The notes below the pieces were generated by a model. The model had not been told where the DNA came from. It made no database searches and saw nothing but the letters and a program-made list of their open reading frames with translations. DNA of 64,000 bases, taken from Aureispira sp. CCB-E (GTDB lineage: Bacteria; Bacteroidota; Bacteroidia; Chitinophagales; Saprospiraceae). The DNA lies in the NCBI RefSeq assembly GCF_031326345.1, contig NZ_CP133671.1, positions 434,001 through 498,000 of the forward strand, written 5' to 3'. Position 1 is the first letter of the stretch; every line of letters starts with the position of its first letter. Both the position numbers and the translations under genes were made by a program. Below are positions 1 to 64,000 of the stretch, piece by piece.

Positions 1-48
1 AAGGATCTAGACGTACCGATAAGCAAAAATAGGTTATCGCTCTTATAA
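1..48 (+). CDS. possible 3' tail of a gene cut by the window edge
   Basis: Frame 1 is open from the first base to a TAA at 46-48 and gives a 15-residue tail containing VPISKNR. That string resembles the last strand of LytTR DNA-binding domains, but it is far too short to assign. A perfect 24-bp hairpin begins 31 bases after the stop, which suits the end of a transcript. The other two forward frames close within about 32 bases. Confidence 0.3.
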   Translation, partial: KDLDVPISKNRLSLL

Positions 49-79
49 AGATAACGATTTTTAAGAGCTTAAACTGCTG

Positions 80-129
80 AAAACAGGATTATATGAAAAA
101 AGTACACTTTTTTCATATAATCCTGTTTT
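80..129. terminator. perfect 24-bp hairpin, probable bidirectional terminator
   Basis: Two perfectly complementary 24-base arms (80-103 and 106-129) are separated by only two bases. Each arm carries an A- or T-rich outer end, so a run of U follows the stem in either direction. It lies just after the possible gene tail at the left edge. Confidence 0.7.
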
Positions 130-383
130 GTTTTTTAATGGGTTGATTATTAGTTGTTTGTGTTGTTGTTTTGGGTGTCTTTTAGTAAAGCACATTTTGA
201 TAAAATGCATCAAGTGTCTGCTAGACGACACCTCTCTTTATTTGGATCGCCTATATTTGTTATAACAAAAGAGCAAAAGATTACAATATATGTAATTCAA
301 GATATCAAAGATTAAGACAAGGGTTTAGGTCTTATTTTATTTGGAAGTGGCAACATTTGTTGTTGTTTTCAATGTGTGTCCTT

Positions 384-428
384 GCCTTTCGGGTTGACGG
401 GGGTCTGACTCGAAAGGCCTTTTTTTTG
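384..428 (+). terminator. terminator ending a 500-base stretch without a gene
   Basis: GCCTTTCG (384-391) pairs with CGAAAGGC (411-418), and a run of eight T follows at 420-427. There is no recognisable open reading frame between the hairpin at 80-129 and this one, so the terminator may close an untranslated RNA somewhere in 130-428. In the rest of the gap, 429-649, I see only the A+T-rich leader of the next gene. Confidence 0.55.
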
Positions 429-649
429 AAAAAATGTCTAATAGTTTAAAAGTTATTCCAGCTAGCTGCTAGTTATTACTTAAGTAGGTTTTCTTCATAG
501 AAAACAATACATCTCTACTTTTTTATGTCCTATTTTTATTGAGGTTGACTTTTAGGCTATGTTTAATGACGTAAGCAATGCATATCGAACGGATTGAAAT
601 ATAGAAGAAGATAGGTAGCTTACACAATGTCTATTAGTAATATTAAAAT

Positions 650-2215
650 ATGTTGAAGATGAAACAATTATTAGCATTAATCATAGTTGCTTGTTGTGCA
701 ATGAATGGTGCATATGGGCAAGATTTAAATGGTTTTTTTAAAGATGCAGATGCTTTTTTTGCCAAAAATGTTAGCCAAAATAAAATAAAGTATGGTGCAA
801 TTAAGCAGAATCCAGATGAATTAACTGCTTTGACTAACTTCATTGCTTCGGCAGATGTTTCAGCATATTCTGATAAGGAACTAGAAGCTTTTTATATTAA
901 TAGTTATAATTTATTGGTCATTAAGACGGTTGTTGATCATTATCCAATTGCTCAACCCTTAGACGTCCCAGGTTTTTTTGATGGAATTAAACAAAAAGTA
1001 GCTGGAAAAAAGATGACTTTGAATAATTTCGAACAAAAAGAATTATTACAAAGATATAAAGATCCTCGGTTACACTTTGTCCTAGTCTGTGCGGCTGTAA
1101 GTTGCCCACCTATTGCAGATTTTGCTTATATGCCCAATCAGTTAGAAGATCAATTGGAAGCACGTACCAAGTCAGCGATCAATGATGGGGTATTTATTAA
1201 AGTCGATGATTTTGCAGGAAAAGTAGAGATTTCTCAGATTTTTGATTGGTATGCCTCAGATTTTAAACCCAATGCTACTGCATTTATCAAGAAATATAAA
1301 ACAACCCCTTTGCCAAGCGATGTAAAACCTACTTACTATGCTTATGATTGGAGTTTAAACGATGCGGGAGGAGCAACAACAGGTGGTACAGGTGCTAATG
1401 CAGTCGAGAAAAAAACAGATTTTGAGCCAATTATTGCCGCGGCAACAATGCCCAAGAATACATTTGAATTAAATACGTTTCATACCCTTTATACGTCTAA
1501 TTATGGGGATAAAGAGTTTGGGAATAGAGGGTCTTATTTTTCGAGTTTATTTTTGTTCTCTTATGGTATTTCTGGACGTTTTGATATCGGATGGGACTTT
1601 ATATTCAAGTCATACCGTGCCAATGATTTGTTTAATAGTTCCCCATTCCGTGCATTAGAATTTAGAAGAGGGGTTGACAGTGTGGTCACTCCAGGAGGAA
1701 CCAAAATGCAAGCAATTTATGATTTTGGTTTGACACATTTGGGACCAAGAGTGCGTTTTTCTCCGTTCAAAAAAATAGGCTTGTCTTTTGAACAGGCGTT
1801 TTATTTTCCGATTACAGGAATACCTGCTAACAATACTGTTGATCCTGCTTTGTATTGGGTGACACAGTTTTATTACGACAAGCAGTTTAATTCTAAGTTT
1901 GGATTATTTATCGCATTAACCTTTTGGCAGCCTATCCATCCTGGACAACAATTTAAGTTTCAAGTACCTTATCTAAAAGCATTTTTTAGTTGGTACACTA
2001 CCAAGCGATTTACATTGTATGCGACAACAACAACATTTACAGAATGGGGACTTGGAGCAAAGTTTTTGATTACGCCACAATTTGAAGTACAGGCATTGTA
2101 CACGTATTATGTGCCGATTCCAGGTTTGGCAGATATTTATACAGGGAGTGGCGCGAAAAATGTCATGACATTTAATTTAGGAATTCGCTACAGAACATCT
2201 GTTCGTGTGAAATAA
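650..2215 (+). CDS. secreted DUF547 domain fused to a predicted outer-membrane barrel (paralog 1)
   Basis: This 521-residue protein begins with a hydrophobic signal peptide that ends near YGQ (about residue 24). The ATG at 659 is an equally good start. Residues about 25-225 match the DUF547 family: an AFYINSYNLLVI segment near residue 80, then a HFVLVCAAVSCPPI segment with Cys147 and Cys152. From about residue 265 the sequence is rich in alternating aromatic and polar residues, has TLYTSNYGD- and FNSSPFRALEF-like strands, and ends in a hydrophobic C-terminal strand (YRTSVRVK), all typical of an outer-membrane barrel. DUF547 has no established biochemical role. The next gene is a full-length paralog with the same two-part layout. 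The protein is probably anchored in the outer membrane with DUF547 in the periplasm (inference). Confidence 0.8.
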   Translation: MLKMKQLLALIIVACCAMNGAYGQDLNGFFKDADAFFAKNVSQNKIKYGAIKQNPDELTALTNFIASADVSAYSDKELEAFYINSYNLLVIKTVVDHYPIAQPLDVPGFFDGIKQKVAGKKMTLNNFEQKELLQRYKDPRLHFVLVCAAVSCPPIADFAYMPNQLEDQLEARTKSAINDGVFIKVDDFAGKVEISQIFDWYASDFKPNATAFIKKYKTTPLPSDVKPTYYAYDWSLNDAGGATTGGTGANAVEKKTDFEPIIAAATMPKNTFELNTFHTLYTSNYGDKEFGNRGSYFSSLFLFSYGISGRFDIGWDFIFKSYRANDLFNSSPFRALEFRRGVDSVVTPGGTKMQAIYDFGLTHLGPRVRFSPFKKIGLSFEQAFYFPITGIPANNTVDPALYWVTQFYYDKQFNSKFGLFIALTFWQPIHPGQQFKFQVPYLKAFFSWYTTKRFTLYATTTTFTEWGLGAKFLITPQFEVQALYTYYVPIPGLADIYTGSGAKNVMTFNLGIRYRTSVRVK

Positions 2216-2267
2216 ATAAAAGATTATAGTTGCCAAAAAGTAGAACTGTACGTTTTATAAAATAATT

Positions 2268-2304
2268 TAAGTCTTTTGCGCTTTTTTTTGTTGTAAAAGA
2301 CTTA
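2268..2304 (+). other. hairpin in the gap between the two DUF547 paralogs
   Basis: TAAGTCTTTT (2268-2277) pairs with AAAAGACTTA (2295-2304) around a T-rich 17-base loop. It may be a weak terminator for the upstream gene, but no T run follows the stem. The rest of 2216-2622 is A+T-rich, and I see nothing else in it. Confidence 0.35.
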
Positions 2305-2622
2305 TCTTATACTAGTTGATCGTGCAAAAACGTTAAAAGGGCTTGTATTTTATTCAATTAATTGAACGTTTGTTGATCTTGCTGTAACTTGCAATGATAA
2401 AGATGAACATCTCTTAAGTTTTGAACGTTCTTCTAATAATTAAGATGAAATAAGCTTAAATTTAACTTGTTTGTACTCCAATAAGTATTCCTAACAATTG
2501 TTAACGGTTCTAATGAATATCATTTCTATGCTTATCATAGTAATGATTTGCTCCTTATTGCAAAACAATAGGACAGAACTAGTGGGAGCTTATTATTTAG
2601 AGAGCCCTAATCGTAATATAAT

Positions 2623-4143
2623 ATGAAACAGATTCTTCTTTTTTTGACACTTTTATTATTCAGTTTACCTAGTGTAAAAGCACAAAACTTGGAACAGTTT
2701 TTTGAGCAATCGCATACTTTTTTCTTAAATTATGCTCATCATAATCATGTGCAGTACAAAAAACTACAACAAGATCCTAAAACATTACATATTTTAGTCA
2801 ACCATATTGCTAAAATGGACTTGAGTAAGGCTAAAAAATCAACGCAAAAGGCCTTTTTTATCAATGCCTATAATTTATTAGTCATAAGTTCCATTGTCAA
2901 ACATTATCCAATTGCTTCCCCTAATGAAGTAGTAACGTTTTGGGATGAAATAGAACATACTGTTGCAGAGAAAAATTATACGCTAGAGGTGTTAAAAAAG
3001 CATATATTGGAAACCTTTAGAGATCCGTTGTTACATTTAGTATTGGTAGATGGTGCGATTAGTAGTGCGCCAATTGTAGACTATGCTTATGTGCCAACTG
3101 AGATAGATAACCAATTAGAACAACGAGCTATTGTATTATTAAATGATCCCAAATACATTCAATATAATGAGGATTTGAACGAAGTAAAACTTCCTTTAAT
3201 GTTTAAGATGAATCGTTTGGATTTTGGAGCATCTACCATTGATTTTATCAACCAATATCGGGTAAGAAAACTTCCTAGAGAGGTGCAGGTAATTTACGCT
3301 AACTATGATTGGAGATTGAATGGATTTTATGAGGATACCAATACAACCTTAAAGAAAAAAGAAAAAAAAGTAGGTTATTCGCCCTCTTTACAAGTAATTA
3401 CCCTGCCTAAGGGAAGTTTAGAGCTGATGTTTTTTAATAGCTTATACACCGTTACATATGGAGATGAGAATTATGGTACGAGAAACTCTTATTATAATGG
3501 CTACTTTAGTGCATTTTATGGCGTGACAGGAAAATTAGATATAGGTGCGACTTTTTTGTTGCGCTCTTCTATCGAAAATGATCGTTTTAATGCTTCGCCT
3601 TTCAAAACATTTGCATTTGAGCGCAGTACAATCAGCGTGAATTCTAGAGCATCAGGGCCATACACCGATTGGGGATTGTCGCACGTTGGTTTAAACGTCC
3701 GTTTTGCTCCTTTTAAGAATTTTAATATGTCTTTCGAACAAGGATTTATGTTTCCAATACAAAATCTGCCGAAAGAAAACACGGTTGATAATAAGTTGTA
3801 TAGTGTGACACAAGTTTACTACAGCCATTCTTTTACTTCGCAAACACAGTTGTTTTTGGCATTGACCTTTTGGCAACCAATTAGCATAGGAAACGAGTTT
3901 AAATTTCAATTACCTTTGTTAAGAGGTTTTTTCAACTACTTTGTAACGCCAAGATTTTCTGCCTTTGTGACGACAATGTACTTGCTAGAATGGGGAGTAG
4001 GAGTAAAATATATGTTGACTCCGAAACTAGAAATACAAGGGATGTATAGTTATTACATACCAATACCAGGAATATATGATATTGTGTCTCCTGGTGCGAA
4101 TACTATTATGACTTATAATCTAGGGTTGAGATATAGGTTTTAG
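2623..4143 (+). CDS. secreted DUF547-like domain fused to a predicted outer-membrane barrel (paralog 2, cysteines lost)
   Basis: The 506-residue protein has a signal peptide ending at VKAQ (about residue 21), a DUF547-like region to about residue 220, and a C-terminal barrel-like region. It aligns with its upstream neighbour along its whole length, for example AFFINAYNLLVI against AFYINSYNLLVI, and TPRFSAFVTT against TKRFTLYATT. The key difference is in the DUF547 core: the neighbour's VCAAVSCPPI is VDGAISSAPI here, so both cysteines are gone. If those residues are catalytic or bind a ligand, this copy is a pseudo-enzyme or has a changed role (inference). Its final aromatic residue (RYRF) is typical of a barrel signal. 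It is separated from the first copy by about 400 bases and may have its own promoter. Confidence 0.78.
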   Translation: MKQILLFLTLLLFSLPSVKAQNLEQFFEQSHTFFLNYAHHNHVQYKKLQQDPKTLHILVNHIAKMDLSKAKKSTQKAFFINAYNLLVISSIVKHYPIASPNEVVTFWDEIEHTVAEKNYTLEVLKKHILETFRDPLLHLVLVDGAISSAPIVDYAYVPTEIDNQLEQRAIVLLNDPKYIQYNEDLNEVKLPLMFKMNRLDFGASTIDFINQYRVRKLPREVQVIYANYDWRLNGFYEDTNTTLKKKEKKVGYSPSLQVITLPKGSLELMFFNSLYTVTYGDENYGTRNSYYNGYFSAFYGVTGKLDIGATFLLRSSIENDRFNASPFKTFAFERSTISVNSRASGPYTDWGLSHVGLNVRFAPFKNFNMSFEQGFMFPIQNLPKENTVDNKLYSVTQVYYSHSFTSQTQLFLALTFWQPISIGNEFKFQLPLLRGFFNYFVTPRFSAFVTTMYLLEWGVGVKYMLTPKLEIQGMYSYYIPIPGIYDIVSPGANTIMTYNLGLRYRF

Positions 4144-4298
4144 TCCTAAAGAAACATCTCTTATAATTTATAAGAGTACTCTTGTACAATACTTTGTGAG
4201 TACTTTACAGTTGATATAAAGATGTTTTTAATTTTTCGATAGCAAAACAAAAAATCCACGAAAGGCTACTTTTAATAACCAAAAAGCTTTCTGTTATT

Positions 4299-5678
4299 AT
4301 GGCTACAGATAATGAACATGTTGTGATTATAGGTAATGGGATTAGTGGTGTTACTGCCGCCCGTTTTATCCGTAAGTTAAGTGATAAAAAAATTACTATT
4401 ATATCAGGAGAAACTAAATATTTTTTCTCCAGAACAGCTCTAATGTATATTTATATGGGGCACATGAAGTTTGAAAATACGCAGCCTTATGAGCCTTGGT
4501 TTTGGGAAAAAAATCGAATTGACTTAGTGTTTGATTATGTAGATGAAGTAAATACACAAGCAAAAACGCTAAAAATGCGTCAAGGAGAGACCATTAATTA
4601 CGATAAGTTAATTATAGCTTGTGGTTCTACTCCCAATAAGTTTGGTTGGCCAGGTCAAGACCTAGATGCTGTACAGGGCTTGTATTCCTATCAAGATTTA
4701 GAGGGAATGGAAAAATATAGCAAAGACTTGGAGCGAGCAGTTATTGTTGGTGGTGGCTTAATTGGTTTGGAAATGGCGGAAATGTTTCAGTCTAGAAATA
4801 TTCCTGTCACTTTTTTGGTTCGAGAGAAAAGCTATTGGGATGCGGTGATGCCCAAAGAAGAATCTTTAATGATTGGTCGCCATATAGTAGAGCATCATAT
4901 TGATTTGCGTTTGGAAACAGAGTTGAAGGAGATTTTATCGGATGATCATGGACGAGCAAGAGCCGTTATCACCAATACTGGAGAAAAAATTGAATGCCAG
5001 TTTGTTGGCTTAACAGCAGGCGTTAGTCCTAATATTCAGTTTATCAAAACATCTGAAGCTTGCGATATTGATACACAAAAGGGAATACTTGTCAATGATT
5101 ATCTGGAAACAACAGCGCCTGATGTGTACGCACTAGGCGATTGTGCACAACTAATGAATCCAATGGAAGGTCGTCGTCCGATTGAAGCAATTTGGTATAC
5201 AGGACGAATGATGGGAGAAACAGTGGCACATACGATTTGTGGTAAACGAACGGCTTATGTCCCTAGCTTGTGGTTCAATTCTGCAAAGTTTTTGGACATA
5301 GAATATCAAGTATATGGTGATGTAAGAGCCAATCCACCAAGCAACCATGCACAACTCTATTGGGAACATGAAGAAGGACGTAAAAGCATTCGGTTGGTGT
5401 TTGATAAAGAAACCAATGCTATATTAGGTTTTAATTTGATGGGAGTGCGTTATCGTCATGAAGTCTGTGAAAAATGGATTGAGGAAGATACTTCCATAGA
5501 GGAGGTTTTGCAAAATTTGGGCTTAGCCAACTTTGATCCTGAGTTTTATGATGAGTATGAAGCTGCCGTGATCGAACAATACAATAGGAAATTTAATAAA
5601 AATTTGAAATTGAAGCAGAAACGAGGCTTAACAGGTGCGCTTCGATTTTTAAAAAATAAATTTGCTAGACAAGAATAA
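4299..5678 (+). CDS. FAD/NAD(P)-dependent pyridine nucleotide-disulfide-type oxidoreductase
   Basis: The 459-residue flavoprotein has the standard two-dinucleotide-fold layout. The FAD site is VVIIGNGISGVTAARFIR near residue 8. The NAD(P)H site is AVIVGGGLIGLEMAE near residue 147. The second FAD contact is VYALGDCAQL near residue 272. There is no CxxxxC redox disulfide after the first fold, so it belongs with the NirB-like, ferredoxin- and rubredoxin-reductase-like flavoproteins and not with lipoamide dehydrogenase. No signal peptide is visible, so it is cytoplasmic. The next gene begins 29 bases downstream and encodes a membrane 4Fe-4S protein. The pair probably moves electrons between NAD(P)H and a membrane acceptor (inference from context). 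The true donor and acceptor cannot be told from sequence. Confidence 0.85.
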   Translation: MATDNEHVVIIGNGISGVTAARFIRKLSDKKITIISGETKYFFSRTALMYIYMGHMKFENTQPYEPWFWEKNRIDLVFDYVDEVNTQAKTLKMRQGETINYDKLIIACGSTPNKFGWPGQDLDAVQGLYSYQDLEGMEKYSKDLERAVIVGGGLIGLEMAEMFQSRNIPVTFLVREKSYWDAVMPKEESLMIGRHIVEHHIDLRLETELKEILSDDHGRARAVITNTGEKIECQFVGLTAGVSPNIQFIKTSEACDIDTQKGILVNDYLETTAPDVYALGDCAQLMNPMEGRRPIEAIWYTGRMMGETVAHTICGKRTAYVPSLWFNSAKFLDIEYQVYGDVRANPPSNHAQLYWEHEEGRKSIRLVFDKETNAILGFNLMGVRYRHEVCEKWIEEDTSIEEVLQNLGLANFDPEFYDEYEAAVIEQYNRKFNKNLKLKQKRGLTGALRFLKNKFARQE

Positions 5679-5707
5679 TCCAATTAAAAACACTATAAAA
5701 TATCTCT

Positions 5708-7555
5708 ATGAAAAGTTTAAAAATACTTGGATTAGCCATCTTCTTATTCTCTTTTGGTTTATTTGTGGTGTCAATAACCTTGAGCCAACATGTCCTGAAT
5801 GATGCTGCTATTGCCTCTCTAAAAAAGCATCACAAAGAGACGTTGAAGGAGCAAGCGGGAGCGCAATTTGGAAAAGAGTATTCTAATAATTTTACGTTTA
5901 TTCAAGAGCTCAAACCTTTACTGAAAAAAACACAAGAAGCCTTAGAAAAAAAAGCTGGTATTGACCCTGCTAATAATGTTTGGAATGCGACAAACTTACC
6001 TGAAGGTGTGTCAGAGTGGGATTATCGGATGAGTGATGGTGATGTTAAAGGGTATCTGGCTAGTATTAGCAAAGATAGTGCAACAGGGCTATTGCCCAAT
6101 AATGCAGGACTTTTCTTTTTTCTAATTTTTATACTAGGAAGTATTGGAGCATTTATGTATATCGTACCAGATGTAAGCAAAATACCAGGTATTAAACATG
6201 ATGGAATTTTTCATAGTGCCGTCACAAAAGGTATTATTCCTATTCTACAAATGGTTTTAGTAACTATTACGATTGCCGTGACCTGTTATATTATGTATAG
6301 CGAAGGGGCTTTGTTTTATTTAAAATGCACGTTATTATTTACAGCAGCCGTTTTAGCACTGATTTATTTTAAGGAGAGCAGAGAACGCAAACAGCCTTGG
6401 GCACCTGGTTCCTCTTCTATAGGAAATGGTTGGATTGGAATTATAATGGGAACCTTTTTAATTCTATTTTATATAGTCCTTTATTTCTATCCTCATTACA
6501 TAACCAATTGGGTGTTGTTAGTAGATCCAATCAAACGAGCCCTTTCGGGAGGAAAACCCGCAGATCGTTGGTTCTTGTATGGCTTTTTGTATTGTTTGGT
6601 AATGATTGTCATGGGTGTCCGTATGATTATAAAATATAGACACAACCGTTATCAACTATTTCGTACAGGCTCGGTTTTATTTTTTCAACTAGCATTTGCT
6701 TTTCTTATTCCTGAATTATTAGGAAGGTTTAACAACCCTGCCGTTGATTTAAAAAATGCATGGCCTTTAGATTATAGTTTTTATTATGATTACCGACTAG
6801 ATGCTATGTTGGTTCAAAATGATAATTATTTCTTAGGAATGCACGTTGGTACGGCAATGTTTGTGTGGGGAATACTATTGACTTTGGTTATTGTCCCTTT
6901 CTTTACCTATTACTATGGAAAACGTTGGTACTGCTCTTGGGTCTGTGGTTGTGGCGGTTTGGCAGAAACACTAGGAGATCCATTTAGACAACAGTCAGAC
7001 AAAACACTTCGAGCGTGGAGAATAGAGCGTTATGTGATACATACTGTTATGGTCTTTGTCTTTGTGTTAACAATCGTTGTGTTGTACCATTATATCAGTG
7101 GTAATAACAAGTTAGATCTTTGGTTGGTTGAATTTGATGCTTACCAGATTAGAACATGGTATGGTTTCTTGATCGGGTCTATCTTTGCGGGCGTTGTTGG
7201 AACAGGTTTTTACCCATTGATGGGAAATCGAATGTGGTGCCGTTATGGTTGTCCTTTGGCAGGTATCATGGGAATTGTACAGCGATTTAAATCTCGATTT
7301 AGAATCACAACAAATGGAGGGCAATGTATTTCTTGTGGAAATTGTTCTACTTACTGTGAAATGGGAATTGATGTACGCCATTATGCACAACGAGGACAAG
7401 ATATAGTCCGTGCTTCTTGTGTAGGTTGTGGTGTATGTTCTGCTGTTTGCCCTCGTGGTGTGTTGCGTTTAGAAAATAGTAGCGAGGATACAGGGGATCG
7501 TGCCTTGGACGTACGAAATGTGCATGTAAAAATGGAAGATGTAACTTATTTGTAA
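5708..7555 (+). CDS. polytopic membrane 4Fe-4S protein (NapH/NosR/CcoG-like)
   Basis: This 615-residue protein has one N-terminal membrane segment, a soluble stretch of about 100 residues, then several membrane helices between about residues 130 and 505. Cysteine motifs follow: CSWVCGCGG at 409-417 and CRYGCPLA at 511-518, the pair typical of NapH/NosR/CcoG-type membrane proteins. Two ferredoxin-type motifs come next: CISCGNCSTYC (540-550) and CVGCGVCSAVC (571-581), each followed by a small hydrophilic or Pro-containing stretch. This is enough for two 4Fe-4S clusters plus the twin CxxxC sites. It is co-directional with the flavoprotein 29 bases upstream and is followed by a clear terminator, so the two form a unit. 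A role in quinone-linked or assembly-related electron transfer is an inference. Confidence 0.82.
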   Translation: MKSLKILGLAIFLFSFGLFVVSITLSQHVLNDAAIASLKKHHKETLKEQAGAQFGKEYSNNFTFIQELKPLLKKTQEALEKKAGIDPANNVWNATNLPEGVSEWDYRMSDGDVKGYLASISKDSATGLLPNNAGLFFFLIFILGSIGAFMYIVPDVSKIPGIKHDGIFHSAVTKGIIPILQMVLVTITIAVTCYIMYSEGALFYLKCTLLFTAAVLALIYFKESRERKQPWAPGSSSIGNGWIGIIMGTFLILFYIVLYFYPHYITNWVLLVDPIKRALSGGKPADRWFLYGFLYCLVMIVMGVRMIIKYRHNRYQLFRTGSVLFFQLAFAFLIPELLGRFNNPAVDLKNAWPLDYSFYYDYRLDAMLVQNDNYFLGMHVGTAMFVWGILLTLVIVPFFTYYYGKRWYCSWVCGCGGLAETLGDPFRQQSDKTLRAWRIERYVIHTVMVFVFVLTIVVLYHYISGNNKLDLWLVEFDAYQIRTWYGFLIGSIFAGVVGTGFYPLMGNRMWCRYGCPLAGIMGIVQRFKSRFRITTNGGQCISCGNCSTYCEMGIDVRHYAQRGQDIVRASCVGCGVCSAVCPRGVLRLENSSEDTGDRALDVRNVHVKMEDVTYL

Positions 7556-7584
7556 TTGCATACAATCAACGAGTAAAGATAAAA

Positions 7585-7622
7585 GGCTGTCTAGGTGAAA
7601 ATCCTAGGCAGCCTCCTTTTTT
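7585..7622 (+). terminator. rho-independent terminator of the redox operon
   Basis: The arms 7585-7595 and 7603-7613 form an 11-bp stem with one G-T pair and a 7-base loop. A T run follows at 7617-7622. It stands 30 bases after the 4Fe-4S gene and faces the 3' end of the convergent dehydrogenase gene. Confidence 0.85.
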
Positions 7623-7720
7623 ATCTATAAAAGATGATCTTTTCTAGTAATATTTTAAAAATTAAAATCCTCTAACCAATTTAGAACACCAGCATAAGAG
7701 AAGAACACTAGAAGAAAGCT

Positions 7721-9700
7721 TTAATAAGCTAATAATTCTTCAAGAGCTGTTAACAAGCGTTCTTGTGGCAAGAACTGACGCTCTAGGTCTTTGGCAAAAG
7801 GAAATGGCGTATCCATACTAGCCACCCGTTTGATAGGAGCATCCAAATGTTCAAATAAGTTTTCAGCAATATAGGCTGATAATTCTCCTCCAATGCCCCC
7901 AATCATCGTGTCTTCGTGTAGTAAAAGTACTCGATTGGTTTTTTCGACAGAGGCAGCAATTGTTTCGTAATCCAAAGGCAACAAGGTGCGTAAATCAATT
8001 ACTTCTACATCTGCACCTAAACTATCCACAGCAGCCTTTGCCCAATGAACGGCATTACCATAAGTGATAATAGTTGCTTCGGAACCTTCCCTTGCAATGG
8101 CAGCTTTTCCTATTTCTACTGTATAATAATCGTCTGGAATCTCAGCAGACATAGAACGATATAAAGCCTTGTGTTCAAAGTACAGCACGGGATTAGGATC
8201 TTCGAAAGCAGCCAAAAGCAATCCTTTGGCATCCTCAGGATTGGATGGATAAACAATCTTTAGACCAGGAACATGGAAAAACCAAGCTTCGTTACTTTGA
8301 GAGTGAAAAGGTCCCGCTCCAACGCCTCCACCTGTTGGCATACGCAATACTAAATCTACGTTTTGTCCCCAGCGATAGTGCAATTTAGCAGCATTGTTCA
8401 CAATTTGGTTGAAACCACAAGTTACAAAATCTGCAAATTGCATTTCGACCATGGCTTTATAGCCTTTGAGACTTAGTCCCAAAGCTACCCCAACAATCGC
8501 ACTTTCACACAATGGCGTATTGCGTACTCTGTCTTTGCCAAACTGTTCCGTAAAACCATCCGTAATTTTGAATACACCTCCATAATCTGCAATATCTTGC
8601 CCCATCAAAACCAAGTTATCATATTTCTCCATTGCTTGACGAAGACCATCTGATATCGAATCCACAAAACGACGCGTACTAACATTGTTAGAAGCCGGAG
8701 CGGTAGATACAGAAGTATGAGGAGCAAATAAGTCCTCCATTTCTGTTTCAAAGCTAGCTTCTATATCAGGTGTGGCATAAGCAATTTCTAAACCTGCTTC
8801 AATTTCTTTTTTGTAAGCTTTTCGCAAATCTTGAATAGCCTCTTCTGTTAGAATACCTTCTTTTATCAGATACTGTTCATAGTTGCGAATAGGATCTTTT
8901 TGCGCCCAGTGATCCATTAAATCTTGGGGTACGTATTTTGTTCCAGAAGCTTCCTCATGTCCTCTCATACGGAATGTTTTACATTCCAACAAAACAGGAC
9001 GAGGGTTCTTGCGCATAGATTTAGATAGTTTATCAACTGTGTTGTAAACTTCCAAAATGTTATTCCCATCAATTTTATGCCCTTCCATGCCATATCCTTT
9101 GGCTCTATCCACCAAATCTTCACAAGCATATTGTTCTGAAGTAGGTGTCGACAGACCGTATCCATTGTTTTCAATCACAAAGATAACAGGCAGGTTCCAA
9201 ACTGCCGCCACATTCAACGCTTCGTGAAAATCACCTTCGCTTGTTCCTCCTTCTCCTGTAAAAGCAACAGCTACTTGACCTTCGTTGGCTAAGTTACTTG
9301 CTAAACCAACCCCTCCTGCAAAAGAAAGTTGAGGACCAAGGTGAGAAATCATACCTACGATATTAAACTCTGGAGCACCAAAGTGAAAGGAGCGATCTCT
9401 ACCTTTTGTAAATCCAGGTAATTTTCCTTGCCATTGACAAAACAAACGCTCTAAAGGAACTTCTCTGGTTGTAAATACCCCTAAGTTACGATGCATCGTA
9501 AATACATATTCTTCTGGTTGCAAAGCGGCTGTAACTCCTACAGCAATTGCTTCTTGACCAATTCCTGCAAACCATTTGCTAATGCGACCTTGACGTAATA
9601 AAACCAACATTTTTTCCTCTATCATACGAGGTTTGAGCAAGGCACGATAAAGCTCTAATAATTTTTTTTGGCTCAATCGTTTTTTGTTGTAGCTGATCAT
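7721..9700 (-). CDS. fused E1 alpha-beta subunit of a thiamine-diphosphate 2-oxoacid dehydrogenase
   Basis: The 659-residue protein joins both halves of the E1 component. Residues about 1-330 are the alpha subunit: a TPP and metal motif GEGGTSEGDFHEALN ending in VIENNGYG, and the mobile loop FRMRGHEEASGT. Residues about 345-659 are the beta subunit: ALGLSLKGYKAMVEMQFADF, GGGVGAGPFHSQSNEAWF and PVLYFEHKALYR. E1 decarboxylates a 2-oxoacid and reductively acylates the E2 lipoyl domain. The fused form is common in Bacteroidota and is usually annotated as branched-chain (2-oxoisovalerate) dehydrogenase; substrate cannot be settled here. No E2 or E3 gene lies nearby. The protein is cytoplasmic. A TACCTTTG box lies 96 bases upstream. 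Confidence 0.9.
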   Translation of the reverse strand: MISYNKKRLSQKKLLELYRALLKPRMIEEKMLVLLRQGRISKWFAGIGQEAIAVGVTAALQPEEYVFTMHRNLGVFTTREVPLERLFCQWQGKLPGFTKGRDRSFHFGAPEFNIVGMISHLGPQLSFAGGVGLASNLANEGQVAVAFTGEGGTSEGDFHEALNVAAVWNLPVIFVIENNGYGLSTPTSEQYACEDLVDRAKGYGMEGHKIDGNNILEVYNTVDKLSKSMRKNPRPVLLECKTFRMRGHEEASGTKYVPQDLMDHWAQKDPIRNYEQYLIKEGILTEEAIQDLRKAYKKEIEAGLEIAYATPDIEASFETEMEDLFAPHTSVSTAPASNNVSTRRFVDSISDGLRQAMEKYDNLVLMGQDIADYGGVFKITDGFTEQFGKDRVRNTPLCESAIVGVALGLSLKGYKAMVEMQFADFVTCGFNQIVNNAAKLHYRWGQNVDLVLRMPTGGGVGAGPFHSQSNEAWFFHVPGLKIVYPSNPEDAKGLLLAAFEDPNPVLYFEHKALYRSMSAEIPDDYYTVEIGKAAIAREGSEATIITYGNAVHWAKAAVDSLGADVEVIDLRTLLPLDYETIAASVEKTNRVLLLHEDTMIGGIGGELSAYIAENLFEHLDAPIKRVASMDTPFPFAKDLERQFLPQERLLTALEELLAY

Positions 9701-9795
9701 TTTATTTGTAATTTTGGAACCTTAGGTTCTATAAAATTAATGAAGAATATACGACTACAATTATCGATATATTCAAAACTATAATAAATACATAG

Positions 9796-9803
9796 CAAAG
9801 GTA
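9796..9803 (-). promoter_or_regulatory. candidate -7 box for the E1 fusion gene
   Basis: The reverse strand reads TACCTTTG, a match to the Bacteroidota -7 consensus TAnnTTTG, 96 bases before the ATG at 9700. No TTG was found at the usual 17-23 base spacing, so only half of the promoter is supported. Confidence 0.4.
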
Positions 9804-9843
9804 GGAAACCTATATTCGTAGAAAAATAAAATCCCAAAAATTT

Positions 9844-9881
9844 TCAAAAAGAAAAGCAGCCTAAAAATTCTTAGACTGCTT
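9844..9881 (-). terminator. reverse-strand terminator, probably for the FGGY kinase transcript
   Basis: Arms 9854-9864 and 9871-9881 pair fully as reverse-strand RNA with one U-G pair, and on that strand a T-rich run (9844-9853) follows. It lies about 230 bases past the stop of the FGGY kinase. The 413-base gap 9701-10113 also holds the hairpin at 10036-10078, and I see no gene in it. Confidence 0.6.
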
Positions 9882-10035
9882 AAAATGTACAATATCCAAT
9901 ATTTAAAAGGAGGACTTAAATAAATAAGCGGTTCAATTAGGGTATCTATCTAGGACTGATATACCTACCTTTCAATTTGGGGTAAATTGACTTATACAAT
10001 GCATTCAAATTTAGAGTAGAATCATTGTTTTTTTA

Positions 10036-10078
10036 CAGGTAATAATACCTAAGTTTGATAATGGGGTATTATTACCTG
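10036..10078. repeat. perfect 14-bp inverted repeat without a T run
   Basis: CAGGTAATAATACC (10036-10049) is exactly complementary to 10065-10078 across a 15-base loop. On neither strand does a U run follow it, so it is not a classical terminator. It sits 35 bases past the end of the FGGY kinase gene. It may stabilise the transcript end or bind a dimeric protein. Confidence 0.6.
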
Positions 10079-10113
10079 ATAGATGGTAGATGAATGACTA
10101 TTTATGGCAACGG

Positions 10114-11700
10114 CTACAGATTTAATTGATAATAAATCGATTTGTTTTTTTTATAAAGCCGAACAAAGGTTTTAAATAATCGATTATAAATTAGTTGGTT
10201 TTGAGGGATAGGATAAAAGGTGTTCTGATAACGCATTGTTGTTGCTAAATCTTGAAAAGTAGCCAACCCTAAGCCATCTAAAGCAATCATAGCAGCCCCT
10301 TTGGCATTAGCTAAACTAGGGTCTTGTGCTTGTAAAATTGGATAGCCCAAAACATCTGCGAAAATCTGACACCAAACCGCAGAGTTAGCTCCCCCGCCTG
10401 TCATTGTAATAGCTTCCTTTTTTTGGCGAGAAAATTTAGCGACATATTGCCAAAGCCAACGAGCATTTAGAGCAATACCTTCATAAACCGCTCGAATCAT
10501 TTCAGCTCTGGTTGTGGTTAGAGACAAGTTGTGAAAGCCTCCTCTAATATAAGGATCCTCAACAGGGCAACGCTCCCCATACAACCAAGGGGTAAATATT
10601 AAGTGATTGCTACCAGGGCTAGTTTGAACAACCATCTCATCAAAATAAGCATAGATCTTTCGATCTTGTTCTTCTATAGATAAACCAACGTATTCTTTAT
10701 CAAGCTGAAATAAATCTTTTAAAAAAGACAGGCAAATGGCAGAAGTCTGTTGTTCACAAGCAATAAAATACTTATTAGGGATACTAGCAGGAAAAGTGGC
10801 AATGTTATGTAGAATATCTACTTTTTTGTAAGGAACGTGCATGCTCAAAAAGGTAGAGGTACCAATGCAAAGATTGGGTTGATAGTCTTCTACAGCCCCT
10901 GCACCAATAAGTATAGATTGCAAATCTGGAGAACTGCCAACGACTTGTACATTGGGCGAGAGTCCTAATTCTATTGCTAAATTTGGTGTAATGCAACCAA
11001 TTACATCTGTTGCTGCAATCATATCAGGCAATTTTTCGGGGGCAATCCCTGCCATTTTCAATAATTTAGGGTGGTATTGAATGTTGCCAATATCTCGACA
11101 ATCGGTTACCCAATGGAGTGTCATGGTATCAAAGGTAGAGACCATTTTATTTGTCCACTTGTAATTCAAATAGTCTTTGGGTTCTAAAAATTTATAGGTT
11201 TTTTGATAAATATCATGCCGATTTTCTTTGATGTATAAAATGTGAGCAAAAGAATCTTTTCCTGAAGAGGAAGGAGCTCCTCCTGTCAATTGAATCCATT
11301 TCCAAAGCTTCCACGCCCCATATGCTTGAATTCTTGGGAAACCATTTATTGCTTTTCTGGCACAAGCCCCACCTCTAGAGTCAAGCCAAATCATACCATT
11401 CATTAAGTGCTGACCATTTTTATCTAAAGGAACGGTTCCTGCCCATTGACCTGTGCAAGCGATGGCTACAATAGCTTGCTTGTTTATTGTTACTTTTTGA
11501 AGCAGTCGTTTGGTTGCCTTAAGAGAAGCTTGCCACCAATCCTCTGGATTTTGTTCAGCGCCACCACCTTCCAGTAATTGCAAAGAAACTTTTTCAGAAG
11601 TAGCATCAACTAGATTCCCATTAGAAGATAATAAAATTACTTTGACACTAGAGGTGCCTAGGTCTATGGCTAAAACATATTTTTCTTGTAGCATCATCAT
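10114..11700 (-). CDS. FGGY-family carbohydrate kinase (xylulokinase/gluconokinase-like)
   Basis: The 528-residue protein starts with the ATP-binding phosphate-1 motif LAIDLGTSSVKVILL and carries GGGAEQNPEDWWQA near residue 45 and ACTGQWAGTVPLD near residue 85. A late MTGGGANSAVWCQIFADVLG segment (about residue 425) is the adenosine motif of the family. Length and domain order are normal for sugar kinases that phosphorylate pentuloses, gluconate or similar polyols. The substrate cannot be predicted. Three ATG codons open the frame (11700, 11697, 11694), and any of them may be used. No isomerase or sugar transporter lies next to it, so it looks like a single-gene transcript. Confidence 0.85.
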   Translation of the reverse strand: MMMLQEKYVLAIDLGTSSVKVILLSSNGNLVDATSEKVSLQLLEGGGAEQNPEDWWQASLKATKRLLQKVTINKQAIVAIACTGQWAGTVPLDKNGQHLMNGMIWLDSRGGACARKAINGFPRIQAYGAWKLWKWIQLTGGAPSSSGKDSFAHILYIKENRHDIYQKTYKFLEPKDYLNYKWTNKMVSTFDTMTLHWVTDCRDIGNIQYHPKLLKMAGIAPEKLPDMIAATDVIGCITPNLAIELGLSPNVQVVGSSPDLQSILIGAGAVEDYQPNLCIGTSTFLSMHVPYKKVDILHNIATFPASIPNKYFIACEQQTSAICLSFLKDLFQLDKEYVGLSIEEQDRKIYAYFDEMVVQTSPGSNHLIFTPWLYGERCPVEDPYIRGGFHNLSLTTTRAEMIRAVYEGIALNARWLWQYVAKFSRQKKEAITMTGGGANSAVWCQIFADVLGYPILQAQDPSLANAKGAAMIALDGLGLATFQDLATTMRYQNTFYPIPQNQLIYNRLFKTFVRLYKKNKSIYYQLNL

Positions 11701-11958
11701 TTGTTTTATAAAGTACCAAATGGAGTTATAAGTACACTCATAATGAGACTTATTAGAGCTTAAGTAATGTAAAAAAAGTTAAAATTTATTTATTTTTAAC
11801 TAAATGTTCAATTAATTTTTGTGAATTGTGCTTTTTTTAGCAAAAAAAATATAGTTTTATGATGTTGATGGATGAATTGGTGTATTAAAATAGCTCTAAT
11901 CAGGTTGGATTTAATTTGAATTAAAATTATATAAAAGCTATTTATTTAAATCAAAGAT

Positions 11959-13155
11959 ATGAATTTGACAACAACGACATCTTCTTTTTTTAGGAACCGT
12001 AACATCATACTTTTTTTGTTGGCCAGTATACAGTTTATTTATACCCTTGATTTGATGATTATGATGCCATTAGGTTCTTTTCTAATCACTTCATGGAACA
12101 TAACTACGAATCAGTTTGGTTTACTAATTTCTTCTTTTGCAATCGCAGGCGGTTGCTCCTCCTTTATGGCCGTTTTTTTTATAGAACGTTATGATCGACT
12201 AAAAGCCTTATTTTTAATATTTGCTTGTTTTACAGTAGGTTTGTGGTTGACAAGTTTTGCTCCTAACTATGAGGTTCTCTTATTTTCAAGAGTATTTACT
12301 GGGATTTTTGGAGGTTTATTGGGACCTCTCATTTTAGCAGAAATTAGTTTGCAATTTGAATACTCCAAACGTTCTAAGCCCATCTCAATAACCACGATAG
12401 CCTTGGCATTAGCTTCTATTATAGGGGTACCCATAAGCTTGTATTTAGCGCAATTAGACACTTGGCGATTGCCATTTATTTTGTTAAGTATAATGAGCAC
12501 ATTGGTCGGAGCAATGCTATACTTTATCGACTCTAATAAAAAGCAGGAAATAGACCGAAAGAAAAAAATTAGTTTAACCTCCTTTCTTACAGAATGGAAA
12601 CCTTTATCAGGTTTATTGGTAACCATTAGCGTTTCATTGAGCCAATACACTATTTTTATATATTTAGCACCCTATTTTGTTCATAATCTAGGTATTACAG
12701 AAGAAGAACTTTCTTTGATTTATTTAGTAGGAGGAATTTCTGTAATGGTTTTTGCCCCAATAATAGGCTTTCTTTCCGATCGATATGGCAAACAACGAGT
12801 TTTCATTTTATTATCAACGTTCTTAACAGGACCGATCTATTTGGTGAGCCACTGGTCCTTTTCTTTTTTCCAACACATTTTAATCTTATCCATCTTTTAC
12901 TTTGGATTGGATGCAGGAAGAATGATTCCAATCAACACTATTTTATCAGAACTAACGGGAGAAGAAAACCGAACGGCTTATCTGAATCTTTGTTCTTCTA
13001 TAAAAAAAATGGCCATAGGCTCAGCTGCTTTAATAGGCAGTTTGGTCATACACACATTGCCCAATCACCAATTACTATACTTTGATCAACTGGGTATTAT
13101 TGCACTATTGAGTATAACAATATCAATAGTTTTGGTACTAAGAATAAAAATGTAA
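11959..13155 (+). CDS. major facilitator superfamily transporter (DHA1/AraJ-like)
   Basis: The 398-residue protein is almost entirely hydrophobic, with about 12 predicted helices and a basic central loop (SNKKQEIDRKKK near residue 195). It carries an MFS-type motif in the second half, GFLSDRYGKQRVF near residue 275, and a weaker one in the first half, ERYDRLKALF near residue 76. Such proteins exchange protons for small molecules across the inner membrane, mostly as exporters. It is co-directional with the HMG-CoA reductase-kinase fusion that follows about 130 bases later. It is therefore the natural exporter candidate for that pathway (inference). The spacing leaves room for a separate promoter. 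Confidence 0.85.
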   Translation: MNLTTTTSSFFRNRNIILFLLASIQFIYTLDLMIMMPLGSFLITSWNITTNQFGLLISSFAIAGGCSSFMAVFFIERYDRLKALFLIFACFTVGLWLTSFAPNYEVLLFSRVFTGIFGGLLGPLILAEISLQFEYSKRSKPISITTIALALASIIGVPISLYLAQLDTWRLPFILLSIMSTLVGAMLYFIDSNKKQEIDRKKKISLTSFLTEWKPLSGLLVTISVSLSQYTIFIYLAPYFVHNLGITEEELSLIYLVGGISVMVFAPIIGFLSDRYGKQRVFILLSTFLTGPIYLVSHWSFSFFQHILILSIFYFGLDAGRMIPINTILSELTGEENRTAYLNLCSSIKKMAIGSAALIGSLVIHTLPNHQLLYFDQLGIIALLSITISIVLVLRIKM

Positions 13156-13287
13156 TAGATTCCATTTGGTAGTTTATCTACAACAAACAGTCGGCTAAAA
13201 TCACATTCAAATTGCTAGATCAATACTACTAGTTGAGCATCTTGTGTGTGATAAGGAAAGGTAGTGTTCTGAAGTCAAATTTTGAGA

Positions 13288-16068
13288 ATGTCACAAGTGT
13301 TGAATGAAATAGAGAGAATTAGCGGACTATTAAAAACTTATAACATCATGGAAAATCAAAACACAAAAACGAGAAGGTATTTTCACGAAACTCAATTGCC
13401 TGAAATTTTACTGGCGATAGGAAGTGATCTATTGACAGGATGCATGACCGACTTTTCGGATGATGAACTTAGAATTTACTGTTCTTTGGAGAGTAATTTA
13501 TACATAGGACAGATTGTCGATGCTCTTTATTTTAAACAAACCGATGAAAATTATTGCTTAGAAAGGTTGCGTGTACAAAGAATTCGAAAGAACGAATTAA
13601 CAGAACAACTATCGGTTTCTTTATTATTACCCAACACCGATCAAATAGAACGTTTTCAAAATATTCTAAAAAAAATGACTTTGTTGACGCAGCAAAATAC
13701 CAAAGGGGTGTTTGAATTAAAGACATTTCCTTGGTTTCCCGGAAGTGCTCATTATTCTGAAAGAGCGATAGAGAAAAGACAAGAGTGGCTAGAAAAAACA
13801 ACAGGAATACACATCGATGCTTTGAACGAATCCGTTTTTTTCCCACCGAGCTTATCAGGGAATATAGAAAACTACATTGGAGCTGTTCAGATTCCTGTAG
13901 GAATAGCAGGACCTATAAAAATTAATGGAATGTATGCCAATGGTTATATTCCTGTTCCAATTGCAACTACAGAAGGTGCCTTAGTGAGTTCGATAACAAG
14001 AGGGGCGATGGCAACAAATATGGCAGGAGGAATTGATGTGCAAGTTGTCAAACAGCAAATGGTTCGGGCTCCTGCTTTTTTTTGTGAAGATATTCATGGC
14101 GCTGTCAACTTAGAAAAATGGATTTATGAACACCAAATGGAGATTACTAAGGAAGCAGAAAAAATGTCCTCTGTTGCCAAATTAATTCAAATCATTCCTT
14201 TCTTATTTGGAGATACCTTGCATTTAAAATTTCATTTTAGAACAGGAGATGCTTCTGGGCAAAATATGACAACGGCTTGTACTTGGGCAGCTTGTGAATG
14301 GATCGTATCAAAAATCCAAGAAGATCCTTACATCAAATATCAAAATTATATTATTGATGGCAACTTGGCAGGAGATAAAAAAGTAACGGCTCAAAACTTT
14401 TTGATGGGGCGAGGAGTAACTGTAACGGGAACTTGCTTTGTCTCTGGACAAATATTACGTGATGTGCTGCGAATTACGGCAGACGATTATATCAAAAATT
14501 TTCAGGCGGGAGAAGTGGCAGGATTAAAGTCGGGGATGGTTGGACACAATATTAATTTTGCCAATGTTATTGCAGGTATTTTCACAGCAACAGGACAAGA
14601 CATTGCCAGTGTACACGAATCTTCTTGTGGTATTCTAAAAGCTAGAAAACAAGAAGATGGTATTCTTTTTACAGTCTATTTGCCCTCGCTTACCATTGGT
14701 ACTATTGGAGGAGGAACGGGATTACCAACTCAAAAAGAAAGCCTAAAAATAATGGGTTGTTACGGACAACGACAGCTGTTTAGATTTGCAGAAATTATTG
14801 CCAGTAGTTGTTTAGCTTTAGACTTGTCGACAGGAGCAGCTGTTACCGCTCAAGAATTTGTCAGTGCACACGAACGCTTAGGACGCAATAGAAATCACAA
14901 TCAACTAACCAAGTCAGAGCTCAATATTGCTTTTTTCGATAGCCTATTTACGAGTAGAGAGGTAGTCTCTTTTGAGGCATTGGATTTTTCGGAAAATGAA
15001 GGCTTGGTATCGCATTTAACCAGCAAGTCAAATGAAGGAATAACAGGACTTTTTAAATATGAGTTAACAACCAAAACCCAAACGCCATCAACTTTAGATC
15101 CATCTGAAGAAAAAATTAAAGCTGTCTTAAAATTAAAAGCTTCTCACAAAGAAGCCATCCGAGCAGCTAGCATGGTGATTAAATTATCAGGAGAGGATGT
15201 ATTGCCTGGTTATTTTGAAACGTATCATGCTGTATTTGGTTTTGATAATTGTGATGAGCGAGAAATGGCGTTTTATACCCAAGCCCCTTTGTCTATCAAA
15301 CAGTTTTGTCCTCAGTTGTTGGGGGCAAGACAGGAGTCTCAAAGGCAGGTTTTTGCTTTGTTATTAGAAGATGTAACAACATACTTGCACCCCAAATCTT
15401 CTAATGATGCCTCTATATGGAATAGTTTTAGAATACAGACAGTAGTGAGCGATTTGGCAAAAGTGCACAGTGTCTATTGGAATAATTATGAAGCCATCCC
15501 ACAAACAATGAAAGTCAAACCATTTTTAGAACGGTTTGATTCCTCTGCGACAATTTTATTAAAAGAAGCATTGAAGTTCAATGCTCAAAATCACCCACAT
15601 TTAATTTCTGTAGAGTTGCACCAAAAGCTAGCATATTTCTTAGACAATTTTGATAGACACCTTGATACAATGAATGGTTATCATAAAACTCTAATTCACA
15701 ACGATTGCAATGCTAGAAATATTGGCGTAAGGGAAGAAGGAGAAAAAGCCCGTTTAATTTTATTTGATTGGGAATTGGCGGCATATCATAATCCTCAAAG
15801 AGATTTAATCGAACTTCTTGCTTCGGTATTGCCTGCTAGTGCTAGCAAGGCAGAATTTATCACTTGGGTAGATTATTATTTGCAGGCATTGAGCCGAGAA
15901 ACACAAACAACTTTTGATCGAGAGTTATTTTTAAAAGTGCTAGAAATCAATGCTTATGAATGTGCTTTGATTCGATTAAATTTATATTTATTGGTTCATA
16001 ATATCATGAAGTTGGAATACATTGATCAATTGTATGGGAATGTAATCCGATTTGGAATAGAAGCCTAA
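13288..16068 (+). CDS. HMG-CoA reductase (class I type) fused to an APH/choline-kinase-like kinase domain
   Basis: The 926-residue protein has three parts. Residues 1-145 are an N-terminal region of unclear type, faintly PilZ-like. Residues about 150-560 are HMG-CoA reductase, with the class I catalytic set: Glu229 in TTEGAL, Asp321 in GDASGQNM, Lys364 in GDKKVTAQN, His528 in AHERLGRNRN, and the glycine-rich GTIGGGTGLPTQ. Residues about 585-926 look like an aminoglycoside/choline-type kinase, with a probable ATP lysine in AVLKLKAS, the HxDxxxxN loop HNDCNARN (804-811) and a metal Asp827 in LFDWELA. HMG-CoA reductase makes mevalonate; the kinase may phosphorylate mevalonate or a downstream product (inference). 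The ATG at 13288 was preferred to a TTG six bases earlier; 13348 is another option. The next gene starts 11 bases downstream. Confidence 0.85.
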   Translation: MSQVLNEIERISGLLKTYNIMENQNTKTRRYFHETQLPEILLAIGSDLLTGCMTDFSDDELRIYCSLESNLYIGQIVDALYFKQTDENYCLERLRVQRIRKNELTEQLSVSLLLPNTDQIERFQNILKKMTLLTQQNTKGVFELKTFPWFPGSAHYSERAIEKRQEWLEKTTGIHIDALNESVFFPPSLSGNIENYIGAVQIPVGIAGPIKINGMYANGYIPVPIATTEGALVSSITRGAMATNMAGGIDVQVVKQQMVRAPAFFCEDIHGAVNLEKWIYEHQMEITKEAEKMSSVAKLIQIIPFLFGDTLHLKFHFRTGDASGQNMTTACTWAACEWIVSKIQEDPYIKYQNYIIDGNLAGDKKVTAQNFLMGRGVTVTGTCFVSGQILRDVLRITADDYIKNFQAGEVAGLKSGMVGHNINFANVIAGIFTATGQDIASVHESSCGILKARKQEDGILFTVYLPSLTIGTIGGGTGLPTQKESLKIMGCYGQRQLFRFAEIIASSCLALDLSTGAAVTAQEFVSAHERLGRNRNHNQLTKSELNIAFFDSLFTSREVVSFEALDFSENEGLVSHLTSKSNEGITGLFKYELTTKTQTPSTLDPSEEKIKAVLKLKASHKEAIRAASMVIKLSGEDVLPGYFETYHAVFGFDNCDEREMAFYTQAPLSIKQFCPQLLGARQESQRQVFALLLEDVTTYLHPKSSNDASIWNSFRIQTVVSDLAKVHSVYWNNYEAIPQTMKVKPFLERFDSSATILLKEALKFNAQNHPHLISVELHQKLAYFLDNFDRHLDTMNGYHKTLIHNDCNARNIGVREEGEKARLILFDWELAAYHNPQRDLIELLASVLPASASKAEFITWVDYYLQALSRETQTTFDRELFLKVLEINAYECALIRLNLYLLVHNIMKLEYIDQLYGNVIRFGIEA

Positions 16069-16079
16069 TTATATCCCTT

Positions 16080-17453
16080 ATGAAAATACCAAATACAACC
16101 ATAGAAGACCAGTTGTTGGTTTTGTTGAGTTATAATAACTTAACACCAAGCGAAAAAACGAAAATAGAACAACTTATTCCTTTGATCTCGTCTTGGGAGT
16201 CCTTTTATAACTTGGCTCGATTTAATAGGATCATACCTCATATCTACCGCATTCTGAAGCAAGAGAACTGGTGGCAACAGATACCAGACCATGTTCAAGA
16301 TAAAATTAGTGAAAGAGCTACTGAAATTCAACAGATTAATGCAGCAAGATTACAGAAGGCAAAGCCAATCTTAAAACGCTTTCAAGAAGCAGGAATTGAG
16401 TTTGTGATTTTAAAAGGCGTTTTATTTGCAGAGACTATTTATCAAAATAGTTTTTATAAAAGAATGAATGACATTGATATTTTGGTTCGAAAAAAATCGA
16501 TTCCCAACATTTTGCAAATATTTGAAGAAGAAGGCTTGTTGTGTATTGGAGAGCGCATTGGAGGAAACCCAGAGAAACAACTCAAAACATCTCATCATTT
16601 GCCCCCATTCATTGATCGAGAGTTACAATGTATGTTTGGGATACAGTGGGGGTTAAAATCTCCTTTAACCCCTTATCGATTAGATTATGAGGCAATATGG
16701 TCAAGAGTGCGCCCTTTTTCTTTTTTAGGCTTAAATGCCTTGCAGATGTGCCCAGAAGATAATTTTCATCATATTTGTGTGCATTTGGGCTATTATAAAA
16801 ATGGGCTTAGAGATGTCTTTGATATTTATAACTTGTTACGAAAATATGAAGCTAATTTTGATTGGCAATTATTAGAAACCGAAGTGAAAAAGGCAGGAAC
16901 AGAACGTTTGATGTATTTTGCGCTTTCGTTGACCAATCCATTATATTCTAACCCAACTGTGAGTGAGTTGATAAAAAAAATGGAACCCCAAACTTCTGCT
17001 TATTACAAAAAAGGTGTTGCAGAGAAAACAAAAAATTTGCATACTCAATTGAGAATTGGAACCTCCTATCCAACAGAAGTAGAAAAGGCAATTTCAGAGT
17101 TTAATGCCACCAATCAGTTCAAGGAAAAATCTTATTATTTTTGGTTAACTTGGAAATATTTGCTTTTTCCTCCAATGGAAGAGGCTAAGAAGATGGCTGC
17201 TAATTTATACCCTAATGCTAGACAAGGTGTTTGGATTTGGTGGACTCGATCTTATCGAATGTTAGAGTACATTGCGAGTGAAATTAGTTGGCTGTTGCTG
17301 TTTGCATTGATGTTTAAAACATGGTACGATTTACTTCAATGTGGTTGGACCAATTTGTTTTTTAAGTCCTCAAAAATTTCTACCAAAGAAAAAATGAACA
17401 CCTTAGGTATATCAGAAGAAGCATTAGAACGCATCAAAAAAAGAATTCAATAA
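16080..17453 (+). CDS. nucleotidyltransferase-family protein (NTP_transf_5-like)
   Basis: The 457-residue protein has a helical N-terminal region. The hallmark of the uncharacterised nucleotidyltransferase family follows: LKGVLFAETIY (Lys112-Gly113), then MNDIDILV, with metal-binding Asp131 and Asp133. A hydrophobic segment, WLLLFALMFKTWYDLL (about residues 398-413), may be membrane-associated. Members of this family often lie in polysaccharide and peptide-modification clusters, but their substrate is unknown. It begins 11 bases after the HMG-CoA reductase-kinase gene, and its stop overlaps the next start by one base (TAATG). The four genes are therefore almost certainly one transcript. Confidence 0.75.
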   Translation: MKIPNTTIEDQLLVLLSYNNLTPSEKTKIEQLIPLISSWESFYNLARFNRIIPHIYRILKQENWWQQIPDHVQDKISERATEIQQINAARLQKAKPILKRFQEAGIEFVILKGVLFAETIYQNSFYKRMNDIDILVRKKSIPNILQIFEEEGLLCIGERIGGNPEKQLKTSHHLPPFIDRELQCMFGIQWGLKSPLTPYRLDYEAIWSRVRPFSFLGLNALQMCPEDNFHHICVHLGYYKNGLRDVFDIYNLLRKYEANFDWQLLETEVKKAGTERLMYFALSLTNPLYSNPTVSELIKKMEPQTSAYYKKGVAEKTKNLHTQLRIGTSYPTEVEKAISEFNATNQFKEKSYYFWLTWKYLLFPPMEEAKKMAANLYPNARQGVWIWWTRSYRMLEYIASEISWLLLFALMFKTWYDLLQCGWTNLFFKSSKISTKEKMNTLGISEEALERIKKRIQ

Positions 17454-18079
17454 TGAAAGAACCACAATGGATTTGTATTACAGGAACCGATGGTGCTGGT
17501 AAATCTAGTTTAATAGATATTTTATTGCAAGACACCATTTTGTTTAACGGCAAAAAAGTCAAAGAAGTCACAATTTGGGATTTGTTTTATTTACCCAAGG
17601 AAGAGCAACATCTTTCTATTTCTTCTAAGCAAGCTGTTGATTGGTATTTAAAAAGTCTTTCTCCTCAAAGTCGTACGTTCTTTTTATTACACTGCATGGC
17701 ACAAGCATTAGAAATTGCCAGAAGAGAAGCAGTAGAGATTGCTTTGATTAATGCCTATTGGTACAAGTATCTAGCAACAGAAGTTGCTTATGATGGAAAC
17801 TTAGCCCATCGGCTTAGCTTGACAACTTCTTTTCCGAAGCCAGATCTTGTTTTTTCTTTAAATGTTTCTGTCAAAACAGCAGGACAACGAAAGAAACACT
17901 ATTCAACCTTTGAAAGTGGATTTCCTGAACAGGTCAATACAAAGCAATTTATGAATTTTCAACATAAAGTACAAGCAGCTTATCAGCAGATTATGACTAC
18001 AGTAGAGCATATTGCTTTGGATGGAGAACTACCTTTGTTAGAATTAAAAAAGCAGATTCTAGCGCAACTAAAATTTTAA
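17453..18079 (+). CDS. thymidylate-kinase-like P-loop kinase A
   Basis: The 208-residue protein opens with a clear Walker A, ITGTDGAGKSSL (residues 9-20), in the sequence context of thymidylate-kinase-like nucleotide kinases. The substrate-side Asp-Arg motif of true thymidylate kinases is not seen; the equivalent stretch reads ALINAYWYKYLA. The substrate is thus probably not dTMP. The start overlaps the stop of the nucleotidyltransferase gene by one base, a sign of translational coupling. A related kinase follows three bases after its stop. It probably works on a small molecule of the same pathway (inference). Confidence 0.7.
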   Translation: MKEPQWICITGTDGAGKSSLIDILLQDTILFNGKKVKEVTIWDLFYLPKEEQHLSISSKQAVDWYLKSLSPQSRTFFLLHCMAQALEIARREAVEIALINAYWYKYLATEVAYDGNLAHRLSLTTSFPKPDLVFSLNVSVKTAGQRKKHYSTFESGFPEQVNTKQFMNFQHKVQAAYQQIMTTVEHIALDGELPLLELKKQILAQLKF

Positions 18080-18082
18080 ATA

Positions 18083-18898
18083 ATGAAACCGTATACTATT
18101 ACAATAACAGGAATTGATGGTTGTGGAAAAAGCACTGTTATTCATCAATTGATCAAAAAACAAAAAGAAGTTCCAGAAGCCTATCAAGTATTGGCATGTA
18201 CTAATTTTCACGATACGCCCAATGCTCCTTTTTCTGAGTTGTCTCAAGGCATGGATGCCTTATCCCAATATGCTGATATTCGAAAAGATCCAACGATTAA
18301 GTATGTTGCTTTATATTTAAAAATGACCTTGTTTGGGGCAATAGAGCAATTTTTTGCTGATTATTATCAACCCAATGTGTTAATTACAGAACGCCATCCA
18401 CTAGTAGGGAGTTTGGTTTATGGTAATTTATACCTACAAATGAACTCCAAATTGAATCTACAAGAAAATTCTACTTGGAATGAATCATTGTTAGAAGAAC
18501 AACAAATTCCTTGGGCAAGTATTTTACATTGGTTTAAATTAGAAAATAAACGGCTTGGAAGAAGGATAGATTTTTGGGAATTGCCAGCATACTTAGTAAA
18601 AATTCAGCAACAGCAACTTTCAGAACTAATTCCTTCTTTAACAACTCTTTTTAGAACAACCTTACCGCAAAAGATCATTCATTTCCAAATTGAAGAAAAT
18701 ATTGCTGCTACAAGAGTAGGGCAACACAAACCCAAAGAAATACATGAAAGTGAACAGCATTTGATATATCTTCATCAAGCTTATTTAAAGGCATTAAAAT
18801 ATATGGAAAAACAAGGTGTAGCAGTAACTTATTTAGTGGTACAAGGGAAAGATCCCAATGACCTGATGAACGATGTATGGAGAGCAATTTATCCATAA
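18083..18898 (+). CDS. thymidylate-kinase-like P-loop kinase B
   Basis: The 271-residue protein has a Walker A, GIDGCGKSTVI (residues 10-20), and a TERHPLVG segment (Glu103-Arg104) where thymidylate kinases carry their Asp-Arg motif. It is longer than a housekeeping thymidylate kinase (about 210 residues). It is only distantly similar to the preceding gene, so the two are unlikely to be a recent duplication. It is the last gene of the tight four-gene run and is followed by a hairpin. A role as a kinase of a non-canonical substrate in the HMG-CoA reductase cluster is an inference. Confidence 0.7.
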   Translation: MKPYTITITGIDGCGKSTVIHQLIKKQKEVPEAYQVLACTNFHDTPNAPFSELSQGMDALSQYADIRKDPTIKYVALYLKMTLFGAIEQFFADYYQPNVLITERHPLVGSLVYGNLYLQMNSKLNLQENSTWNESLLEEQQIPWASILHWFKLENKRLGRRIDFWELPAYLVKIQQQQLSELIPSLTTLFRTTLPQKIIHFQIEENIAATRVGQHKPKEIHESEQHLIYLHQAYLKALKYMEKQGVAVTYLVVQGKDPNDLMNDVWRAIYP

Positions 18899-18928
18899 TT
18901 GTTTTGTTAATAGATGGCAATTAAAAGT

Positions 18929-18954
18929 AAGGTCAAAATCTAAATTTTGACCTT
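18929..18954 (+). terminator. hairpin after the HMG-CoA reductase-kinase operon
   Basis: AAGGTCAAAAT (18929-18939) pairs perfectly with 18944-18954 around a 4-base loop. Only a broken T-rich stretch follows, so termination may be modest. It stands 30 bases after the last kinase gene. Confidence 0.55.
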
Positions 18955-19059
18955 CTATAATTTAAGAGTTCAGAGTTTTTATGTGTGATTATTAGTGCTG
19001 TATGAATATTGCTGAAAGCTAGGAAATAAGCAAATTATTACTTGGTGATAAAAAAGTAC

Positions 19060-19725
19060 CTATGCATCGGCTTGTGCTGCTAGTAAGTAGTCTTTTATTT
19101 CTTGATAACCTTTATTTTCTGCAATGCTCATGGCTGTTTCTCCTGTGTACATTTTTGTTGTAATAAAAGCACCATTTTCAACGAGTAGTTTTGTCAAGGC
19201 TAAATTTCCTCTGTAAACCGCAGAATGCAGCGCTGTGGCATTTTGCATTTGAGCAATGTTAGGATTTGCACCAGCTTTAAGTAAAATCGTACAGAGTTCG
19301 TAGTTTTCTTTGGCAACAGCCGATTGTAAAGGTGTGACTCTAGAAACGTTCTTGGCAGCAAGATTGACATCGGCACCATATTCAATCAGTAGTTTTGCAA
19401 TTTCTGTTTGATGGAATAGAGCGGCTAAGCATAAAGGAGGATAACCATCTTGAGAAAGAGCATTAATTCCTTTAGATTTATACTGTCGTAGATGCTCTTT
19501 TACCGCATCAATTTTACCACAAACAATCGCTTCGTGAAACGATAAGGTTTTTTTCAAGGCAAGTGCTTGCTCTAGAGCTTTGTCTAACTGATTATACGCA
19601 ATAATCATCAGCCCTGAGCTACCATAATAATCTCTAAAGTTTAAAATTTCAGGATTAGAGTGAATCAATGAAATGACTTTGTCAGTATCCTTGTTTTTGC
19701 TGTGTGATTTAAGTACTTGAATCAT
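19060..19725 (-). CDS. ankyrin-repeat protein
   Basis: The 221-residue protein has no signal peptide. From about residue 85 it contains ankyrin-type repeats: ALSQDGYPPLCLAALFHQTEIAKLLIEYGADVN-like units about 33 residues apart, then LQSAVAKENYELCTILLKAGANPN, LHSAVYRGNLALTKLLVENGA, and a final AMSIAENKGYQEIKDYL. Ankyrin repeats bind partner proteins, so this is probably a cytoplasmic adaptor or inhibitor with an unknown partner. It stands alone, converging on the kinase operon across 160 bases. The ATG at 19725 lies before the basic MIQVLKSHSK and is the only sensible start. Confidence 0.8.
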   Translation of the reverse strand: MIQVLKSHSKNKDTDKVISLIHSNPEILNFRDYYGSSGLMIIAYNQLDKALEQALALKKTLSFHEAIVCGKIDAVKEHLRQYKSKGINALSQDGYPPLCLAALFHQTEIAKLLIEYGADVNLAAKNVSRVTPLQSAVAKENYELCTILLKAGANPNIAQMQNATALHSAVYRGNLALTKLLVENGAFITTKMYTGETAMSIAENKGYQEIKDYLLAAQADA

Positions 19726-20362
19726 ATGCTTTATTTTTGAGGTGAGGACAAATAAGCTGTAAAAAAGTACTTTCTCTAGCAGTTAGTCAAAGACTTTTTT
19801 ACAAATAAAATTATGTTGCGAGACTTGCATTCGATTAATGATCAATGTGTTGTTGGTAAGGGAATATATTGCTTGTATTCGTCTAGATTCTTGGATGCTC
19901 TTTCTATTCAAAAAAAGAAAGTAGTAATTCATGTTAAGGCTTTAGGTCTATTCTTTGAGTAGTGAAAGACATTTCCAACAGATAGTGGCTGAATGATAAC
20001 CAATACGTTTGTGTGAGGTTTAAGGGTATAAGTATAATCTGATTTAAACCAATTATAACTTGATACTTAACTTAATTTACCTTTAAGCTAAAAGATTACC
20101 AAAAGTTACAAAAAAAAATCTACATAAACAACTTATTGTTAGTGAATTGTGTGTAATTTAAACTAAAAAATTAAATATGCCTAATTATAGAATAGCAAGT
20201 TTTATCACAAAAAAAGCGGCAAGACTCGATGAATCCTAGTTTTAGGAAAAAAATGGAAGCAGTTCAACGATTCGTAGACACCACTTAATTTTTATTGGTT
20301 GGTAGTTGTTTGTAAAACAGATCTTTAGATAGCGTAGCAGTAGCGAGCGTAATGTGCCGTAC
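19726..20362. other. gene-free stretch between the ankyrin gene and the mnmG terminator
   Basis: About 640 A+T-rich bases without a credible reading frame. The right end (about 20325-20360) is noticeably richer in G+C, with a GCGTAGCAGTAGCGAGCG string. A similar GCGTAGC string recurs near 62561. I see no tRNA-like fold or promoter pair that I can support. Confidence 0.5.
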
Positions 20363-20406
20363 AAAAAAAAGAGTTGTATGCATCACATAATGATTGCATA
20401 CAACTC
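20363..20406 (-). terminator. reverse-strand terminator of mnmG
   Basis: Arms 20371-20382 and 20395-20406 form a perfect 12-bp stem with a 12-base loop. On the reverse strand it is followed by eight T (20363-20370). It begins 29 bases past the mnmG stop. Confidence 0.88.
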
Positions 20407-20434
20407 ACTATAAATTGAATAAATGATCGTTTTT

Positions 20435-22294
20435 TTAGCGTCCTACATAGACCAATAAAATAGATACATCAGCAGGAGAAACACCACTAATACGACTTGC
20501 TTGACCAATAGTTGCAGGCTGCAACTGATTCAACTTCTCCACGGCTTCGGAAGAAAGCCCTTTGATGGTTGAGTAGTCAATGTCATATAAGCGCACATTT
20601 TCTAAGCGGTTAATTTTTTCAACTTGATCTTTTTCTTTGCGAATGTATCCCTCGTACTTCAAATTAATTTCAGCACAGTCTACAAATTCTTGCTCAAATT
20701 GCTGCATGAATTTTTCTACTTTAGGAATAGCTTTCATAAAGTCTTTGATGCTGAGATTTGGGCGCAAAAGAATTTTATGCATTTTCATTTTTTGACGCAG
20801 AGGAGCAGAGCCTTTTTCTGCCAATACTTGATCAATATCAGATGGATCTATACTCGTATTATGAATAAATTCAGCAATTTTCTCATAAGCAGCCTCTTTT
20901 TCTCTCACACGTTTTAGGCGATCTTTCACATCAATACCTAGTTGATCTGCCAACGGTGTCAATCGAGTATCTGCATTGTCTTGGCGCAAGAGAATGCGAT
21001 GTTCGGCACGAGACGTGAACATACGGTAAGGTTCTTTTGTTCCCTTGTTGATTAAATCATCAATCAAAACACCAATATAAGCCTCTGAACGTTTTAAAAC
21101 AAAAGGTTCTTGGTCGTGTATTTTTAGATGTGCATTGATTCCCGCCATTAGACCTTGAGCAGCCGCTTCTTCGTAACCTGTTGTTCCATTAATTTGCCCT
21201 GCAAAGAATAAGTTTTTCACTAGGCGAGTTTCCAAAGAAACTTTGAGTTGTGTGGGCTGGAAAAAGTCGTATTCAATAGCATAGCCAGGGCGGAACATTT
21301 TGGCATTTTCAAAGCCAGGAATCAATTGCAAAGCTTTGTATTGCACATCTTCAGGCAAAGAGCTAGAAAAGCCATTTACATAAACTTCGCAAGTATCCCA
21401 ACCTTCAGGCTCTACAAATAATTGATGGCGTTCTTTGTCCGCAAAACGTTCAATTTTATCCTCAATAGAAGGGCAGTAACGAGGACCAATACCTTGTATC
21501 CGTCCCGTAAACATAGGAGATTTATCGAATCCTGTTTTTAGGATTTCGTGCACTTGCTTGTTGGTGTAAGTAATGTGGCAAGGACGTTGTTTTTCTAATT
21601 TGGGTGTATCGGTAAATGAAAACTTGCCAACAGGTTCGTCTCCATGCTGTACCTCCATCACATCCCAGTTGATGGTACGTCCATCGACACGTGCAGGAGT
21701 ACCTGTTTTCATGCGATCTGCCTCAAAACCTAACTCTATCAATTGAGCAGTAATACCTGTTGAAGCTCGTTCGCCAGCACGTCCAGCACTTATTTTTCGC
21801 TCGCCAATATGGATAATACCATTTAGAAATGTTCCATTGGTTAGAATAACCGTTTTGGCAGGAATTTCTAAACCTAAAGAAGTGCGCACTCCTTTTACAA
21901 CACCATTTTTGACAACAAGACCAACGACCATTTCTTGCCAAAAAGAAATATTGGGATTGGATTCTAGCATCATACGCCATTTTTCGGCAAAACGCATTCG
22001 GTCACTTTGAGCACGAGGACTCCACATGGCAGGACCTTTGGATAAGTTTAGCATGCGAAATTGGATCATGGTATGATCGGTTACAATTCCCGAATAGCCA
22101 CCTAAAGCATCAATTTCACGTACAATTTGCCCTTTGGCAACACCACCCATAGCAGGATTGCAAGACATTTTGGCAATGGTTTCCATATTCATGGTTGCTA
22201 ACAACACCTTGGAACCCATATTGGCAGCTGCTGTTGCTGCTTCGCAGCCTGCATGTCCTCCACCTACAACAATTACATCATATTCTGGAAACAT
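20435..22294 (-). CDS. mnmG: tRNA uridine-5-carboxymethylaminomethyl(34) synthesis enzyme MnmG (GidA)
   Basis: MnmG works with MnmE and uses FAD, NADH and methylene-tetrahydrofolate to modify the wobble uridine of several tRNAs in the cytoplasm. The sequence has the FAD fold at its start (VIVVGGGHAGCEAATAAANMG), the family signature CNPAMGGVAKGQIVREIDALGG and the late GQINGTTGYEEAAAQGLMAG. The C-terminal helical MnmE/tRNA-binding region ends in SRISGVSPADVSILLVYVG. The frame is open 25 codons further upstream. The ATG at 22294 (MFPEYDVIVVGGG) was chosen because it gives the usual 619-residue length and because a full promoter lies within the longer version. It is a single-gene transcript with a terminator. 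Confidence 0.97.
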   Translation of the reverse strand: MFPEYDVIVVGGGHAGCEAATAAANMGSKVLLATMNMETIAKMSCNPAMGGVAKGQIVREIDALGGYSGIVTDHTMIQFRMLNLSKGPAMWSPRAQSDRMRFAEKWRMMLESNPNISFWQEMVVGLVVKNGVVKGVRTSLGLEIPAKTVILTNGTFLNGIIHIGERKISAGRAGERASTGITAQLIELGFEADRMKTGTPARVDGRTINWDVMEVQHGDEPVGKFSFTDTPKLEKQRPCHITYTNKQVHEILKTGFDKSPMFTGRIQGIGPRYCPSIEDKIERFADKERHQLFVEPEGWDTCEVYVNGFSSSLPEDVQYKALQLIPGFENAKMFRPGYAIEYDFFQPTQLKVSLETRLVKNLFFAGQINGTTGYEEAAAQGLMAGINAHLKIHDQEPFVLKRSEAYIGVLIDDLINKGTKEPYRMFTSRAEHRILLRQDNADTRLTPLADQLGIDVKDRLKRVREKEAAYEKIAEFIHNTSIDPSDIDQVLAEKGSAPLRQKMKMHKILLRPNLSIKDFMKAIPKVEKFMQQFEQEFVDCAEINLKYEGYIRKEKDQVEKINRLENVRLYDIDYSTIKGLSSEAVEKLNQLQPATIGQASRISGVSPADVSILLVYVGR

Positions 22295-22355
22295 AGTATT
22301 TTTAAAATTGTTGGTTTGAGGTTTTGGAAAGCCCCCAAACAGATTAATAGTGACG

Positions 22356-22386
22356 CAAAGATACAACATTCTACTACTCTATGCAA
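22356..22386 (-). promoter_or_regulatory. promoter of mnmG (TTG-N20-TATCTTTG)
   Basis: On the reverse strand TTG (22386-22384) is followed after 20 bases by TATCTTTG (22363-22356). This is a full match to the Bacteroidota pattern TTG-N17-23-TAnnTTTG. The box lies about 60 bases before the ATG at 22294 and inside the upstream extension of the reading frame, so it supports the shorter mnmG. Confidence 0.7.
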
Positions 22387-22588
22387 TTTTTTTAATTATA
22401 GGAGTGTATGGCTATATCTTATAGAGCATCAATTATATCTGAATCAGAGAAAATGACAATCCAATGATTTTAGAGTGGTTTGAAAGCTATTATTTTCGAT
22501 TGGGAATAGGAATGTTATTTGAGGTAGAGGATGTACTTCTCGTAACTTTTGCTGTTATCAATCGTTATTATTATTAAAAAAAATAAAG

Positions 22589-24700
22589 ATGCAACTATCC
22601 CAAATAAAGTTTACCTTACTCTTACTGATTTGTTTTGTATCCAATAGCCAAGCACAAGAAAACCTACCGTTGTGGTTTGAAGAATTGGATTTTGAGAAGA
22701 ATGTCAATCGTTGGTATAAAGTTCAAGAATATGGTGAAAAAACCTACTATAATGCTTTGTATGTAAATGCCCAAAAAGATTTTCGTCTCGTTGCAGAGTT
22801 CGATTCTAAAAATCGAATGATGGATTCCAAATGGGGGCTGTCTTGGGGGCGAAAAGATGCCTATAAATATTATCACTTTGAAATCAACAATCGAAAAGAA
22901 TTTAGAATAGGGTATCAGCTACACGGAAAATTCAATGTTATAGAGCCTTGGGTTCGAAAAAGTAAGCTTATTGCAACTGATTATAATACCCTTGAAGTTC
23001 GAAAGCAAGGGGGAAATTTGCTCTTTTTTATCAATAATAAAGTTGTGTATAAGATGCCTTATCGACCTTTTGAGCAAACGGGGGTTGCCTTAAAAAGTAC
23101 GTCAAGAGAAATTATTTTTAAGCGTTTGGCTATTTACCAAGATATGGGCGAGATCAATTTGGTAAAAGGAGGGGATGCTGTAGAGGGAACTCAACCACAG
23201 AACTTGGGGCGAGAGGTGAATAGTGAGTATGTTGATAAATCGCCAACGATAAGCCCAGATGGTAAAACTTTGTATTTTGTTCGAGAAGATGCTAAAGATG
23301 GTTTTGGAGCGCAAGATATTTACTTTAGCACTCGTTCAGAAGATGGAGTATGGTCAAAAGCAGTGAACATTGGTCGTCCATTGAACAATCAGGGCAATAA
23401 TTTTGTCAATGCTGTAATGCCAGATAACAACACCTTAATGACCATCAATAGTTATGGACGAACAAGTATGGATGAAGTGTTGGCGTTTACATATAGAACA
23501 AAAGACGGTTGGTCAATTCCTAAGCGAAAAGCCATTCAGAGACTACAGCATGTTGGTAGATGGGTTTCTTTTGATTTGGCAGCGGATGGCAAAACCATTG
23601 TCTTTTCGATGAAACGACCAGATACCTATGGAGGAAGGGATTTGTATGTTTCGTTTTTGCTACCTGATGGTAACTTTTCTACACCCAAAAATTTAGGACC
23701 AACACTGAACACTCCTGGAAATGAACACTGTCCTTTTTTAGCAGCGGATGGTAAAACCTTGTATTTTGATACCGATGGACATCCTGGTTATGGAGGGCGC
23801 GATATTTTTATGGCCAAGCGACTGGACGATTCATGGACTAATTGGGAGGTGCCTCAAAATTTAGGTCTAACCATCAATACTAAAGGAGCGGATGAAGGGC
23901 TTGTTATTCCTGCTTCGGGAGAGTATGCCTATTTTGTTTCAGACAAAAAATCTTATGGAGGGTATGATATTTATAGTTTAAAAATGCCAGAAGCTTTACG
24001 ACCTGAGCCAACGGCACTAATAACGGGATATGTGATCAACTGCTTTGATCAAAAGGGTATTCCTACTAGCATAAAAGTTTTTAAAGAAGGTGTTTTGGTA
24101 GAAGATGCTTATGCTCGAACCAACCCCATTAATGGCGAATTTAAATTGGCTTTAGTTGGCGGTTTTAATTATAAAATAGTGGCTACATATAATGCTGAGC
24201 TAGAAGAGAGCAATCAAGATACCATACAAATTGATTTAACTAACTTAGAAAAATACGAGGAAAGAGAACTAGATCCTATTTGCTTTCGACCTAAGAAAAA
24301 GCCTGGAGAACCTGTAAAAGTGCCCATTAGGGCACAGCATATTCCTACGTTTAAAAGTGTTTATTTTGATCATGACAAGTCTATCTTGACCAATATAGCC
24401 AAAGCTGAGTTAGATAAAATGGCAGATACACTCCAATTTTATCCAACTATAGCGGTAGAAGTATTGGGGCATACAGATAGCAATGGTTCCAATCGTTACA
24501 ACTGGACTTTGGCAATACGCCGTGCGTCAACTGTCATGAAGTATTTAGAGAAAAAAGGAATTGCTTCTGATCGTTTTGCTTTTAAAGGGTTTGGAGAAAC
24601 ACAACCTGTTGAATCCAATGCTACCAATAATGGTCGTGCCTCCAATCGTCGAGTGGAGTTTAGAGTTATCAAAGAGTTTTCTGAAATGTCCAATCGTTGA
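22589..24700 (+). CDS. OmpA-family protein with PD40 propeller and carboxypeptidase-regulatory-like domain (PorE-like)
   Basis: The 703-residue protein has a signal peptide (to about residue 22, SQAQ). Residues about 25-190 look like a concanavalin/LamG-type sandwich (DUF1080-like). Residues about 215-475 hold PD40/TolB propeller repeats (SPDGKTLYFV, AADGKTIVFSM, AADGKTLYFDTDGHPGYGG, ASGEYAYFVSDKKSYGG). Residues about 485-565 look like a carboxypeptidase-regulatory fold. Residues about 590-700 are an OmpA peptidoglycan-binding domain (VYFDHDKSILTN, VEVLGHTDSNGSNRYN, RASNRRVEFRV). PorE of the type IX secretion system combines TPR, PD40, regulatory and OmpA domains. This protein has the last three but a LamG-like N-terminus in place of TPRs. 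A role in anchoring an envelope complex to peptidoglycan is likely; a specific T9SS role is an inference. Confidence 0.85.
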   Translation: MQLSQIKFTLLLLICFVSNSQAQENLPLWFEELDFEKNVNRWYKVQEYGEKTYYNALYVNAQKDFRLVAEFDSKNRMMDSKWGLSWGRKDAYKYYHFEINNRKEFRIGYQLHGKFNVIEPWVRKSKLIATDYNTLEVRKQGGNLLFFINNKVVYKMPYRPFEQTGVALKSTSREIIFKRLAIYQDMGEINLVKGGDAVEGTQPQNLGREVNSEYVDKSPTISPDGKTLYFVREDAKDGFGAQDIYFSTRSEDGVWSKAVNIGRPLNNQGNNFVNAVMPDNNTLMTINSYGRTSMDEVLAFTYRTKDGWSIPKRKAIQRLQHVGRWVSFDLAADGKTIVFSMKRPDTYGGRDLYVSFLLPDGNFSTPKNLGPTLNTPGNEHCPFLAADGKTLYFDTDGHPGYGGRDIFMAKRLDDSWTNWEVPQNLGLTINTKGADEGLVIPASGEYAYFVSDKKSYGGYDIYSLKMPEALRPEPTALITGYVINCFDQKGIPTSIKVFKEGVLVEDAYARTNPINGEFKLALVGGFNYKIVATYNAELEESNQDTIQIDLTNLEKYEERELDPICFRPKKKPGEPVKVPIRAQHIPTFKSVYFDHDKSILTNIAKAELDKMADTLQFYPTIAVEVLGHTDSNGSNRYNWTLAIRRASTVMKYLEKKGIASDRFAFKGFGETQPVESNATNNGRASNRRVEFRVIKEFSEMSNR

Positions 24701-24754
24701 GGTACTGTCCAATCTGCTCTGTTAGGAACAAAAGCATCGTTTTATGTTGAGTTG

Positions 24755-25363
24755 TTAGTGTTTTTGCGCAACAAGGAATAATTCGGGCAAATTAGATAAT
24801 TCTCTTTGTTCTTTGATAAAAAAGCCTGATTGTTGGATGGATTGTTGTAATTCTATTTTAGTATAAAAGTTCGTAGTTGGCATGATTCCTAATTTTAGGA
24901 GTACTGTCATAAAGATTCGAGGAAGACTTCTTTTTTCGCCTAAACAGGCTGTGGAGGATATGAATATGCCATTGGTTTTTAATAAGGTATATATTTTTTT
25001 TAGTGTTTTTTTTGTATCTGTAACATAATGTAATACATTAAATGCTAATATTATATCAAAAGAATTGTTTTTAAATCTTTGGTCGAAAAGATCTGTATAT
25101 AAGAAACTTATCTTTTGGGGGATATTATTAGATTTATCTTGAGCTATTTTTATCATCTTCTCTGAAGTGTCAATCGCTACTATATCTTGTGCGGCTTTTG
25201 CCAATTCAATACTTATCAGACCAGAACCGCACCCAAAATCTAGAACTGTGTCTGATTTATTGAGGTATGAAGTGGTACGATGAATTATTTGCAAGCCTAT
25301 TTTTCCTATTTTGTCACTAGAATGGCTAGAGACTCTATTCCAGAAATTTTCAGATGAATACAT
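24755..25363 (-). CDS. class I SAM-dependent methyltransferase (Methyltransf_11 type)
   Basis: The 202-residue protein has motif I VLDFGCGSGLISIELA near residue 40, the acidic motif II DIVAIDTSEKMIKIA, and a downstream DIILAFNVLHYV. All are typical of small-molecule class I methyltransferases. The substrate is unknown. The frame continues 43 codons upstream, but that part is Cys-rich and unlike the family. A TACATTTG promoter box lies in it, so the ATG at 25363 (MYSSENFWNRV) was chosen. It converges on the OmpA/PD40 gene 54 bases away, and no terminator is evident between them. Confidence 0.82.
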   Translation of the reverse strand: MYSSENFWNRVSSHSSDKIGKIGLQIIHRTTSYLNKSDTVLDFGCGSGLISIELAKAAQDIVAIDTSEKMIKIAQDKSNNIPQKISFLYTDLFDQRFKNNSFDIILAFNVLHYVTDTKKTLKKIYTLLKTNGIFISSTACLGEKRSLPRIFMTVLLKLGIMPTTNFYTKIELQQSIQQSGFFIKEQRELSNLPELFLVAQKH

Positions 25364-25410
25364 TTTAACATTTTTAGGTAAATAAATAAGAATGGAAAAA
25401 TACCTATTTA

Positions 25411-25418
25411 CAAATGTA
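25411..25418 (-). promoter_or_regulatory. candidate -7 box for the methyltransferase gene
   Basis: The reverse strand reads TACATTTG, matching TAnnTTTG, 48 bases before the ATG at 25363. No clear TTG lies at the expected distance. It argues against the longer reading frame that begins at 25492. Confidence 0.45.
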
Positions 25419-25496
25419 AAGTTGACTCTAATGCAGTAGAAAGTACTTGCAGAGCAAGATTTCTTATCTAAAGTCAATAAATTTTGAGGCAAACAT

Positions 25497-25536
25497 AAAA
25501 ATAACCAATAATTCTATCAGTAGAATTATTGGTTAT
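25497..25536 (-). terminator. terminator of the rhomboid gene
   Basis: Arms 25501-25516 and 25521-25536 form a perfect 16-bp stem with a 4-base loop. On the reverse strand a T run (25497-25500) extends the stem end. It lies 32 bases past the rhomboid stop and before the methyltransferase start. Confidence 0.85.
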
Positions 25537-25567
25537 CATTTGTTAAGGTGTTATTTGGTTTTTTTAT

Positions 25568-26209
25568 CTATATGTCTACGTCCTTGTTGGGTAAATTTGT
25601 TGTTGTTGAAGGAGGGGTAGGATCTTTTTGTGTTTCTGTAAAAAACATTCCAAAAATACCACCCATGATACCCCCCATAATATGAGCATATTCAGAAACC
25701 ATGTTTTCTTGCATACTATGAATGACCTCTTGCCCAATAAAAAATAAAGCGACTAGTATAAATGTTAGTGGAATACTCCCTTTTCTTACGTCTGCAAAGG
25801 ATACTAATACAATAAACATAAATACAATTCCACTTGCCCCTAACAAACCTGTACTAAACAACAAGATTTGCAAAAAACCAGTTACTAGAGCCGTTAAAAT
25901 CATCATTAAGAGAATTTTTCGACTACCATATTTTTCCTCCATAATTGGGGCAATTAATAAGAAAATCGACATATTTCCCATGATGTGGGCTTGATTAGCA
26001 TGTCCCATTGTATAGGTTAGCAGTCGGACATAGTTGAGTGGATTTGCCCAATCAAAATTTCCAGGTAACATAAAAAAGGCAGAAGTGATTCGCCCTACTT
26101 CATTAGGACCTGTACCCACCGATGCAATTAAATCAATTAGATAAACACCGATGCAGATGAGAGAGAAGGTGAGTACGACAGGAGAGTTATATCTTATTTT
26201 TAAAGCCAT
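25568..26209 (-). CDS. rhomboid-family intramembrane serine protease
   Basis: The 213-residue membrane protein has about six helices and the rhomboid active-site set: the oxyanion region GHANQAHIMGNM (69-80), the serine motif GASG with Ser126, and His176 in EYAHIMGGIMGGIFG. These residues form the Ser-His dyad that cuts membrane-spanning substrates within the inner membrane. The loop after helix 1 is short and lacks the usual WR motif. Its substrate is unknown. The C-terminal tail is polar and cytoplasmic in style. It stands alone between a terminator and the AI-2E permease gene. Confidence 0.88.
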   Translation of the reverse strand: MALKIRYNSPVVLTFSLICIGVYLIDLIASVGTGPNEVGRITSAFFMLPGNFDWANPLNYVRLLTYTMGHANQAHIMGNMSIFLLIAPIMEEKYGSRKILLMMILTALVTGFLQILLFSTGLLGASGIVFMFIVLVSFADVRKGSIPLTFILVALFFIGQEVIHSMQENMVSEYAHIMGGIMGGIFGMFFTETQKDPTPPSTTTNLPNKDVDI

Positions 26210-26396
26210 ATTTTGATTGTATTATAAGTTCTTACAGTTCGGTTTTGGAGTGATTGTTTACAAGTTCTTGCACTAAGAACTATTTTTGTTTTTTATGATA
26301 TGGTATCATCTTTAACCCAATTATGGTTAAAACAATTCACAATAAAAGATAGTTTAGCATATTTTAACGAATTAGCTAAGTAGTGTTGATTTATGC

Positions 26397-27794
26397 TTAA
26401 TCCTCTACTTCGATATCTACATTTTCCCCAACATCTATATTTTCTTTTGAGGCGGATAAGCTTTGAGTTAATTTTTGTACCAATTGAAATTCTTTTAAGA
26501 AAACAGATGCAATCACTCTAATGATAGTATAAGCTGGAATGGCAACAACCATACCTGTTATACCTCCTAATTTAGCTCCAACGACCACCACAATAAAAAT
26601 CTCCAAAGGATGAGCGGACACGCTATTAGAAAAAATATAGGGTTGCAATACAAAACCATCTAAAATTTGCATCGAAGCAAATACCCCCATTACTTTTAAA
26701 ATCATAGGCAAAGTAACCATATAGAAGGACATATCTAGGTTGGAACTAATGATTACGAGCATTCCAAATAAAGTTCCTATGATAGGACCTAAGTAGGGAA
26801 TAACATTAACAATAGCGGCAAAAAAGGCAATTAAGAACGCATTGGGAATGTTGAAGAAAGAGAGCAATACAGTAACGTAAAGTGTAATAAGTGTTATTTG
26901 TAACAAAATGCCACTAAAATAGCGTGTCAACAAGCGCTTTATTTGCGAAAGTGCTGTATCTGCTTCATCTTTTTGCTGATTGGGAACAATGGCTTTTAAG
27001 ACACGTCCAAATAATTGTTCGTCCTTCAAGAAGAAAAAGGCAATGAATGTGACAGAGGTCATCAATACCATAAAATTGCCAAAGAAAGAGAACATGTATA
27101 GCAAGGTTCTAGTAATAATTTGAGAGGGGCTAACATACTCAAACATTTTTTTTCTTAACTGTTCAGAAGGGGTGTCAGAAGGTGTAATAACCACTGTTGT
27201 GTCTACAGGAACCATTGGCTCAACATTTAGAGCTATCTTTAAGTGAACGTGTGTTTGGGGGATTGTATCACCATTGGCTAGAATTAGAGAGTCAATGTGT
27301 ACGTTGGTATAAGTTTTTATATTGGAAGGGGAGGCAGGCGCTGTTGTGGTTGGAACAGAGTCCACGGGGACTTCTATTAAGTTGGTAGAATCGGCATAAG
27401 TCGATAATTCCCCTCCAGAGAGACCTTTGACAATCAACCAATCATTGAAATGAGCAATAGGTTCTTCTAAACTTGTGACGATGGCTGTGTAATCTACTTC
27501 TGCTAAGTTTTGTCCTTGTTTGACGATTACAGGAACAAAGATATAGAAGAGCAGTCCAAAAATGCCATAAAAAAGGAATAGGACAACTAAGGCACGAATA
27601 CTATTCGGGATTTCCCATCCCCTGTACCGAATACGCCCCATTAACTTCATCAAGGGAGAGCCTAGTAAGGAGATAACCCAGGCCAATACTACCCAAGTAA
27701 AAATATCACTAAAGTAATAAATGATTAAGCAAGCAATCGTTATAGAAAGCAATGCGCCAATATAGCGGGAATATTTTCGAATGATTGGTTGCAT
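26397..27794 (-). CDS. AI-2E family transporter (PerM/TqsA-like membrane protein)
   Basis: The 465-residue protein has two N-terminal membrane helices, a large soluble loop, then further helices with the family's conserved FFAAIVNVIPYLGPIIGTL stretch (about residues 320-340) and PLEIFIVVVVGAKLGG (about residues 390-405). The family has been linked to autoinducer-2 or small-molecule and Na+/H+ transport; substrate is uncertain. The loop at about residues 105-215 is longer than in typical members. It is rich in Thr, Ser, Pro and Val (PVDSVPTTTAPASPS and PMVPVDTTVVITPSDTP) and is probably periplasmic. An acidic tail (VGENVDIEVED) ends the protein. It is transcribed in the same direction as the GSCFA gene 170 bases upstream. 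Confidence 0.85.
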   Translation of the reverse strand: MQPIIRKYSRYIGALLSITIACLIIYYFSDIFTWVVLAWVISLLGSPLMKLMGRIRYRGWEIPNSIRALVVLFLFYGIFGLLFYIFVPVIVKQGQNLAEVDYTAIVTSLEEPIAHFNDWLIVKGLSGGELSTYADSTNLIEVPVDSVPTTTAPASPSNIKTYTNVHIDSLILANGDTIPQTHVHLKIALNVEPMVPVDTTVVITPSDTPSEQLRKKMFEYVSPSQIITRTLLYMFSFFGNFMVLMTSVTFIAFFFLKDEQLFGRVLKAIVPNQQKDEADTALSQIKRLLTRYFSGILLQITLITLYVTVLLSFFNIPNAFLIAFFAAIVNVIPYLGPIIGTLFGMLVIISSNLDMSFYMVTLPMILKVMGVFASMQILDGFVLQPYIFSNSVSAHPLEIFIVVVVGAKLGGITGMVVAIPAYTIIRVIASVFLKEFQLVQKLTQSLSASKENIDVGENVDIEVED

Positions 27795-27963
27795 ATGGTA
27801 TTAACGATACAAGATGATGAATAATGAAATGAGTTTGCAGATCAAGTAGAATGCTTAATTCTCTTCTTAAAAGTAATACTTTGTTTGATGAATCACAACT
27901 ATGTTGTCGTTAAGTAACATGCTGAACTAAAGAATTCTACAAATGCTTTTGGGAGCGGTTACT

Positions 27964-28956
27964 TTAGGTCTGTATTAATTGATTTAAAAAATGACTTTCA
28001 GCCTGTTTTAAGTCCAAAGAAGGCACTTTTGTTTTAATTTTTTGAATATTTTTTAATTGTTGCTGCACAAATTTTTGATGACTACTAGAGCTTGGATTAA
28101 AAGATTTGTGTTGTATGGCTTTGTGCAACTTATAAATATTTTTCCTTAAAGACGCTTCTTCTGGTGCTAAATAACTTTGAGCAAATGCTTCCCAAATGTA
28201 CTCAATGGCCAAAGAACTAGGATGGATTAAGTCATCAGTATAATAACGATAATCTCGCAAGTCATCCATCATAATTTCATAGGCAGGAAAATAATGTATA
28301 AAACGTGCTTTCTGTACCATTTCTTGTACAGCCAATAACAACGTTGATTTGCTTATTTGGTTTTCGGTAAAACCATCTTTTAAATGTCGGATAGGACTGA
28401 CAGTAAGAATGATATTAAGGTCTGGTGTGTTTTCTTTTAGATATTCTAACAAAGGACCTAAGCTGCTTACAATTTCGTCAACAGTTAAGCGTCTTCTTTT
28501 GAATCTATTGGCAGGAAACTTATGGCAATTGCTCACCACTTTTTGAGTTTTTCTAAGCTCGTAAACCCAAGCTGTACCCAAAGTTATAAGTAAGGTGTTG
28601 CTTCTTTTTAAGCGAGTTCTTGCTTTTATTAATTCGATGTTAATCCGTTCAAGTGTTTCCTCAATTGTGGTTGATGAAAATGAGCTGTGATGTTGAAAAC
28701 TATTCCAAAGACCATTGTGAAAGAACAAATCCTCTTCTTGAAACTCATACTTGTTTAGAAGTAAGCCCAAACTATTGCGAATAGAAATGGGGTTGTATAG
28801 AGTGCCAAAAGGATTAATGGAAACATTATAGAAAATATTCTGCAACTTTTGAGCTATATTTTGAGCAAAACAAGAGCCAATGGATAACAAGTAATCTTGA
28901 TACTGTATCTTAAAAGCAGCAGGTTCTAATTCAATTGTTGTTTTATGTTTTATCAT
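27964..28956 (-). CDS. GSCFA-domain protein
   Basis: The 330-residue protein contains the family-defining SIGSCFAQNIAQKL near residue 26, followed by NPFGTLYNPISIRNSL and LLITLGTAWVYEL (about residue 122), then a conserved TVSPIRHLKDG. GSCFA proteins are related to SGNH/GDSL hydrolases; the Ser of GSCFA and a later DDLIHPSS segment (Asp and His near residue 240) suggest a hydrolase fold. No signal peptide is seen. The function of the family in Bacteroidota is not established. The C-terminal 70 residues are basic and helical. Confidence 0.85.
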   Translation of the reverse strand: MIKHKTTIELEPAAFKIQYQDYLLSIGSCFAQNIAQKLQNIFYNVSINPFGTLYNPISIRNSLGLLLNKYEFQEEDLFFHNGLWNSFQHHSSFSSTTIEETLERINIELIKARTRLKRSNTLLITLGTAWVYELRKTQKVVSNCHKFPANRFKRRRLTVDEIVSSLGPLLEYLKENTPDLNIILTVSPIRHLKDGFTENQISKSTLLLAVQEMVQKARFIHYFPAYEIMMDDLRDYRYYTDDLIHPSSLAIEYIWEAFAQSYLAPEEASLRKNIYKLHKAIQHKSFNPSSSSHQKFVQQQLKNIQKIKTKVPSLDLKQAESHFLNQLIQT

Positions 28957-29296
28957 TTTGTATAAAAACTAGCCATGCCCGAAACACATCGAATACCAAA
29001 CAGTAATACGATCAATAATCCACAAAGTATTAGGCGAATAAAATGTTGTTAAAAAAATCGATTGAACTAGCCCAACCAATTTAAAATTGTTTCTGTTTTA
29101 TAGAGTTATAAGCGAGTAGCTAGATAAGCAAAAAATGGCAGAACTATTAAATTATAAAAGCCTTTTGTTATCTTTGTGCGCATTTATTAAGTGTTTTGTT
29201 AGATGCTTTTAACATTTTAGAATATTTACAAGATAAGAATTCACACCATAATTTTGGAAAGGGACAAAGATAATCCCTATTTATACACATAGAAAA
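28957..29296 (+). promoter_or_regulatory. divergent intergenic region with a TATCTTTG box
   Basis: The 340-base region separates the divergent GSCFA and porin-family genes. A TAnnTTTG match (TATCTTTG, 29169-29176) lies about 120 bases before the porin start. No TTG lies 17-23 bases before it, so the assignment is tentative. I see no gene or stable hairpin here. Confidence 0.3.
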
Positions 29297-30265
29297 ATGA
29301 ACATGAATTTTATTAAGACAATACAGGTGAGTGTATTGGTAATCTGCTTTTTGGCAGGTTATACAACACAAGCACAAGACTTATTTAAACCCAAATTTGG
29401 TTTGAGGGCAGGAGCAAGTTTTGCAACAATGTTTGGTCCCAAAGAGAATGGAGTAGACGAAACCAATAAATTAACTGTTCGAGTTTCGGCAGGAGGGACG
29501 GTTAAGTTGCCCTTGCATGAGCGTTTTGGATTGGCTGCCGAAGTAGTTTTTGTGCAGAAGGGAACCTACTATAGTGCATCCGCCGAAAATTCTTTCTTGA
29601 AACTACCTGCTTACGGAACAGAGCAAGCCTTGATTTATGGTTACAATAAAATAGGGAGTAGCTATGAAAAAAGAACGGATAAAAACTATAAGCGTCGTGT
29701 CGGTATGAATATTATCAATGCGTATATAGAAGTTCCTGTCATGTTTTACTTCGAGGCATTAGACGATCGATTGCAATTTGACGTAGGGGCTGGAATAGGT
29801 TTCTTAATTGATTCAAAAGCATTGGGAACAATCAAGTTTGGTGATGCTGATATTTTAAATGCAGATAATCCAGACATTTCTCAATTTATAGAAATGGACT
29901 TGGATTATAAAATGATCAAGGACGAAATTGGTGCTGTGTATGACAATACAGCAAAGTCTGCCAAAATTGATGGTACAACACGTTATTATCCTAGAGGACC
30001 AAGTGCCTATTACTTTACAGATGTAGAAGACAAAGCTAACGAACATATATTTAAGACAGTTGACTTAACTCTTCAAGCTGGTGTTTCTTATTACTTCACG
30101 CCAGGTCTTCGATTAGGACTAAGATTTAGTTATAGTTTATTAGATATTACGACCAACAAATACGACTACTCTCTAAAAGATTTGAATAGTGATGGTTCGT
30201 ATATTCAGAGAAATGATATTGATGGAAATCTAGGGTTTCAACTATTTGTCGGGTTACAATTTTAA
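29297..30265 (+). CDS. porin-family outer-membrane beta-barrel protein (PorT-like)
   Basis: The 322-residue protein has a signal peptide to about residue 26 (TTQAQ). Alternating strand patterns follow (KFGLRAGASFATMFG, FGLAAEVVFVQKGTYYS, VGAGIGFLID) and a C-terminal GLRLGLRFSYSLLD and GFQLFVGLQF, ending in the aromatic Phe that marks barrel substrates. This is the OMP_b-brl_2/PorT-like type of small barrel that is frequent in Bacteroidota. A long middle loop (about residues 185-245) is charged and may face outward. A function cannot be assigned. A strong terminator follows. Confidence 0.85.
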   Translation: MNMNFIKTIQVSVLVICFLAGYTTQAQDLFKPKFGLRAGASFATMFGPKENGVDETNKLTVRVSAGGTVKLPLHERFGLAAEVVFVQKGTYYSASAENSFLKLPAYGTEQALIYGYNKIGSSYEKRTDKNYKRRVGMNIINAYIEVPVMFYFEALDDRLQFDVGAGIGFLIDSKALGTIKFGDADILNADNPDISQFIEMDLDYKMIKDEIGAVYDNTAKSAKIDGTTRYYPRGPSAYYFTDVEDKANEHIFKTVDLTLQAGVSYYFTPGLRLGLRFSYSLLDITTNKYDYSLKDLNSDGSYIQRNDIDGNLGFQLFVGLQF

Positions 30266-30290
30266 ATTGTATTTCTATTCCCACTTTTGC

Positions 30291-30321
30291 AAAGCCAATG
30301 AGAAACGCTCTCATTGGCTTT
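30291..30321 (+). terminator. terminator of the porin-family gene
   Basis: Arms 30291-30303 and 30309-30321 form a perfect 13-bp stem with a 5-base loop, with T-rich sequence following. It starts 26 bases past the stop. The rest of the gap to 30583 is A+T-rich without a visible gene. Confidence 0.85.
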
Positions 30322-30583
30322 GTTGTTTGGTGATGTTCTTAGAGATAGGTGTGTTCAATTGATTATTAGATGTTGTTGGTGGATTTCTAGTGTTAGTTGG
30401 TTGGTATATAGTTGGTTATGAGGTTATTGGAAACTGTAGGTAAAAAGGTACAGAAATAACCCAAACTTAAAAAATGTAAAAATAAGGAGAAATTATATAT
30501 TTAAAGGCTAATAAACCAAGGAGAAAAATGAATTTTGCCATCTTTTTTTGAACAAAAAACTCAAAACTTTGTTTATGTTAATG

Positions 30584-30591
30584 TACTTTTG
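30584..30591 (+). promoter_or_regulatory. candidate -7 box for the lysine-rich coiled-coil gene
   Basis: TACTTTTG matches TAnnTTTG and lies 46 bases before the ATG at 30637. It falls within the reading frame that would start at a TTG at 30535, which argues for the shorter protein. Confidence 0.45.
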
Positions 30592-30636
30592 CGAGACCAA
30601 AATCAATTAATTATTAAAGAAAAACAGAAACAATCA

Positions 30637-31305
30637 ATGTTGAAAAAATTAAAAAAGACACTAAGCAAGGAAATTAAGAGTCGTTATGAAAAGATGGAGA
30701 GTCGCTATTTGGGACTTGAAAATCGAATTTATACTACTATCGAAGATCGATTAACGCTTTTAGAATCTAAATTTGATGAGTTGAGTGTTTTGATCAAAGA
30801 AGAGGTTCGCAATCGCAAGGAACGTAACGAAGACAAAATCGAAGAAATTGAAGCTGATTTGGAAGAAGAAGGAGTAGCATTTTCAGAAACTGTTGAGGAA
30901 GTTAAAGAGATCATTGATGAAACTATTAAAGATACTAAAGAGAAGGTCAAGGGGGCTAAGAAAACGGTTGATGTAAAAGTGAAAGAGGCAAAGGAAATGG
31001 TTAGTAGCAAGCTGAAGAAGGGAAAGAAAGTAAAAGAAAAAGTGGAAAAGAAAGTTGACAAAAAAGTCAAAAAAGCAGCAGGAAAGGTAAAAGAAGTTGC
31101 AGAACAATTGGAGAATGATGACTTAACAGTGTTAAAAGGTCTTGGAGAAAAAATGGCCGAAAAACTAAAAGCTGAAGGCATTACAACATTCCAGCAGTTG
31201 GCAGATTTGAAGCAAGTTGATATTGTCAACTTAGATAAAAAAATCAAAAGCTTTGCCGCTCGTTGTGTTCGTTATGAATGGAGAAAACAAGCTAGTGAAC
31301 AATAA
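30637..31305 (+). CDS. lysine-rich coiled-coil protein with C-terminal helix-hairpin-helix domain
   Basis: The 222-residue protein begins MLKKLKKTLSKEI and has a coiled-coil region (about residues 10-85) and an acidic stretch. A long Lys-Glu-Val run follows (about 95-160; KKVKEKVEKKVDKKVKKAAGKVKEV), like histone H1-type tails. The last 60 residues (DDLTVLKGLGEKMAEKLKAEG, TFQQLADL) form a helix-hairpin-helix of the type found at the end of some Bacteroidota L21-like and DUF4332 proteins. It probably binds nucleic acid or organises the nucleoid (inference). No signal peptide is seen. The ATG at 30637 was preferred to the TTG at 30535 because a promoter box lies between them. Confidence 0.72.
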   Translation: MLKKLKKTLSKEIKSRYEKMESRYLGLENRIYTTIEDRLTLLESKFDELSVLIKEEVRNRKERNEDKIEEIEADLEEEGVAFSETVEEVKEIIDETIKDTKEKVKGAKKTVDVKVKEAKEMVSSKLKKGKKVKEKVEKKVDKKVKKAAGKVKEVAEQLENDDLTVLKGLGEKMAEKLKAEGITTFQQLADLKQVDIVNLDKKIKSFAARCVRYEWRKQASEQ

Positions 31306-31343
31306 GTATAGCAATTAATCAAAAGATTAGGCAAATTATTGAG

Positions 31344-31378
31344 AATCACTCTGGAATTTTATTCTAGAGTGATTTTTT
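31344..31378. terminator. terminator between two convergent genes
   Basis: Arms 31344-31356 and 31362-31374 form a 13-bp stem with one wobble pair. It has T runs on both outer sides and serves the lysine-rich gene and the convergent CHAT gene, whose stop lies three bases away. Confidence 0.85.
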
Positions 31379-31380
31379 GT

Positions 31381-34300
31381 TCAATGTCTTTCTGATTTTT
31401 GAAATACTTTAAAAAGTAATAAAAGGAGTAAGATAGAAAGGCTTATAATTCCAATTAAAAAACTCCAAGAACGTTTTTTTTCAATAGGACTAGCATTCCC
31501 AATAGAAATAAAACTTGCCCAGTAAGTAGGATGTCCCGATATTTCATCTGTTTTGGATAAGAATGTTAGTTTGGCTTGTTGCAAAGCAGCAGGTTTGTTC
31601 ATTCCTATAGCTAAATTAGAGTAGAAAGTTTCGATAAGAGCAGCGCTAGTAAAGTCATTGACCTCCCAAAGTGTTGTGACAACGCTTGGGGCACCAGCAT
31701 ACAAAAATGCCCGTGCTAGACTCAAAACACCCTCTCCTCGAATAGCTTTACCGAATCCAGTCTCGCAAGCACTAAGAACGACCAAGTCGGCATTTAGCGC
31801 TAAATTGTGAATTTCGTAAGCATAGAGAGCGGCATTGTCTTTATTACTTGTATCTGAGGAAGCAAAAGAAAGCATGGAGCGCATAGGATGTTCCATGTTG
31901 ACAATTCCATGTGTCGCTAAGTGGATGATACTGAATTTATTAGAAACTCTTTTAAATAAGTACTTATTGGCCTCTTCTCCATAATAATACTCTCCATCAA
32001 AAATAGCTTTAATAGCATTCAACTCTTTTTGAGTCCAAGGCAAACTATCTTGATTAGTGGCAAACTGAATAGATGGCGCAAACCCTAAACATTTTCCATT
32101 GTTTTGACCTTGTTTGTCCTGTGTATTATTGATCCATAGTGTCGATGAATAATTATAGTTAATACTGTATCTATTTAGGATAAAAGCTAATTCTTTGTAG
32201 TCTCTATCTTGCATTTTGTGTTCTTCTGGACGCTTTTCTATCAAGACCTCAAAAGGAATATAATTGAGCATTCCATCTGGGATAATCGTGATTTCTTCAA
32301 CAAGATCGGTAGGTGAAATGAGTGGTGCAAAAAACTCTAAGTAGAATTTATGCGAAGCAGCAATTAGCGCTTGATAAGCCCATTGTGGATGCTCTCCAAT
32401 CATGTCATAGTTAGTTAAAGCACTTCTTAAATTGTATACCAGTTGCTCATAATTTTGAGGAATGAGAATTTGGAAAAACTCTTTTTTGTGAGGTGCAATC
32501 TTAAAAACATAAATGTATTCATCTCCTACAAAATATTCTAAGAGTACGTGTTTGGGTTGGAGTAATTGAGATTGAACTTCATCCGTAGATGTAATTTTAG
32601 CTTCGTATTTTAAACGATAGTAGGTTGGGTATTGGCGTTCCAATTCAAAAATCAGAGAATCATAAGATTGTTTTGTTTTTAGATAAGCTTTGTCAAATTC
32701 TTGATTATCTTTCGCATTTCTATTCTTATAATTAGAATAATAAGCGAGTTGATTGCGCAACGTAGATTCTAACTCTAATAATTGAGGAGGGATATTGCTA
32801 CTACCACGAGCAAGATTATTTTGTAACCCCTGAAGCAGGGCAAATGTTTTACTGTATTCTGTCACTTCAAAAGCTTGATCCAAATATTTTGCGTCTTCAC
32901 TTTGTTGATACATAAGATATAGGGCAGTAATCGCACCCTCGTAAACGGGGAGAGAATATTTCTTAAGTTCTTGTCGAGCTTGTATCGAGCTAAAATTGTT
33001 TCGTAATGAGTTAATAACCTCAATCCCTTGGCGATAAGTTTCAATAGCAAACTTTAGATCTTTAATACGATGTCTTTCTCTATAGAGTTGCTGAATTAGT
33101 TTGGCTTTTTGCTCTAAAGCACCAAGCCATGCAATATTACGAGACAAATCTTGAGTAGAAGGATTGGTATAAATATTAATTGTTTGGTCGTACAAACTAG
33201 GGCAAACTGTTGCAAGTGCTCTTTGGATGTACAAAAGTGCTTGCCTATATTCTTTAGCTCTATGATAAAAATCAGCCAATCCCATATAGCTGCTATAGAG
33301 TTGTTGTTCAAGTGTTCTATTACGATTTTCTTTGTCAATCGAAAAATCTAATTGTTGAGAATTCGAGCGTTGGTTAACCCTTGATTCATTAATTAAGTAT
33401 GCCTCATCTTGTTTGGTTTCTAACGCTTTCATCAAATAACTAAATTCCTTGTCAGGAAATTCTTGCAAACGATAAATATTGGCTATTTTTTCATAAATAT
33501 TCGTAACAGAATAATGGGTTAAGCCCAATTGTTGCTGATTGATTTTTAATGCTTTTTGATAAAAAAACAACGTAGAATCATACGCTTTTTGATTGAGGTA
33601 ATAATTTCCTATTTCTAAAAAAACAGGAGCGAGTTTTAGATGATTACGACCCAAATTTGTTTCATAGATTTTTCTAGATTGTTTGAGTTGCTCCAATTCA
33701 TTATTGCTTTCTTTTAACGTTCGAAAACAAAGTGCCAAGGCCAACCGCACTTCGGCAATTTCTAAACTTTCTTTGTGTTTTAGTTTTTCAAATATCAGCA
33801 GAGCATATTCATAATAAGATAAAGCTTTTGCCAAAGAACCATTGTTTCTATAACGATTGGCCAAGAGATAGTAGCTCTTAGCCACTTCTACGTGTTCTGC
33901 TCCTAAGACATTGAGTTGAATTTTGAGTGCTTTTTCAAGGCATTTTAATTCTCGATCATAGATGTTCATGACTCGATAATAAATGGCAATATCAATATAA
34001 GAAGAGGCAATTTGCAGATGGTTGTTATCAAATAATGTATTGCGGATTTCAAATGTTTTTTGATGATAGGACAGTCCTTTGTGATAATCCTTTTGTGTTT
34101 CATAAAAGAAATTGCCAATCGCTTGATAGGTATTTGCTGTTTGATAGTGCATTTTTCCAATTGTCTGCAATTGAATATCGAGCGCTTTATTTAGATATTC
34201 TAATTCTTTTTGAATTGGTGTACCATCTATATTAATATGGACAAAATCTTTGTTAGAAAAACCACGATAACAACGACCTATGTAGTAATAAGAAAGAGCA

Positions 34301-34830
34301 ACTTTTTGATGTATGTCACCGTGTAGATTTTTGCGAATTTTAAGTGCTGCTTCGTGATACTCCAAAGCTTTTTTGTAGTGAATCTTGGTTTCTACTCCTC
34401 TATCAGTTCTTAGAGTCGTAGAAATACTACTGTAGTAACGTCCCAACCCTTCATAAGCGTCTGCAATTAGGTTACTATCTATTTCAAAACTAGGGTCGAT
34501 ACTTTTTATTTCTGCAAGTTGTTGTAGTGCTTTTTCAAAGCCTTTGTTCTTTGCTTCCTCATAGAGTGCCAACTCAATATAAATGTTTCCAATACCATTG
34601 TAACAAATAGCATAGTAAGCAGGTAAGTTATTGTTTCGATAAAGGCGTGCAGCAAATTGGTAGGATTCCTTTGCTTCTACATATTGCATTTCTGCATAAT
34701 ACTTTTCGGCATCTAGGATATGTTTGTAAGCACGGGCTAATGTTTGCTCTACATCAGACTGAGCATAACCAACAGACAAGCAACCACTGAGGAATAAAAA
34801 GAGAATGCTTATGTATATTAGACGATTCAT
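31381..34830 (-). CDS. TPR-CHAT protein: secreted/anchored caspase-like protease homolog
   Basis: This 1149-residue protein has a signal peptide to about residue 23 (SVGYAQ). About 14 TPR-like repeats (residues about 30-600) follow, for example ALEYHEAALKIRKNLHG and ALSYYEYALLIFEKL. A helical linker leads to a CHAT domain (about residues 790-1105). The CHAT dyad is present: His in IIHLATHGIVN (about residue 973) and Cys in VVLSACETGFG (about residue 1021). CHAT is a clan-CD caspase-like peptidase fold whose TPR partner usually senses a signal. A single hydrophobic helix (FLIGIISLSILLLLLLF) and a short basic tail close the protein. The signal peptide and the C-terminal helix place the body outside the cytoplasm (inference). 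Confidence 0.88.
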   Translation of the reverse strand: MNRLIYISILFLFLSGCLSVGYAQSDVEQTLARAYKHILDAEKYYAEMQYVEAKESYQFAARLYRNNNLPAYYAICYNGIGNIYIELALYEEAKNKGFEKALQQLAEIKSIDPSFEIDSNLIADAYEGLGRYYSSISTTLRTDRGVETKIHYKKALEYHEAALKIRKNLHGDIHQKVALSYYYIGRCYRGFSNKDFVHINIDGTPIQKELEYLNKALDIQLQTIGKMHYQTANTYQAIGNFFYETQKDYHKGLSYHQKTFEIRNTLFDNNHLQIASSYIDIAIYYRVMNIYDRELKCLEKALKIQLNVLGAEHVEVAKSYYLLANRYRNNGSLAKALSYYEYALLIFEKLKHKESLEIAEVRLALALCFRTLKESNNELEQLKQSRKIYETNLGRNHLKLAPVFLEIGNYYLNQKAYDSTLFFYQKALKINQQQLGLTHYSVTNIYEKIANIYRLQEFPDKEFSYLMKALETKQDEAYLINESRVNQRSNSQQLDFSIDKENRNRTLEQQLYSSYMGLADFYHRAKEYRQALLYIQRALATVCPSLYDQTINIYTNPSTQDLSRNIAWLGALEQKAKLIQQLYRERHRIKDLKFAIETYRQGIEVINSLRNNFSSIQARQELKKYSLPVYEGAITALYLMYQQSEDAKYLDQAFEVTEYSKTFALLQGLQNNLARGSSNIPPQLLELESTLRNQLAYYSNYKNRNAKDNQEFDKAYLKTKQSYDSLIFELERQYPTYYRLKYEAKITSTDEVQSQLLQPKHVLLEYFVGDEYIYVFKIAPHKKEFFQILIPQNYEQLVYNLRSALTNYDMIGEHPQWAYQALIAASHKFYLEFFAPLISPTDLVEEITIIPDGMLNYIPFEVLIEKRPEEHKMQDRDYKELAFILNRYSINYNYSSTLWINNTQDKQGQNNGKCLGFAPSIQFATNQDSLPWTQKELNAIKAIFDGEYYYGEEANKYLFKRVSNKFSIIHLATHGIVNMEHPMRSMLSFASSDTSNKDNAALYAYEIHNLALNADLVVLSACETGFGKAIRGEGVLSLARAFLYAGAPSVVTTLWEVNDFTSAALIETFYSNLAIGMNKPAALQQAKLTFLSKTDEISGHPTYWASFISIGNASPIEKKRSWSFLIGIISLSILLLLLLFKVFQKSERH

Positions 34831-35584
34831 TTCTTATTTTATAAGTCACATGGGCTAAAGTAATGAGGGAGGGGAAAACGTGAAAATAGACGTACGTGGT
34901 ACAAAACTAACAAAAACATTGTTTTTTTGTTTCAAAATTTGGTATTACACGCTTTTTATTTCTATTTTTAGAAATATCATACTTTTTCTTTGCAAGATTT
35001 TAAGTTTTTGGCAAAATATAAAAACTGAAAGGTACGCAAATAGTGTCAATATATCTAAGTATCAGACTATAAACCTATTCAATTAGTGGTTTTGAGTTGA
35101 ATGAATTGCTTTTTTTAAGTATGATTTTAAAGTTTTTTGAAGAAGAAAGATGCATCATATATACTATTATAGGGGATAAATCAGCCCTAAAGATTAAACT
35201 TTTTTACGTCAAAATTCTTTATCATATTAGCGAAGAAGCAAAAACAAACATTCTCAGAGAGGTTGTGTGGATTTTAATCATGCTAATAAATAAAAAATAC
35301 TAAGTAAGAGGTCAGAAAAAATAATAACAAAAAATGGAATTATTTTTTTGAACGATTACTTATATTGAATCATACAAATTTAGTCGTGATCTAATAGTAA
35401 TGCTTATTTGGAAGCTTGATTGAACACAAAGAATACTATTGGGGCGATGTATAGTTTTTGCTATGAGGCTAACTTTATTACTCCGTTTAAACCACAAAAT
35501 AGTTGTTCATGGAATAACCAACGGGGTATTTAAACTTCTAAGACTATTTTTTTTGAGACCCGATAAAAAAGATACATTTAACAC
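34831..35584 (-). promoter_or_regulatory. divergent gene-free region; promoter candidate for the CHAT gene
   Basis: This 750-base region is very A+T-rich. On the reverse strand a TTG (34935-34933) is followed after 23 bases by TAGTTTTG (34909-34902), 72 bases before the CHAT start. This fits TTG-N17-23-TAnnTTTG at the long limit. Short open frames near 34880 and 35097 look like chance. I see no gene or RNA structure that I can support. Confidence 0.45.
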
Positions 35585-36361
35585 ATGGGAAGACCAACTT
35601 TGAGATTATACGATGGCTTTAGCCATACCTCTCCACACTTAAAAGATGACGTAAAAGAATTACAAACTCTATTAAAAGGCTTGGGGTACCGAATTCGCCC
35701 TGATGGTGAATTTGGAGCTTATACAGAAAATGTTGTTCGCTTGTTTCAAGCTTCAAAAGGGCTCGGTGCCGATGGAATTGTAGGACCGTATACATGGTCT
35801 TTGTTACTTAAAAAGCCATCGCCTAAAAACCCATCAACAACGTTTCAAACATCTTATTCTAAATGGGATAGAACCTTACTACAACAATTAGAAGAGTTAA
35901 AAAAGTACGAATACACCGTCAAGAAAGTAGCTGAAAAATATGGTATTCCTCCATCAATTATTGCTGGTTTAGGTTCTCGTGAATCTCACTGGGGATTGGC
36001 ATTAACACCTCCTGGACCAGGAGGAACAGGGGATCATGGCCATGGACGAGGTTTGATGCAGGTCGATGATCGTTGGCATGTGCCGTTTATTCAATCGGGC
36101 AAATGGGCGGATGGAAGAGAAAATATTATATATGGTGGAGCTGTATTGAAGAACTGTATGTTGTATTTTGAGAAAAAAGCAGGCTGGGAGATGAGTTTTA
36201 AACTAATCAAAGCTGGAGTAGCAGGATATAATTGTGGTCCTAGACGTGCTTGGGATGGCTATAGAATGGGATATGGAGTAGATTATTATACGACAGGGAG
36301 AGACTATTCTAAAAATGTCATTGAGCGTGCTGGCTGGTTTCAGTTACACGGGTGGAAATAA
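35585..36361 (+). CDS. goose-type lysozyme with N-terminal peptidoglycan-binding domain, no signal peptide
   Basis: The 258-residue protein has a PG_binding_1 domain (about residues 18-75; LQTLLKGLGYRI, DGEFGAYTENVV, DGIVGPYTWSLL). A goose-type (GH23) lysozyme domain follows (about 105-250). The catalytic Glu133 is in SRESHWG and the conserved acidic residues are in TGDHGHGRGLMQVDDR (Asp150 and Asp161). It cuts peptidoglycan glycan strands. The start MGRPTLRLYDG has no hydrophobic segment, so the enzyme is not a standard Sec substrate. It may leave by lysis, by type VI secretion or by a contractile injection system (inference; none of these is encoded here). It stands alone with its own terminator. 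Confidence 0.85.
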   Translation: MGRPTLRLYDGFSHTSPHLKDDVKELQTLLKGLGYRIRPDGEFGAYTENVVRLFQASKGLGADGIVGPYTWSLLLKKPSPKNPSTTFQTSYSKWDRTLLQQLEELKKYEYTVKKVAEKYGIPPSIIAGLGSRESHWGLALTPPGPGGTGDHGHGRGLMQVDDRWHVPFIQSGKWADGRENIIYGGAVLKNCMLYFEKKAGWEMSFKLIKAGVAGYNCGPRRAWDGYRMGYGVDYYTTGRDYSKNVIERAGWFQLHGWK

Positions 36362-36426
36362 CTATTTGTTGCTGCTTATCAAGAGAAAAATAGATGCTAT
36401 AAGAATTTAGCTAAATTTATAACAAG

Positions 36427-36455
36427 AGAGCCATCATTTTCAAAATGATGGCTCT
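36427..36455. terminator. terminator between lysozyme and T9SS cargo genes
   Basis: Two 14-base arms (36427-36440 and 36442-36455) form a nearly unbroken hairpin followed by a T-rich run on the forward strand. It lies between the stops of the two convergent genes. Confidence 0.85.
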
Positions 36456-36467
36456 TATTTTATCCAC

Positions 36468-38111
36468 TTATCGAGCTAGAGTTACTTCTCCTCTCTTGGA
36501 AACACGTACCCCATAATCATCGTAATATTGGAGTAAATAAATATAAACCTCAGAAGCGGCAATTTGTCCCTTAAATTGCCCATCCCAAGGGGCATAATTG
36601 GCGTTGGTCTGATAGACGATTTGTCCCCAACGATTGTAAATTTCAAAATTAATAATTTCTAAATCACATTTTGTAACTGGACCAAATGTATCGTTAACAC
36701 CATCGGCATTGGGCGTGAAAATATCAGGTATTCCTTCAAAGCAATCACATTCCTTGGTTGATACTTCTATTTCCTTTGTCTTACTTCCGCAAATATTGCT
36801 AACAGATACAGAATAAATACCTGCTTGTTGTACCCAAAAGGTAGGACTAGTAGAATTATCTTGCCAAGTGTAGGTTGTTGATGAGTGCATATGGGTGGCG
36901 TCCAATACAAAAGAACTGCCTTCACAGATCGTTGTTGGATAGTCGTCCCAATAAAAATCAGGCATAGAAGTATAACTCACAGAAATACTATCGGTACTAA
37001 CACAGTTATCCAGAGTAACCGAAACGGCATAGATTCCACTCTGATTGATGGTGTAGTTGGGGTCCGTGCTCGCATCTTGCCAAAGATAAGTAGAATTATT
37101 TTGATAAACATCTAACGTTAAAAATTCTCCTTCGCACAAAGTAGTGTCCTTGCCCAAGTCAAGCGAGGGATAATCCGTAACGTAAACAAAGGCACTATCT
37201 GTTTGTGTACAGTTGTTTATAGATACAGTGACTGAATAAAGACCAGATGTAGAAGCGGTATATTGCGAAACAGTAGCATTGTCTTGCCAAACGTAACTAG
37301 CATTGCGGACTCTAGCATCCAAAATTGCATTATTTCCTCGACAAATATGTGTTGTATCTACCAAGTCTAAGCTTGAAAAATCTATATCTTCTGCCAAAGA
37401 AGCCGTCCCCAAGATATTACCAGGAATAATATTAGAACACTGTAAAACTCTTTGTGCAGGGTTTTGGTTGGGAACTTTGTAAACGTTCTTTCCCGAAAAT
37501 GCATATAGTTCAGGAGAACAACCAATAGAGGCGAGCCCAAATACATTACTAAGTGAGTTGAAGCGACCTTTATTTTTAGTATTTGGGAAATTAGGTTTAT
37601 TTAAATTCTTAATATCTATTTCTACTAACTTTGATCCATAAGGAACATGAACAACGGCTGATAAGTATAACTTGCCATTTAACAAAGCAATGTCTCCATC
37701 TGGGTCCACCCACAAACTAGTATTACCAATATGAGTGGCAGTTCCTCTGAATAAGTCAATCGTGTATATTCGATCCCCTTGTCCCATGGCATATAAAACA
37801 CCTTTTTTGGAGAATGTTAAGGAATTTAGATAGACTGGAATATTATTAATTAAAGATATTGTTGCATCGATTCGGCTAATTTTGTATAGGTTATAATCAT
37901 AACCTATACCATAGAGTATTTTACTGACAGGATTCATCGCAATATCAAGGAATACAGTATCTAATTTCCCAATGGTTCGAGCCCTACAAGTAGACACATC
38001 AATTAAGTACAAAGAATCTGGCGTATTAACATATGCTTGATTTTGAGCAAATAATTGAAAGTGAAAAATACTGAAAATAAAAAATAGTATTGATCTTATG
38101 AGTTGTGTCAT
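36468..38111 (-). CDS. T9SS type B sorting-domain protein (gliding motility-associated C-terminal domain)
   Basis: The 547-residue protein has a signal peptide to about residue 22 (LFAQ). The first half (about 25-250) resembles a beta-propeller (YLIDVSTCRART, LYGIGYDYNLYKI, VLYAMGQGDRIYTID). Three Ig-like repeats follow (about 255-450), each carrying a cysteine pair and a SVTVSINNCTQTDSAF-like strand. The C-terminal 90 residues are the CHU_C domain: IPDIFTPNADGVNDTF, FEIYNRWGQIVYQT, PWDGQFKGQ and YIYLLQYYD. This domain is the type B signal for type IX secretion. The protein is therefore a surface or secreted adhesin-like cargo of the machine that includes SprA at 52.7-60.1 kb. Partner unknown. 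Confidence 0.88.
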   Translation of the reverse strand: MTQLIRSILFFIFSIFHFQLFAQNQAYVNTPDSLYLIDVSTCRARTIGKLDTVFLDIAMNPVSKILYGIGYDYNLYKISRIDATISLINNIPVYLNSLTFSKKGVLYAMGQGDRIYTIDLFRGTATHIGNTSLWVDPDGDIALLNGKLYLSAVVHVPYGSKLVEIDIKNLNKPNFPNTKNKGRFNSLSNVFGLASIGCSPELYAFSGKNVYKVPNQNPAQRVLQCSNIIPGNILGTASLAEDIDFSSLDLVDTTHICRGNNAILDARVRNASYVWQDNATVSQYTASTSGLYSVTVSINNCTQTDSAFVYVTDYPSLDLGKDTTLCEGEFLTLDVYQNNSTYLWQDASTDPNYTINQSGIYAVSVTLDNCVSTDSISVSYTSMPDFYWDDYPTTICEGSSFVLDATHMHSSTTYTWQDNSTSPTFWVQQAGIYSVSVSNICGSKTKEIEVSTKECDCFEGIPDIFTPNADGVNDTFGPVTKCDLEIINFEIYNRWGQIVYQTNANYAPWDGQFKGQIAASEVYIYLLQYYDDYGVRVSKRGEVTLAR

Positions 38112-38775
38112 TCGATAACTTAATTGAATAATGATAAAATAGGTATTGTATATAGGGGCAGTAGTAGTAGTACAAACTAAACTTATTGCATGATAATTAA
38201 AAAGATGGTATGCTTAAAAAACATTTGTAGCTGTTTCCCACGATAAAAAAATTATAAAATATATTATAATCAGTATGGTTAGCATTTTTTTTCTCAAAAA
38301 ACACCATTCAAACAATATTGATTGGTTGGATTAAAATTTTAGGAGTATTGCATTTGGAGGCTATTATGGGGCATAATTATTATAGAGTTTTACCTAGCTT
38401 ACTCAAAATATCTTGGAGAGACATAGAGAAGATAGACAAAAAATAGATGTTTTGCTGAAGAGAAAGGAAGAGGATGTCAAAAATAAGACATTTTATAGCA
38501 GCTTATCTTAAAAAGTAAGCGGCTTTTTTTATATTACAAGGTGATAGATTCAAACCACTATCTTATAACTTGTTACAAGTTTTTAGAGTGTGTTATAGAA
38601 GATATAGGTCATGATATTTTTTAATTATAATCGAATATAATAATAGTCCGATAAAACCATATGAACAACATCAGAAACAAACTCTATATATATTTATTGA
38701 GGGAGTTGTTATTGATCATTAGTTTGATGTGGTTTTGTTTAAAGTTAGCAATAATGGACTACTAACGCAAGCAAG
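38112..38775 (+). other. 660-base gap with a possible small peptide and terminator
   Basis: A short frame from the ATG at 38366 to 38446 encodes 26 residues. It is followed 50 bases later by a hairpin (38497-38505 with 38516-38524, one mismatch) and a T run at 38524-38530. This looks like the end of a small transcript, but neither gene nor promoter is certain. The remaining sequence is A+T-rich without further signals. Confidence 0.3.
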
Positions 38776-40374
38776 ATGAAGCAAATAGATGTATTGGTAA
38801 TTGGATCAGGAGTTGCAGGCTTAACTATTGCCATAAAAATGGCAGAGCGTCATCCCGACAAAAAAATTTGTGTTTTGACAAAAGCTACCAAGGAGGAAAG
38901 CAACACACGTTATGCACAAGGTGGAGTGGCTGCCGTTTGGAATTTTGATACAGATTCTTTCGACAAGCATATTGAAGATACGCTAGATGCAGGAGACGGT
39001 CTTTGTGATTTGAATGCTGTCAATATTGTTGTCAAAGAAGGTCCAACGAGAGTGCGAGAATTGATTGAGTGGGGGACGCGTTTTGACAAAAATTTAAGTG
39101 ACTATGATTTGGGAAAAGAAGGTGGTCATTCAGAAAATCGAATTTTACACTTTAAGGATTTGACTGGTTGGGAGATTCAACGGGCTTTGAATGAAAAAGC
39201 AAAAAGTTATCCGAACCTTGAGTACTATGATCATTACTTTGCAATTGATTTAATTACACAGCACCACTTAGGTAAACAAGTTACTCGTATAACACCTAAT
39301 ATAGAGTGCTATGGAGCGTATGTATTGAACACTCAAAACAAGGAAATAGAAACATTTTTAGCCAAATTTACCGTTGTAGCTACTGGCGGAGCTGGACAGG
39401 TTTATAAGACAACGACAAACCCTAGTATCGCTACAGGAGATGGAATGGCAATGTTTTATAGAGCCAAAGGGCGCATGGAAAATATGGAGTTTGTACAATT
39501 TCATCCAACTTCTTTGTACAATCCTGTTGTTGAAAACCCTGCATTTTTGGTATCGGAGGCGGTGCGTGGCTTTGGAGCCATTCTCAAAACACCAGAAGGA
39601 GAGGAGTTTATGCACAAATATGATCCAAGAAAGTCTTTGGCACCTAGAGATATTGTGGCAAGAGCGATTGACAACGAAATGAAGATGCGAGGACAAGATT
39701 ACATGATGTTGGACTGTTCTCATTTGGATAAAGATGCTTTTGTAGCTCATTTTCCAACGATTTATGATAAGTGTATTAGCCTTGGAATCGACCCAATGAA
39801 AGATTTAATTCCTGTGGTTCCAGCGGCACATTATATCTGTGGTGGTATTAAAACGGATGAAATGGGGCAGACTTCTATTCAAAACTTGTACGCTTGTGGA
39901 GAATGTAGTTGTACAGGCTTGCATGGGGCCAATCGACTAGCTTCCAATTCTTTGTTGGAAGGATTAGTTTATGCAGAACGGGTGGTGCAGGATATTTCAG
40001 GTCGTATTGATAATACAGAATTTCAGGCGGGGATTCCAGATTGGGATGCTACAGGCACAACAGACCCTAATGAGTTGGTCTTGATTACACAAAGTATCAA
40101 GGAGCTAAAAGAAATTATGAGTAGTTACGTGGGAATTGTTCGATCAAGTGTGCGTTTAAAAAGAGCCTTCGATCGCTTGCATATTTTGTACGAAGAAACA
40201 GAGCAACTGTATAGTACAACTACTATATCGCCGCAACTCTGTGAGTTGAGAAACTTAATTACAATTGCTTATATGATTACACGTTCAGCAGCTACTCGCA
40301 AAGAAAGTAGAGGTTTACACTATACCACTGATTACCCTGAAAAACAATCGTTTTTAGAAGTAACCTTGATGTAA
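38776..40374 (+). CDS. nadB: L-aspartate oxidase
   Basis: NadB oxidises L-aspartate to iminoaspartate with FAD, the first step of de novo NAD synthesis. The 532-residue protein begins with the FAD fold VLVIGSGVAGLTIAIKMAE. It has the NTRYAQGGVAAVW motif, the active-site segment MEFVQFHPTSLYNP, and the late PVVPAAHYICGGIKTD and LASNSLLEGLVYAERV stretches of the fumarate-reductase flavoprotein family. The helical C-terminal domain ends with SRGLHYTTDYPE, in which the His and Tyr of aspartate oxidases are conserved. A Crp/Fnr regulator starts 11 bases after the stop, so the pair is probably co-transcribed. NadA and NadC are not in the window. Confidence 0.95.
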   Translation: MKQIDVLVIGSGVAGLTIAIKMAERHPDKKICVLTKATKEESNTRYAQGGVAAVWNFDTDSFDKHIEDTLDAGDGLCDLNAVNIVVKEGPTRVRELIEWGTRFDKNLSDYDLGKEGGHSENRILHFKDLTGWEIQRALNEKAKSYPNLEYYDHYFAIDLITQHHLGKQVTRITPNIECYGAYVLNTQNKEIETFLAKFTVVATGGAGQVYKTTTNPSIATGDGMAMFYRAKGRMENMEFVQFHPTSLYNPVVENPAFLVSEAVRGFGAILKTPEGEEFMHKYDPRKSLAPRDIVARAIDNEMKMRGQDYMMLDCSHLDKDAFVAHFPTIYDKCISLGIDPMKDLIPVVPAAHYICGGIKTDEMGQTSIQNLYACGECSCTGLHGANRLASNSLLEGLVYAERVVQDISGRIDNTEFQAGIPDWDATGTTDPNELVLITQSIKELKEIMSSYVGIVRSSVRLKRAFDRLHILYEETEQLYSTTTISPQLCELRNLITIAYMITRSAATRKESRGLHYTTDYPEKQSFLEVTLM

Positions 40375-40385
40375 AAACAATAAGC

Positions 40386-41048
40386 ATGCAAACGTTAACC
40401 AAACTTTGGTATTTAGAACAATTTGATATTTTTAAAGTGCTCACTAAAACAGAATTAAAATTAGTGGCAGAAACTTCTATTCATAAGCCTTATAAGAAGG
40501 ATGATCCAATTATGTTTCCTTTTAACTCTCAAAAAACAATTTACTTGTTGAAAGAAGGGGCTGTGAAAGTGGGTAATTACACCGAAAATGGAGAAGAAAA
40601 CTTAAAATATCTCTTGAATTCTGGAAATATTTTTGGCGAATTGGCTTTAGCAGATGGGAATTCCAACGATTTTGTTGTTGCTGCCGAAAACTGCACCGTC
40701 TGCACTTTGCATATTGATGTGATTCAAAATATTATGTCAAAAAACAAGGCGTTTAATCGTGCAATGTACAAACTAATTGGTCTGAGGTTGCGAAAAGTAG
40801 AATTTCAAATTGCTCAAATTATATACAAAGACTCTACGACTAGAATTATTGACTTTCTTTTGGAGTTGGGCAAAGATTTTGGAAAACATAAGGATAATAG
40901 CTTAATTGTTAAGAAATTCTTGAACAATACAGAAATTGGTAAACTTACTTTTACTTCTCGTCAAACGGTTAGTAGTGTTTTGAACAAACTAAAACGTTCT
41001 GGAAATATAGACTATGACGACAAAACAATCAGAATTATTAACCTATAA
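40386..41048 (+). CDS. Crp/Fnr-family transcriptional regulator
   Basis: The 220-residue protein has an N-terminal cyclic-nucleotide-binding-like barrel (about residues 15-130; GAVKVGNYTENGEENLKYLL, GNIFGELALADG). A long dimer helix follows, then a winged-helix DNA-binding domain whose recognition helix reads IGKLTFTSRQTVSSVLNKLK. There are two Cys in ENCTVCTLH but no N-terminal Fe-S cluster cysteines, so an oxygen-sensing FNR cluster is not indicated. The ligand is unknown. It follows nadB by 11 bases and may regulate NAD metabolism or respiration (inference). The role of the palindrome just downstream (41133) is open. Confidence 0.88.
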   Translation: MQTLTKLWYLEQFDIFKVLTKTELKLVAETSIHKPYKKDDPIMFPFNSQKTIYLLKEGAVKVGNYTENGEENLKYLLNSGNIFGELALADGNSNDFVVAAENCTVCTLHIDVIQNIMSKNKAFNRAMYKLIGLRLRKVEFQIAQIIYKDSTTRIIDFLLELGKDFGKHKDNSLIVKKFLNNTEIGKLTFTSRQTVSSVLNKLKRSGNIDYDDKTIRIINL

Positions 41049-41132
41049 AGCCGTTCGGTTGCTACAAACTAGAATCGTTTCTTACAAGAATCGGAGTATA
41101 AAAATTTTAGATTCGCAAAATGTATGCTTGCG

Positions 41133-41148
41133 GAGCAATTAATTGCTC
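41133..41148. promoter_or_regulatory. 16-bp perfect palindrome between the Crp/Fnr gene and trmB
   Basis: GAGCAATTAATTGCTC reads the same on both strands. It is 85 bases past the regulator's stop and about 185 before trmB. It could be an operator for a dimeric protein, or a coincidence. Confidence 0.35.
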
Positions 41149-41195
41149 TATTCCAAAAAGTTCACTGAAGTTTGTATATTTGCGGACTCTAAACA

Positions 41196-41248
41196 CCTCA
41201 TTACTTCGTGGCTTTTTTCGTTTTACAAAAAGTCATGAAGTAGTAAGG
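41196..41248 (+). other. 22-bp hairpin with forward-strand wobble pairs
   Basis: Arms 41196-41217 and 41227-41248 pair over 22 positions, with three G-U pairs and one mismatch when read as forward RNA. This implies an RNA element. No clean U run follows at once, so it could be an untranslated-leader structure or a weak terminator upstream of trmB. The gap 41049-41332 has no gene. Confidence 0.45.
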
Positions 41249-41332
41249 TCATATACTTCTATTTTTAATAATTGCTGAAAAATTGTAGCAGGTCTAGATT
41301 CTTGATTTGCTCTTAGTGATAAATATAAACCA

Positions 41333-42013
41333 ATGACAAAGCTTAGCAAACTCCAAAAATTTGCAGCCATTAGAACCTTTCCCAATGTTTATTCGTCTAA
41401 AGGACATAATACACCACTTGTCGTAGATTATCAAGGAAATGATGTAGACATGAAAGGGCAATGGCAAAATCATTTTCAAAATGACAATCCAATTATTTTG
41501 GAAGTGGCGTGTGGAAAAGGACATTACGCACGTGGTTTAGGAAAAATGTATCCTGAAAATAATTATATCGGAGTTGAAATCAAAGGGAATCGCCTCTGGA
41601 CAGGAGCCAATGGTGCTTTGTTGAACAAAGAAGAAAATGTTGCTTTCTTAAGAGCTAGAATAGAGTTTATGGAATACTATTTTGCTCTAGGAGAAGTATC
41701 CGAAATTTGGATTACATTTCCTGATCCACAATTAGGAAAGGCACGAAAACGCACTACAGCACCAAGATTCTTGGATGTGTATCGCCATATTCTCAAAAAG
41801 GACAATAATCGTGTGCACCTAAAAACAGATTCTCCAGAGTTGTATGAATACACCTTAGAAGTATTAGAAGAACAGCAAATTGAAATCTTGTATCAAAATG
41901 ATAATATTTATGCTCAAGAGTTGGATTTTCCTGAGTTGGATATTAAGACATTTTATGAAGAAATGCACCTAAAGGACAATAGAACAATCAAATATATTCA
42001 ATTTACATTATAG
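41333..42013 (+). CDS. trmB: tRNA (guanine(46)-N7)-methyltransferase
   Basis: TrmB places the m7G46 in the variable loop of tRNAs, using SAM in the cytoplasm. The 226-residue protein has motif I ILEVACGKGHYARGLGKMYP, the family's IGVEIKGNRLWTGAN, and the signature EIWITFPDPQLGKARKRTTAPRFL. These are the characteristic sequences of the bacterial enzyme. Its length is normal. It precedes an O-antigen-ligase-like gene by 20 bases, so the two are probably co-transcribed, although the products look functionally unrelated. Confidence 0.95.
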   Translation: MTKLSKLQKFAAIRTFPNVYSSKGHNTPLVVDYQGNDVDMKGQWQNHFQNDNPIILEVACGKGHYARGLGKMYPENNYIGVEIKGNRLWTGANGALLNKEENVAFLRARIEFMEYYFALGEVSEIWITFPDPQLGKARKRTTAPRFLDVYRHILKKDNNRVHLKTDSPELYEYTLEVLEEQQIEILYQNDNIYAQELDFPELDIKTFYEEMHLKDNRTIKYIQFTL

Positions 42014-42033
42014 AGTAAGTCTGCCAGTCATTT

Positions 42034-43290
42034 ATGGAGTCAAAAATACAGTTTTTCTTAGGACAATATCCTCGACAAAAATTAATTTATGCTACCTGTA
42101 TAAGTTTATTTATTGGGCTAATTTGTTCTAAGTTTTTGTTGACACTGTCCATGATTGGATTTGTAGTTTTGGGTATATTATCTCCAACAATAAAACAAGA
42201 TTGGAAACGTATTGGGGCAAACAAATCGTTCATCGCTACATTAGGTATATTTGTATTATTTCTTTTCAGTGCTTTGACCTCTGATAATTGGGAGGCATCC
42301 ATGGTTCGTTTGCGGATAGCCTTGCCACTACTCATATTGCCTATTGCGTTTGGGCTGTTGCCAACTTTTTCTAAAAAATCCTATCAAGAATTGTTGGCCA
42401 TCTATTTTTATATGATGGTGATTGCCTGTTTAGGAGTTTTAGTCAACTACGGACTACACTATGAAGCAATGCAACAACGTCTAATTGTGAGCAAAGCTAT
42501 TCCAACACCAAATGGAGAGCATATTCGATTCAGTTTGATGATAAATCTAGCTGTTTTTGCAGGATTTTGGTTGCTCCAGCAAGGGTTTCATTGGAAGAAT
42601 GCAAGCGAGAAATGGCTGCTCCGCTTTCTTGTCTTATTTCTGATCATTACACTACACTTACTATCGGTGAGAATTGGTCTTTTGGTCTTGTATGGAGGAA
42701 TAGGAACAACGGTTTTGTATTATATGCTGAGCAAAAGGCATTATGGGATTGGAATGATCTTATTAGTGGGAATGTGTGTGGTGCCTTATTTGGCATACAA
42801 GTATGTTCCAAGTATTAGAACCAAGGTTGATTTGACCAAACACAATTGGGATATGTATCGACAGGGACATATTGGGGAGTATTCAGATACTCGTCGTTTG
42901 TTGTCATACAAAATAGCGTGGGATGTAGCGCAACAATCACCTTGGTTTGGGGTTGGGATTGGAGATTTGAATGATGAGCAAGCCAAGCAATATGAGGCGC
43001 ATTATCCAGATCAAAAAGTCATGTATCCTCACAATTTCTTTTTGACATTGTATGCAGCTACAGGAATCATCGGGTTGCTATTTTTTCTGAGTTGTTTTTT
43101 ATTCCCTTTCTTTTACCATCAAAACTATAAGAATCTATTTTTTCTCTTGTTTTATGTAACAATATTCTTGTCATTTATGACAGAGAATACACTTTTGAGC
43201 GCGATAGGGCTTGGTATTTATAGTTTCTTTTTGTTATTTTCTGTCAACTATTTAGAAGGGAGTTATCAAAAAGCAAGGATACCATCATAA
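42034..43290 (+). CDS. O-antigen ligase family (Wzy_C) polytopic membrane protein
   Basis: The 418-residue protein has about 10-11 predicted membrane helices and a large loop between about residues 260 and 330. The loop has an Arg-rich part (SDTRRLLSYKIAWDVAQQ) and the conserved PHNFFLTLYAATGIIGLLFFL next to the following helix. These features match Wzy_C proteins, which transfer polysaccharide or glycan chains from a lipid carrier to an acceptor. The acceptor cannot be predicted, and neighbouring glycosyltransferases are absent. It follows trmB by 20 bases and ends at a terminator. Confidence 0.82.
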   Translation: MESKIQFFLGQYPRQKLIYATCISLFIGLICSKFLLTLSMIGFVVLGILSPTIKQDWKRIGANKSFIATLGIFVLFLFSALTSDNWEASMVRLRIALPLLILPIAFGLLPTFSKKSYQELLAIYFYMMVIACLGVLVNYGLHYEAMQQRLIVSKAIPTPNGEHIRFSLMINLAVFAGFWLLQQGFHWKNASEKWLLRFLVLFLIITLHLLSVRIGLLVLYGGIGTTVLYYMLSKRHYGIGMILLVGMCVVPYLAYKYVPSIRTKVDLTKHNWDMYRQGHIGEYSDTRRLLSYKIAWDVAQQSPWFGVGIGDLNDEQAKQYEAHYPDQKVMYPHNFFLTLYAATGIIGLLFFLSCFLFPFFYHQNYKNLFFLLFYVTIFLSFMTENTLLSAIGLGIYSFFLLFSVNYLEGSYQKARIPS

Positions 43291-43330
43291 AAAAAATAAG
43301 TTGTTAAGATTCTACACTCAACAACTTATT
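43288..43330. terminator. terminator between the ligase-like gene and panD
   Basis: Arms 43295-43305 and 43320-43330 form a perfect 11-bp stem with a 14-base loop. On the reverse strand the A run 43288-43298 becomes a T run, which suits the end of panD 43 bases away. Confidence 0.75.
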
Positions 43331-43372
43331 TACTATATAAGAACTTTGTTTGGACAAGCACTACTAAGGAAC

Positions 43373-43720
43373 CTAGTTTAAAGCATTCTTTTCGTTAGGA
43401 AAAACAATTGTTGGTTCAAAAGTTTTCGCCTCTTCAGGTGATAGAAAAGCATAACCGATAATAATAATAATATCGCCAACTTGACATCTGCGAGCAGCAG
43501 CACCATTTAAACAGATAACCCCTGAGCCTCTTTCTCCCTTAATAACATAGGTTTCTAATCTTTCCCCATTGTTATTGTTTACTATTTGCACACGCTCTCC
43601 TTCAAATATATTAGCAGCTTCCATTAAATCTTCATCAATCGTAATACTACCAACGTAATTAAGGTTGGCTTCTGTCACTGTAGCACAGTGAATTTTTGAT
43701 TTGAACATTTGTAAGAACAT
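43373..43720 (-). CDS. panD: aspartate 1-decarboxylase (pyruvoyl enzyme)
   Basis: PanD makes beta-alanine for pantothenate and coenzyme A. The 115-residue proenzyme has the self-cleavage site Gly24-Ser25 in NYVGSITID, where Ser25 becomes the pyruvoyl group. The active-site region [22 protein letters not shown], with a conserved Tyr and Arg, is also present. Size and motif spacing match the family. The ATG at 43720 fits the standard N-terminus and lies 46 bases after a TACCTTTG box. Coenzyme A supply is also needed by the HMG-CoA reductase and the E1 enzyme in this window, but the genes are not linked. Confidence 0.96.
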
Positions 43721-43765
43721 AATTCAATTATTTTATCTTAAAATCAAAAGTAAATTTTTGTGCCA

Positions 43766-43773
43766 CAAAGGTA
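43766..43773 (-). promoter_or_regulatory. candidate -7 box for panD
   Basis: The reverse strand reads TACCTTTG, a perfect TAnnTTTG, 46 bases before the ATG. No TTG lies at the expected distance upstream of it. Confidence 0.5.
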
Positions 43774-43832
43774 CGCTTTAGTTATGATAAAAGGAAATTA
43801 AGACAAAAATCGAGATTGGTATACTAAAAATG

Positions 43833-43861
43833 AAAAGAGCCTGTGGGCAACAGGCTCTTTT
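43833..43861. terminator. strong hairpin in the panD-lipoprotein gap
   Basis: Arms AAAAGAGCCTGT (43833-43844) and 43850-43861 form a perfect 12-bp stem with a 5-base loop, with A and T runs on both outer sides. It lies about 175 bases past the stop of the reverse-strand lipoprotein gene. The rest of 43721-44034 shows no gene. Confidence 0.75.
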
Positions 43862-44034
43862 ATTCTCAATCTTTGAAGATGAATAAACTCAACTAAAAAG
43901 GTTCTATGAACACTACTCTATTTACTAAGATGCGAGTAAATTAATTTTTGGTGTATTTGGTGCAAAAAAAAAATACTTTTTTCTCTTTTACTTGAAAAAT
44001 ATTCATTTTGTTGATTGATAATCAGGGTGTTATT

Positions 44035-45510
44035 TTATTGAACATTAACCGTAATTGTTTCACTTAGGTTACCATGACAAACCGTAATGGTTGCTGTACC
44101 AGCGTTAAAGCTAGTAGCAGAAATTTCGCCATTAAAATCTACATCGGCAACTTGTACGTTATCACTACAATAAACTAATGCAGCATTACTAATAGGGTTA
44201 CCTGAGTTATCTAAGACCTCTGCTTGAATTTGAGCTGTTTGCCCGATACTTAGAGTTACATTGTTAGGACTAGTCAAGTTCAAACTTGCAGCAGCTATAT
44301 CTTGGGCACCACAGTTGCAATTTCCAGAACTGACAGCAACCGAAAGAACCCCAACACCTGGCTCTATATCTGGATCAGAAGGGTGAGAAGCAATCACATA
44401 AGTAATTAAGCCAAGAGTAGCATTGCTTTTTACGGTCGCCAAACCATTATTATCGATGGTAGCGATATCAAAAATAGAGAACCCATAAGTTGGGATTTCC
44501 CATGTTAAGTTAGAAGGAGTTGTCATTGCGCCTAAAGCTAATTCTCCGTTACTATTTCGAACAACATCGTATTGTTTGGCTGTAAATTGTTTGGTTTGAC
44601 CAGCAGGAACAGTAGCGTAGTATGGATCAACAATAATTACTTTGTTAGGAGCAACCACCAACTCGGCGCTACCAGTAATTCCTTCGGCAGTCGCACGAAT
44701 AGTTGTCGTACCAACTTTTAATGGCGTAATATTTCCAGAAGCGTCAACACTAGCGATATTAGGATCTACAACAGACCAACTGAAATTAGTACTAACTTCT
44801 TGATTGTCGATATTGTATGCTTTTGCGCTGTATTGTGTTGTTTCTGTTTTTAAAATAGTATTAGAATTGGGGCTAAGTACAATACGAGAAACTGGTAGAG
44901 GAACACTAATTGGTCCTAAGACAACAACAGGAACAGTAACAACAGGTGTTCCTGTCAAACCATTGGCTGTTACTGTAATTTGACAGCTACCAACTCCTAC
45001 AAAATTAACCATTCCAGTATTAGATACTGTGGCAACATTGGCATCACTAGATTGATAACTATACGTAGTAGAACCTGTTCCAAGATAAACCGCTTCTAAT
45101 TGAATATCTGGGAAATCGGTGTCTACTAAAATAGCAGAAGGTGCGACAGCAAATAGACCAGGAACTTGAATGTTTAGCGGTGCCTCGGCTGTTAGGGTTA
45201 CTCCCCCTACATTAACGGAAGCTTTGATTGTTGTAACGCCAACTTCGCTAATGGTAACTTGCCCGTTGCTTCCAATACTTGCAACAGAAGAGTTGCCACT
45301 AGACCAAGTCACATTGGTAGCCGTAGTTTTGTTGCCTGAAGCGTCAATTAATGCAGCACTATATGTAATATTTTGCCCTGGCTCAGCAGACATGGCTCCG
45401 TTTTCTATAACTAGCAGTTGGCTGCTATCTGTTGATACATCATCTGGTTTACAACTATTCAGAAAAAGTAGGGTTAAGGTAAATAATAAGAATGAAATGT
45501 ATGTTTTCAT
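44035..45510 (-). CDS. lipoprotein with tandem bacterial Ig-like (BIG2-type) domains
   Basis: The 491-residue protein starts with a lipoprotein signal (MKTYISFLLFTLTLLFLNSC, Cys20). It is made almost entirely of Ig-like repeats of the BIG2 type (about residues 35-490). Each repeat ends in a VASIGSNGQVTISEVGVTTI-like strand; others are VATVSNTGMVNFVGVG and IASVDASGNITPLKVGTTTI. There are about four to five such units. Repeats of this kind are common in surface adhesins and in outer-membrane lipoproteins. No catalytic domain is present. Sorting to the cell surface is possible but not shown. Its promoter region is shared with the divergent gene to its right. Confidence 0.85.
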   Translation of the reverse strand: MKTYISFLLFTLTLLFLNSCKPDDVSTDSSQLLVIENGAMSAEPGQNITYSAALIDASGNKTTATNVTWSSGNSSVASIGSNGQVTISEVGVTTIKASVNVGGVTLTAEAPLNIQVPGLFAVAPSAILVDTDFPDIQLEAVYLGTGSTTYSYQSSDANVATVSNTGMVNFVGVGSCQITVTANGLTGTPVVTVPVVVLGPISVPLPVSRIVLSPNSNTILKTETTQYSAKAYNIDNQEVSTNFSWSVVDPNIASVDASGNITPLKVGTTTIRATAEGITGSAELVVAPNKVIIVDPYYATVPAGQTKQFTAKQYDVVRNSNGELALGAMTTPSNLTWEIPTYGFSIFDIATIDNNGLATVKSNATLGLITYVIASHPSDPDIEPGVGVLSVAVSSGNCNCGAQDIAAASLNLTSPNNVTLSIGQTAQIQAEVLDNSGNPISNAALVYCSDNVQVADVDFNGEISATSFNAGTATITVCHGNLSETITVNVQ

Positions 45511-45623
45511 AATAAATAGTATTGGATAAAATGGTGAAAAAATAAGGGCTAAAAAGTATCCTTTTTACAGCTTGCCAAAATAGATTATGATAATAATTAG
45601 GTAGCTAGATGAGTACTTTTTTT

Positions 45624-45650
45624 TACCTTTGTTTGAACGTGCCAAAACTA
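45624..45650. promoter_or_regulatory. overlapping divergent promoter boxes
   Basis: The forward strand has TACCTTTG at 45624-45631, and the reverse strand has TAGTTTTG at 45650-45643. On the reverse strand a TTG lies 16 bases further upstream. The forward box has no TTG partner. They could serve the divergent lipoprotein and helical-protein genes. The rest of 45511-45822 shows nothing else. Confidence 0.4.
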
Positions 45651-45822
45651 AATCAAACATTAAACCCAAAAAAAATATAGACAATGTATATTCATCGTTT
45701 TTAGGTATGATATGATGGTTTTTTGTTGATTATTTTGTTGGTTGTTAGTATTTTAAGTGATTCTCACGTTAATGTGCTTTAGTTCATTTTTTGTGAAGAA
45801 TATTCTTGTTGGTACTCCAAAA

Positions 45823-47334
45823 ATGGCACAAAATTCGTCTACTGAGCGAAAATACTGTATACACACTTACTCTGAAATAGACTATCTAATGAATGAAGAA
45901 CTTTTCCTTCTTTTTTGTGAAGTAAACCCCACTAGTCAAATTGTGTTGGATCATGCTTTTGGTAAGTCGCCTAAAATGTTGCGGCTAATTCATTTTTTGA
46001 GAACAATAGAAACAACATTTAAAACTCCAAGGGCAATTAATGTTATTTATAAAGAAGAAGTAGACCAAGTAGAATACACCAAACTAATCAACCGTTTTTA
46101 TAAATTAAGGCAGCAGTTAATAGAGTGGTTGTATCACTATTTGAAAAAGACAGAGACGCATTCTTCAAAAGAAGAACAAAGTTTGAGTTTTATTCGTTAT
46201 TTGGTTAATAAAAACCAATTTAAAGATGCTTTGGAGAAAGCCCTCAAATTAGAAAAGCATTGCCAAAAACTAAATTTATTTGAGTTGCTACCTGGCGTAC
46301 TTAATATGATTATATACTGCCAGCAGTGTTTGTTTATAGGAGGTGACAAGGCACTTATTGATGCCGAAAAGCGTTTGTTAAAAGCGGTTGAATGGAATCA
46401 TGCTTTGCAGAAATTGCATTATTATCACCAACAATCGTATCGTATAAAAACAATAGAGGATTATCAAGAAGTACTAAAAGCTGTACGAAAATTGATACAG
46501 CCTTATAAAGACTTGCCCAGATTTACACTACTCTACCATTATATTGCATTTAGCAAAGGGTGTACGGCAATTGGGCGCACTCACAAGTCTACGAATGCAT
46601 TGGTTCGACATTTGAACAAGTTAGAAGCTATTTTGAAAGAGCATCCTCAAATGCCAATGATTTTTGCAATGGCTCATTACCCTAAGTTAACAACCTATAA
46701 TCTGCTCTTACTAAAGGCAATATTTTATTTTTATAGAGGGCAATACAATGAGTCAGCCAAAGCGCTAAAAGAAAGGGATAGAATCGAAACGGCTCATCCT
46801 AACTTGCCATATCCAACTTCTGAATCGGAAATTAGAAACACCATTAGCATTCTCATTTCTAGCAAACAATACCGCCTTGCACTAAAAAAATGGGAGCAAT
46901 TAGTAGCTTTTTATAAGAAGCATGAGCAAGATGAACGGTTGGATTTGGCATTAATGGAAAAGGCTAATATTTATTTTTTCCAATACCCTAAAGTAAATAA
47001 AACCGATCTTTTGGCTTTATATGAGGATTTGTTAGAAGCAGGAACTAGAGCCACTGAATTTACTGATTTTATAATAATTGCTACGATTTGGGTTAAACTA
47101 TTATTAGGAAAAACATTTACAGCAATAGAGTTAGAAAAAGGAGCGGGTATGTTCAACGCTTATCAATTAGAAATTTCCTTAGTTCGTCAGTTGGGAGAAG
47201 CAATTTATCAGAAAAATTCTAAATTATTAAGGCAACTAATAAAGGACATAGAAAAATTATTAGAGAATAAAAACAATAGTATACAGTCTCTTTATTATCA
47301 GCAGTTTATTGTGATTGCAAAGACACACGTTTAA
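45823..47334 (+). CDS. helical TPR-like protein of unknown function
   Basis: I do not recognise this protein of 503 residues. It is predicted to be almost entirely alpha-helical, with a TPR-like spacing of paired helices (NKNQFKDALEKALKLEKHCQKL, RGQYNESAKALKERDRI, SKQYRLALKKWEQLVAFYKK). There is no signal peptide from this ATG. The frame is open further upstream to a GTG at 45757 and an ATG at 45772. The ATG at 45823 follows CCAAAA, the A-rich context common here, and was preferred without strong proof. The N-terminal third (about residues 15-115) contains a second compact helical region. It looks like a cytoplasmic scaffold protein. Confidence 0.6.
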   Translation: MAQNSSTERKYCIHTYSEIDYLMNEELFLLFCEVNPTSQIVLDHAFGKSPKMLRLIHFLRTIETTFKTPRAINVIYKEEVDQVEYTKLINRFYKLRQQLIEWLYHYLKKTETHSSKEEQSLSFIRYLVNKNQFKDALEKALKLEKHCQKLNLFELLPGVLNMIIYCQQCLFIGGDKALIDAEKRLLKAVEWNHALQKLHYYHQQSYRIKTIEDYQEVLKAVRKLIQPYKDLPRFTLLYHYIAFSKGCTAIGRTHKSTNALVRHLNKLEAILKEHPQMPMIFAMAHYPKLTTYNLLLLKAIFYFYRGQYNESAKALKERDRIETAHPNLPYPTSESEIRNTISILISSKQYRLALKKWEQLVAFYKKHEQDERLDLALMEKANIYFFQYPKVNKTDLLALYEDLLEAGTRATEFTDFIIIATIWVKLLLGKTFTAIELEKGAGMFNAYQLEISLVRQLGEAIYQKNSKLLRQLIKDIEKLLENKNNSIQSLYYQQFIVIAKTHV

Positions 47335-47355
47335 GCAATGTGGGGGGGACGAGGT

Positions 47356-47389
47356 TATACTTTAACAGGTTGTTTTTTGTTAAAGTATA
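47356..47389 (+). other. hairpin after the helical-protein gene
   Basis: TATACTTTAAC (47356-47366) pairs perfectly with 47379-47389 around a 12-base, T-rich loop. No T run follows. It may mark the end of the upstream transcript. Confidence 0.5.
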
Positions 47390-47588
47390 TTAATAAATTC
47401 AAAATTATAGGCATATGTCTTAATATTGAATTTATGGCTTTAGTAGGATATAGATGTGAATTTACTAATCTATTAAGTTAAAATAATCCCCCTCTGTTGT
47501 GGTTTCAACGAACTAATATTAAAATTTGTCCTACAATGAATTGTATTAATTGGTTAATGTAGAACTTATTAAAGTTTGTTTGGAAAAT

Positions 47589-48830
47589 ATGGAAAAGAAA
47601 ACTCTAAGACACAAGAACGTATGGTATGTTGTTTTTAATCTGATTTTACCTATTGCTTTGTTCGGGCAACTGAAAGAGTCGGCTGAATTTATACCTTGCG
47701 AAGACTATTGTGAAGGTTATCAACCTATAATTGACTTAGATTTTAGTTTTTATAAGGAGCGTTATGTAGAGGAAAATTTATTGTACAAAATAACAGATAA
47801 CTGGGGGAATGGTTGTTTGCCTTTATATGGCACTCGCAATATGAGAAGTGTTTTGCATGGAGTAGCTTACCGAGGAGGTGCCAACAACTATTTTCACAAA
47901 ACTGATAAACGAAAAAATCATAACCCTCTCCCCAAAGATGGTATAAACAATTTGTGTTACGAAGGATTTTCGGCAGCAGTTTATCTTTATCGAACAAATT
48001 TTGAATCTGTAGATAGTATCGACACCTGTAGTTGTGTACATGGGGCTAACAATCAAATGAAATACTATCAATTGGATTATTTTGATTCATCACATGTACA
48101 AAAAATTATAGAGTTGGTATATGAATCTGGAATTGATGCTTCAAAAGGACCTGTTTATTTGCATTGTTGGAATGGATGGCACGCTTCTGGGTTTATTGCA
48201 GCCGTTTTGTTAAAACAATTTTGTGGATATACTAGCGCAGAAGCTATTCGGTACTGGGATTTGGGGACAGATGGTGCTAATCGAAGCAGTCGATACCAAA
48301 AAATTCGTATGATGATTCGTGATTTTGAACCTAACGAAAAGTATCGTTTGTTGGATAAAGAAGGAAATTATATATGCCCCGAAATGCCTCAATTTATAGA
48401 CAGTTCTAAAATTCAAGTTACTATAAATCATTTGCTTATTGTTCCTGAATCAATTACTGAAAATAGTTCTATCCCTTTGCACAATATTTATTTTAAAGCA
48501 GGCAAGTCTACGATTCAAAATATAAGTAAAAATTCAGATATTAAAACTTTACTAAAAGCCTTAAAAACACATAAAGAGTTGGTTGTGGAGATTGGAGGTT
48601 ATACTGATGATATTGGAAACGATTCTGTAAATCAAGTTTACTCTGAGCAGCGAGCTAGGTATGTCTACGATTATTTGTTGTCTCAAGAAGTTGATAAGAA
48701 TCGCTTATCTTACAAAGGATATGGTGAACAGAGACCATTGTACAGCAATGCATACGAAGCGACAAGGGTGAAGAATAGACGGATAGAAATAAAAATACTC
48801 CAAAGTGTGGGTTTAAAAGAAGGCGATTAG
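47589..48830 (+). CDS. tyrosine-phosphatase-like domain fused to OmpA domain, signature Arg missing
   Basis: The 413-residue protein has an N-terminal membrane/signal segment (VWYVVFNLILPIALFGQ). A domain that resembles a dual-specificity or tyrosine phosphatase follows (about residues 80-240): GVAYRGG near the start, then VYLHCWNGWHASGFIAAVLL (about 188-207). The PTP loop HCx5R is HCWNGWHA: Cys193 is present but residue 199, normally the phosphate-binding Arg, is Ala. A C-terminal OmpA domain (about 300-410) has IYFKAGKSTIQN, EIGGYTDDIGNDSVN and RVKNRRIEIKIL. The OmpA domain anchors the protein in the periplasm. Catalysis is doubtful without the Arg. The ATG at 47589 was preferred to the TTG at 47550. 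Confidence 0.75.
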   Translation: MEKKTLRHKNVWYVVFNLILPIALFGQLKESAEFIPCEDYCEGYQPIIDLDFSFYKERYVEENLLYKITDNWGNGCLPLYGTRNMRSVLHGVAYRGGANNYFHKTDKRKNHNPLPKDGINNLCYEGFSAAVYLYRTNFESVDSIDTCSCVHGANNQMKYYQLDYFDSSHVQKIIELVYESGIDASKGPVYLHCWNGWHASGFIAAVLLKQFCGYTSAEAIRYWDLGTDGANRSSRYQKIRMMIRDFEPNEKYRLLDKEGNYICPEMPQFIDSSKIQVTINHLLIVPESITENSSIPLHNIYFKAGKSTIQNISKNSDIKTLLKALKTHKELVVEIGGYTDDIGNDSVNQVYSEQRARYVYDYLLSQEVDKNRLSYKGYGEQRPLYSNAYEATRVKNRRIEIKILQSVGLKEGD

Positions 48831-48860
48831 CATTATATGAAATGCTTATAGCCAAAATAG

Positions 48861-48938
48861 AGCCTGCTTTTTATTTGTGAAATGCATTAGACTAAAGATC
48901 GATAGCACTTGTTTCAACAATAAAAAGCAGGCTTGTTT
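48861..48938 (+). terminator. 15-bp hairpin with a 43-base loop and T run
   Basis: Arms 48861-48875 and 48919-48933 are perfectly complementary, and T-rich sequence follows. The loop is partly self-complementary near its base, which would lengthen the stem. It lies between the stops of two convergent genes. Confidence 0.7.
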
Positions 48939-48981
48939 TATTGGGAGCAAATTATTTATTTACTGGAAATAACGGAGAGAA

Positions 48982-50631
48982 TTAGTTCTCTGAATTTGCT
49001 TCTAGTGTTTCTAACGTATTGGCTGATTGCACCATCTGCAAAAATTCTGTTCGGTATCCCTCTTTATCATTACCTAAAGCACCTTTGGCTAGTTCTAAAA
49101 CACTATCATAGGTAGCCGAACCTTTGAACTTAGAATTTCTTAATAACATCCCAAAACCAGCAACGGCTGCCGAAAAGCGATAATTATCAGAACTGTTGTC
49201 TAAGTTGGTAATAGCTGTATTTTTAAGTACTTGCTCCAACAAAATAGATTGATCGGATTGAATGGGTTTGTAGCGAAATTTCACGGTCATTAAGTCGGTT
49301 TCGTTTCCTGAAACCTTAGTCGTTTGATATTTTAAATCAGCAGCTTGATGAATTATTTGCGTAGATTTTGAATTGGCAAGAATCACTTCGTAAATGGCAG
49401 TTACTGTATGACCTGCACCTAGTTCTCCTGCATCTTTGGTATCGTCATCAAAATCCTCGTTCGCCAACAATCTATTTTCGTACCCAATCAAACGGTAAGC
49501 TTTAACCATTTTGGGATTAAACTCAATTTGAATTTTTACATCTTTGGCGATTGTAAACATATTGGCACGCATCTGAGTAACGAATACCTTTTTGGCTTCA
49601 CGAATGTTATCAATATAAAAATAATTGCCGTTCCCTGCATTACTAATCTGTTCCATGCGACCATCTTTATAATTGCCCATACCAAAACCACAGATAGTCA
49701 AGTAAATATTGTCTTTTCGTTTTTCTTCAATAAGCGAAACAAGCTCACTAGATGAAGAAACCCCAACGTTAAAGTCGCCGTCTGTTGCTAAAATAACTCG
49801 GTTGTTACCATCAGCAATCAAATTTTCTTTGGCAATGTTGTAGGCCAACTCGATACCTTGACCTCCAGCAGTTGACCCGCCAGAATTAATCCCATCAAGA
49901 GCATTTAAAATCTTTTCATGTTCAGAAGCAGGAGTGGAAGGCAAAACCAAACCTGCTGCCCCTGCATAGGCAACAATGGCAACTTTATCCTTGTCATCCA
50001 ACTCAGACAACAAGAGTTTTAGGGATTTTTTAAGTAAAGGGAGCTTGTTTTCAGCACTCATAGAACCAGAGGCATCAATAAGAAAAACCAAATTAGACGA
50101 TTTTAAATCGGTATAATCCAAGTCTTTGCCTTGCAAACCTATATGAATGAGATGATGTTCAGAATTCCACGGAGTGGTAGATATTTCTGTATTAATCGAA
50201 AAAGGATCTTGCCCTTGCGGTTGGGGATAGTCATAATCAAAATAGTTGATCATTTCTTCAATGCGAACAGCGTCGGCTAAAGGCATTTGATCCATTTCTA
50301 GATAACGACGAATATTGCTATAAGAAGCATTATCAACATCTATAGAAAAGGTAGAAACAGGTGTTTGAGCAACACCTTTAAAGGTATTTTCATTGATTTT
50401 ATCGTATTCTTCGGTATTAAGTTTTTCATTTTGTATCGGTTCAGGACTCACTTGATAAGTATAGTTAGCCCCTTCCGTTACAGTCTCAACTTTAGATAGA
50501 GCTTTTTGATCCATGGCACGAGCATTCGGTACTTCTTCAAGGTATAATGCCTTATCTACAGTAGCATTTTGACAGGAGAAAATAAACGTAGCACTAAAAC
50601 CAAGTGCTAATAACTGAAATATTTTTTTCAT
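48982..50631 (-). CDS. vWA-domain lipoprotein (YfbK-like, with C-terminal DUF3520-type region)
   Basis: The 549-residue protein has a lipoprotein signal (MKKIFQLLALGFSATFIFSC, Cys20). A VWA N-terminal region (about 85-165; PVSTFSIDVDNASYSNIRR) follows. The vWA domain (about 185-345) has the MIDAS motif LVFLIDASGSMS, a threonine-containing loop and the later ILATDGDFNVG. The C-terminal region (about 360-545) matches the DUF3520 type (QIEFNPKMVKAYRLIGYENR, FGMLLRNSKFKG). Such proteins bind a ligand through the metal ion in the MIDAS site; physiological roles are poorly known. The ATG at 50631 was chosen over one 12 codons earlier because it starts the lipoprotein signal. Confidence 0.9.
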   Translation of the reverse strand: MKKIFQLLALGFSATFIFSCQNATVDKALYLEEVPNARAMDQKALSKVETVTEGANYTYQVSPEPIQNEKLNTEEYDKINENTFKGVAQTPVSTFSIDVDNASYSNIRRYLEMDQMPLADAVRIEEMINYFDYDYPQPQGQDPFSINTEISTTPWNSEHHLIHIGLQGKDLDYTDLKSSNLVFLIDASGSMSAENKLPLLKKSLKLLLSELDDKDKVAIVAYAGAAGLVLPSTPASEHEKILNALDGINSGGSTAGGQGIELAYNIAKENLIADGNNRVILATDGDFNVGVSSSSELVSLIEEKRKDNIYLTICGFGMGNYKDGRMEQISNAGNGNYFYIDNIREAKKVFVTQMRANMFTIAKDVKIQIEFNPKMVKAYRLIGYENRLLANEDFDDDTKDAGELGAGHTVTAIYEVILANSKSTQIIHQAADLKYQTTKVSGNETDLMTVKFRYKPIQSDQSILLEQVLKNTAITNLDNSSDNYRFSAAVAGFGMLLRNSKFKGSATYDSVLELAKGALGNDKEGYRTEFLQMVQSANTLETLEANSEN

Positions 50632-50744
50632 TGTATTGTATTTTGTTGGGTTATAATAGAGTATCACACTCTAAGAAAATGTTGATTATTATTGTGTTTA
50701 GTACTTTGTGTATTTTTTAGCTTTTTTGTGAGAAACTAAAAAAG

Positions 50745-50824
50745 CATCTTTGCATCAGTTTGATTATCAGTTTTTTAAGGAATTAAGTAACAAAAGTGCA
50801 CTCTGTTGATAATCAAACTGATGC
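50745..50824 (-). terminator. 18-bp inverted repeat with a 37-base loop, probable reverse-strand terminator
   Basis: GCATCAGTTTGATTATCA (50752-50769) is perfectly complementary to 50807-50824. On the reverse strand the stem is followed by a T-rich stretch (50740-50745). It lies just downstream of the small lipoprotein gene and upstream of the vWA gene. Confidence 0.7.
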
Positions 50825-50849
50825 GATTTTTCCACGAAGTAGTGGTGTT

Positions 50850-51350
50850 TTATTTTATTGTAAATCGAGCAGGCAACGAATTGGAAAGTAAATTGACTTG
50901 ATCTCCAATAAACCGAATGCTATAAGTGCCAGGTTGATCTAAGGCATATCGAGGTCTTAAGTCGATGGTGTATAATTGAACTCCATTGCCTTCAATACTA
51001 ATTAAATCGCTGTCTTCTACCGCACCACTATAAGTTGGGATTTTGCCTACAAAAGGAATTATATTACCTTTTTTGTCTTTAATTTGAAAACAGTTGTTCC
51101 AATTTTGACCATTGGCAGGAGAATTGAGCTTGCAAAACGAAACTATTTCTGAAGTATTATTTTTTATGACAAATCTTAACGTAATGGGGTCCCCTAATTG
51201 ATAACTAGGTTGTGTCATATTTAGACTAATATTTAGTGGAATGGTTCGTTGTGGTGGAATTTCTGTTTTGGGAGCAGTCACAACCTGATTGTCGTTTTGA
51301 CAACTTAATAAAATGCTACAAAAACAAATTGTTAAGATGGTAGTTCTCAT
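50850..51350 (-). CDS. small lipoprotein with a BsuPI-like Ig-type fold
   Basis: The 166-residue protein has a lipoprotein signal ending in LLSC (Cys17). A Pro-rich spacer follows, then a beta-sandwich (about residues 45-165) resembling the BsuPI proteinase-inhibitor fold: SYQLGDPITLRFVIKN near residue 56 and PGTYSIRFIGDQ near residue 145. No enzyme motif is present. It is transcribed towards the vWA lipoprotein gene but separated by a hairpin. A function cannot be assigned. Confidence 0.65.
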   Translation of the reverse strand: MRTTILTICFCSILLSCQNDNQVVTAPKTEIPPQRTIPLNISLNMTQPSYQLGDPITLRFVIKNNTSEIVSFCKLNSPANGQNWNNCFQIKDKKGNIIPFVGKIPTYSGAVEDSDLISIEGNGVQLYTIDLRPRYALDQPGTYSIRFIGDQVNLLSNSLPARFTIK

Positions 51351-51475
51351 ATTTTGAATGATTTAAGTATAGATAAGGATGCACTATTTAGTAAAAAGGG
51401 TGTGCAAATGTTTTCATTTTGTTAAAAAAACTATTAAGAGTTAAAGGATAAATAATTATTGTACTAGCTTTTTTA

Positions 51476-51483
51476 TAGTTTTG
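51476..51483 (+). promoter_or_regulatory. candidate -7 box for ruvA
   Basis: TAGTTTTG matches TAnnTTTG, 59 bases before the ruvA ATG. The nearest upstream TTG (51459-51461) is 14 bases away, shorter than the usual spacing. Confidence 0.4.
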
Positions 51484-51542
51484 TGCGTTGATTACATTGT
51501 AAACTGTCTCTGTGTGTTAAACACGACGTTAAGATAAATAAT

Positions 51543-52148
51543 ATGATTGCCTACATCAAAGGTAAGTTAACCCAAAAAAGTCCAACAGATATTATTATTG
51601 AAACTGCCAATGGCATTGGATATCATGTGCACATTACACTAAATACTTATAATAAAATAGCAAATCAGAATGAATTAAAAATCTTAACTCATTTTATTGT
51701 AAAAGAAGACAGTCAAACTTTGTACGGTTTTGCAGAAGAGGAAGAAAGGCAGATTTTTGGATTATTAATCTCTGTTTCGGGGGTAGGTCCTAGCACTGCA
51801 CGGGTTTTGCTATCGACCTTATCACCAGGAGAAGTAAGATCGGCTATTGTTTCAGAGAATATAGCAGTATTAAAGAGTGCCAAGGGGATTGGTCCCAAAG
51901 CAGCTAAGCGTATTATTCTGGAGTTAAAAGATAAGGTTTTGAAAGAAGGAGGGGCACAAAGTGCTGCAATTTCACAAACTTTAACAGTTGATAACACTAT
52001 TCGAGAAGAAGCATTATCTGCATTGGTTGCGTTAGGTTTTAATAAGACATTAGTCCAAAAAGCGCTGAATCGAATATTGAAAACGACCCCTCATATTCAG
52101 GATTCAGGGGAGTTAATTAAACAAGCTTTAGGACAACTTTCTTCCTAG
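51543..52148 (+). CDS. ruvA: Holliday junction branch migration protein RuvA
   Basis: RuvA binds Holliday junctions as a tetramer and loads RuvB for branch migration and repair. The 201-residue protein has the N-terminal OB fold (MIAYIKGKLTQKSPTDIIIE, GIGYHVHI). Two helix-hairpin-helix motifs follow (LLISVSGVGPSTARVLLST near 75-95 and LKSAKGIGPKAAKRIILEL near 110-130), then a C-terminal RuvB-binding domain (EEALSALVALGFNKTLVQKAL). Length and motif order are normal. It precedes sprA by about 500 bases. A ruvA-sprA neighbourhood is also known in other Bacteroidota, for example flavobacteria. Confidence 0.96.
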   Translation: MIAYIKGKLTQKSPTDIIIETANGIGYHVHITLNTYNKIANQNELKILTHFIVKEDSQTLYGFAEEEERQIFGLLISVSGVGPSTARVLLSTLSPGEVRSAIVSENIAVLKSAKGIGPKAAKRIILELKDKVLKEGGAQSAAISQTLTVDNTIREEALSALVALGFNKTLVQKALNRILKTTPHIQDSGELIKQALGQLSS

Positions 52149-52682
52149 CCTACTTTAATTTGAGAAAAAAAAAGACCAAATTAAGTAAATCTAAAAAAAA
52201 ATAATTTGTTGATTTGCCTAATGTTTTTATTTCGTGTCGATTAAAAGTTGTGAGGAACTTTACTACTTCGCTATTTTTATGGATGATGAATCTTAAAAAA
52301 TATCATTATCAGCACTCAATATCTTATTTTCGATTTTACGAAGCAGAATTACACTAAAAAAAAGAAACACATTACATTGTTTAACAAAATAGCAGGATAT
52401 AAGGTTCAATTCTACACAATTATAATTTTCTAGATTAAATTTTTCGACCATTTTTGAAAAATGAATAGACAAAGCAAGCATTTGACTACTAAAATAGGAT
52501 ATATCTATTGTTAGCTAGAAAATCTTTGTCTTAGAAATAAGAGAATCAGCGAAAATTAAATATTTTTGGAGTCATTTTGTTAAAGTCCACTCTTTTTCAG
52601 AGCATTACCAATGCCCTAAAAATGGACCTAGATGAGGCGAGTCTACAAAAGACCGTTCGTCTTAATAACCAAGCAGTTTTTT
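52149..52682 (+). promoter_or_regulatory. ruvA-sprA intergenic region with a TATTTTTG box
   Basis: The region is about 530 bases long and A+T-rich. TATTTTTG (52561-52568) matches TAnnTTTG, about 70 bases before the first and 115 before the second possible sprA ATG. A TTG lies at 52526-52528, too far away for a normal promoter. No gene is visible in 52149-52560. Confidence 0.4.
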
Positions 52683-55600
52683 ATGAATTTCAAGACACTG
52701 AATTTGTGCTTTTGGGTAGTATGTACCTATACAGTAGCAGGATGGAGTACAGACTATAACACTCTCAATTATTTAGAGGAAGATTTTTGGGCTTCGCCAA
52801 CCTTTTTTATGCCAGACACCTTGCCTCCAATACAGGATAGACCAGAGGTAGATGTATCGAACAAACAAAATCCGTTTGATTTAAAGGACCCCAAAGTAAT
52901 CGAAAAAAATGTAGAGTATGATGCAGAAAGTAATCTGTATATCATTACTGAAACGATCAACGGATCTTACTATCGATCTCCAATGTACTTAACTCCCGAT
53001 GAATACTTTAAGTGGAGGGCAGAACAGGAGGACAAAGCCTATTTTAAGGAGTTATCTCAAATGAATAAAGTAGGAAAAGTTGGAGGTGATCCTGTTGCGC
53101 CTTATCAAGATCGAATTAGCAATAGCTTGGTTGAGCGTCTGTTTTGTGGTTCAACAATTGATGTTCGACCTCAAGGTAATATAGGTTTGACATTTGGTTT
53201 TGATTATCAAAGAATCGCAAATCCTATCTTGACTGAACAACAGCAACAACAAGGTGGTTTTGATTTTGATATGAATATTCAGCTGAGTGTGGTCGGTAAG
53301 ATTGGGCAAAAACTAAAGCTGTCTTTTAACTATAACACACAAGCTACCTTTGATTTTGATCGCCAAATTAAAGTAGAATATTTGAGTGATACAGAATGTT
53401 CAGAAGATGACATTATCAAAAAAATAGAAGCAGGTAACGTTAGTTTTCCATTGCGTTCTTCTCTTATACAGGGGCGCCAAAATTTATTTGGCTTTCGCAC
53501 AGATTTGCAATTTGGTCGTTTAAAAATGTCTTTGGTTGCTTCTCAAAGTCAAACCAAACGAAAAGAAATTCAAATCAAAGGTGGTTCTCAATTGCAAGAT
53601 TTTGAGGTAACAGCAGATAATTATGATGAAAATCGACATTTCTTCCTTTCTCATTACAACCGTGCTACTTACGAAGAGAATTTAACGACGCTACCTCAGA
53701 TCAATACGCTGTTTAATATTACCAAAATAGAAGTATGGGTAACCAATGATCGAAATGTAACCGAAGGCGTTCGAGATGTCGTGGCTTATGCAGATTTGGG
53801 AGAAACGGATCCTAGCAAAATGGTTAGTGGCAACCAATACAATCCTTCGACCGCATCTGAACAAGGGATTGATTTAAGAAACAATCGTCTACCAGATAAT
53901 GATGCCAATGATTTATATAAAGAGTTGTTGGCTAGTGAAAATGGGACTCCTTCGGGGAACGCTCGTGGGCTTCAAACATCTATTAGTGCTTTACAAGGTG
54001 CCCCGTTTAATATGAGTGATGCAGAAGACTTTGTGAAAATCAGAGCCCGTAAATTGTCGCCCTCAGAGTTTACCTATGATCCTAAACTTGGGTTCGTATC
54101 TGTCAATGTGTCGATCAAGCCAACAGATGTAGTCGCAGTGGCTTATCAATATACTTATAATGGTCAGATATACCAAGTGGGGGAGTTTGCACAAGATTTG
54201 CCTTTGAATGCTGACACTTTGAATGTAATGCATTTAAAATTATTAAAGGGAGTTAGAACAAGAGTTGATTTGCCAATTTGGGACTTAATGATGAAAAACA
54301 TTTATTCCTTAGGAGCCTATCAAATTAATCAAGAAGACTTTATGCTGGATGTCTTTTATCAAGACCCAGGAGGAGGAGAGAAGCGATTTTTGCCAGAGGG
54401 ACCACCAGAAGGAAAGCCCTTGATTACGATGTTGAACTTAGATAATCTGAACAGAGCAAGAGACCCTATTCCTGATGGACAGTTTGACTATATCCCAGGG
54501 ACAACGATTTTGCCTAGAAACGGACGTGTCATTTTTCCAGTTTTAGAGCCTTTTGGAAGTTCGTTGGCTGGAGAGTTTTATCGAACACCTGGTGATCCTG
54601 CAAGTTTACATCCTATTTCTCAAAAATATCTATACAACCAGCTCTACGATTCTACAATTACAAGAGCAAGAGAATTTCCAGAGTTTAATCGATACATTAT
54701 ACGAGGTCGTTACAAGTCTAGTGTTTCTTCTGAAATTTCCTTGGGAGGATTTAATATTCCGAAAGGGTCGGTAGTGGTAACAGCAGGTGGACGTACATTG
54801 ACAGAAGGTACGGATTATACGATTGATTATAATTTGGGAAGAATTAAAATTTTGAATGAGGCTTATTTGAATTCTGGACAGCCAGTTCGAGTTGCTTTTG
54901 AGGACAATGCTACCTTTGGGTTTAATCAACAAGGCTTTTTTGGAGCAAGGTTTGATTACTTTGTTAATAAAGATCTGAATATTGGAGCTACCTTTTTGCA
55001 CTTAAACGAACGCCCCTTTACACAGAAGGTAAATTATGGGGATGACCCTATTTCGAATAGTATTTATGGGTTTGACGTACAATATAGCAGCGAAGCACCT
55101 TGGTTAACTCGTTTGATAGATAAAATACCATTGATTAGCACCAAGGCAATGTCAAATATTTCGTTTTCAGCAGAATTTGCACATTTAATTCCTGGTTCTC
55201 CAGATATTATCAATCAAGCTAATGACGAAGGAGGAGTTGTTTTTATTGATGATTTTGAGGGATCAACGAGCAATTTTAATTTGTCTATTCCAAGTTTAAA
55301 TTGGGTGTTGGCAAGTACGCCAAGAAGTGACCTTTCTAATCCTTTGTTCCCAGAAGCAAGTTTGTCAAATGATTTGGAATACAATAAAAACAGAGCAAGA
55401 ATAGCATGGTATAACTTGGAACCTGCTTTAAATTTTACCTCTGGTTCTAAGAGTATTTATACACGCGAAATTCAACAACAAGAGGTTTTTCAAAATGTTC
55501 AAAATACAGGTTTAACCTATACTGGACTACGTACATTTGATTTGTCTTATAGACCGAAGGAACGTGGACCTTATAACTTTGATACGACAAACATAGATCC

Positions 55601-58600
55601 AGCTACAGGAGAATTTACCAACCCTGCTGATCGTTGGGGAGGTGTTATGCGTAGTTTGACAAATACTGATTTTGAGGCTTCTAATATTGAGTTTGTCGAA
55701 ATGTGGGTCATGAGTCCTTTTAAAGAAGGTTATGGTGGTAATGGTGGAGACTTGTATATTGAGTTGGGAGATGTTTCGGAAGATATCTTAAAAGATTCTC
55801 GATTGTTCTTTGAGAATGGGATACCAGCCGCCAATTCTAATACTAGTACAGATGAAACTGTCTGGTCAAGAATTCCAAGAACACAAGCTGTGACACGTGC
55901 TTTTGACAATGATCCTGCTATTAGAGACCAACAAGATATTGGTTTGGATGGCTTTGATGATGAAGGAGAACGTCAGCATTATGCTTCTTATCTAAGTGCC
56001 ATGCAACGAATTGTTGCACCAGGTATTTTCCAAGGCATTCAAGATGACCCAGCAGGAGATAACTTCCGTTTTTATAGAGATGCCTTTTATGATGATCCTG
56101 CCAACATTCCTTCAGGAAACTTAGAAGACCCAACTTTGTATCGTTATATTAAATATAACAACCCACAGGGTAACTCTTCTAATGATCAGAGTACCAATAA
56201 TCAGGCTATTTCAACTTCTACCAACATTCCAGATACAGAGGATTTAAACAAAGATAATACGTTAAACGAGCAAGAGTCGTACTATCGTTATCATATTCCA
56301 ATTCGCAGAGAAAATGGTGATGAAATGGCATTTACTCAGTATACCATTGATTCTGTTCGTATGAACTATGATGGCCCTAATGGACCAGAGACAGTATATT
56401 GGTATCAGTTGAAAATCCCTGTGGATAAATTTACCAGTCGTGTCGGAGGAATTTCTGATTTCCGTGCCATTCGATTTATGAGAATGTATATGACAGGGTT
56501 TGAAGAGAAAACGACATTGCGTATGGCTCGTCTAGATTTGATTCGCAATCAATGGAGACGTTATATCAGAGATTTGACCTTGCCAGGTTTGATTATTCCT
56601 CCAGAAGATCCAAGTAACACAACATTTGATGTATTTGCAGTAAATATTGAAGAAAATGGTTCTAAAATTCCATTTAATTATGTGTTGCCTCCTGGTGTAT
56701 CTCGTGAACAAGTGATTGGTTCTGTTACCAATGCACAACAAAATGAACAATCGCAAGCGTTGAGAGTTTGTAACCTAGAAGATGGAGATGCTAGAGGAAT
56801 TTATAAAATCGTAGACTTGGATATGCGGGTTTATGAACGTTTAAAAATGTATGTTCATGCAGAAAATTTGAGAGGAGAGCAAGAAAATGATCCTGGAGAC
56901 ATGACCATGTTTATGCGAATAGGAAGTGATTTTGAAAATAACTACTATGAGTATGAAATTCCTTTGACAATGTCAGACGAAAGTGGAGGAATCAAAGACG
57001 ATCAAAATATTTGGTTGGAAGAAAATCAATTTGATTTCCCACTCGAATTACTACGTCAAGTAAAAGTCGATAGAGAAGTGAAAGGAATTGCCTTGAGTGA
57101 TTTGTATGAGTCATTTGATGGAAATAATATTATTAGAGTAAAAGGTAACCCAACACTTGGGCAAGTAAAAGGGGTAATGGTTGGGGTACGCAACCGCAAA
57201 GACGATGGTTTGGCACGTTGTGCAGAGATTTGGATTAATGAGTTGCGTTTGACTGGTTTTGACGAGCGAGGTGGATTTGCTGGTTTGGCGAGATTGGATG
57301 TTCAACTAGCCGATTTTGGACAATTGACGGCATCGGGAAGTTACCAATCCATTGGTTTTGGAAATATCGACCAAAGTGTCGGAGAGCGTAGTCGTGAGGA
57401 GTTGATACAATACGATATTTCAGGTTCTTTGAAATTGGACAAGTTCTTTCCTGAAAAATGGAAATTAAGCATTCCTTTTTATGCGCAGTATTCTCAAGAG
57501 ATTAGTACGCCAGAGTTTGATCCATATCAACTGGATGTTCCTTTAGAACAACGTTTGGCTTCTATTTCTGATTTGAGAAGACGAGATTCTATTCGACAAG
57601 CAGCGAGAACCATACGAACGATTTCTAGTTTTAACTTTACAAATGTTCGAAAGGGAAGAACGTCTAAATTTGTCCCATTACCAACAGATATTTCTAATTT
57701 CTCCTTTACGTATGCACAATCGAGTAATATTTTCCGCTCACCAATAATTGAACGAGAAGAACGGACGGAGCATAGAGGAGTTTTGGATTATAATTACTCT
57801 CCTGGAGTTAAACCGATTTATCCATTTAAAAAGGCGATTAATAAAATAAAAAATAAAAATGCTGTAAAATGGTTGGGACTCATTCGAGAAATTAACATTA
57901 ATCCATTGCCTAATGCCATTGGCTTTAGAAATGAATTGAAGCGTAATTTTGGGGAAACAACGTATCGATTTACAGATGCAACTACTAGTACTTATTACGA
58001 TAAGAAGTTTATTTGGGATAGAGCTTATAATTTGCAATGGAATATCTTTAAGTCCTTGCGTTTGAATTACACGGCTACGAATAACGCAATTATTGATGAA
58101 CCAGAAGGTAGAATTGATGAGCAAGTAGAAAGGGATGTTTTGTGGAACAATATCAAACGTTTTGGTCGAACTAAGAACTACCAACATAATGTCAGTGCTA
58201 GCTATACGTTACCTCTAAAATATATACCTGCACTCGACTGGGTAACTGTTAAAGGGCAGTATTCAGCAACCTACAGTTGGACTGCTGCCACCTTGGGTTT
58301 GGATAGCTTAGGAAATGTTATTCAAAACTCTCAAAAACGTCAAGTTACAGGAGATTTCCAATTTAAGAAATTGTATGACAAGTGGAATTATCTGAAAAAG
58401 ATAGGAACTCCAAAACGTCCTTCTGCTGGTGGTAAAGGCAAAGAGAAGAAACCAGAAAAAATTAAATTACCTGAAAAGAAAAAATATCCACCTCTAAGAG
58501 AGATTGAAGATCCTGAGAAGCGTGCAGAGGAAAAGGAAAAACGAAAAATGGAACGCAAGGCTTGGCGAGAAGAAGTCAAGAAAATTAGAGAAAAAAGGCA

Positions 58601-60086
58601 ACCTAGTGGCGCAGAGCGTGCTCTAATTCGTCCATTAATGTTGTTGCAACGAGCGAGGGTGACTTACAATGAAAACTTTACGACAGTGCTTCCTGGTTTT
58701 ATGGGAACCTCCAAATATGTTGGTCAAGACTATACGGGAACGAATACCAACCCAGGTCCACGACCAGGATGGGACTTTATTGCGGGGTGGCAGCCAGATC
58801 GTACTTGGTTGGACAAAGCCGCAGAGAGTGGCTGGATTTCAACAAGTATTTATCAAAATCAACCTTTGATACAAACGCATACTCAAACTTATTCAGCAAA
58901 AGTCACTTTGGAACCCATTCAAGGATTGAAAATTGATGTTGATTTGGATAAGACGATTACAGAGAACTATCAAGAGTTGTTCAAGGTAGAAGATCAGTTT
59001 AGCAATGACGAATTTTCTCATTTGAATGGTATGTTGAGTGGTACTGTAAAAATGACCTACTTGCCTTTAGCTACTTTCTTTGATAAGGAGGGAACCAAAG
59101 GAACGAACTCTTCGGTCAACTTTGAAACCTTTGAGAGCAATCGAATTATTATTTCTCAACGCAAAGGGACAGGAACGCATGATGACACAGAAACCAATCC
59201 TGGCTTTACAGAAGGATATGGTCGTTATCAACAAGATGTTTTGATTCCTGCTTTCTTGGCGGCTTATACGGGGCGCGATGCTAATAATATAGAGTTAGGA
59301 GATATCCGTAATACGATGCCTCTGCCAAACTGGAAATTGACCTATAATGGCTTGTCAAAAATGCCTGGCTTAGATAAAATTTTCTCTAGTTTTAGCTTAA
59401 CTCATGGCTACAAATCAACCTTAACAGTCAATCAATTTGTTACGGATTTGGATTTTGCGTCTACGTTGGCACCAACAGGTACCAATGGAAAAGATGTTAA
59501 TAGTCAAAACTATTATTCTAGCTTTGAAATCCCTAATTTGGTGATTTCTGAATCATTCAATCCTTTGATTGGGGTAGACATGCGTTTCAAAAATGATTTG
59601 TCTTTAAATTTCCAATATAAAACAAGTAGAAATTTGTCTATGAGTTTTATTGACTATCAATTGAGTGAACAAAATACAACTGATGTAACGGTTGGTTTTG
59701 GATGGAAATTCAAAAACTTTAAACCAATTGAGTTCTTTAAGAATAAGAAAAAGAAAGAAAAGGAAAAAGAAAAAATCAAGTTGGGTGAAATGGATTTCAA
59801 TTTTGATTTTGGAAAAACCATTGCTAAAGATGAGTTGAACTTGAAATGTGATGTTTCTTTCCGTGATGACAAAACGGTCAATCATATCTTAGATCAAGAT
59901 CAATCGGTTGCTACGCGAGGAATGCAAACGATTCGTATTTCACCATCGTTGGAATGGATTCCAAATAATCGCTTGACATTCCGTCTGTTCTTTGATTATA
60001 CGCAAACGATACCAGCTGTATCAACGTCTTTCCCTATTACTAGTTTGAAAGGTGGTTTGACGATCCGCTTCTCATTGTCACAATAA
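52683..60086 (+). CDS. sprA: SprA, outer-membrane translocon of the type IX secretion system / gliding motility
   Basis: SprA is the giant outer-membrane barrel through which folded cargo leaves in type IX secretion, and gliding depends on it. This 2467-residue protein has an N-terminal signal segment (LCFWVVCTYTVAGWS) and a plug-like N-terminal region. Family-typical stretches include SLVERLFCGSTIDVRPQGNI, LSFNYNTQATFDFDRQIK, VVFIDDFEGSTSNFN and WINELRLTGFDERGG. The end, LTIRFSLSQ, is a barrel strand. Length is in the normal range. A Lys/Glu/Pro-rich insertion at about residues 1905-1985 stands out. The ATG at 52683 gives a neat signal peptide; an ATG at 52632 would add 17 basic residues. 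A strong terminator follows. Confidence 0.95.
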   Translation: MNFKTLNLCFWVVCTYTVAGWSTDYNTLNYLEEDFWASPTFFMPDTLPPIQDRPEVDVSNKQNPFDLKDPKVIEKNVEYDAESNLYIITETINGSYYRSPMYLTPDEYFKWRAEQEDKAYFKELSQMNKVGKVGGDPVAPYQDRISNSLVERLFCGSTIDVRPQGNIGLTFGFDYQRIANPILTEQQQQQGGFDFDMNIQLSVVGKIGQKLKLSFNYNTQATFDFDRQIKVEYLSDTECSEDDIIKKIEAGNVSFPLRSSLIQGRQNLFGFRTDLQFGRLKMSLVASQSQTKRKEIQIKGGSQLQDFEVTADNYDENRHFFLSHYNRATYEENLTTLPQINTLFNITKIEVWVTNDRNVTEGVRDVVAYADLGETDPSKMVSGNQYNPSTASEQGIDLRNNRLPDNDANDLYKELLASENGTPSGNARGLQTSISALQGAPFNMSDAEDFVKIRARKLSPSEFTYDPKLGFVSVNVSIKPTDVVAVAYQYTYNGQIYQVGEFAQDLPLNADTLNVMHLKLLKGVRTRVDLPIWDLMMKNIYSLGAYQINQEDFMLDVFYQDPGGGEKRFLPEGPPEGKPLITMLNLDNLNRARDPIPDGQFDYIPGTTILPRNGRVIFPVLEPFGSSLAGEFYRTPGDPASLHPISQKYLYNQLYDSTITRAREFPEFNRYIIRGRYKSSVSSEISLGGFNIPKGSVVVTAGGRTLTEGTDYTIDYNLGRIKILNEAYLNSGQPVRVAFEDNATFGFNQQGFFGARFDYFVNKDLNIGATFLHLNERPFTQKVNYGDDPISNSIYGFDVQYSSEAPWLTRLIDKIPLISTKAMSNISFSAEFAHLIPGSPDIINQANDEGGVVFIDDFEGSTSNFNLSIPSLNWVLASTPRSDLSNPLFPEASLSNDLEYNKNRARIAWYNLEPALNFTSGSKSIYTREIQQQEVFQNVQNTGLTYTGLRTFDLSYRPKERGPYNFDTTNIDPATGEFTNPADRWGGVMRSLTNTDFEASNIEFVEMWVMSPFKEGYGGNGGDLYIELGDVSEDILKDSRLFFENGIPAANSNTSTDETVWSRIPRTQAVTRAFDNDPAIRDQQDIGLDGFDDEGERQHYASYLSAMQRIVAPGIFQGIQDDPAGDNFRFYRDAFYDDPANIPSGNLEDPTLYRYIKYNNPQGNSSNDQSTNNQAISTSTNIPDTEDLNKDNTLNEQESYYRYHIPIRRENGDEMAFTQYTIDSVRMNYDGPNGPETVYWYQLKIPVDKFTSRVGGISDFRAIRFMRMYMTGFEEKTTLRMARLDLIRNQWRRYIRDLTLPGLIIPPEDPSNTTFDVFAVNIEENGSKIPFNYVLPPGVSREQVIGSVTNAQQNEQSQALRVCNLEDGDARGIYKIVDLDMRVYERLKMYVHAENLRGEQENDPGDMTMFMRIGSDFENNYYEYEIPLTMSDESGGIKDDQNIWLEENQFDFPLELLRQVKVDREVKGIALSDLYESFDGNNIIRVKGNPTLGQVKGVMVGVRNRKDDGLARCAEIWINELRLTGFDERGGFAGLARLDVQLADFGQLTASGSYQSIGFGNIDQSVGERSREELIQYDISGSLKLDKFFPEKWKLSIPFYAQYSQEISTPEFDPYQLDVPLEQRLASISDLRRRDSIRQAARTIRTISSFNFTNVRKGRTSKFVPLPTDISNFSFTYAQSSNIFRSPIIEREERTEHRGVLDYNYSPGVKPIYPFKKAINKIKNKNAVKWLGLIREININPLPNAIGFRNELKRNFGETTYRFTDATTSTYYDKKFIWDRAYNLQWNIFKSLRLNYTATNNAIIDEPEGRIDEQVERDVLWNNIKRFGRTKNYQHNVSASYTLPLKYIPALDWVTVKGQYSATYSWTAATLGLDSLGNVIQNSQKRQVTGDFQFKKLYDKWNYLKKIGTPKRPSAGGKGKEKKPEKIKLPEKKKYPPLREIEDPEKRAEEKEKRKMERKAWREEVKKIREKRQPSGAERALIRPLMLLQRARVTYNENFTTVLPGFMGTSKYVGQDYTGTNTNPGPRPGWDFIAGWQPDRTWLDKAAESGWISTSIYQNQPLIQTHTQTYSAKVTLEPIQGLKIDVDLDKTITENYQELFKVEDQFSNDEFSHLNGMLSGTVKMTYLPLATFFDKEGTKGTNSSVNFETFESNRIIISQRKGTGTHDDTETNPGFTEGYGRYQQDVLIPAFLAAYTGRDANNIELGDIRNTMPLPNWKLTYNGLSKMPGLDKIFSSFSLTHGYKSTLTVNQFVTDLDFASTLAPTGTNGKDVNSQNYYSSFEIPNLVISESFNPLIGVDMRFKNDLSLNFQYKTSRNLSMSFIDYQLSEQNTTDVTVGFGWKFKNFKPIEFFKNKKKKEKEKEKIKLGEMDFNFDFGKTIAKDELNLKCDVSFRDDKTVNHILDQDQSVATRGMQTIRISPSLEWIPNNRLTFRLFFDYTQTIPAVSTSFPITSLKGGLTIRFSLSQ

Positions 60087-60113
60087 ATAGAATTTAATCT
60101 ACCAATAGAATGA

Positions 60114-60145
60114 AGAGCTTGCTTTTTAGCAGGCTCTTTTTTTTT
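60114..60145 (+). terminator. terminator of sprA
   Basis: Arms 60114-60122 and 60129-60137 form a 9-bp stem with one G-T pair, followed by a run of nine T. It lies 28 bases past the sprA stop. The remaining gap to 60351 holds no gene. Confidence 0.9.
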
Positions 60146-60351
60146 GTTGGATTAGAGATGGGCGTTTTTATTGCGGCGTGTTATAAGGGTAGTATTAAAA
60201 GGTATAGAGGAAACCAGAATAGGCGACAAAAGCTAAAACTATTGGGCTAAACCACGCAGTAGCAGGGTAGCTAACTACTATGCTTAAATATAATTTCGGT
60301 TAAGATAAGAATAGCGACCAATTGTAAAAAGAAACTTAGTAGTAGTCACCC

Positions 60352-61491
60352 CTATAGATCATTTTCATCCGATTTTTGATACAACATTCTCCAAAGTAGC
60401 AATAAAACTACCGCAGCAATACTAGATACCACCATAGCAATGGTCCAACTTCCTGTATCCAAGGTGCCTTTCATGGCCAATTGCCCAACTCTAAAAACAT
60501 TTAAAATGGGTAAAAAAGGATCTATTGCATTCATTTCTTGAATAGGAACCAACCCGTATAAGGCAATAGCATGAATAACAATAGTAGCCCAAAACGTACG
60601 GGTATAAGCAGCAACCATAGAGTTGCTAAAGGCAGCAATACAGCCAAATATTCCTATAATAAATAACCAAGTAGGACACCACAACAAGAGCATACTGCTT
60701 AATTTGTTCCAAACTAAAAGTTGTTCAATACTTAGTATAATGCTACGAACCATGCCTACTTGCTCGGCATCTAAACCAGCTTGAAAACCAACAAATGCTA
60801 AGCCCATACCTAGCAAAGTTACTAAGAAAATAAGAATTAGGTTGGTGAGAAAATTTTTAGGCGCTCTATAATAAGCTCTTAGAACCAATATTCTAGTTAG
60901 CCAGATTACAAGAAGAATGAATAAGAAGTTAAGCACATTGGAAACAATGCCTCTGATATTATCCATGATTTTTCCAATGGTAATAAAGGCATTAAACGTA
61001 TTGGTTTTTTGAATGACAATGGGGTTGACAATTTCGGGAGCTAATCCCATTGCTTCTACTTTGTTAAGCACCAGTTTTTGTTCGTAATTTTCTAAAATAT
61101 CTAAGGCTGTATGAGCTTCTTCACCGTGTTGTACGGCATTATAATAGACCTTGATTTTTTTTTGACGATTGGTGTCATTGGCAAAATTGTTGGGAAATAA
61201 AACGCCAATATCCAAGCTATCTTTATCCAAAAGTTCCAACAGTTCTTCTTCTTGCTGCAAATCAGTTAGCGTTGCTGTTGTCTCAAATTTTTGTAATAAA
61301 TCATTGGGAACATAGCTCTTGCCAACCAAGCCAATTCGTGCTTTCGTTTTTGTTCCTCCCAAAAAACTATTAATGTTGTCGGCAGCTGCTGTCATAATAC
61401 CAGAGAAGAAAAAAGAGGGAATTGCAAAGGCAACTAATAACCTAAGTAAAATTTGCCAACTAAATAGGATAGATCGGAGAGATTGAAGCAT
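60352..61491 (-). CDS. ABC-2 type transporter permease (NatB-like), no ATPase nearby
   Basis: The 379-residue protein has an N-terminal helix (LLRLLVAFAIPSFFFSGIM). A large extracytoplasmic domain follows (about residues 45-160; KTKARIGLVGKSYV, SLDIGVLFPNNFAND). About six further helices (about 195-370) match the ABC-2 permease pattern. It resembles the NatB/YhaP class that exports ions, drugs or lipids with a separate ATP-binding subunit. That subunit is not encoded next to it, so it must be elsewhere or this copy acts differently. The frame is open from a TTG at 61509, but the ATG at 61491 is preferred. Substrate unknown. Confidence 0.75.
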   Translation of the reverse strand: MLQSLRSILFSWQILLRLLVAFAIPSFFFSGIMTAAADNINSFLGGTKTKARIGLVGKSYVPNDLLQKFETTATLTDLQQEEELLELLDKDSLDIGVLFPNNFANDTNRQKKIKVYYNAVQHGEEAHTALDILENYEQKLVLNKVEAMGLAPEIVNPIVIQKTNTFNAFITIGKIMDNIRGIVSNVLNFLFILLVIWLTRILVLRAYYRAPKNFLTNLILIFLVTLLGMGLAFVGFQAGLDAEQVGMVRSIILSIEQLLVWNKLSSMLLLWCPTWLFIIGIFGCIAAFSNSMVAAYTRTFWATIVIHAIALYGLVPIQEMNAIDPFLPILNVFRVGQLAMKGTLDTGSWTIAMVVSSIAAVVLLLLWRMLYQKSDENDL

Positions 61492-61930
61492 AGTGTTTTT
61501 ATTGAGCAAGTAGATGATTTAATCTGAATAAAACTAGTATTTGTCGCTTTAAGAAAACATTAGTGTATTGATATACATAAATCTGCAATTCTTTTCATAA
61601 TTTTGAGTAGTAAACGATTTATAGTTCGTTAATTTTTTGATATTTCGATGAGCTCATGTAAGAGCAGTTCAGTATAATTACTCCATGACTATTTATACTC
61701 ATCTCTAACAAGGTATGGTGTAACATGGGATTGATTGGTACGAATCTTTATTGATACGTTTGGGGATCCACTTATTTACTAAACGAATTATGAATTTGAT
61801 AGTTCATGTAACATGACTTTTTAGCGAACCATTGAACACTGTTTTTACACCTATTGAGGTTTTTTGTGGTAACACAAAGAGTTAAATATAATGTAAGAAC
61901 TACAAAATTAAAAGCATACTAAATTTACGG
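61492..61930. other. gene-free divergent intergenic region
   Basis: About 440 A+T-rich bases separate the permease from the divergent YbjN-like gene. I see no promoter pair, hairpin or small gene that I can support. Confidence 0.4.
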
Positions 61931-62371
61931 ATGTTAAATTTAAAAAAATACTACGGTATAGTTGAACAAGCTATTGAAAAAATTGGCTTAGACCCAACTA
62001 GATTTAGAGGAGAACAAGAGGGAGAATGGACACTACATCGAGGAGAATATACTATTTGGATTGATGTTTGGAACGACCCAATAGAAAAAGTAGCTTATCT
62101 ACAGGTTGTTGCCCCTGTTATGGAAATTCCTGATGAATCACAAACGGTTCTTTTTCGAGAGTTGTTACAAATTAATTTGCAACTATGTGGTATTGCTTTT
62201 TCAGTTCATGGAGAAAAAGTAGTCCTAAAAGGAACGAGGGTTGCAGAAGGTTTGGATGTAGAGGAAGCACATGCTATGATTATGCTGATTAGCAAATATG
62301 TTAGTAATTTTTCGCCGATTTTGCTCAAACGATATTTTAATAACGGACAACCAGGAATTCCTCCTAAGTAA
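61931..62371 (+). CDS. YbjN/CesT-like small protein
   Basis: The 146-residue protein has the alpha-beta-beta-beta-alpha-beta-beta-alpha pattern of YbjN or type III secretion chaperone (CesT)-like folds. A conserved beta stretch (TLHRGEYTIWIDVWND, VAYLQVVAPVMEIP) and a later GIAFSVHGEKVVLKGTR are visible. No signal peptide, membrane helix or enzyme motif is present. In this family some members act as chaperones or stress modulators; a role here is not known. It is a single gene in a mostly unoccupied stretch. Confidence 0.65.
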   Translation: MLNLKKYYGIVEQAIEKIGLDPTRFRGEQEGEWTLHRGEYTIWIDVWNDPIEKVAYLQVVAPVMEIPDESQTVLFRELLQINLQLCGIAFSVHGEKVVLKGTRVAEGLDVEEAHAMIMLISKYVSNFSPILLKRYFNNGQPGIPPK

Positions 62372-62547
62372 ATCAACAAAATGCGGTTGTTAATCTTTTT
62401 AATGATTGATTAAGGTAATCGCTAAAAGATAGGACAAGTTGTTAATGAATAATTCTGTTAACGTACGAAAGGTTATGATAACTAATCGTCCGCTACGCTT
62501 TTGAATCGCGTTTTTGTGTTACTAGTACAAGCTTACTCGGCAAACAG

Positions 62548-62571
62548 AGGTAGTTGCGCTGCGTAGCACCT
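62548..62571 (+). repeat. short G+C-rich hairpin in the gap before ogt
   Basis: AGGT at 62548 pairs with ACCT at 62568, and most of the intervening GTTGCGCTGCGTAGC pairs with wobble pairs. A GCTACGC at 62492-62498 is the inverse of GCGTAGC at 62561-62567. The G+C content contrasts with its surroundings. It may be a degenerate short interspersed repeat. Confidence 0.35.
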
Positions 62572-62611
62572 CAATTTAACATGATTTTTAAACGGACTAC
62601 TAGATAATCAT

Positions 62612-63094
62612 ATGAAAACTTATTACAATTCCCCTATAGGTCGTTTGGTAATTACAGGAAGTATGAACAAAATAATGTCCATAGTTGTTGATGAAACGTC
62701 AAGGGACTTTGCAGGACAACTGCCTGACTATATGAGACTTTGTGTGGATGAACTAGATGCGTATTTTAACAAAGGGTTAGAACGATTCACGGTTGATTTA
62801 AAGTTGGAGCAAGGAACATTATTTCAACAAAAAGTCTGGACAGAATTGCTGAATATACCGTACGGAAGGACAACAACATATCTGAAGATAGCCGAAAAAG
62901 TAAGTACTAAAAATGCTGTTCGTGCTGTGGGGCGTTGTGTAGGCAATAATCCTTTTGCGATTATAGCACCTTGTCATCGTGTAATAGGGACAGATGGAAG
63001 CTTAACAGGATTTGCATATGGTTTGGAAGCAAAACGTTTGTTACTAGAGTTAGAAAAGTCAAAATTGTATGGGAAACAGTTCAAATTGTTTTAA
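62612..63094 (+). CDS. ogt: methylated-DNA--protein-cysteine methyltransferase
   Basis: The enzyme takes the alkyl group from O6-methylguanine onto its own cysteine, so each molecule acts once. The 160-residue protein has the active-site motif IIAPCHRVIG, the Asn-containing VGNNPFAII before it, and the conserved helix-turn-helix Arg in VRAVGRCVG. The final FAYGLEAKRLLLELEK is also conserved. It is single-domain, without an Ada-type regulatory region. The TPR gene starts 26 bases past its stop, so the two may be co-transcribed. Confidence 0.94.
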   Translation: MKTYYNSPIGRLVITGSMNKIMSIVVDETSRDFAGQLPDYMRLCVDELDAYFNKGLERFTVDLKLEQGTLFQQKVWTELLNIPYGRTTTYLKIAEKVSTKNAVRAVGRCVGNNPFAIIAPCHRVIGTDGSLTGFAYGLEAKRLLLELEKSKLYGKQFKLF

Positions 63095-63120
63095 ACAACT
63101 TCAAAACTAAAACCATTACT

Positions 63121-63918
63121 ATGAAATATTGGAGTATATTTTTGATATTATTTTTGAGCCATCTAATAATGGCACAAACCGAACATAGTGCTTTACTTGA
63201 TGGTACTATTGCTTATGAAAAAGGAGATTTTGAAACAGCGACTAAAAAGTTTGAAAAAGCCTTAGAGCGCAATAGTAGTTCTTTGAAAGGCAATTTTAAT
63301 TTGGGAAATAGCTTATATAAGCGCCAAAAGTACGATGAGGCAGCGACTTATTACCAAAATGCAATAGAGGCAGCCGAAGGAAATAAAGAAAAAGCACAGG
63401 CATTTTATAATTTTGGAAATACGCGTTTGGCGCAAGCTAAACGTAGTATGCAACAACAAGGACAGGGACCTGCTATGTTGGATGAAAAAGGACAAAAACA
63501 TTTAAAGGAAGCAATTGATTCTTACAAAAATGCTTTGCGAAACAATGCCCAAGATTATGATGCAAAGAATAATTTAGCAACTGCTTATAAGTTATTACGT
63601 CAACAGCAACAACAACAGCAACAACAACAGCAAAATAAGGAGCAAAACCAAGATCAAAAAAATCAAGATCAGAAAGACCAAAAAAATCAACAAGATAAAC
63701 AGGAAAATCAGCAGGATAAACCATCTGAAAAACCTAAGGAGAATCAGCCAATTGATAATGAAAATCAAAAAAATCCAGCTGATTTAGAACCTCAAGAGAT
63801 GTCTAAGGATGAAGTTGATCGTTTGCTAGAAATTATTGAGCAGGACGATAAAAAAGTACAAGAGAAATTGATGAAACGCAAACGTTCTAAAACCAAGAAA
63901 CCAGAGAAAGCTTGGTAG
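63121..63918 (+). CDS. BatC-like TPR protein with a polyglutamine tract
   Basis: The 265-residue protein has a signal peptide (to about residue 18, HLIMAQ). Three to four TPR-like repeats follow (about 25-160; AYEKGDFETATKKFEKALERN, LYKRQKYDEAATYYQNAIEAA, LKEAIDSYKNALRNNAQDYD). A pure glutamine tract comes next (about residues 161-170, from CAA and CAG codons at 63601-63630), then a Lys/Gln/Asp/Asn-rich low-complexity stretch and a C-terminal acidic-basic tail. TPR proteins of this composition occur as BatC in bat operons of Bacteroidota. The neighbouring bat genes would lie beyond the right edge, which cannot be checked. The ATG at 63121 starts the signal peptide; an overlapping frame from 62971 inside ogt is a shadow. 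Confidence 0.75.
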   Translation: MKYWSIFLILFLSHLIMAQTEHSALLDGTIAYEKGDFETATKKFEKALERNSSSLKGNFNLGNSLYKRQKYDEAATYYQNAIEAAEGNKEKAQAFYNFGNTRLAQAKRSMQQQGQGPAMLDEKGQKHLKEAIDSYKNALRNNAQDYDAKNNLATAYKLLRQQQQQQQQQQQNKEQNQDQKNQDQKDQKNQQDKQENQQDKPSEKPKENQPIDNENQKNPADLEPQEMSKDEVDRLLEIIEQDDKKVQEKLMKRKRSKTKKPEKAW

Positions 63919-64000
63919 CAGGAGGGTAGTCTTGTGTCAAATTCTTATGTTTTTAGCTTGTATCTCATCCAAATCAGTCGTATCTTTACTTGCTTGCAGG

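Follow-up and report, generated by a model that had tools for sequence, protein, structure and literature searches.

A putative operon with an HMGR-kinase fusion in Aureispira sp. CCB-E

The DNA analysed here, referred to as the window, is a stretch of 64,000 nucleotides that corresponds to positions 434001-498000 of contig 1 in the 7.39-Mb genome of Aureispira sp. CCB-E. The features of the locus are listed in Table 1. The last four genes, which encode a reductase-kinase fusion, a nucleotidyltransferase-fold protein (NT5) and two P-loop proteins (TK1 and TK2), share one strand and are spaced by 11, -1 and 3 bases, and the positions of their ORFs match those claimed in the preliminary description of this DNA. 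The terminator-like hairpin is weak evidence, because the region contains 6 such sites and shuffled versions of it 4.4.

Table 1. Features of the locus, with positions in the window
Feature	Position	Strand	Remarks
MFS transporter	11959-13155	+	Pfam MFS_1, E 1e-41; upstream, outside the conserved core
HMGR-kinase fusion, 928 aa	13282-16068	+	HMGR-fold reductase joined to an EcKL/APH-type kinase
NT5, 457 aa	16080-17453	+	NTP_transf_5 nucleotidyltransferase-fold protein, E 3e-44
TK1, 208 aa	17453-18079	+	Thymidylate-kinase-like P-loop protein, Pfam Thymidylate_kin 28.2 bits (cut-off 27)
TK2, 271 aa	18083-18898	+	P-loop kinase-like protein with an ERHP motif
Terminator-like hairpin	18929-18954		3' of the last gene; consensus scan only, near chance level

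An exporter had also been assigned to the pathway. An MFS gene does precede the four genes on the same strand, its end lying 126 bases from the TTG start of the fusion and 132 bases from an alternative ATG (13288), but its membership was not borne out: it has no blastp match at E ≤ 1e-3 among the ORFs of the 80 relative loci described below, and was therefore placed outside the core. Another MFS-like ORF, recognised by eye, is carried by one of these loci (L122). Elsewhere in the window, a very long ORF of 2484 aa occupies positions 52632-60086.

Pfam identifies an HMG-CoA_red domain at residues 162-535 of the fusion (E 5e-104) and an EcKL domain at residues 672-874 (E 4e-13; 49.9 bits against a cut-off of 22 bits). 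The window fusion also has an N-terminal extension of ~146 residues (window 13282-13720), which is absent from the other fusions aligned, has no Pfam match and was modelled with low confidence.

The fusion is rare and its neighbourhood is conserved

The class sample (395 genomes from the class to which the window belongs) was searched with a kinase-domain alignment (E ≤ 1e-8). Kinase relatives were found in 11 genomes, 10 of which carry the HMGR-kinase fusion (in pieces in G201), the other one (G096) having a stand-alone kinase only. A phylum-wide sample, again of 395 genomes, gave a kinase match in the window's own genome only (E ≤ 1e-20). The HMGR-kinase fusion is rare. When a 10-row kinase alignment was used to scan a genome collection, 256 related stretches were returned. 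The best 80 loci were kept, and the ORFs of at least 80 aa from these loci and the window were clustered. The set of 80 fusions used throughout consists of those from 79 of the best 80 loci and that of the window; L092 was dropped because it holds a run of Ns and no fusion ORF was called. The named strains among the fusion hosts belong to Kordia, Niastella, Polaribacter, Aestuariivivens and Phaeodactylibacter; the fusion is also found in numerous metagenome bins and in one uncultured isolate of Aquimarina. By their titles, two records among the 80 fall outside the Bacteroidota (L051, Sericytochromatia; L086, Pseudobdellovibrio); these are perhaps misnamed bins.

The nearest identities to the window proteins are 34% for the fusion, 32% for NT5, 41% for TK1 and 28% for TK2. 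Seven further genomes of the genus to which the window belongs were compared, six of them drafts of at least 50 contigs. Five matched across the HMGR part only and two were unmatched, and the operon therefore looks like an accessory trait within the genus.

A conserved neighbourhood in relatives, which had been suggested as a check, was looked for and found. NT5, TK1 and TK2 have the same order and orientation in each of the 12 loci with the three genes, window included (the gaps being larger in L055 and L065), and the NT5 subfamily, present in 3/395 class-sample genomes (the window's own, G430 and G438; E ≤ 1e-30), always stands beside the fusion. These data indicate that the four enzymes form a conserved unit. 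Close same-strand genes are frequent in bacteria, which would favour a grouping of mere chance neighbours on a common strand, but the constant gene order and the unfailing company of NT5 and the fusion leave that explanation almost no probability.

Catalytic residues are retained while the HMG pocket is altered

According to extracts of PMC7503714, the human HMG pocket is composed of Ser684, Asp690, Lys691, Lys692, Asp767, Glu559, Lys735, Asn755, Leu853 and His866. The 80 fusions were aligned with the human (1dq8) and the archaeal Methanothermococcus (6hr7) enzymes. The class I catalytic residues Lys691, Asp767 and His866 are retained in 80/80 fusions, as are Asp690, Lys692 and Asn755, and Glu559 is present in each of the 76 fusions that have a letter at this position, the other four being gapped. 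Three pocket positions are replaced throughout: Ser684 by Glu (73/80) or Asp (7/80), Lys735 by residues other than Lys in every fusion (Arg in one), and Leu853 by Thr in all 80. His752, which neighbours the pocket, is Asn in 80/80 fusions. The window fusion has Asp, Ala and Thr at the Ser684, Lys735 and Leu853 positions; Ser at 684 and Lys at 735 are found in human, plant and archaeal HMGRs, the only three canonical reference enzymes used for the pocket. All seven fusions tested scored under the NCBIfam TIGR00533 cut-off of 441.8 bits (294.9 bits for the window fusion and 236-276 for the six others), in a run without a canonical class I enzyme as control. Plain Foldseek with the fusion gave HMGRs only among the best 50 matches listed.

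As the catalytic residues are retained while residues of the HMG pocket are replaced, we infer that the reductase domain is probably a competent thioester reductase that uses a substrate other than HMG-CoA; the altered pocket could instead bind HMG-CoA in another manner. An alternative, which comes near to what the preliminary description had in mind, is that the reductase makes mevalonate and the kinase its phosphate, and that this phosphate is used outside isoprenoid synthesis, where it would become a side chain or a head group. The retained class I catalytic residues, along with the invariant Asp690, Lys692 and Asn755, and the strong HMG-CoA_red match are in line with this proposal, but the three replacements common to all fusions each fall on an HMG-pocket position and the seven fusions lie far under the NCBI HMG-CoA reductase cut-off, so that we regard it as unlikely, while leaving it some weight. 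A thioester reductase acting on a different substrate is the reading retained here.

In the fused kinase domain, the motif H[ND]DxNxRN is found in 73/80 fusions and [YF]DWE in 78/80. Comparison with solved sequences gave generic APH, protein-kinase and choline-kinase matches, with no pointer to a substrate, and the kinase part, searched against a plasmid collection, had one weak Streptomyces match (24% identity).

Fusion hosts include genomes with and without GcpE

The preliminary description had proposed that the pathway handles a mevalonate-derived or nucleotide-linked group. Nineteen genomes were tested for GcpE (MEP pathway) and MVD, and 11 of these gave MVD-like matches at 102-180 bits, all without GcpE. 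Once G096 is left out, because it has the stand-alone kinase only, 18 fusion genomes remain: eight have GcpE and no MVD match above 23 bits, and the other 10, the window's included, have MVD-like matches of at least 102 bits and no GcpE. Because the MVD model picks up further GHMP proteins (matches in 8/14 control genomes, two of them over the cut-off) and few genomes pass its cut-off (3/19; the window's host scores 161 bits, under the cut-off of 171.35), the pathway type assigned to a host is in part presumed. With this reservation, 8/18 fusion hosts show no known route from mevalonate to IPP. HMG-CoA synthase (PF08540) was matched in 3/19 genomes, and the window's own genome, with its MVD-like gene, was unmatched. 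Apart from the fusion, the same genome encodes a class II HMGR (TIGR00532, 260.6 bits against 259.95) that adjoins a type 2 IPP-isomerase-like gene, the latter recognised by eye.

These results bear on the possibility that the fusion is an accessory HMG-CoA reductase plus mevalonate kinase feeding ordinary isoprenoid synthesis. The 10 MVD-like hosts without GcpE would accommodate it, but the eight GcpE hosts without a credible MVD and the class II HMGR already present in the window's host make it very improbable, and it was dropped. The mevalonate-derived group likewise found no support, because of these GcpE hosts and of the HMG pocket altered in 80/80 fusions.

Two unrelated modules replace each other beside the fusion

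A CarS-like CTP transferase gene (PF01864 in Pfam) lies at most 9 kb from the fusion for 48/80 fusion ORFs of the best-80 loci set and the window, and NT5/TK genes lie within the same distance of 16/80 fusions, a count that takes in the window and two loci that qualify only through TK2 (L062 and L081). Both modules were found near one fusion in 0/80 cases and neither in 16/80, six of these on contigs shorter than 7 kb. The hypergeometric probability of zero overlap is 2e-8 if the modules are independent, although related loci are not independent draws. The CarS-like gene is downstream of the fusion and on the same strand in 48/48 cases, at a distance of -148 to 122 bases; five of the 48 ORFs lack the [KR]T[WYL]RG pattern. 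In the class sample, the CarS subfamily is present in 6/395 genomes (G070, G155, G201, G275, G298 and G412; E ≤ 1e-10), and the nine genomes with NT5 or CarS all carry the fusion and none carries both modules. The tenth fusion genome, G125, has neither, and a run of Ns follows its fusion. The two modules are thereby shown to be mutually exclusive in the samples searched. A quick tree built from the fusions requires at least three module changes; the window branch on this tree is very long (3.87) and of unsure placement. Both module types are found in GcpE hosts and in MVD-like hosts.

The NT5 protein matches NTP_transf_5 (PF14907) with 152.1 bits against a cut-off of 31.2, and the predicted structure of the NT5 of a relative (L050) has a nucleotidyltransferase fold. 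A third acidic residue is usual in nucleotidyltransferases. NT5 retains the DxD motif, and its conserved G.QWG[LI]K strand, which would correspond to the position of the third residue, has no acidic residue. As the third acidic residue is seemingly missing, NT5 may not transfer nucleotides.

TK1 has a P-loop in 14/15 rows, the ORF of L059 beginning downstream of it, and a motif [ND]xYxxKY at what we take to be the place of the TMK DR motif. TK2 has both a P-loop and ERHP in 13/13 rows; its best match among solved sequences has an E of 0.35. The dTMP kinase model TIGR00041 (cut-off 83.25 bits) was not reached by either protein (TK1, 43.7 bits; TK2, 29.7 bits). Both had been described as nucleoside-monophosphate-kinase-like, a label that suits TK1 but is loose for TK2, because the Thymidylate_kin score of the latter (23.5 bits) is under the Pfam cut-off of 27.

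The family NTP_transf_5 occurs in peptide clusters. NT5, TK1 and TK2 might accordingly modify a peptide, a tRNA or another macromolecule, in the manner of MenT-like or antibiotic nucleotidyltransferases, the fusion adding a side chain only; a precursor peptide could have escaped notice, because ORFs of less than 80 aa were not called. However, the module stands in for a membrane-lipid-type CTP transferase gene, and we consider modification of a macromolecule improbable. Activation of an alcohol phosphate, as developed below, is the reading preferred for the module.

Lipid-related genes accompany the fusion in relatives

The neighbouring genes of the relatives were named by Pfam or by eye. Three arrangements can be distinguished: (i) in type I (Kordia), the fusion, CarS and a CDP-alcohol phosphatidyltransferase; (ii) in type II (Polaribacter filamentus), a PlsC-like acyltransferase, the fusion, CarS, a PEP-synthase-like dikinase, a UbiA-like protein, a methyltransferase and a desaturase; and (iii) in type III, a dikinase, NT5, TK1 and TK2, the fusion being either co-directional with these genes or facing them. 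The CDP-alcohol phosphatidyltransferase family is near the fusion in 28 loci (Pfam was run on one member), and its full motif is present in 29/29 ORFs. The UbiA-like proteins matched no Pfam family and were named by eye from Asp-rich motifs. PPDK_N/PEP-utilizers proteins are near the fusion in 25/48 CarS loci and 9/16 NT5/TK loci, and the His motif is missing in one of 35 full-length PPDK-like ORFs. The window's host genome has three PPDK_N matches; two of the regions were compared, and neither matches the PPDK family of the cluster.

In the uncultured Aquimarina locus L068 (2214-11047), an alpha-oxoamine-synthase-like gene (PF00155) heads a PPDK-NT5-TK1-TK2-fusion operon with a 4-base overlap; successive genes of this operon overlap by 4 to 11 bases, apart from one gap of 1. 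A similar gene lies 35 bases ahead of PPDK-NT5-TK1-TK2-fusion in L121 (1595-10251). This gene in the two loci hints at an amino-ketone or sphingoid-like precursor. Two further neighbours were noted by eye: a radical-SAM-like gene in L056 (5708-6880), L059 (19166-20362), L109 and L125, three of these loci also having a conserved lipoprotein-like gene, and a SOUL-like small protein conserved near fusions in L105 (7323-7937), L106, L108, L112 and L117. The window operon contains no CarS-like or lipid gene; the lipid theme comes from the relatives and would apply least surely to the window.

A candidate pathway

The order of reactions suggested by these data is as follows. Judging from its residues, the HMGR-fold domain would use NAD(P)H to turn an acyl thioester, which is probably not HMG-CoA, into an alcohol. 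The fused EcKL/APH-type kinase, from its motifs, would phosphorylate that alcohol, and the swapping of modules suggests that the alcohol phosphate is then activated by NT5, TK1 and TK2, or by the CarS-like CTP transferase elsewhere. In the last and weakest step, the activated group may join a polar lipid or a lipid-like product, as relatives add a CDP-alcohol phosphatidyltransferase, UbiA-like and PlsC-like proteins and desaturases, or an alpha-oxoamine-synthase-like gene. Nucleotide activation, already put forward in the preliminary description, is the best reading of the enzymes. We give an even chance to the locus being the operon of a small biosynthetic pathway, distributed patchily among Bacteroidota, with a reductase-kinase, a swappable activation step and a polar lipid as product. 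A broader proposal, that the fusions form an unrecognised class of HMGR-fold acyl-thioester reductase-kinases not acting on HMG-CoA, and open a Bacteroidota route whose nucleotide-activated alcohol and polar lipid would both be new, the unrelated CarS-like and NT5-TK1-TK2 modules being interchangeable in it, is advanced tentatively, its chances being a little short of even.

The gene set suggests an undescribed pathway of a non-terpene kind, whose product may be a lipid. As anticipated, no described cluster matching it was found in the open-licence full-text literature, which was the scope of the search; in the same literature no description of the pathway core with the HMGR-kinase fusion, and no PF14907 clusters, were found.

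Several known systems invite comparison. From class I HMG-CoA reductase (1dq8/1dqa, 6hr7) the fusion differs by the replacement of Ser684, Lys735 and Leu853 in 80/80 cases, by the joined kinase and by hosts without a credible mevalonate route. The EcKL/APH-type kinases, including ecdysteroid kinase-like proteins and the corramycin phosphotransferase 8agy, are known relatives of a domain that is here joined behind an HMGR-fold domain. The relatives resemble routes with CarS (CDP-archaeol synthase) and CDP-alcohol phosphatidyltransferase in that a CarS-like gene comes after the fusion, whereas the window has NT5-TK1-TK2 in its place. The archaeal ether-lipid route as such was dropped, there being no substrate evidence for it. 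The archaeal-type ether lipid genes of the FCB group are alike in being archaeal-lipid-like genes within one superphylum; in the extracts of PMC7852524 that describe them, the set is built on GGGP and DGGGP synthases, without CarS, and these extracts describe no HMGR-kinase fusion. The system in the extracts of PMC12419801 is a different one, with a GHMP kinase.

The fusion family marks an undescribed pathway in Bacteroidota, whose activation step is open to direct testing thanks to the exchange of two unrelated modules. Bacterial homologues of HMG-CoA reductase tend to be taken as markers of the mevalonate pathway; the fusion family would repeatedly depart from this rule, occurring as it does in genomes that seemingly do not make IPP from mevalonate.

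Stand-alone relatives of the two domains

Stand-alone HMGR-like proteins of related genomes are without Ser684 and Lys735; they keep His752 and mostly Leu853 (10/13 rows readable), and 3/13 rows are gapped at Glu559. The window's host has a second HMGR-like gene of this type, encoding 515 aa (L025:10387-11934, contig 1 at ~508.4-509.9 kb), with a PF25653 N-terminal domain, Glu in place of Ser684 and Val in place of Lys735. Similar frames are present in 5/7 other genomes of the genus. A Flavobacterium HMGR tested experimentally, according to extracts of PMC13370337, lies outside the present alignment.

Stand-alone kinases akin to the fusion kinase were observed in L048 (5563-12544) and L049 (6500-13437). 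They lie with a DUF3419 gene (Pfam on L048), which we take to be BtaA-like, together with an AMP-ligase-like gene, recognised by eye, and a PPDK-like gene. These two kinase loci perhaps represent a sister pathway.
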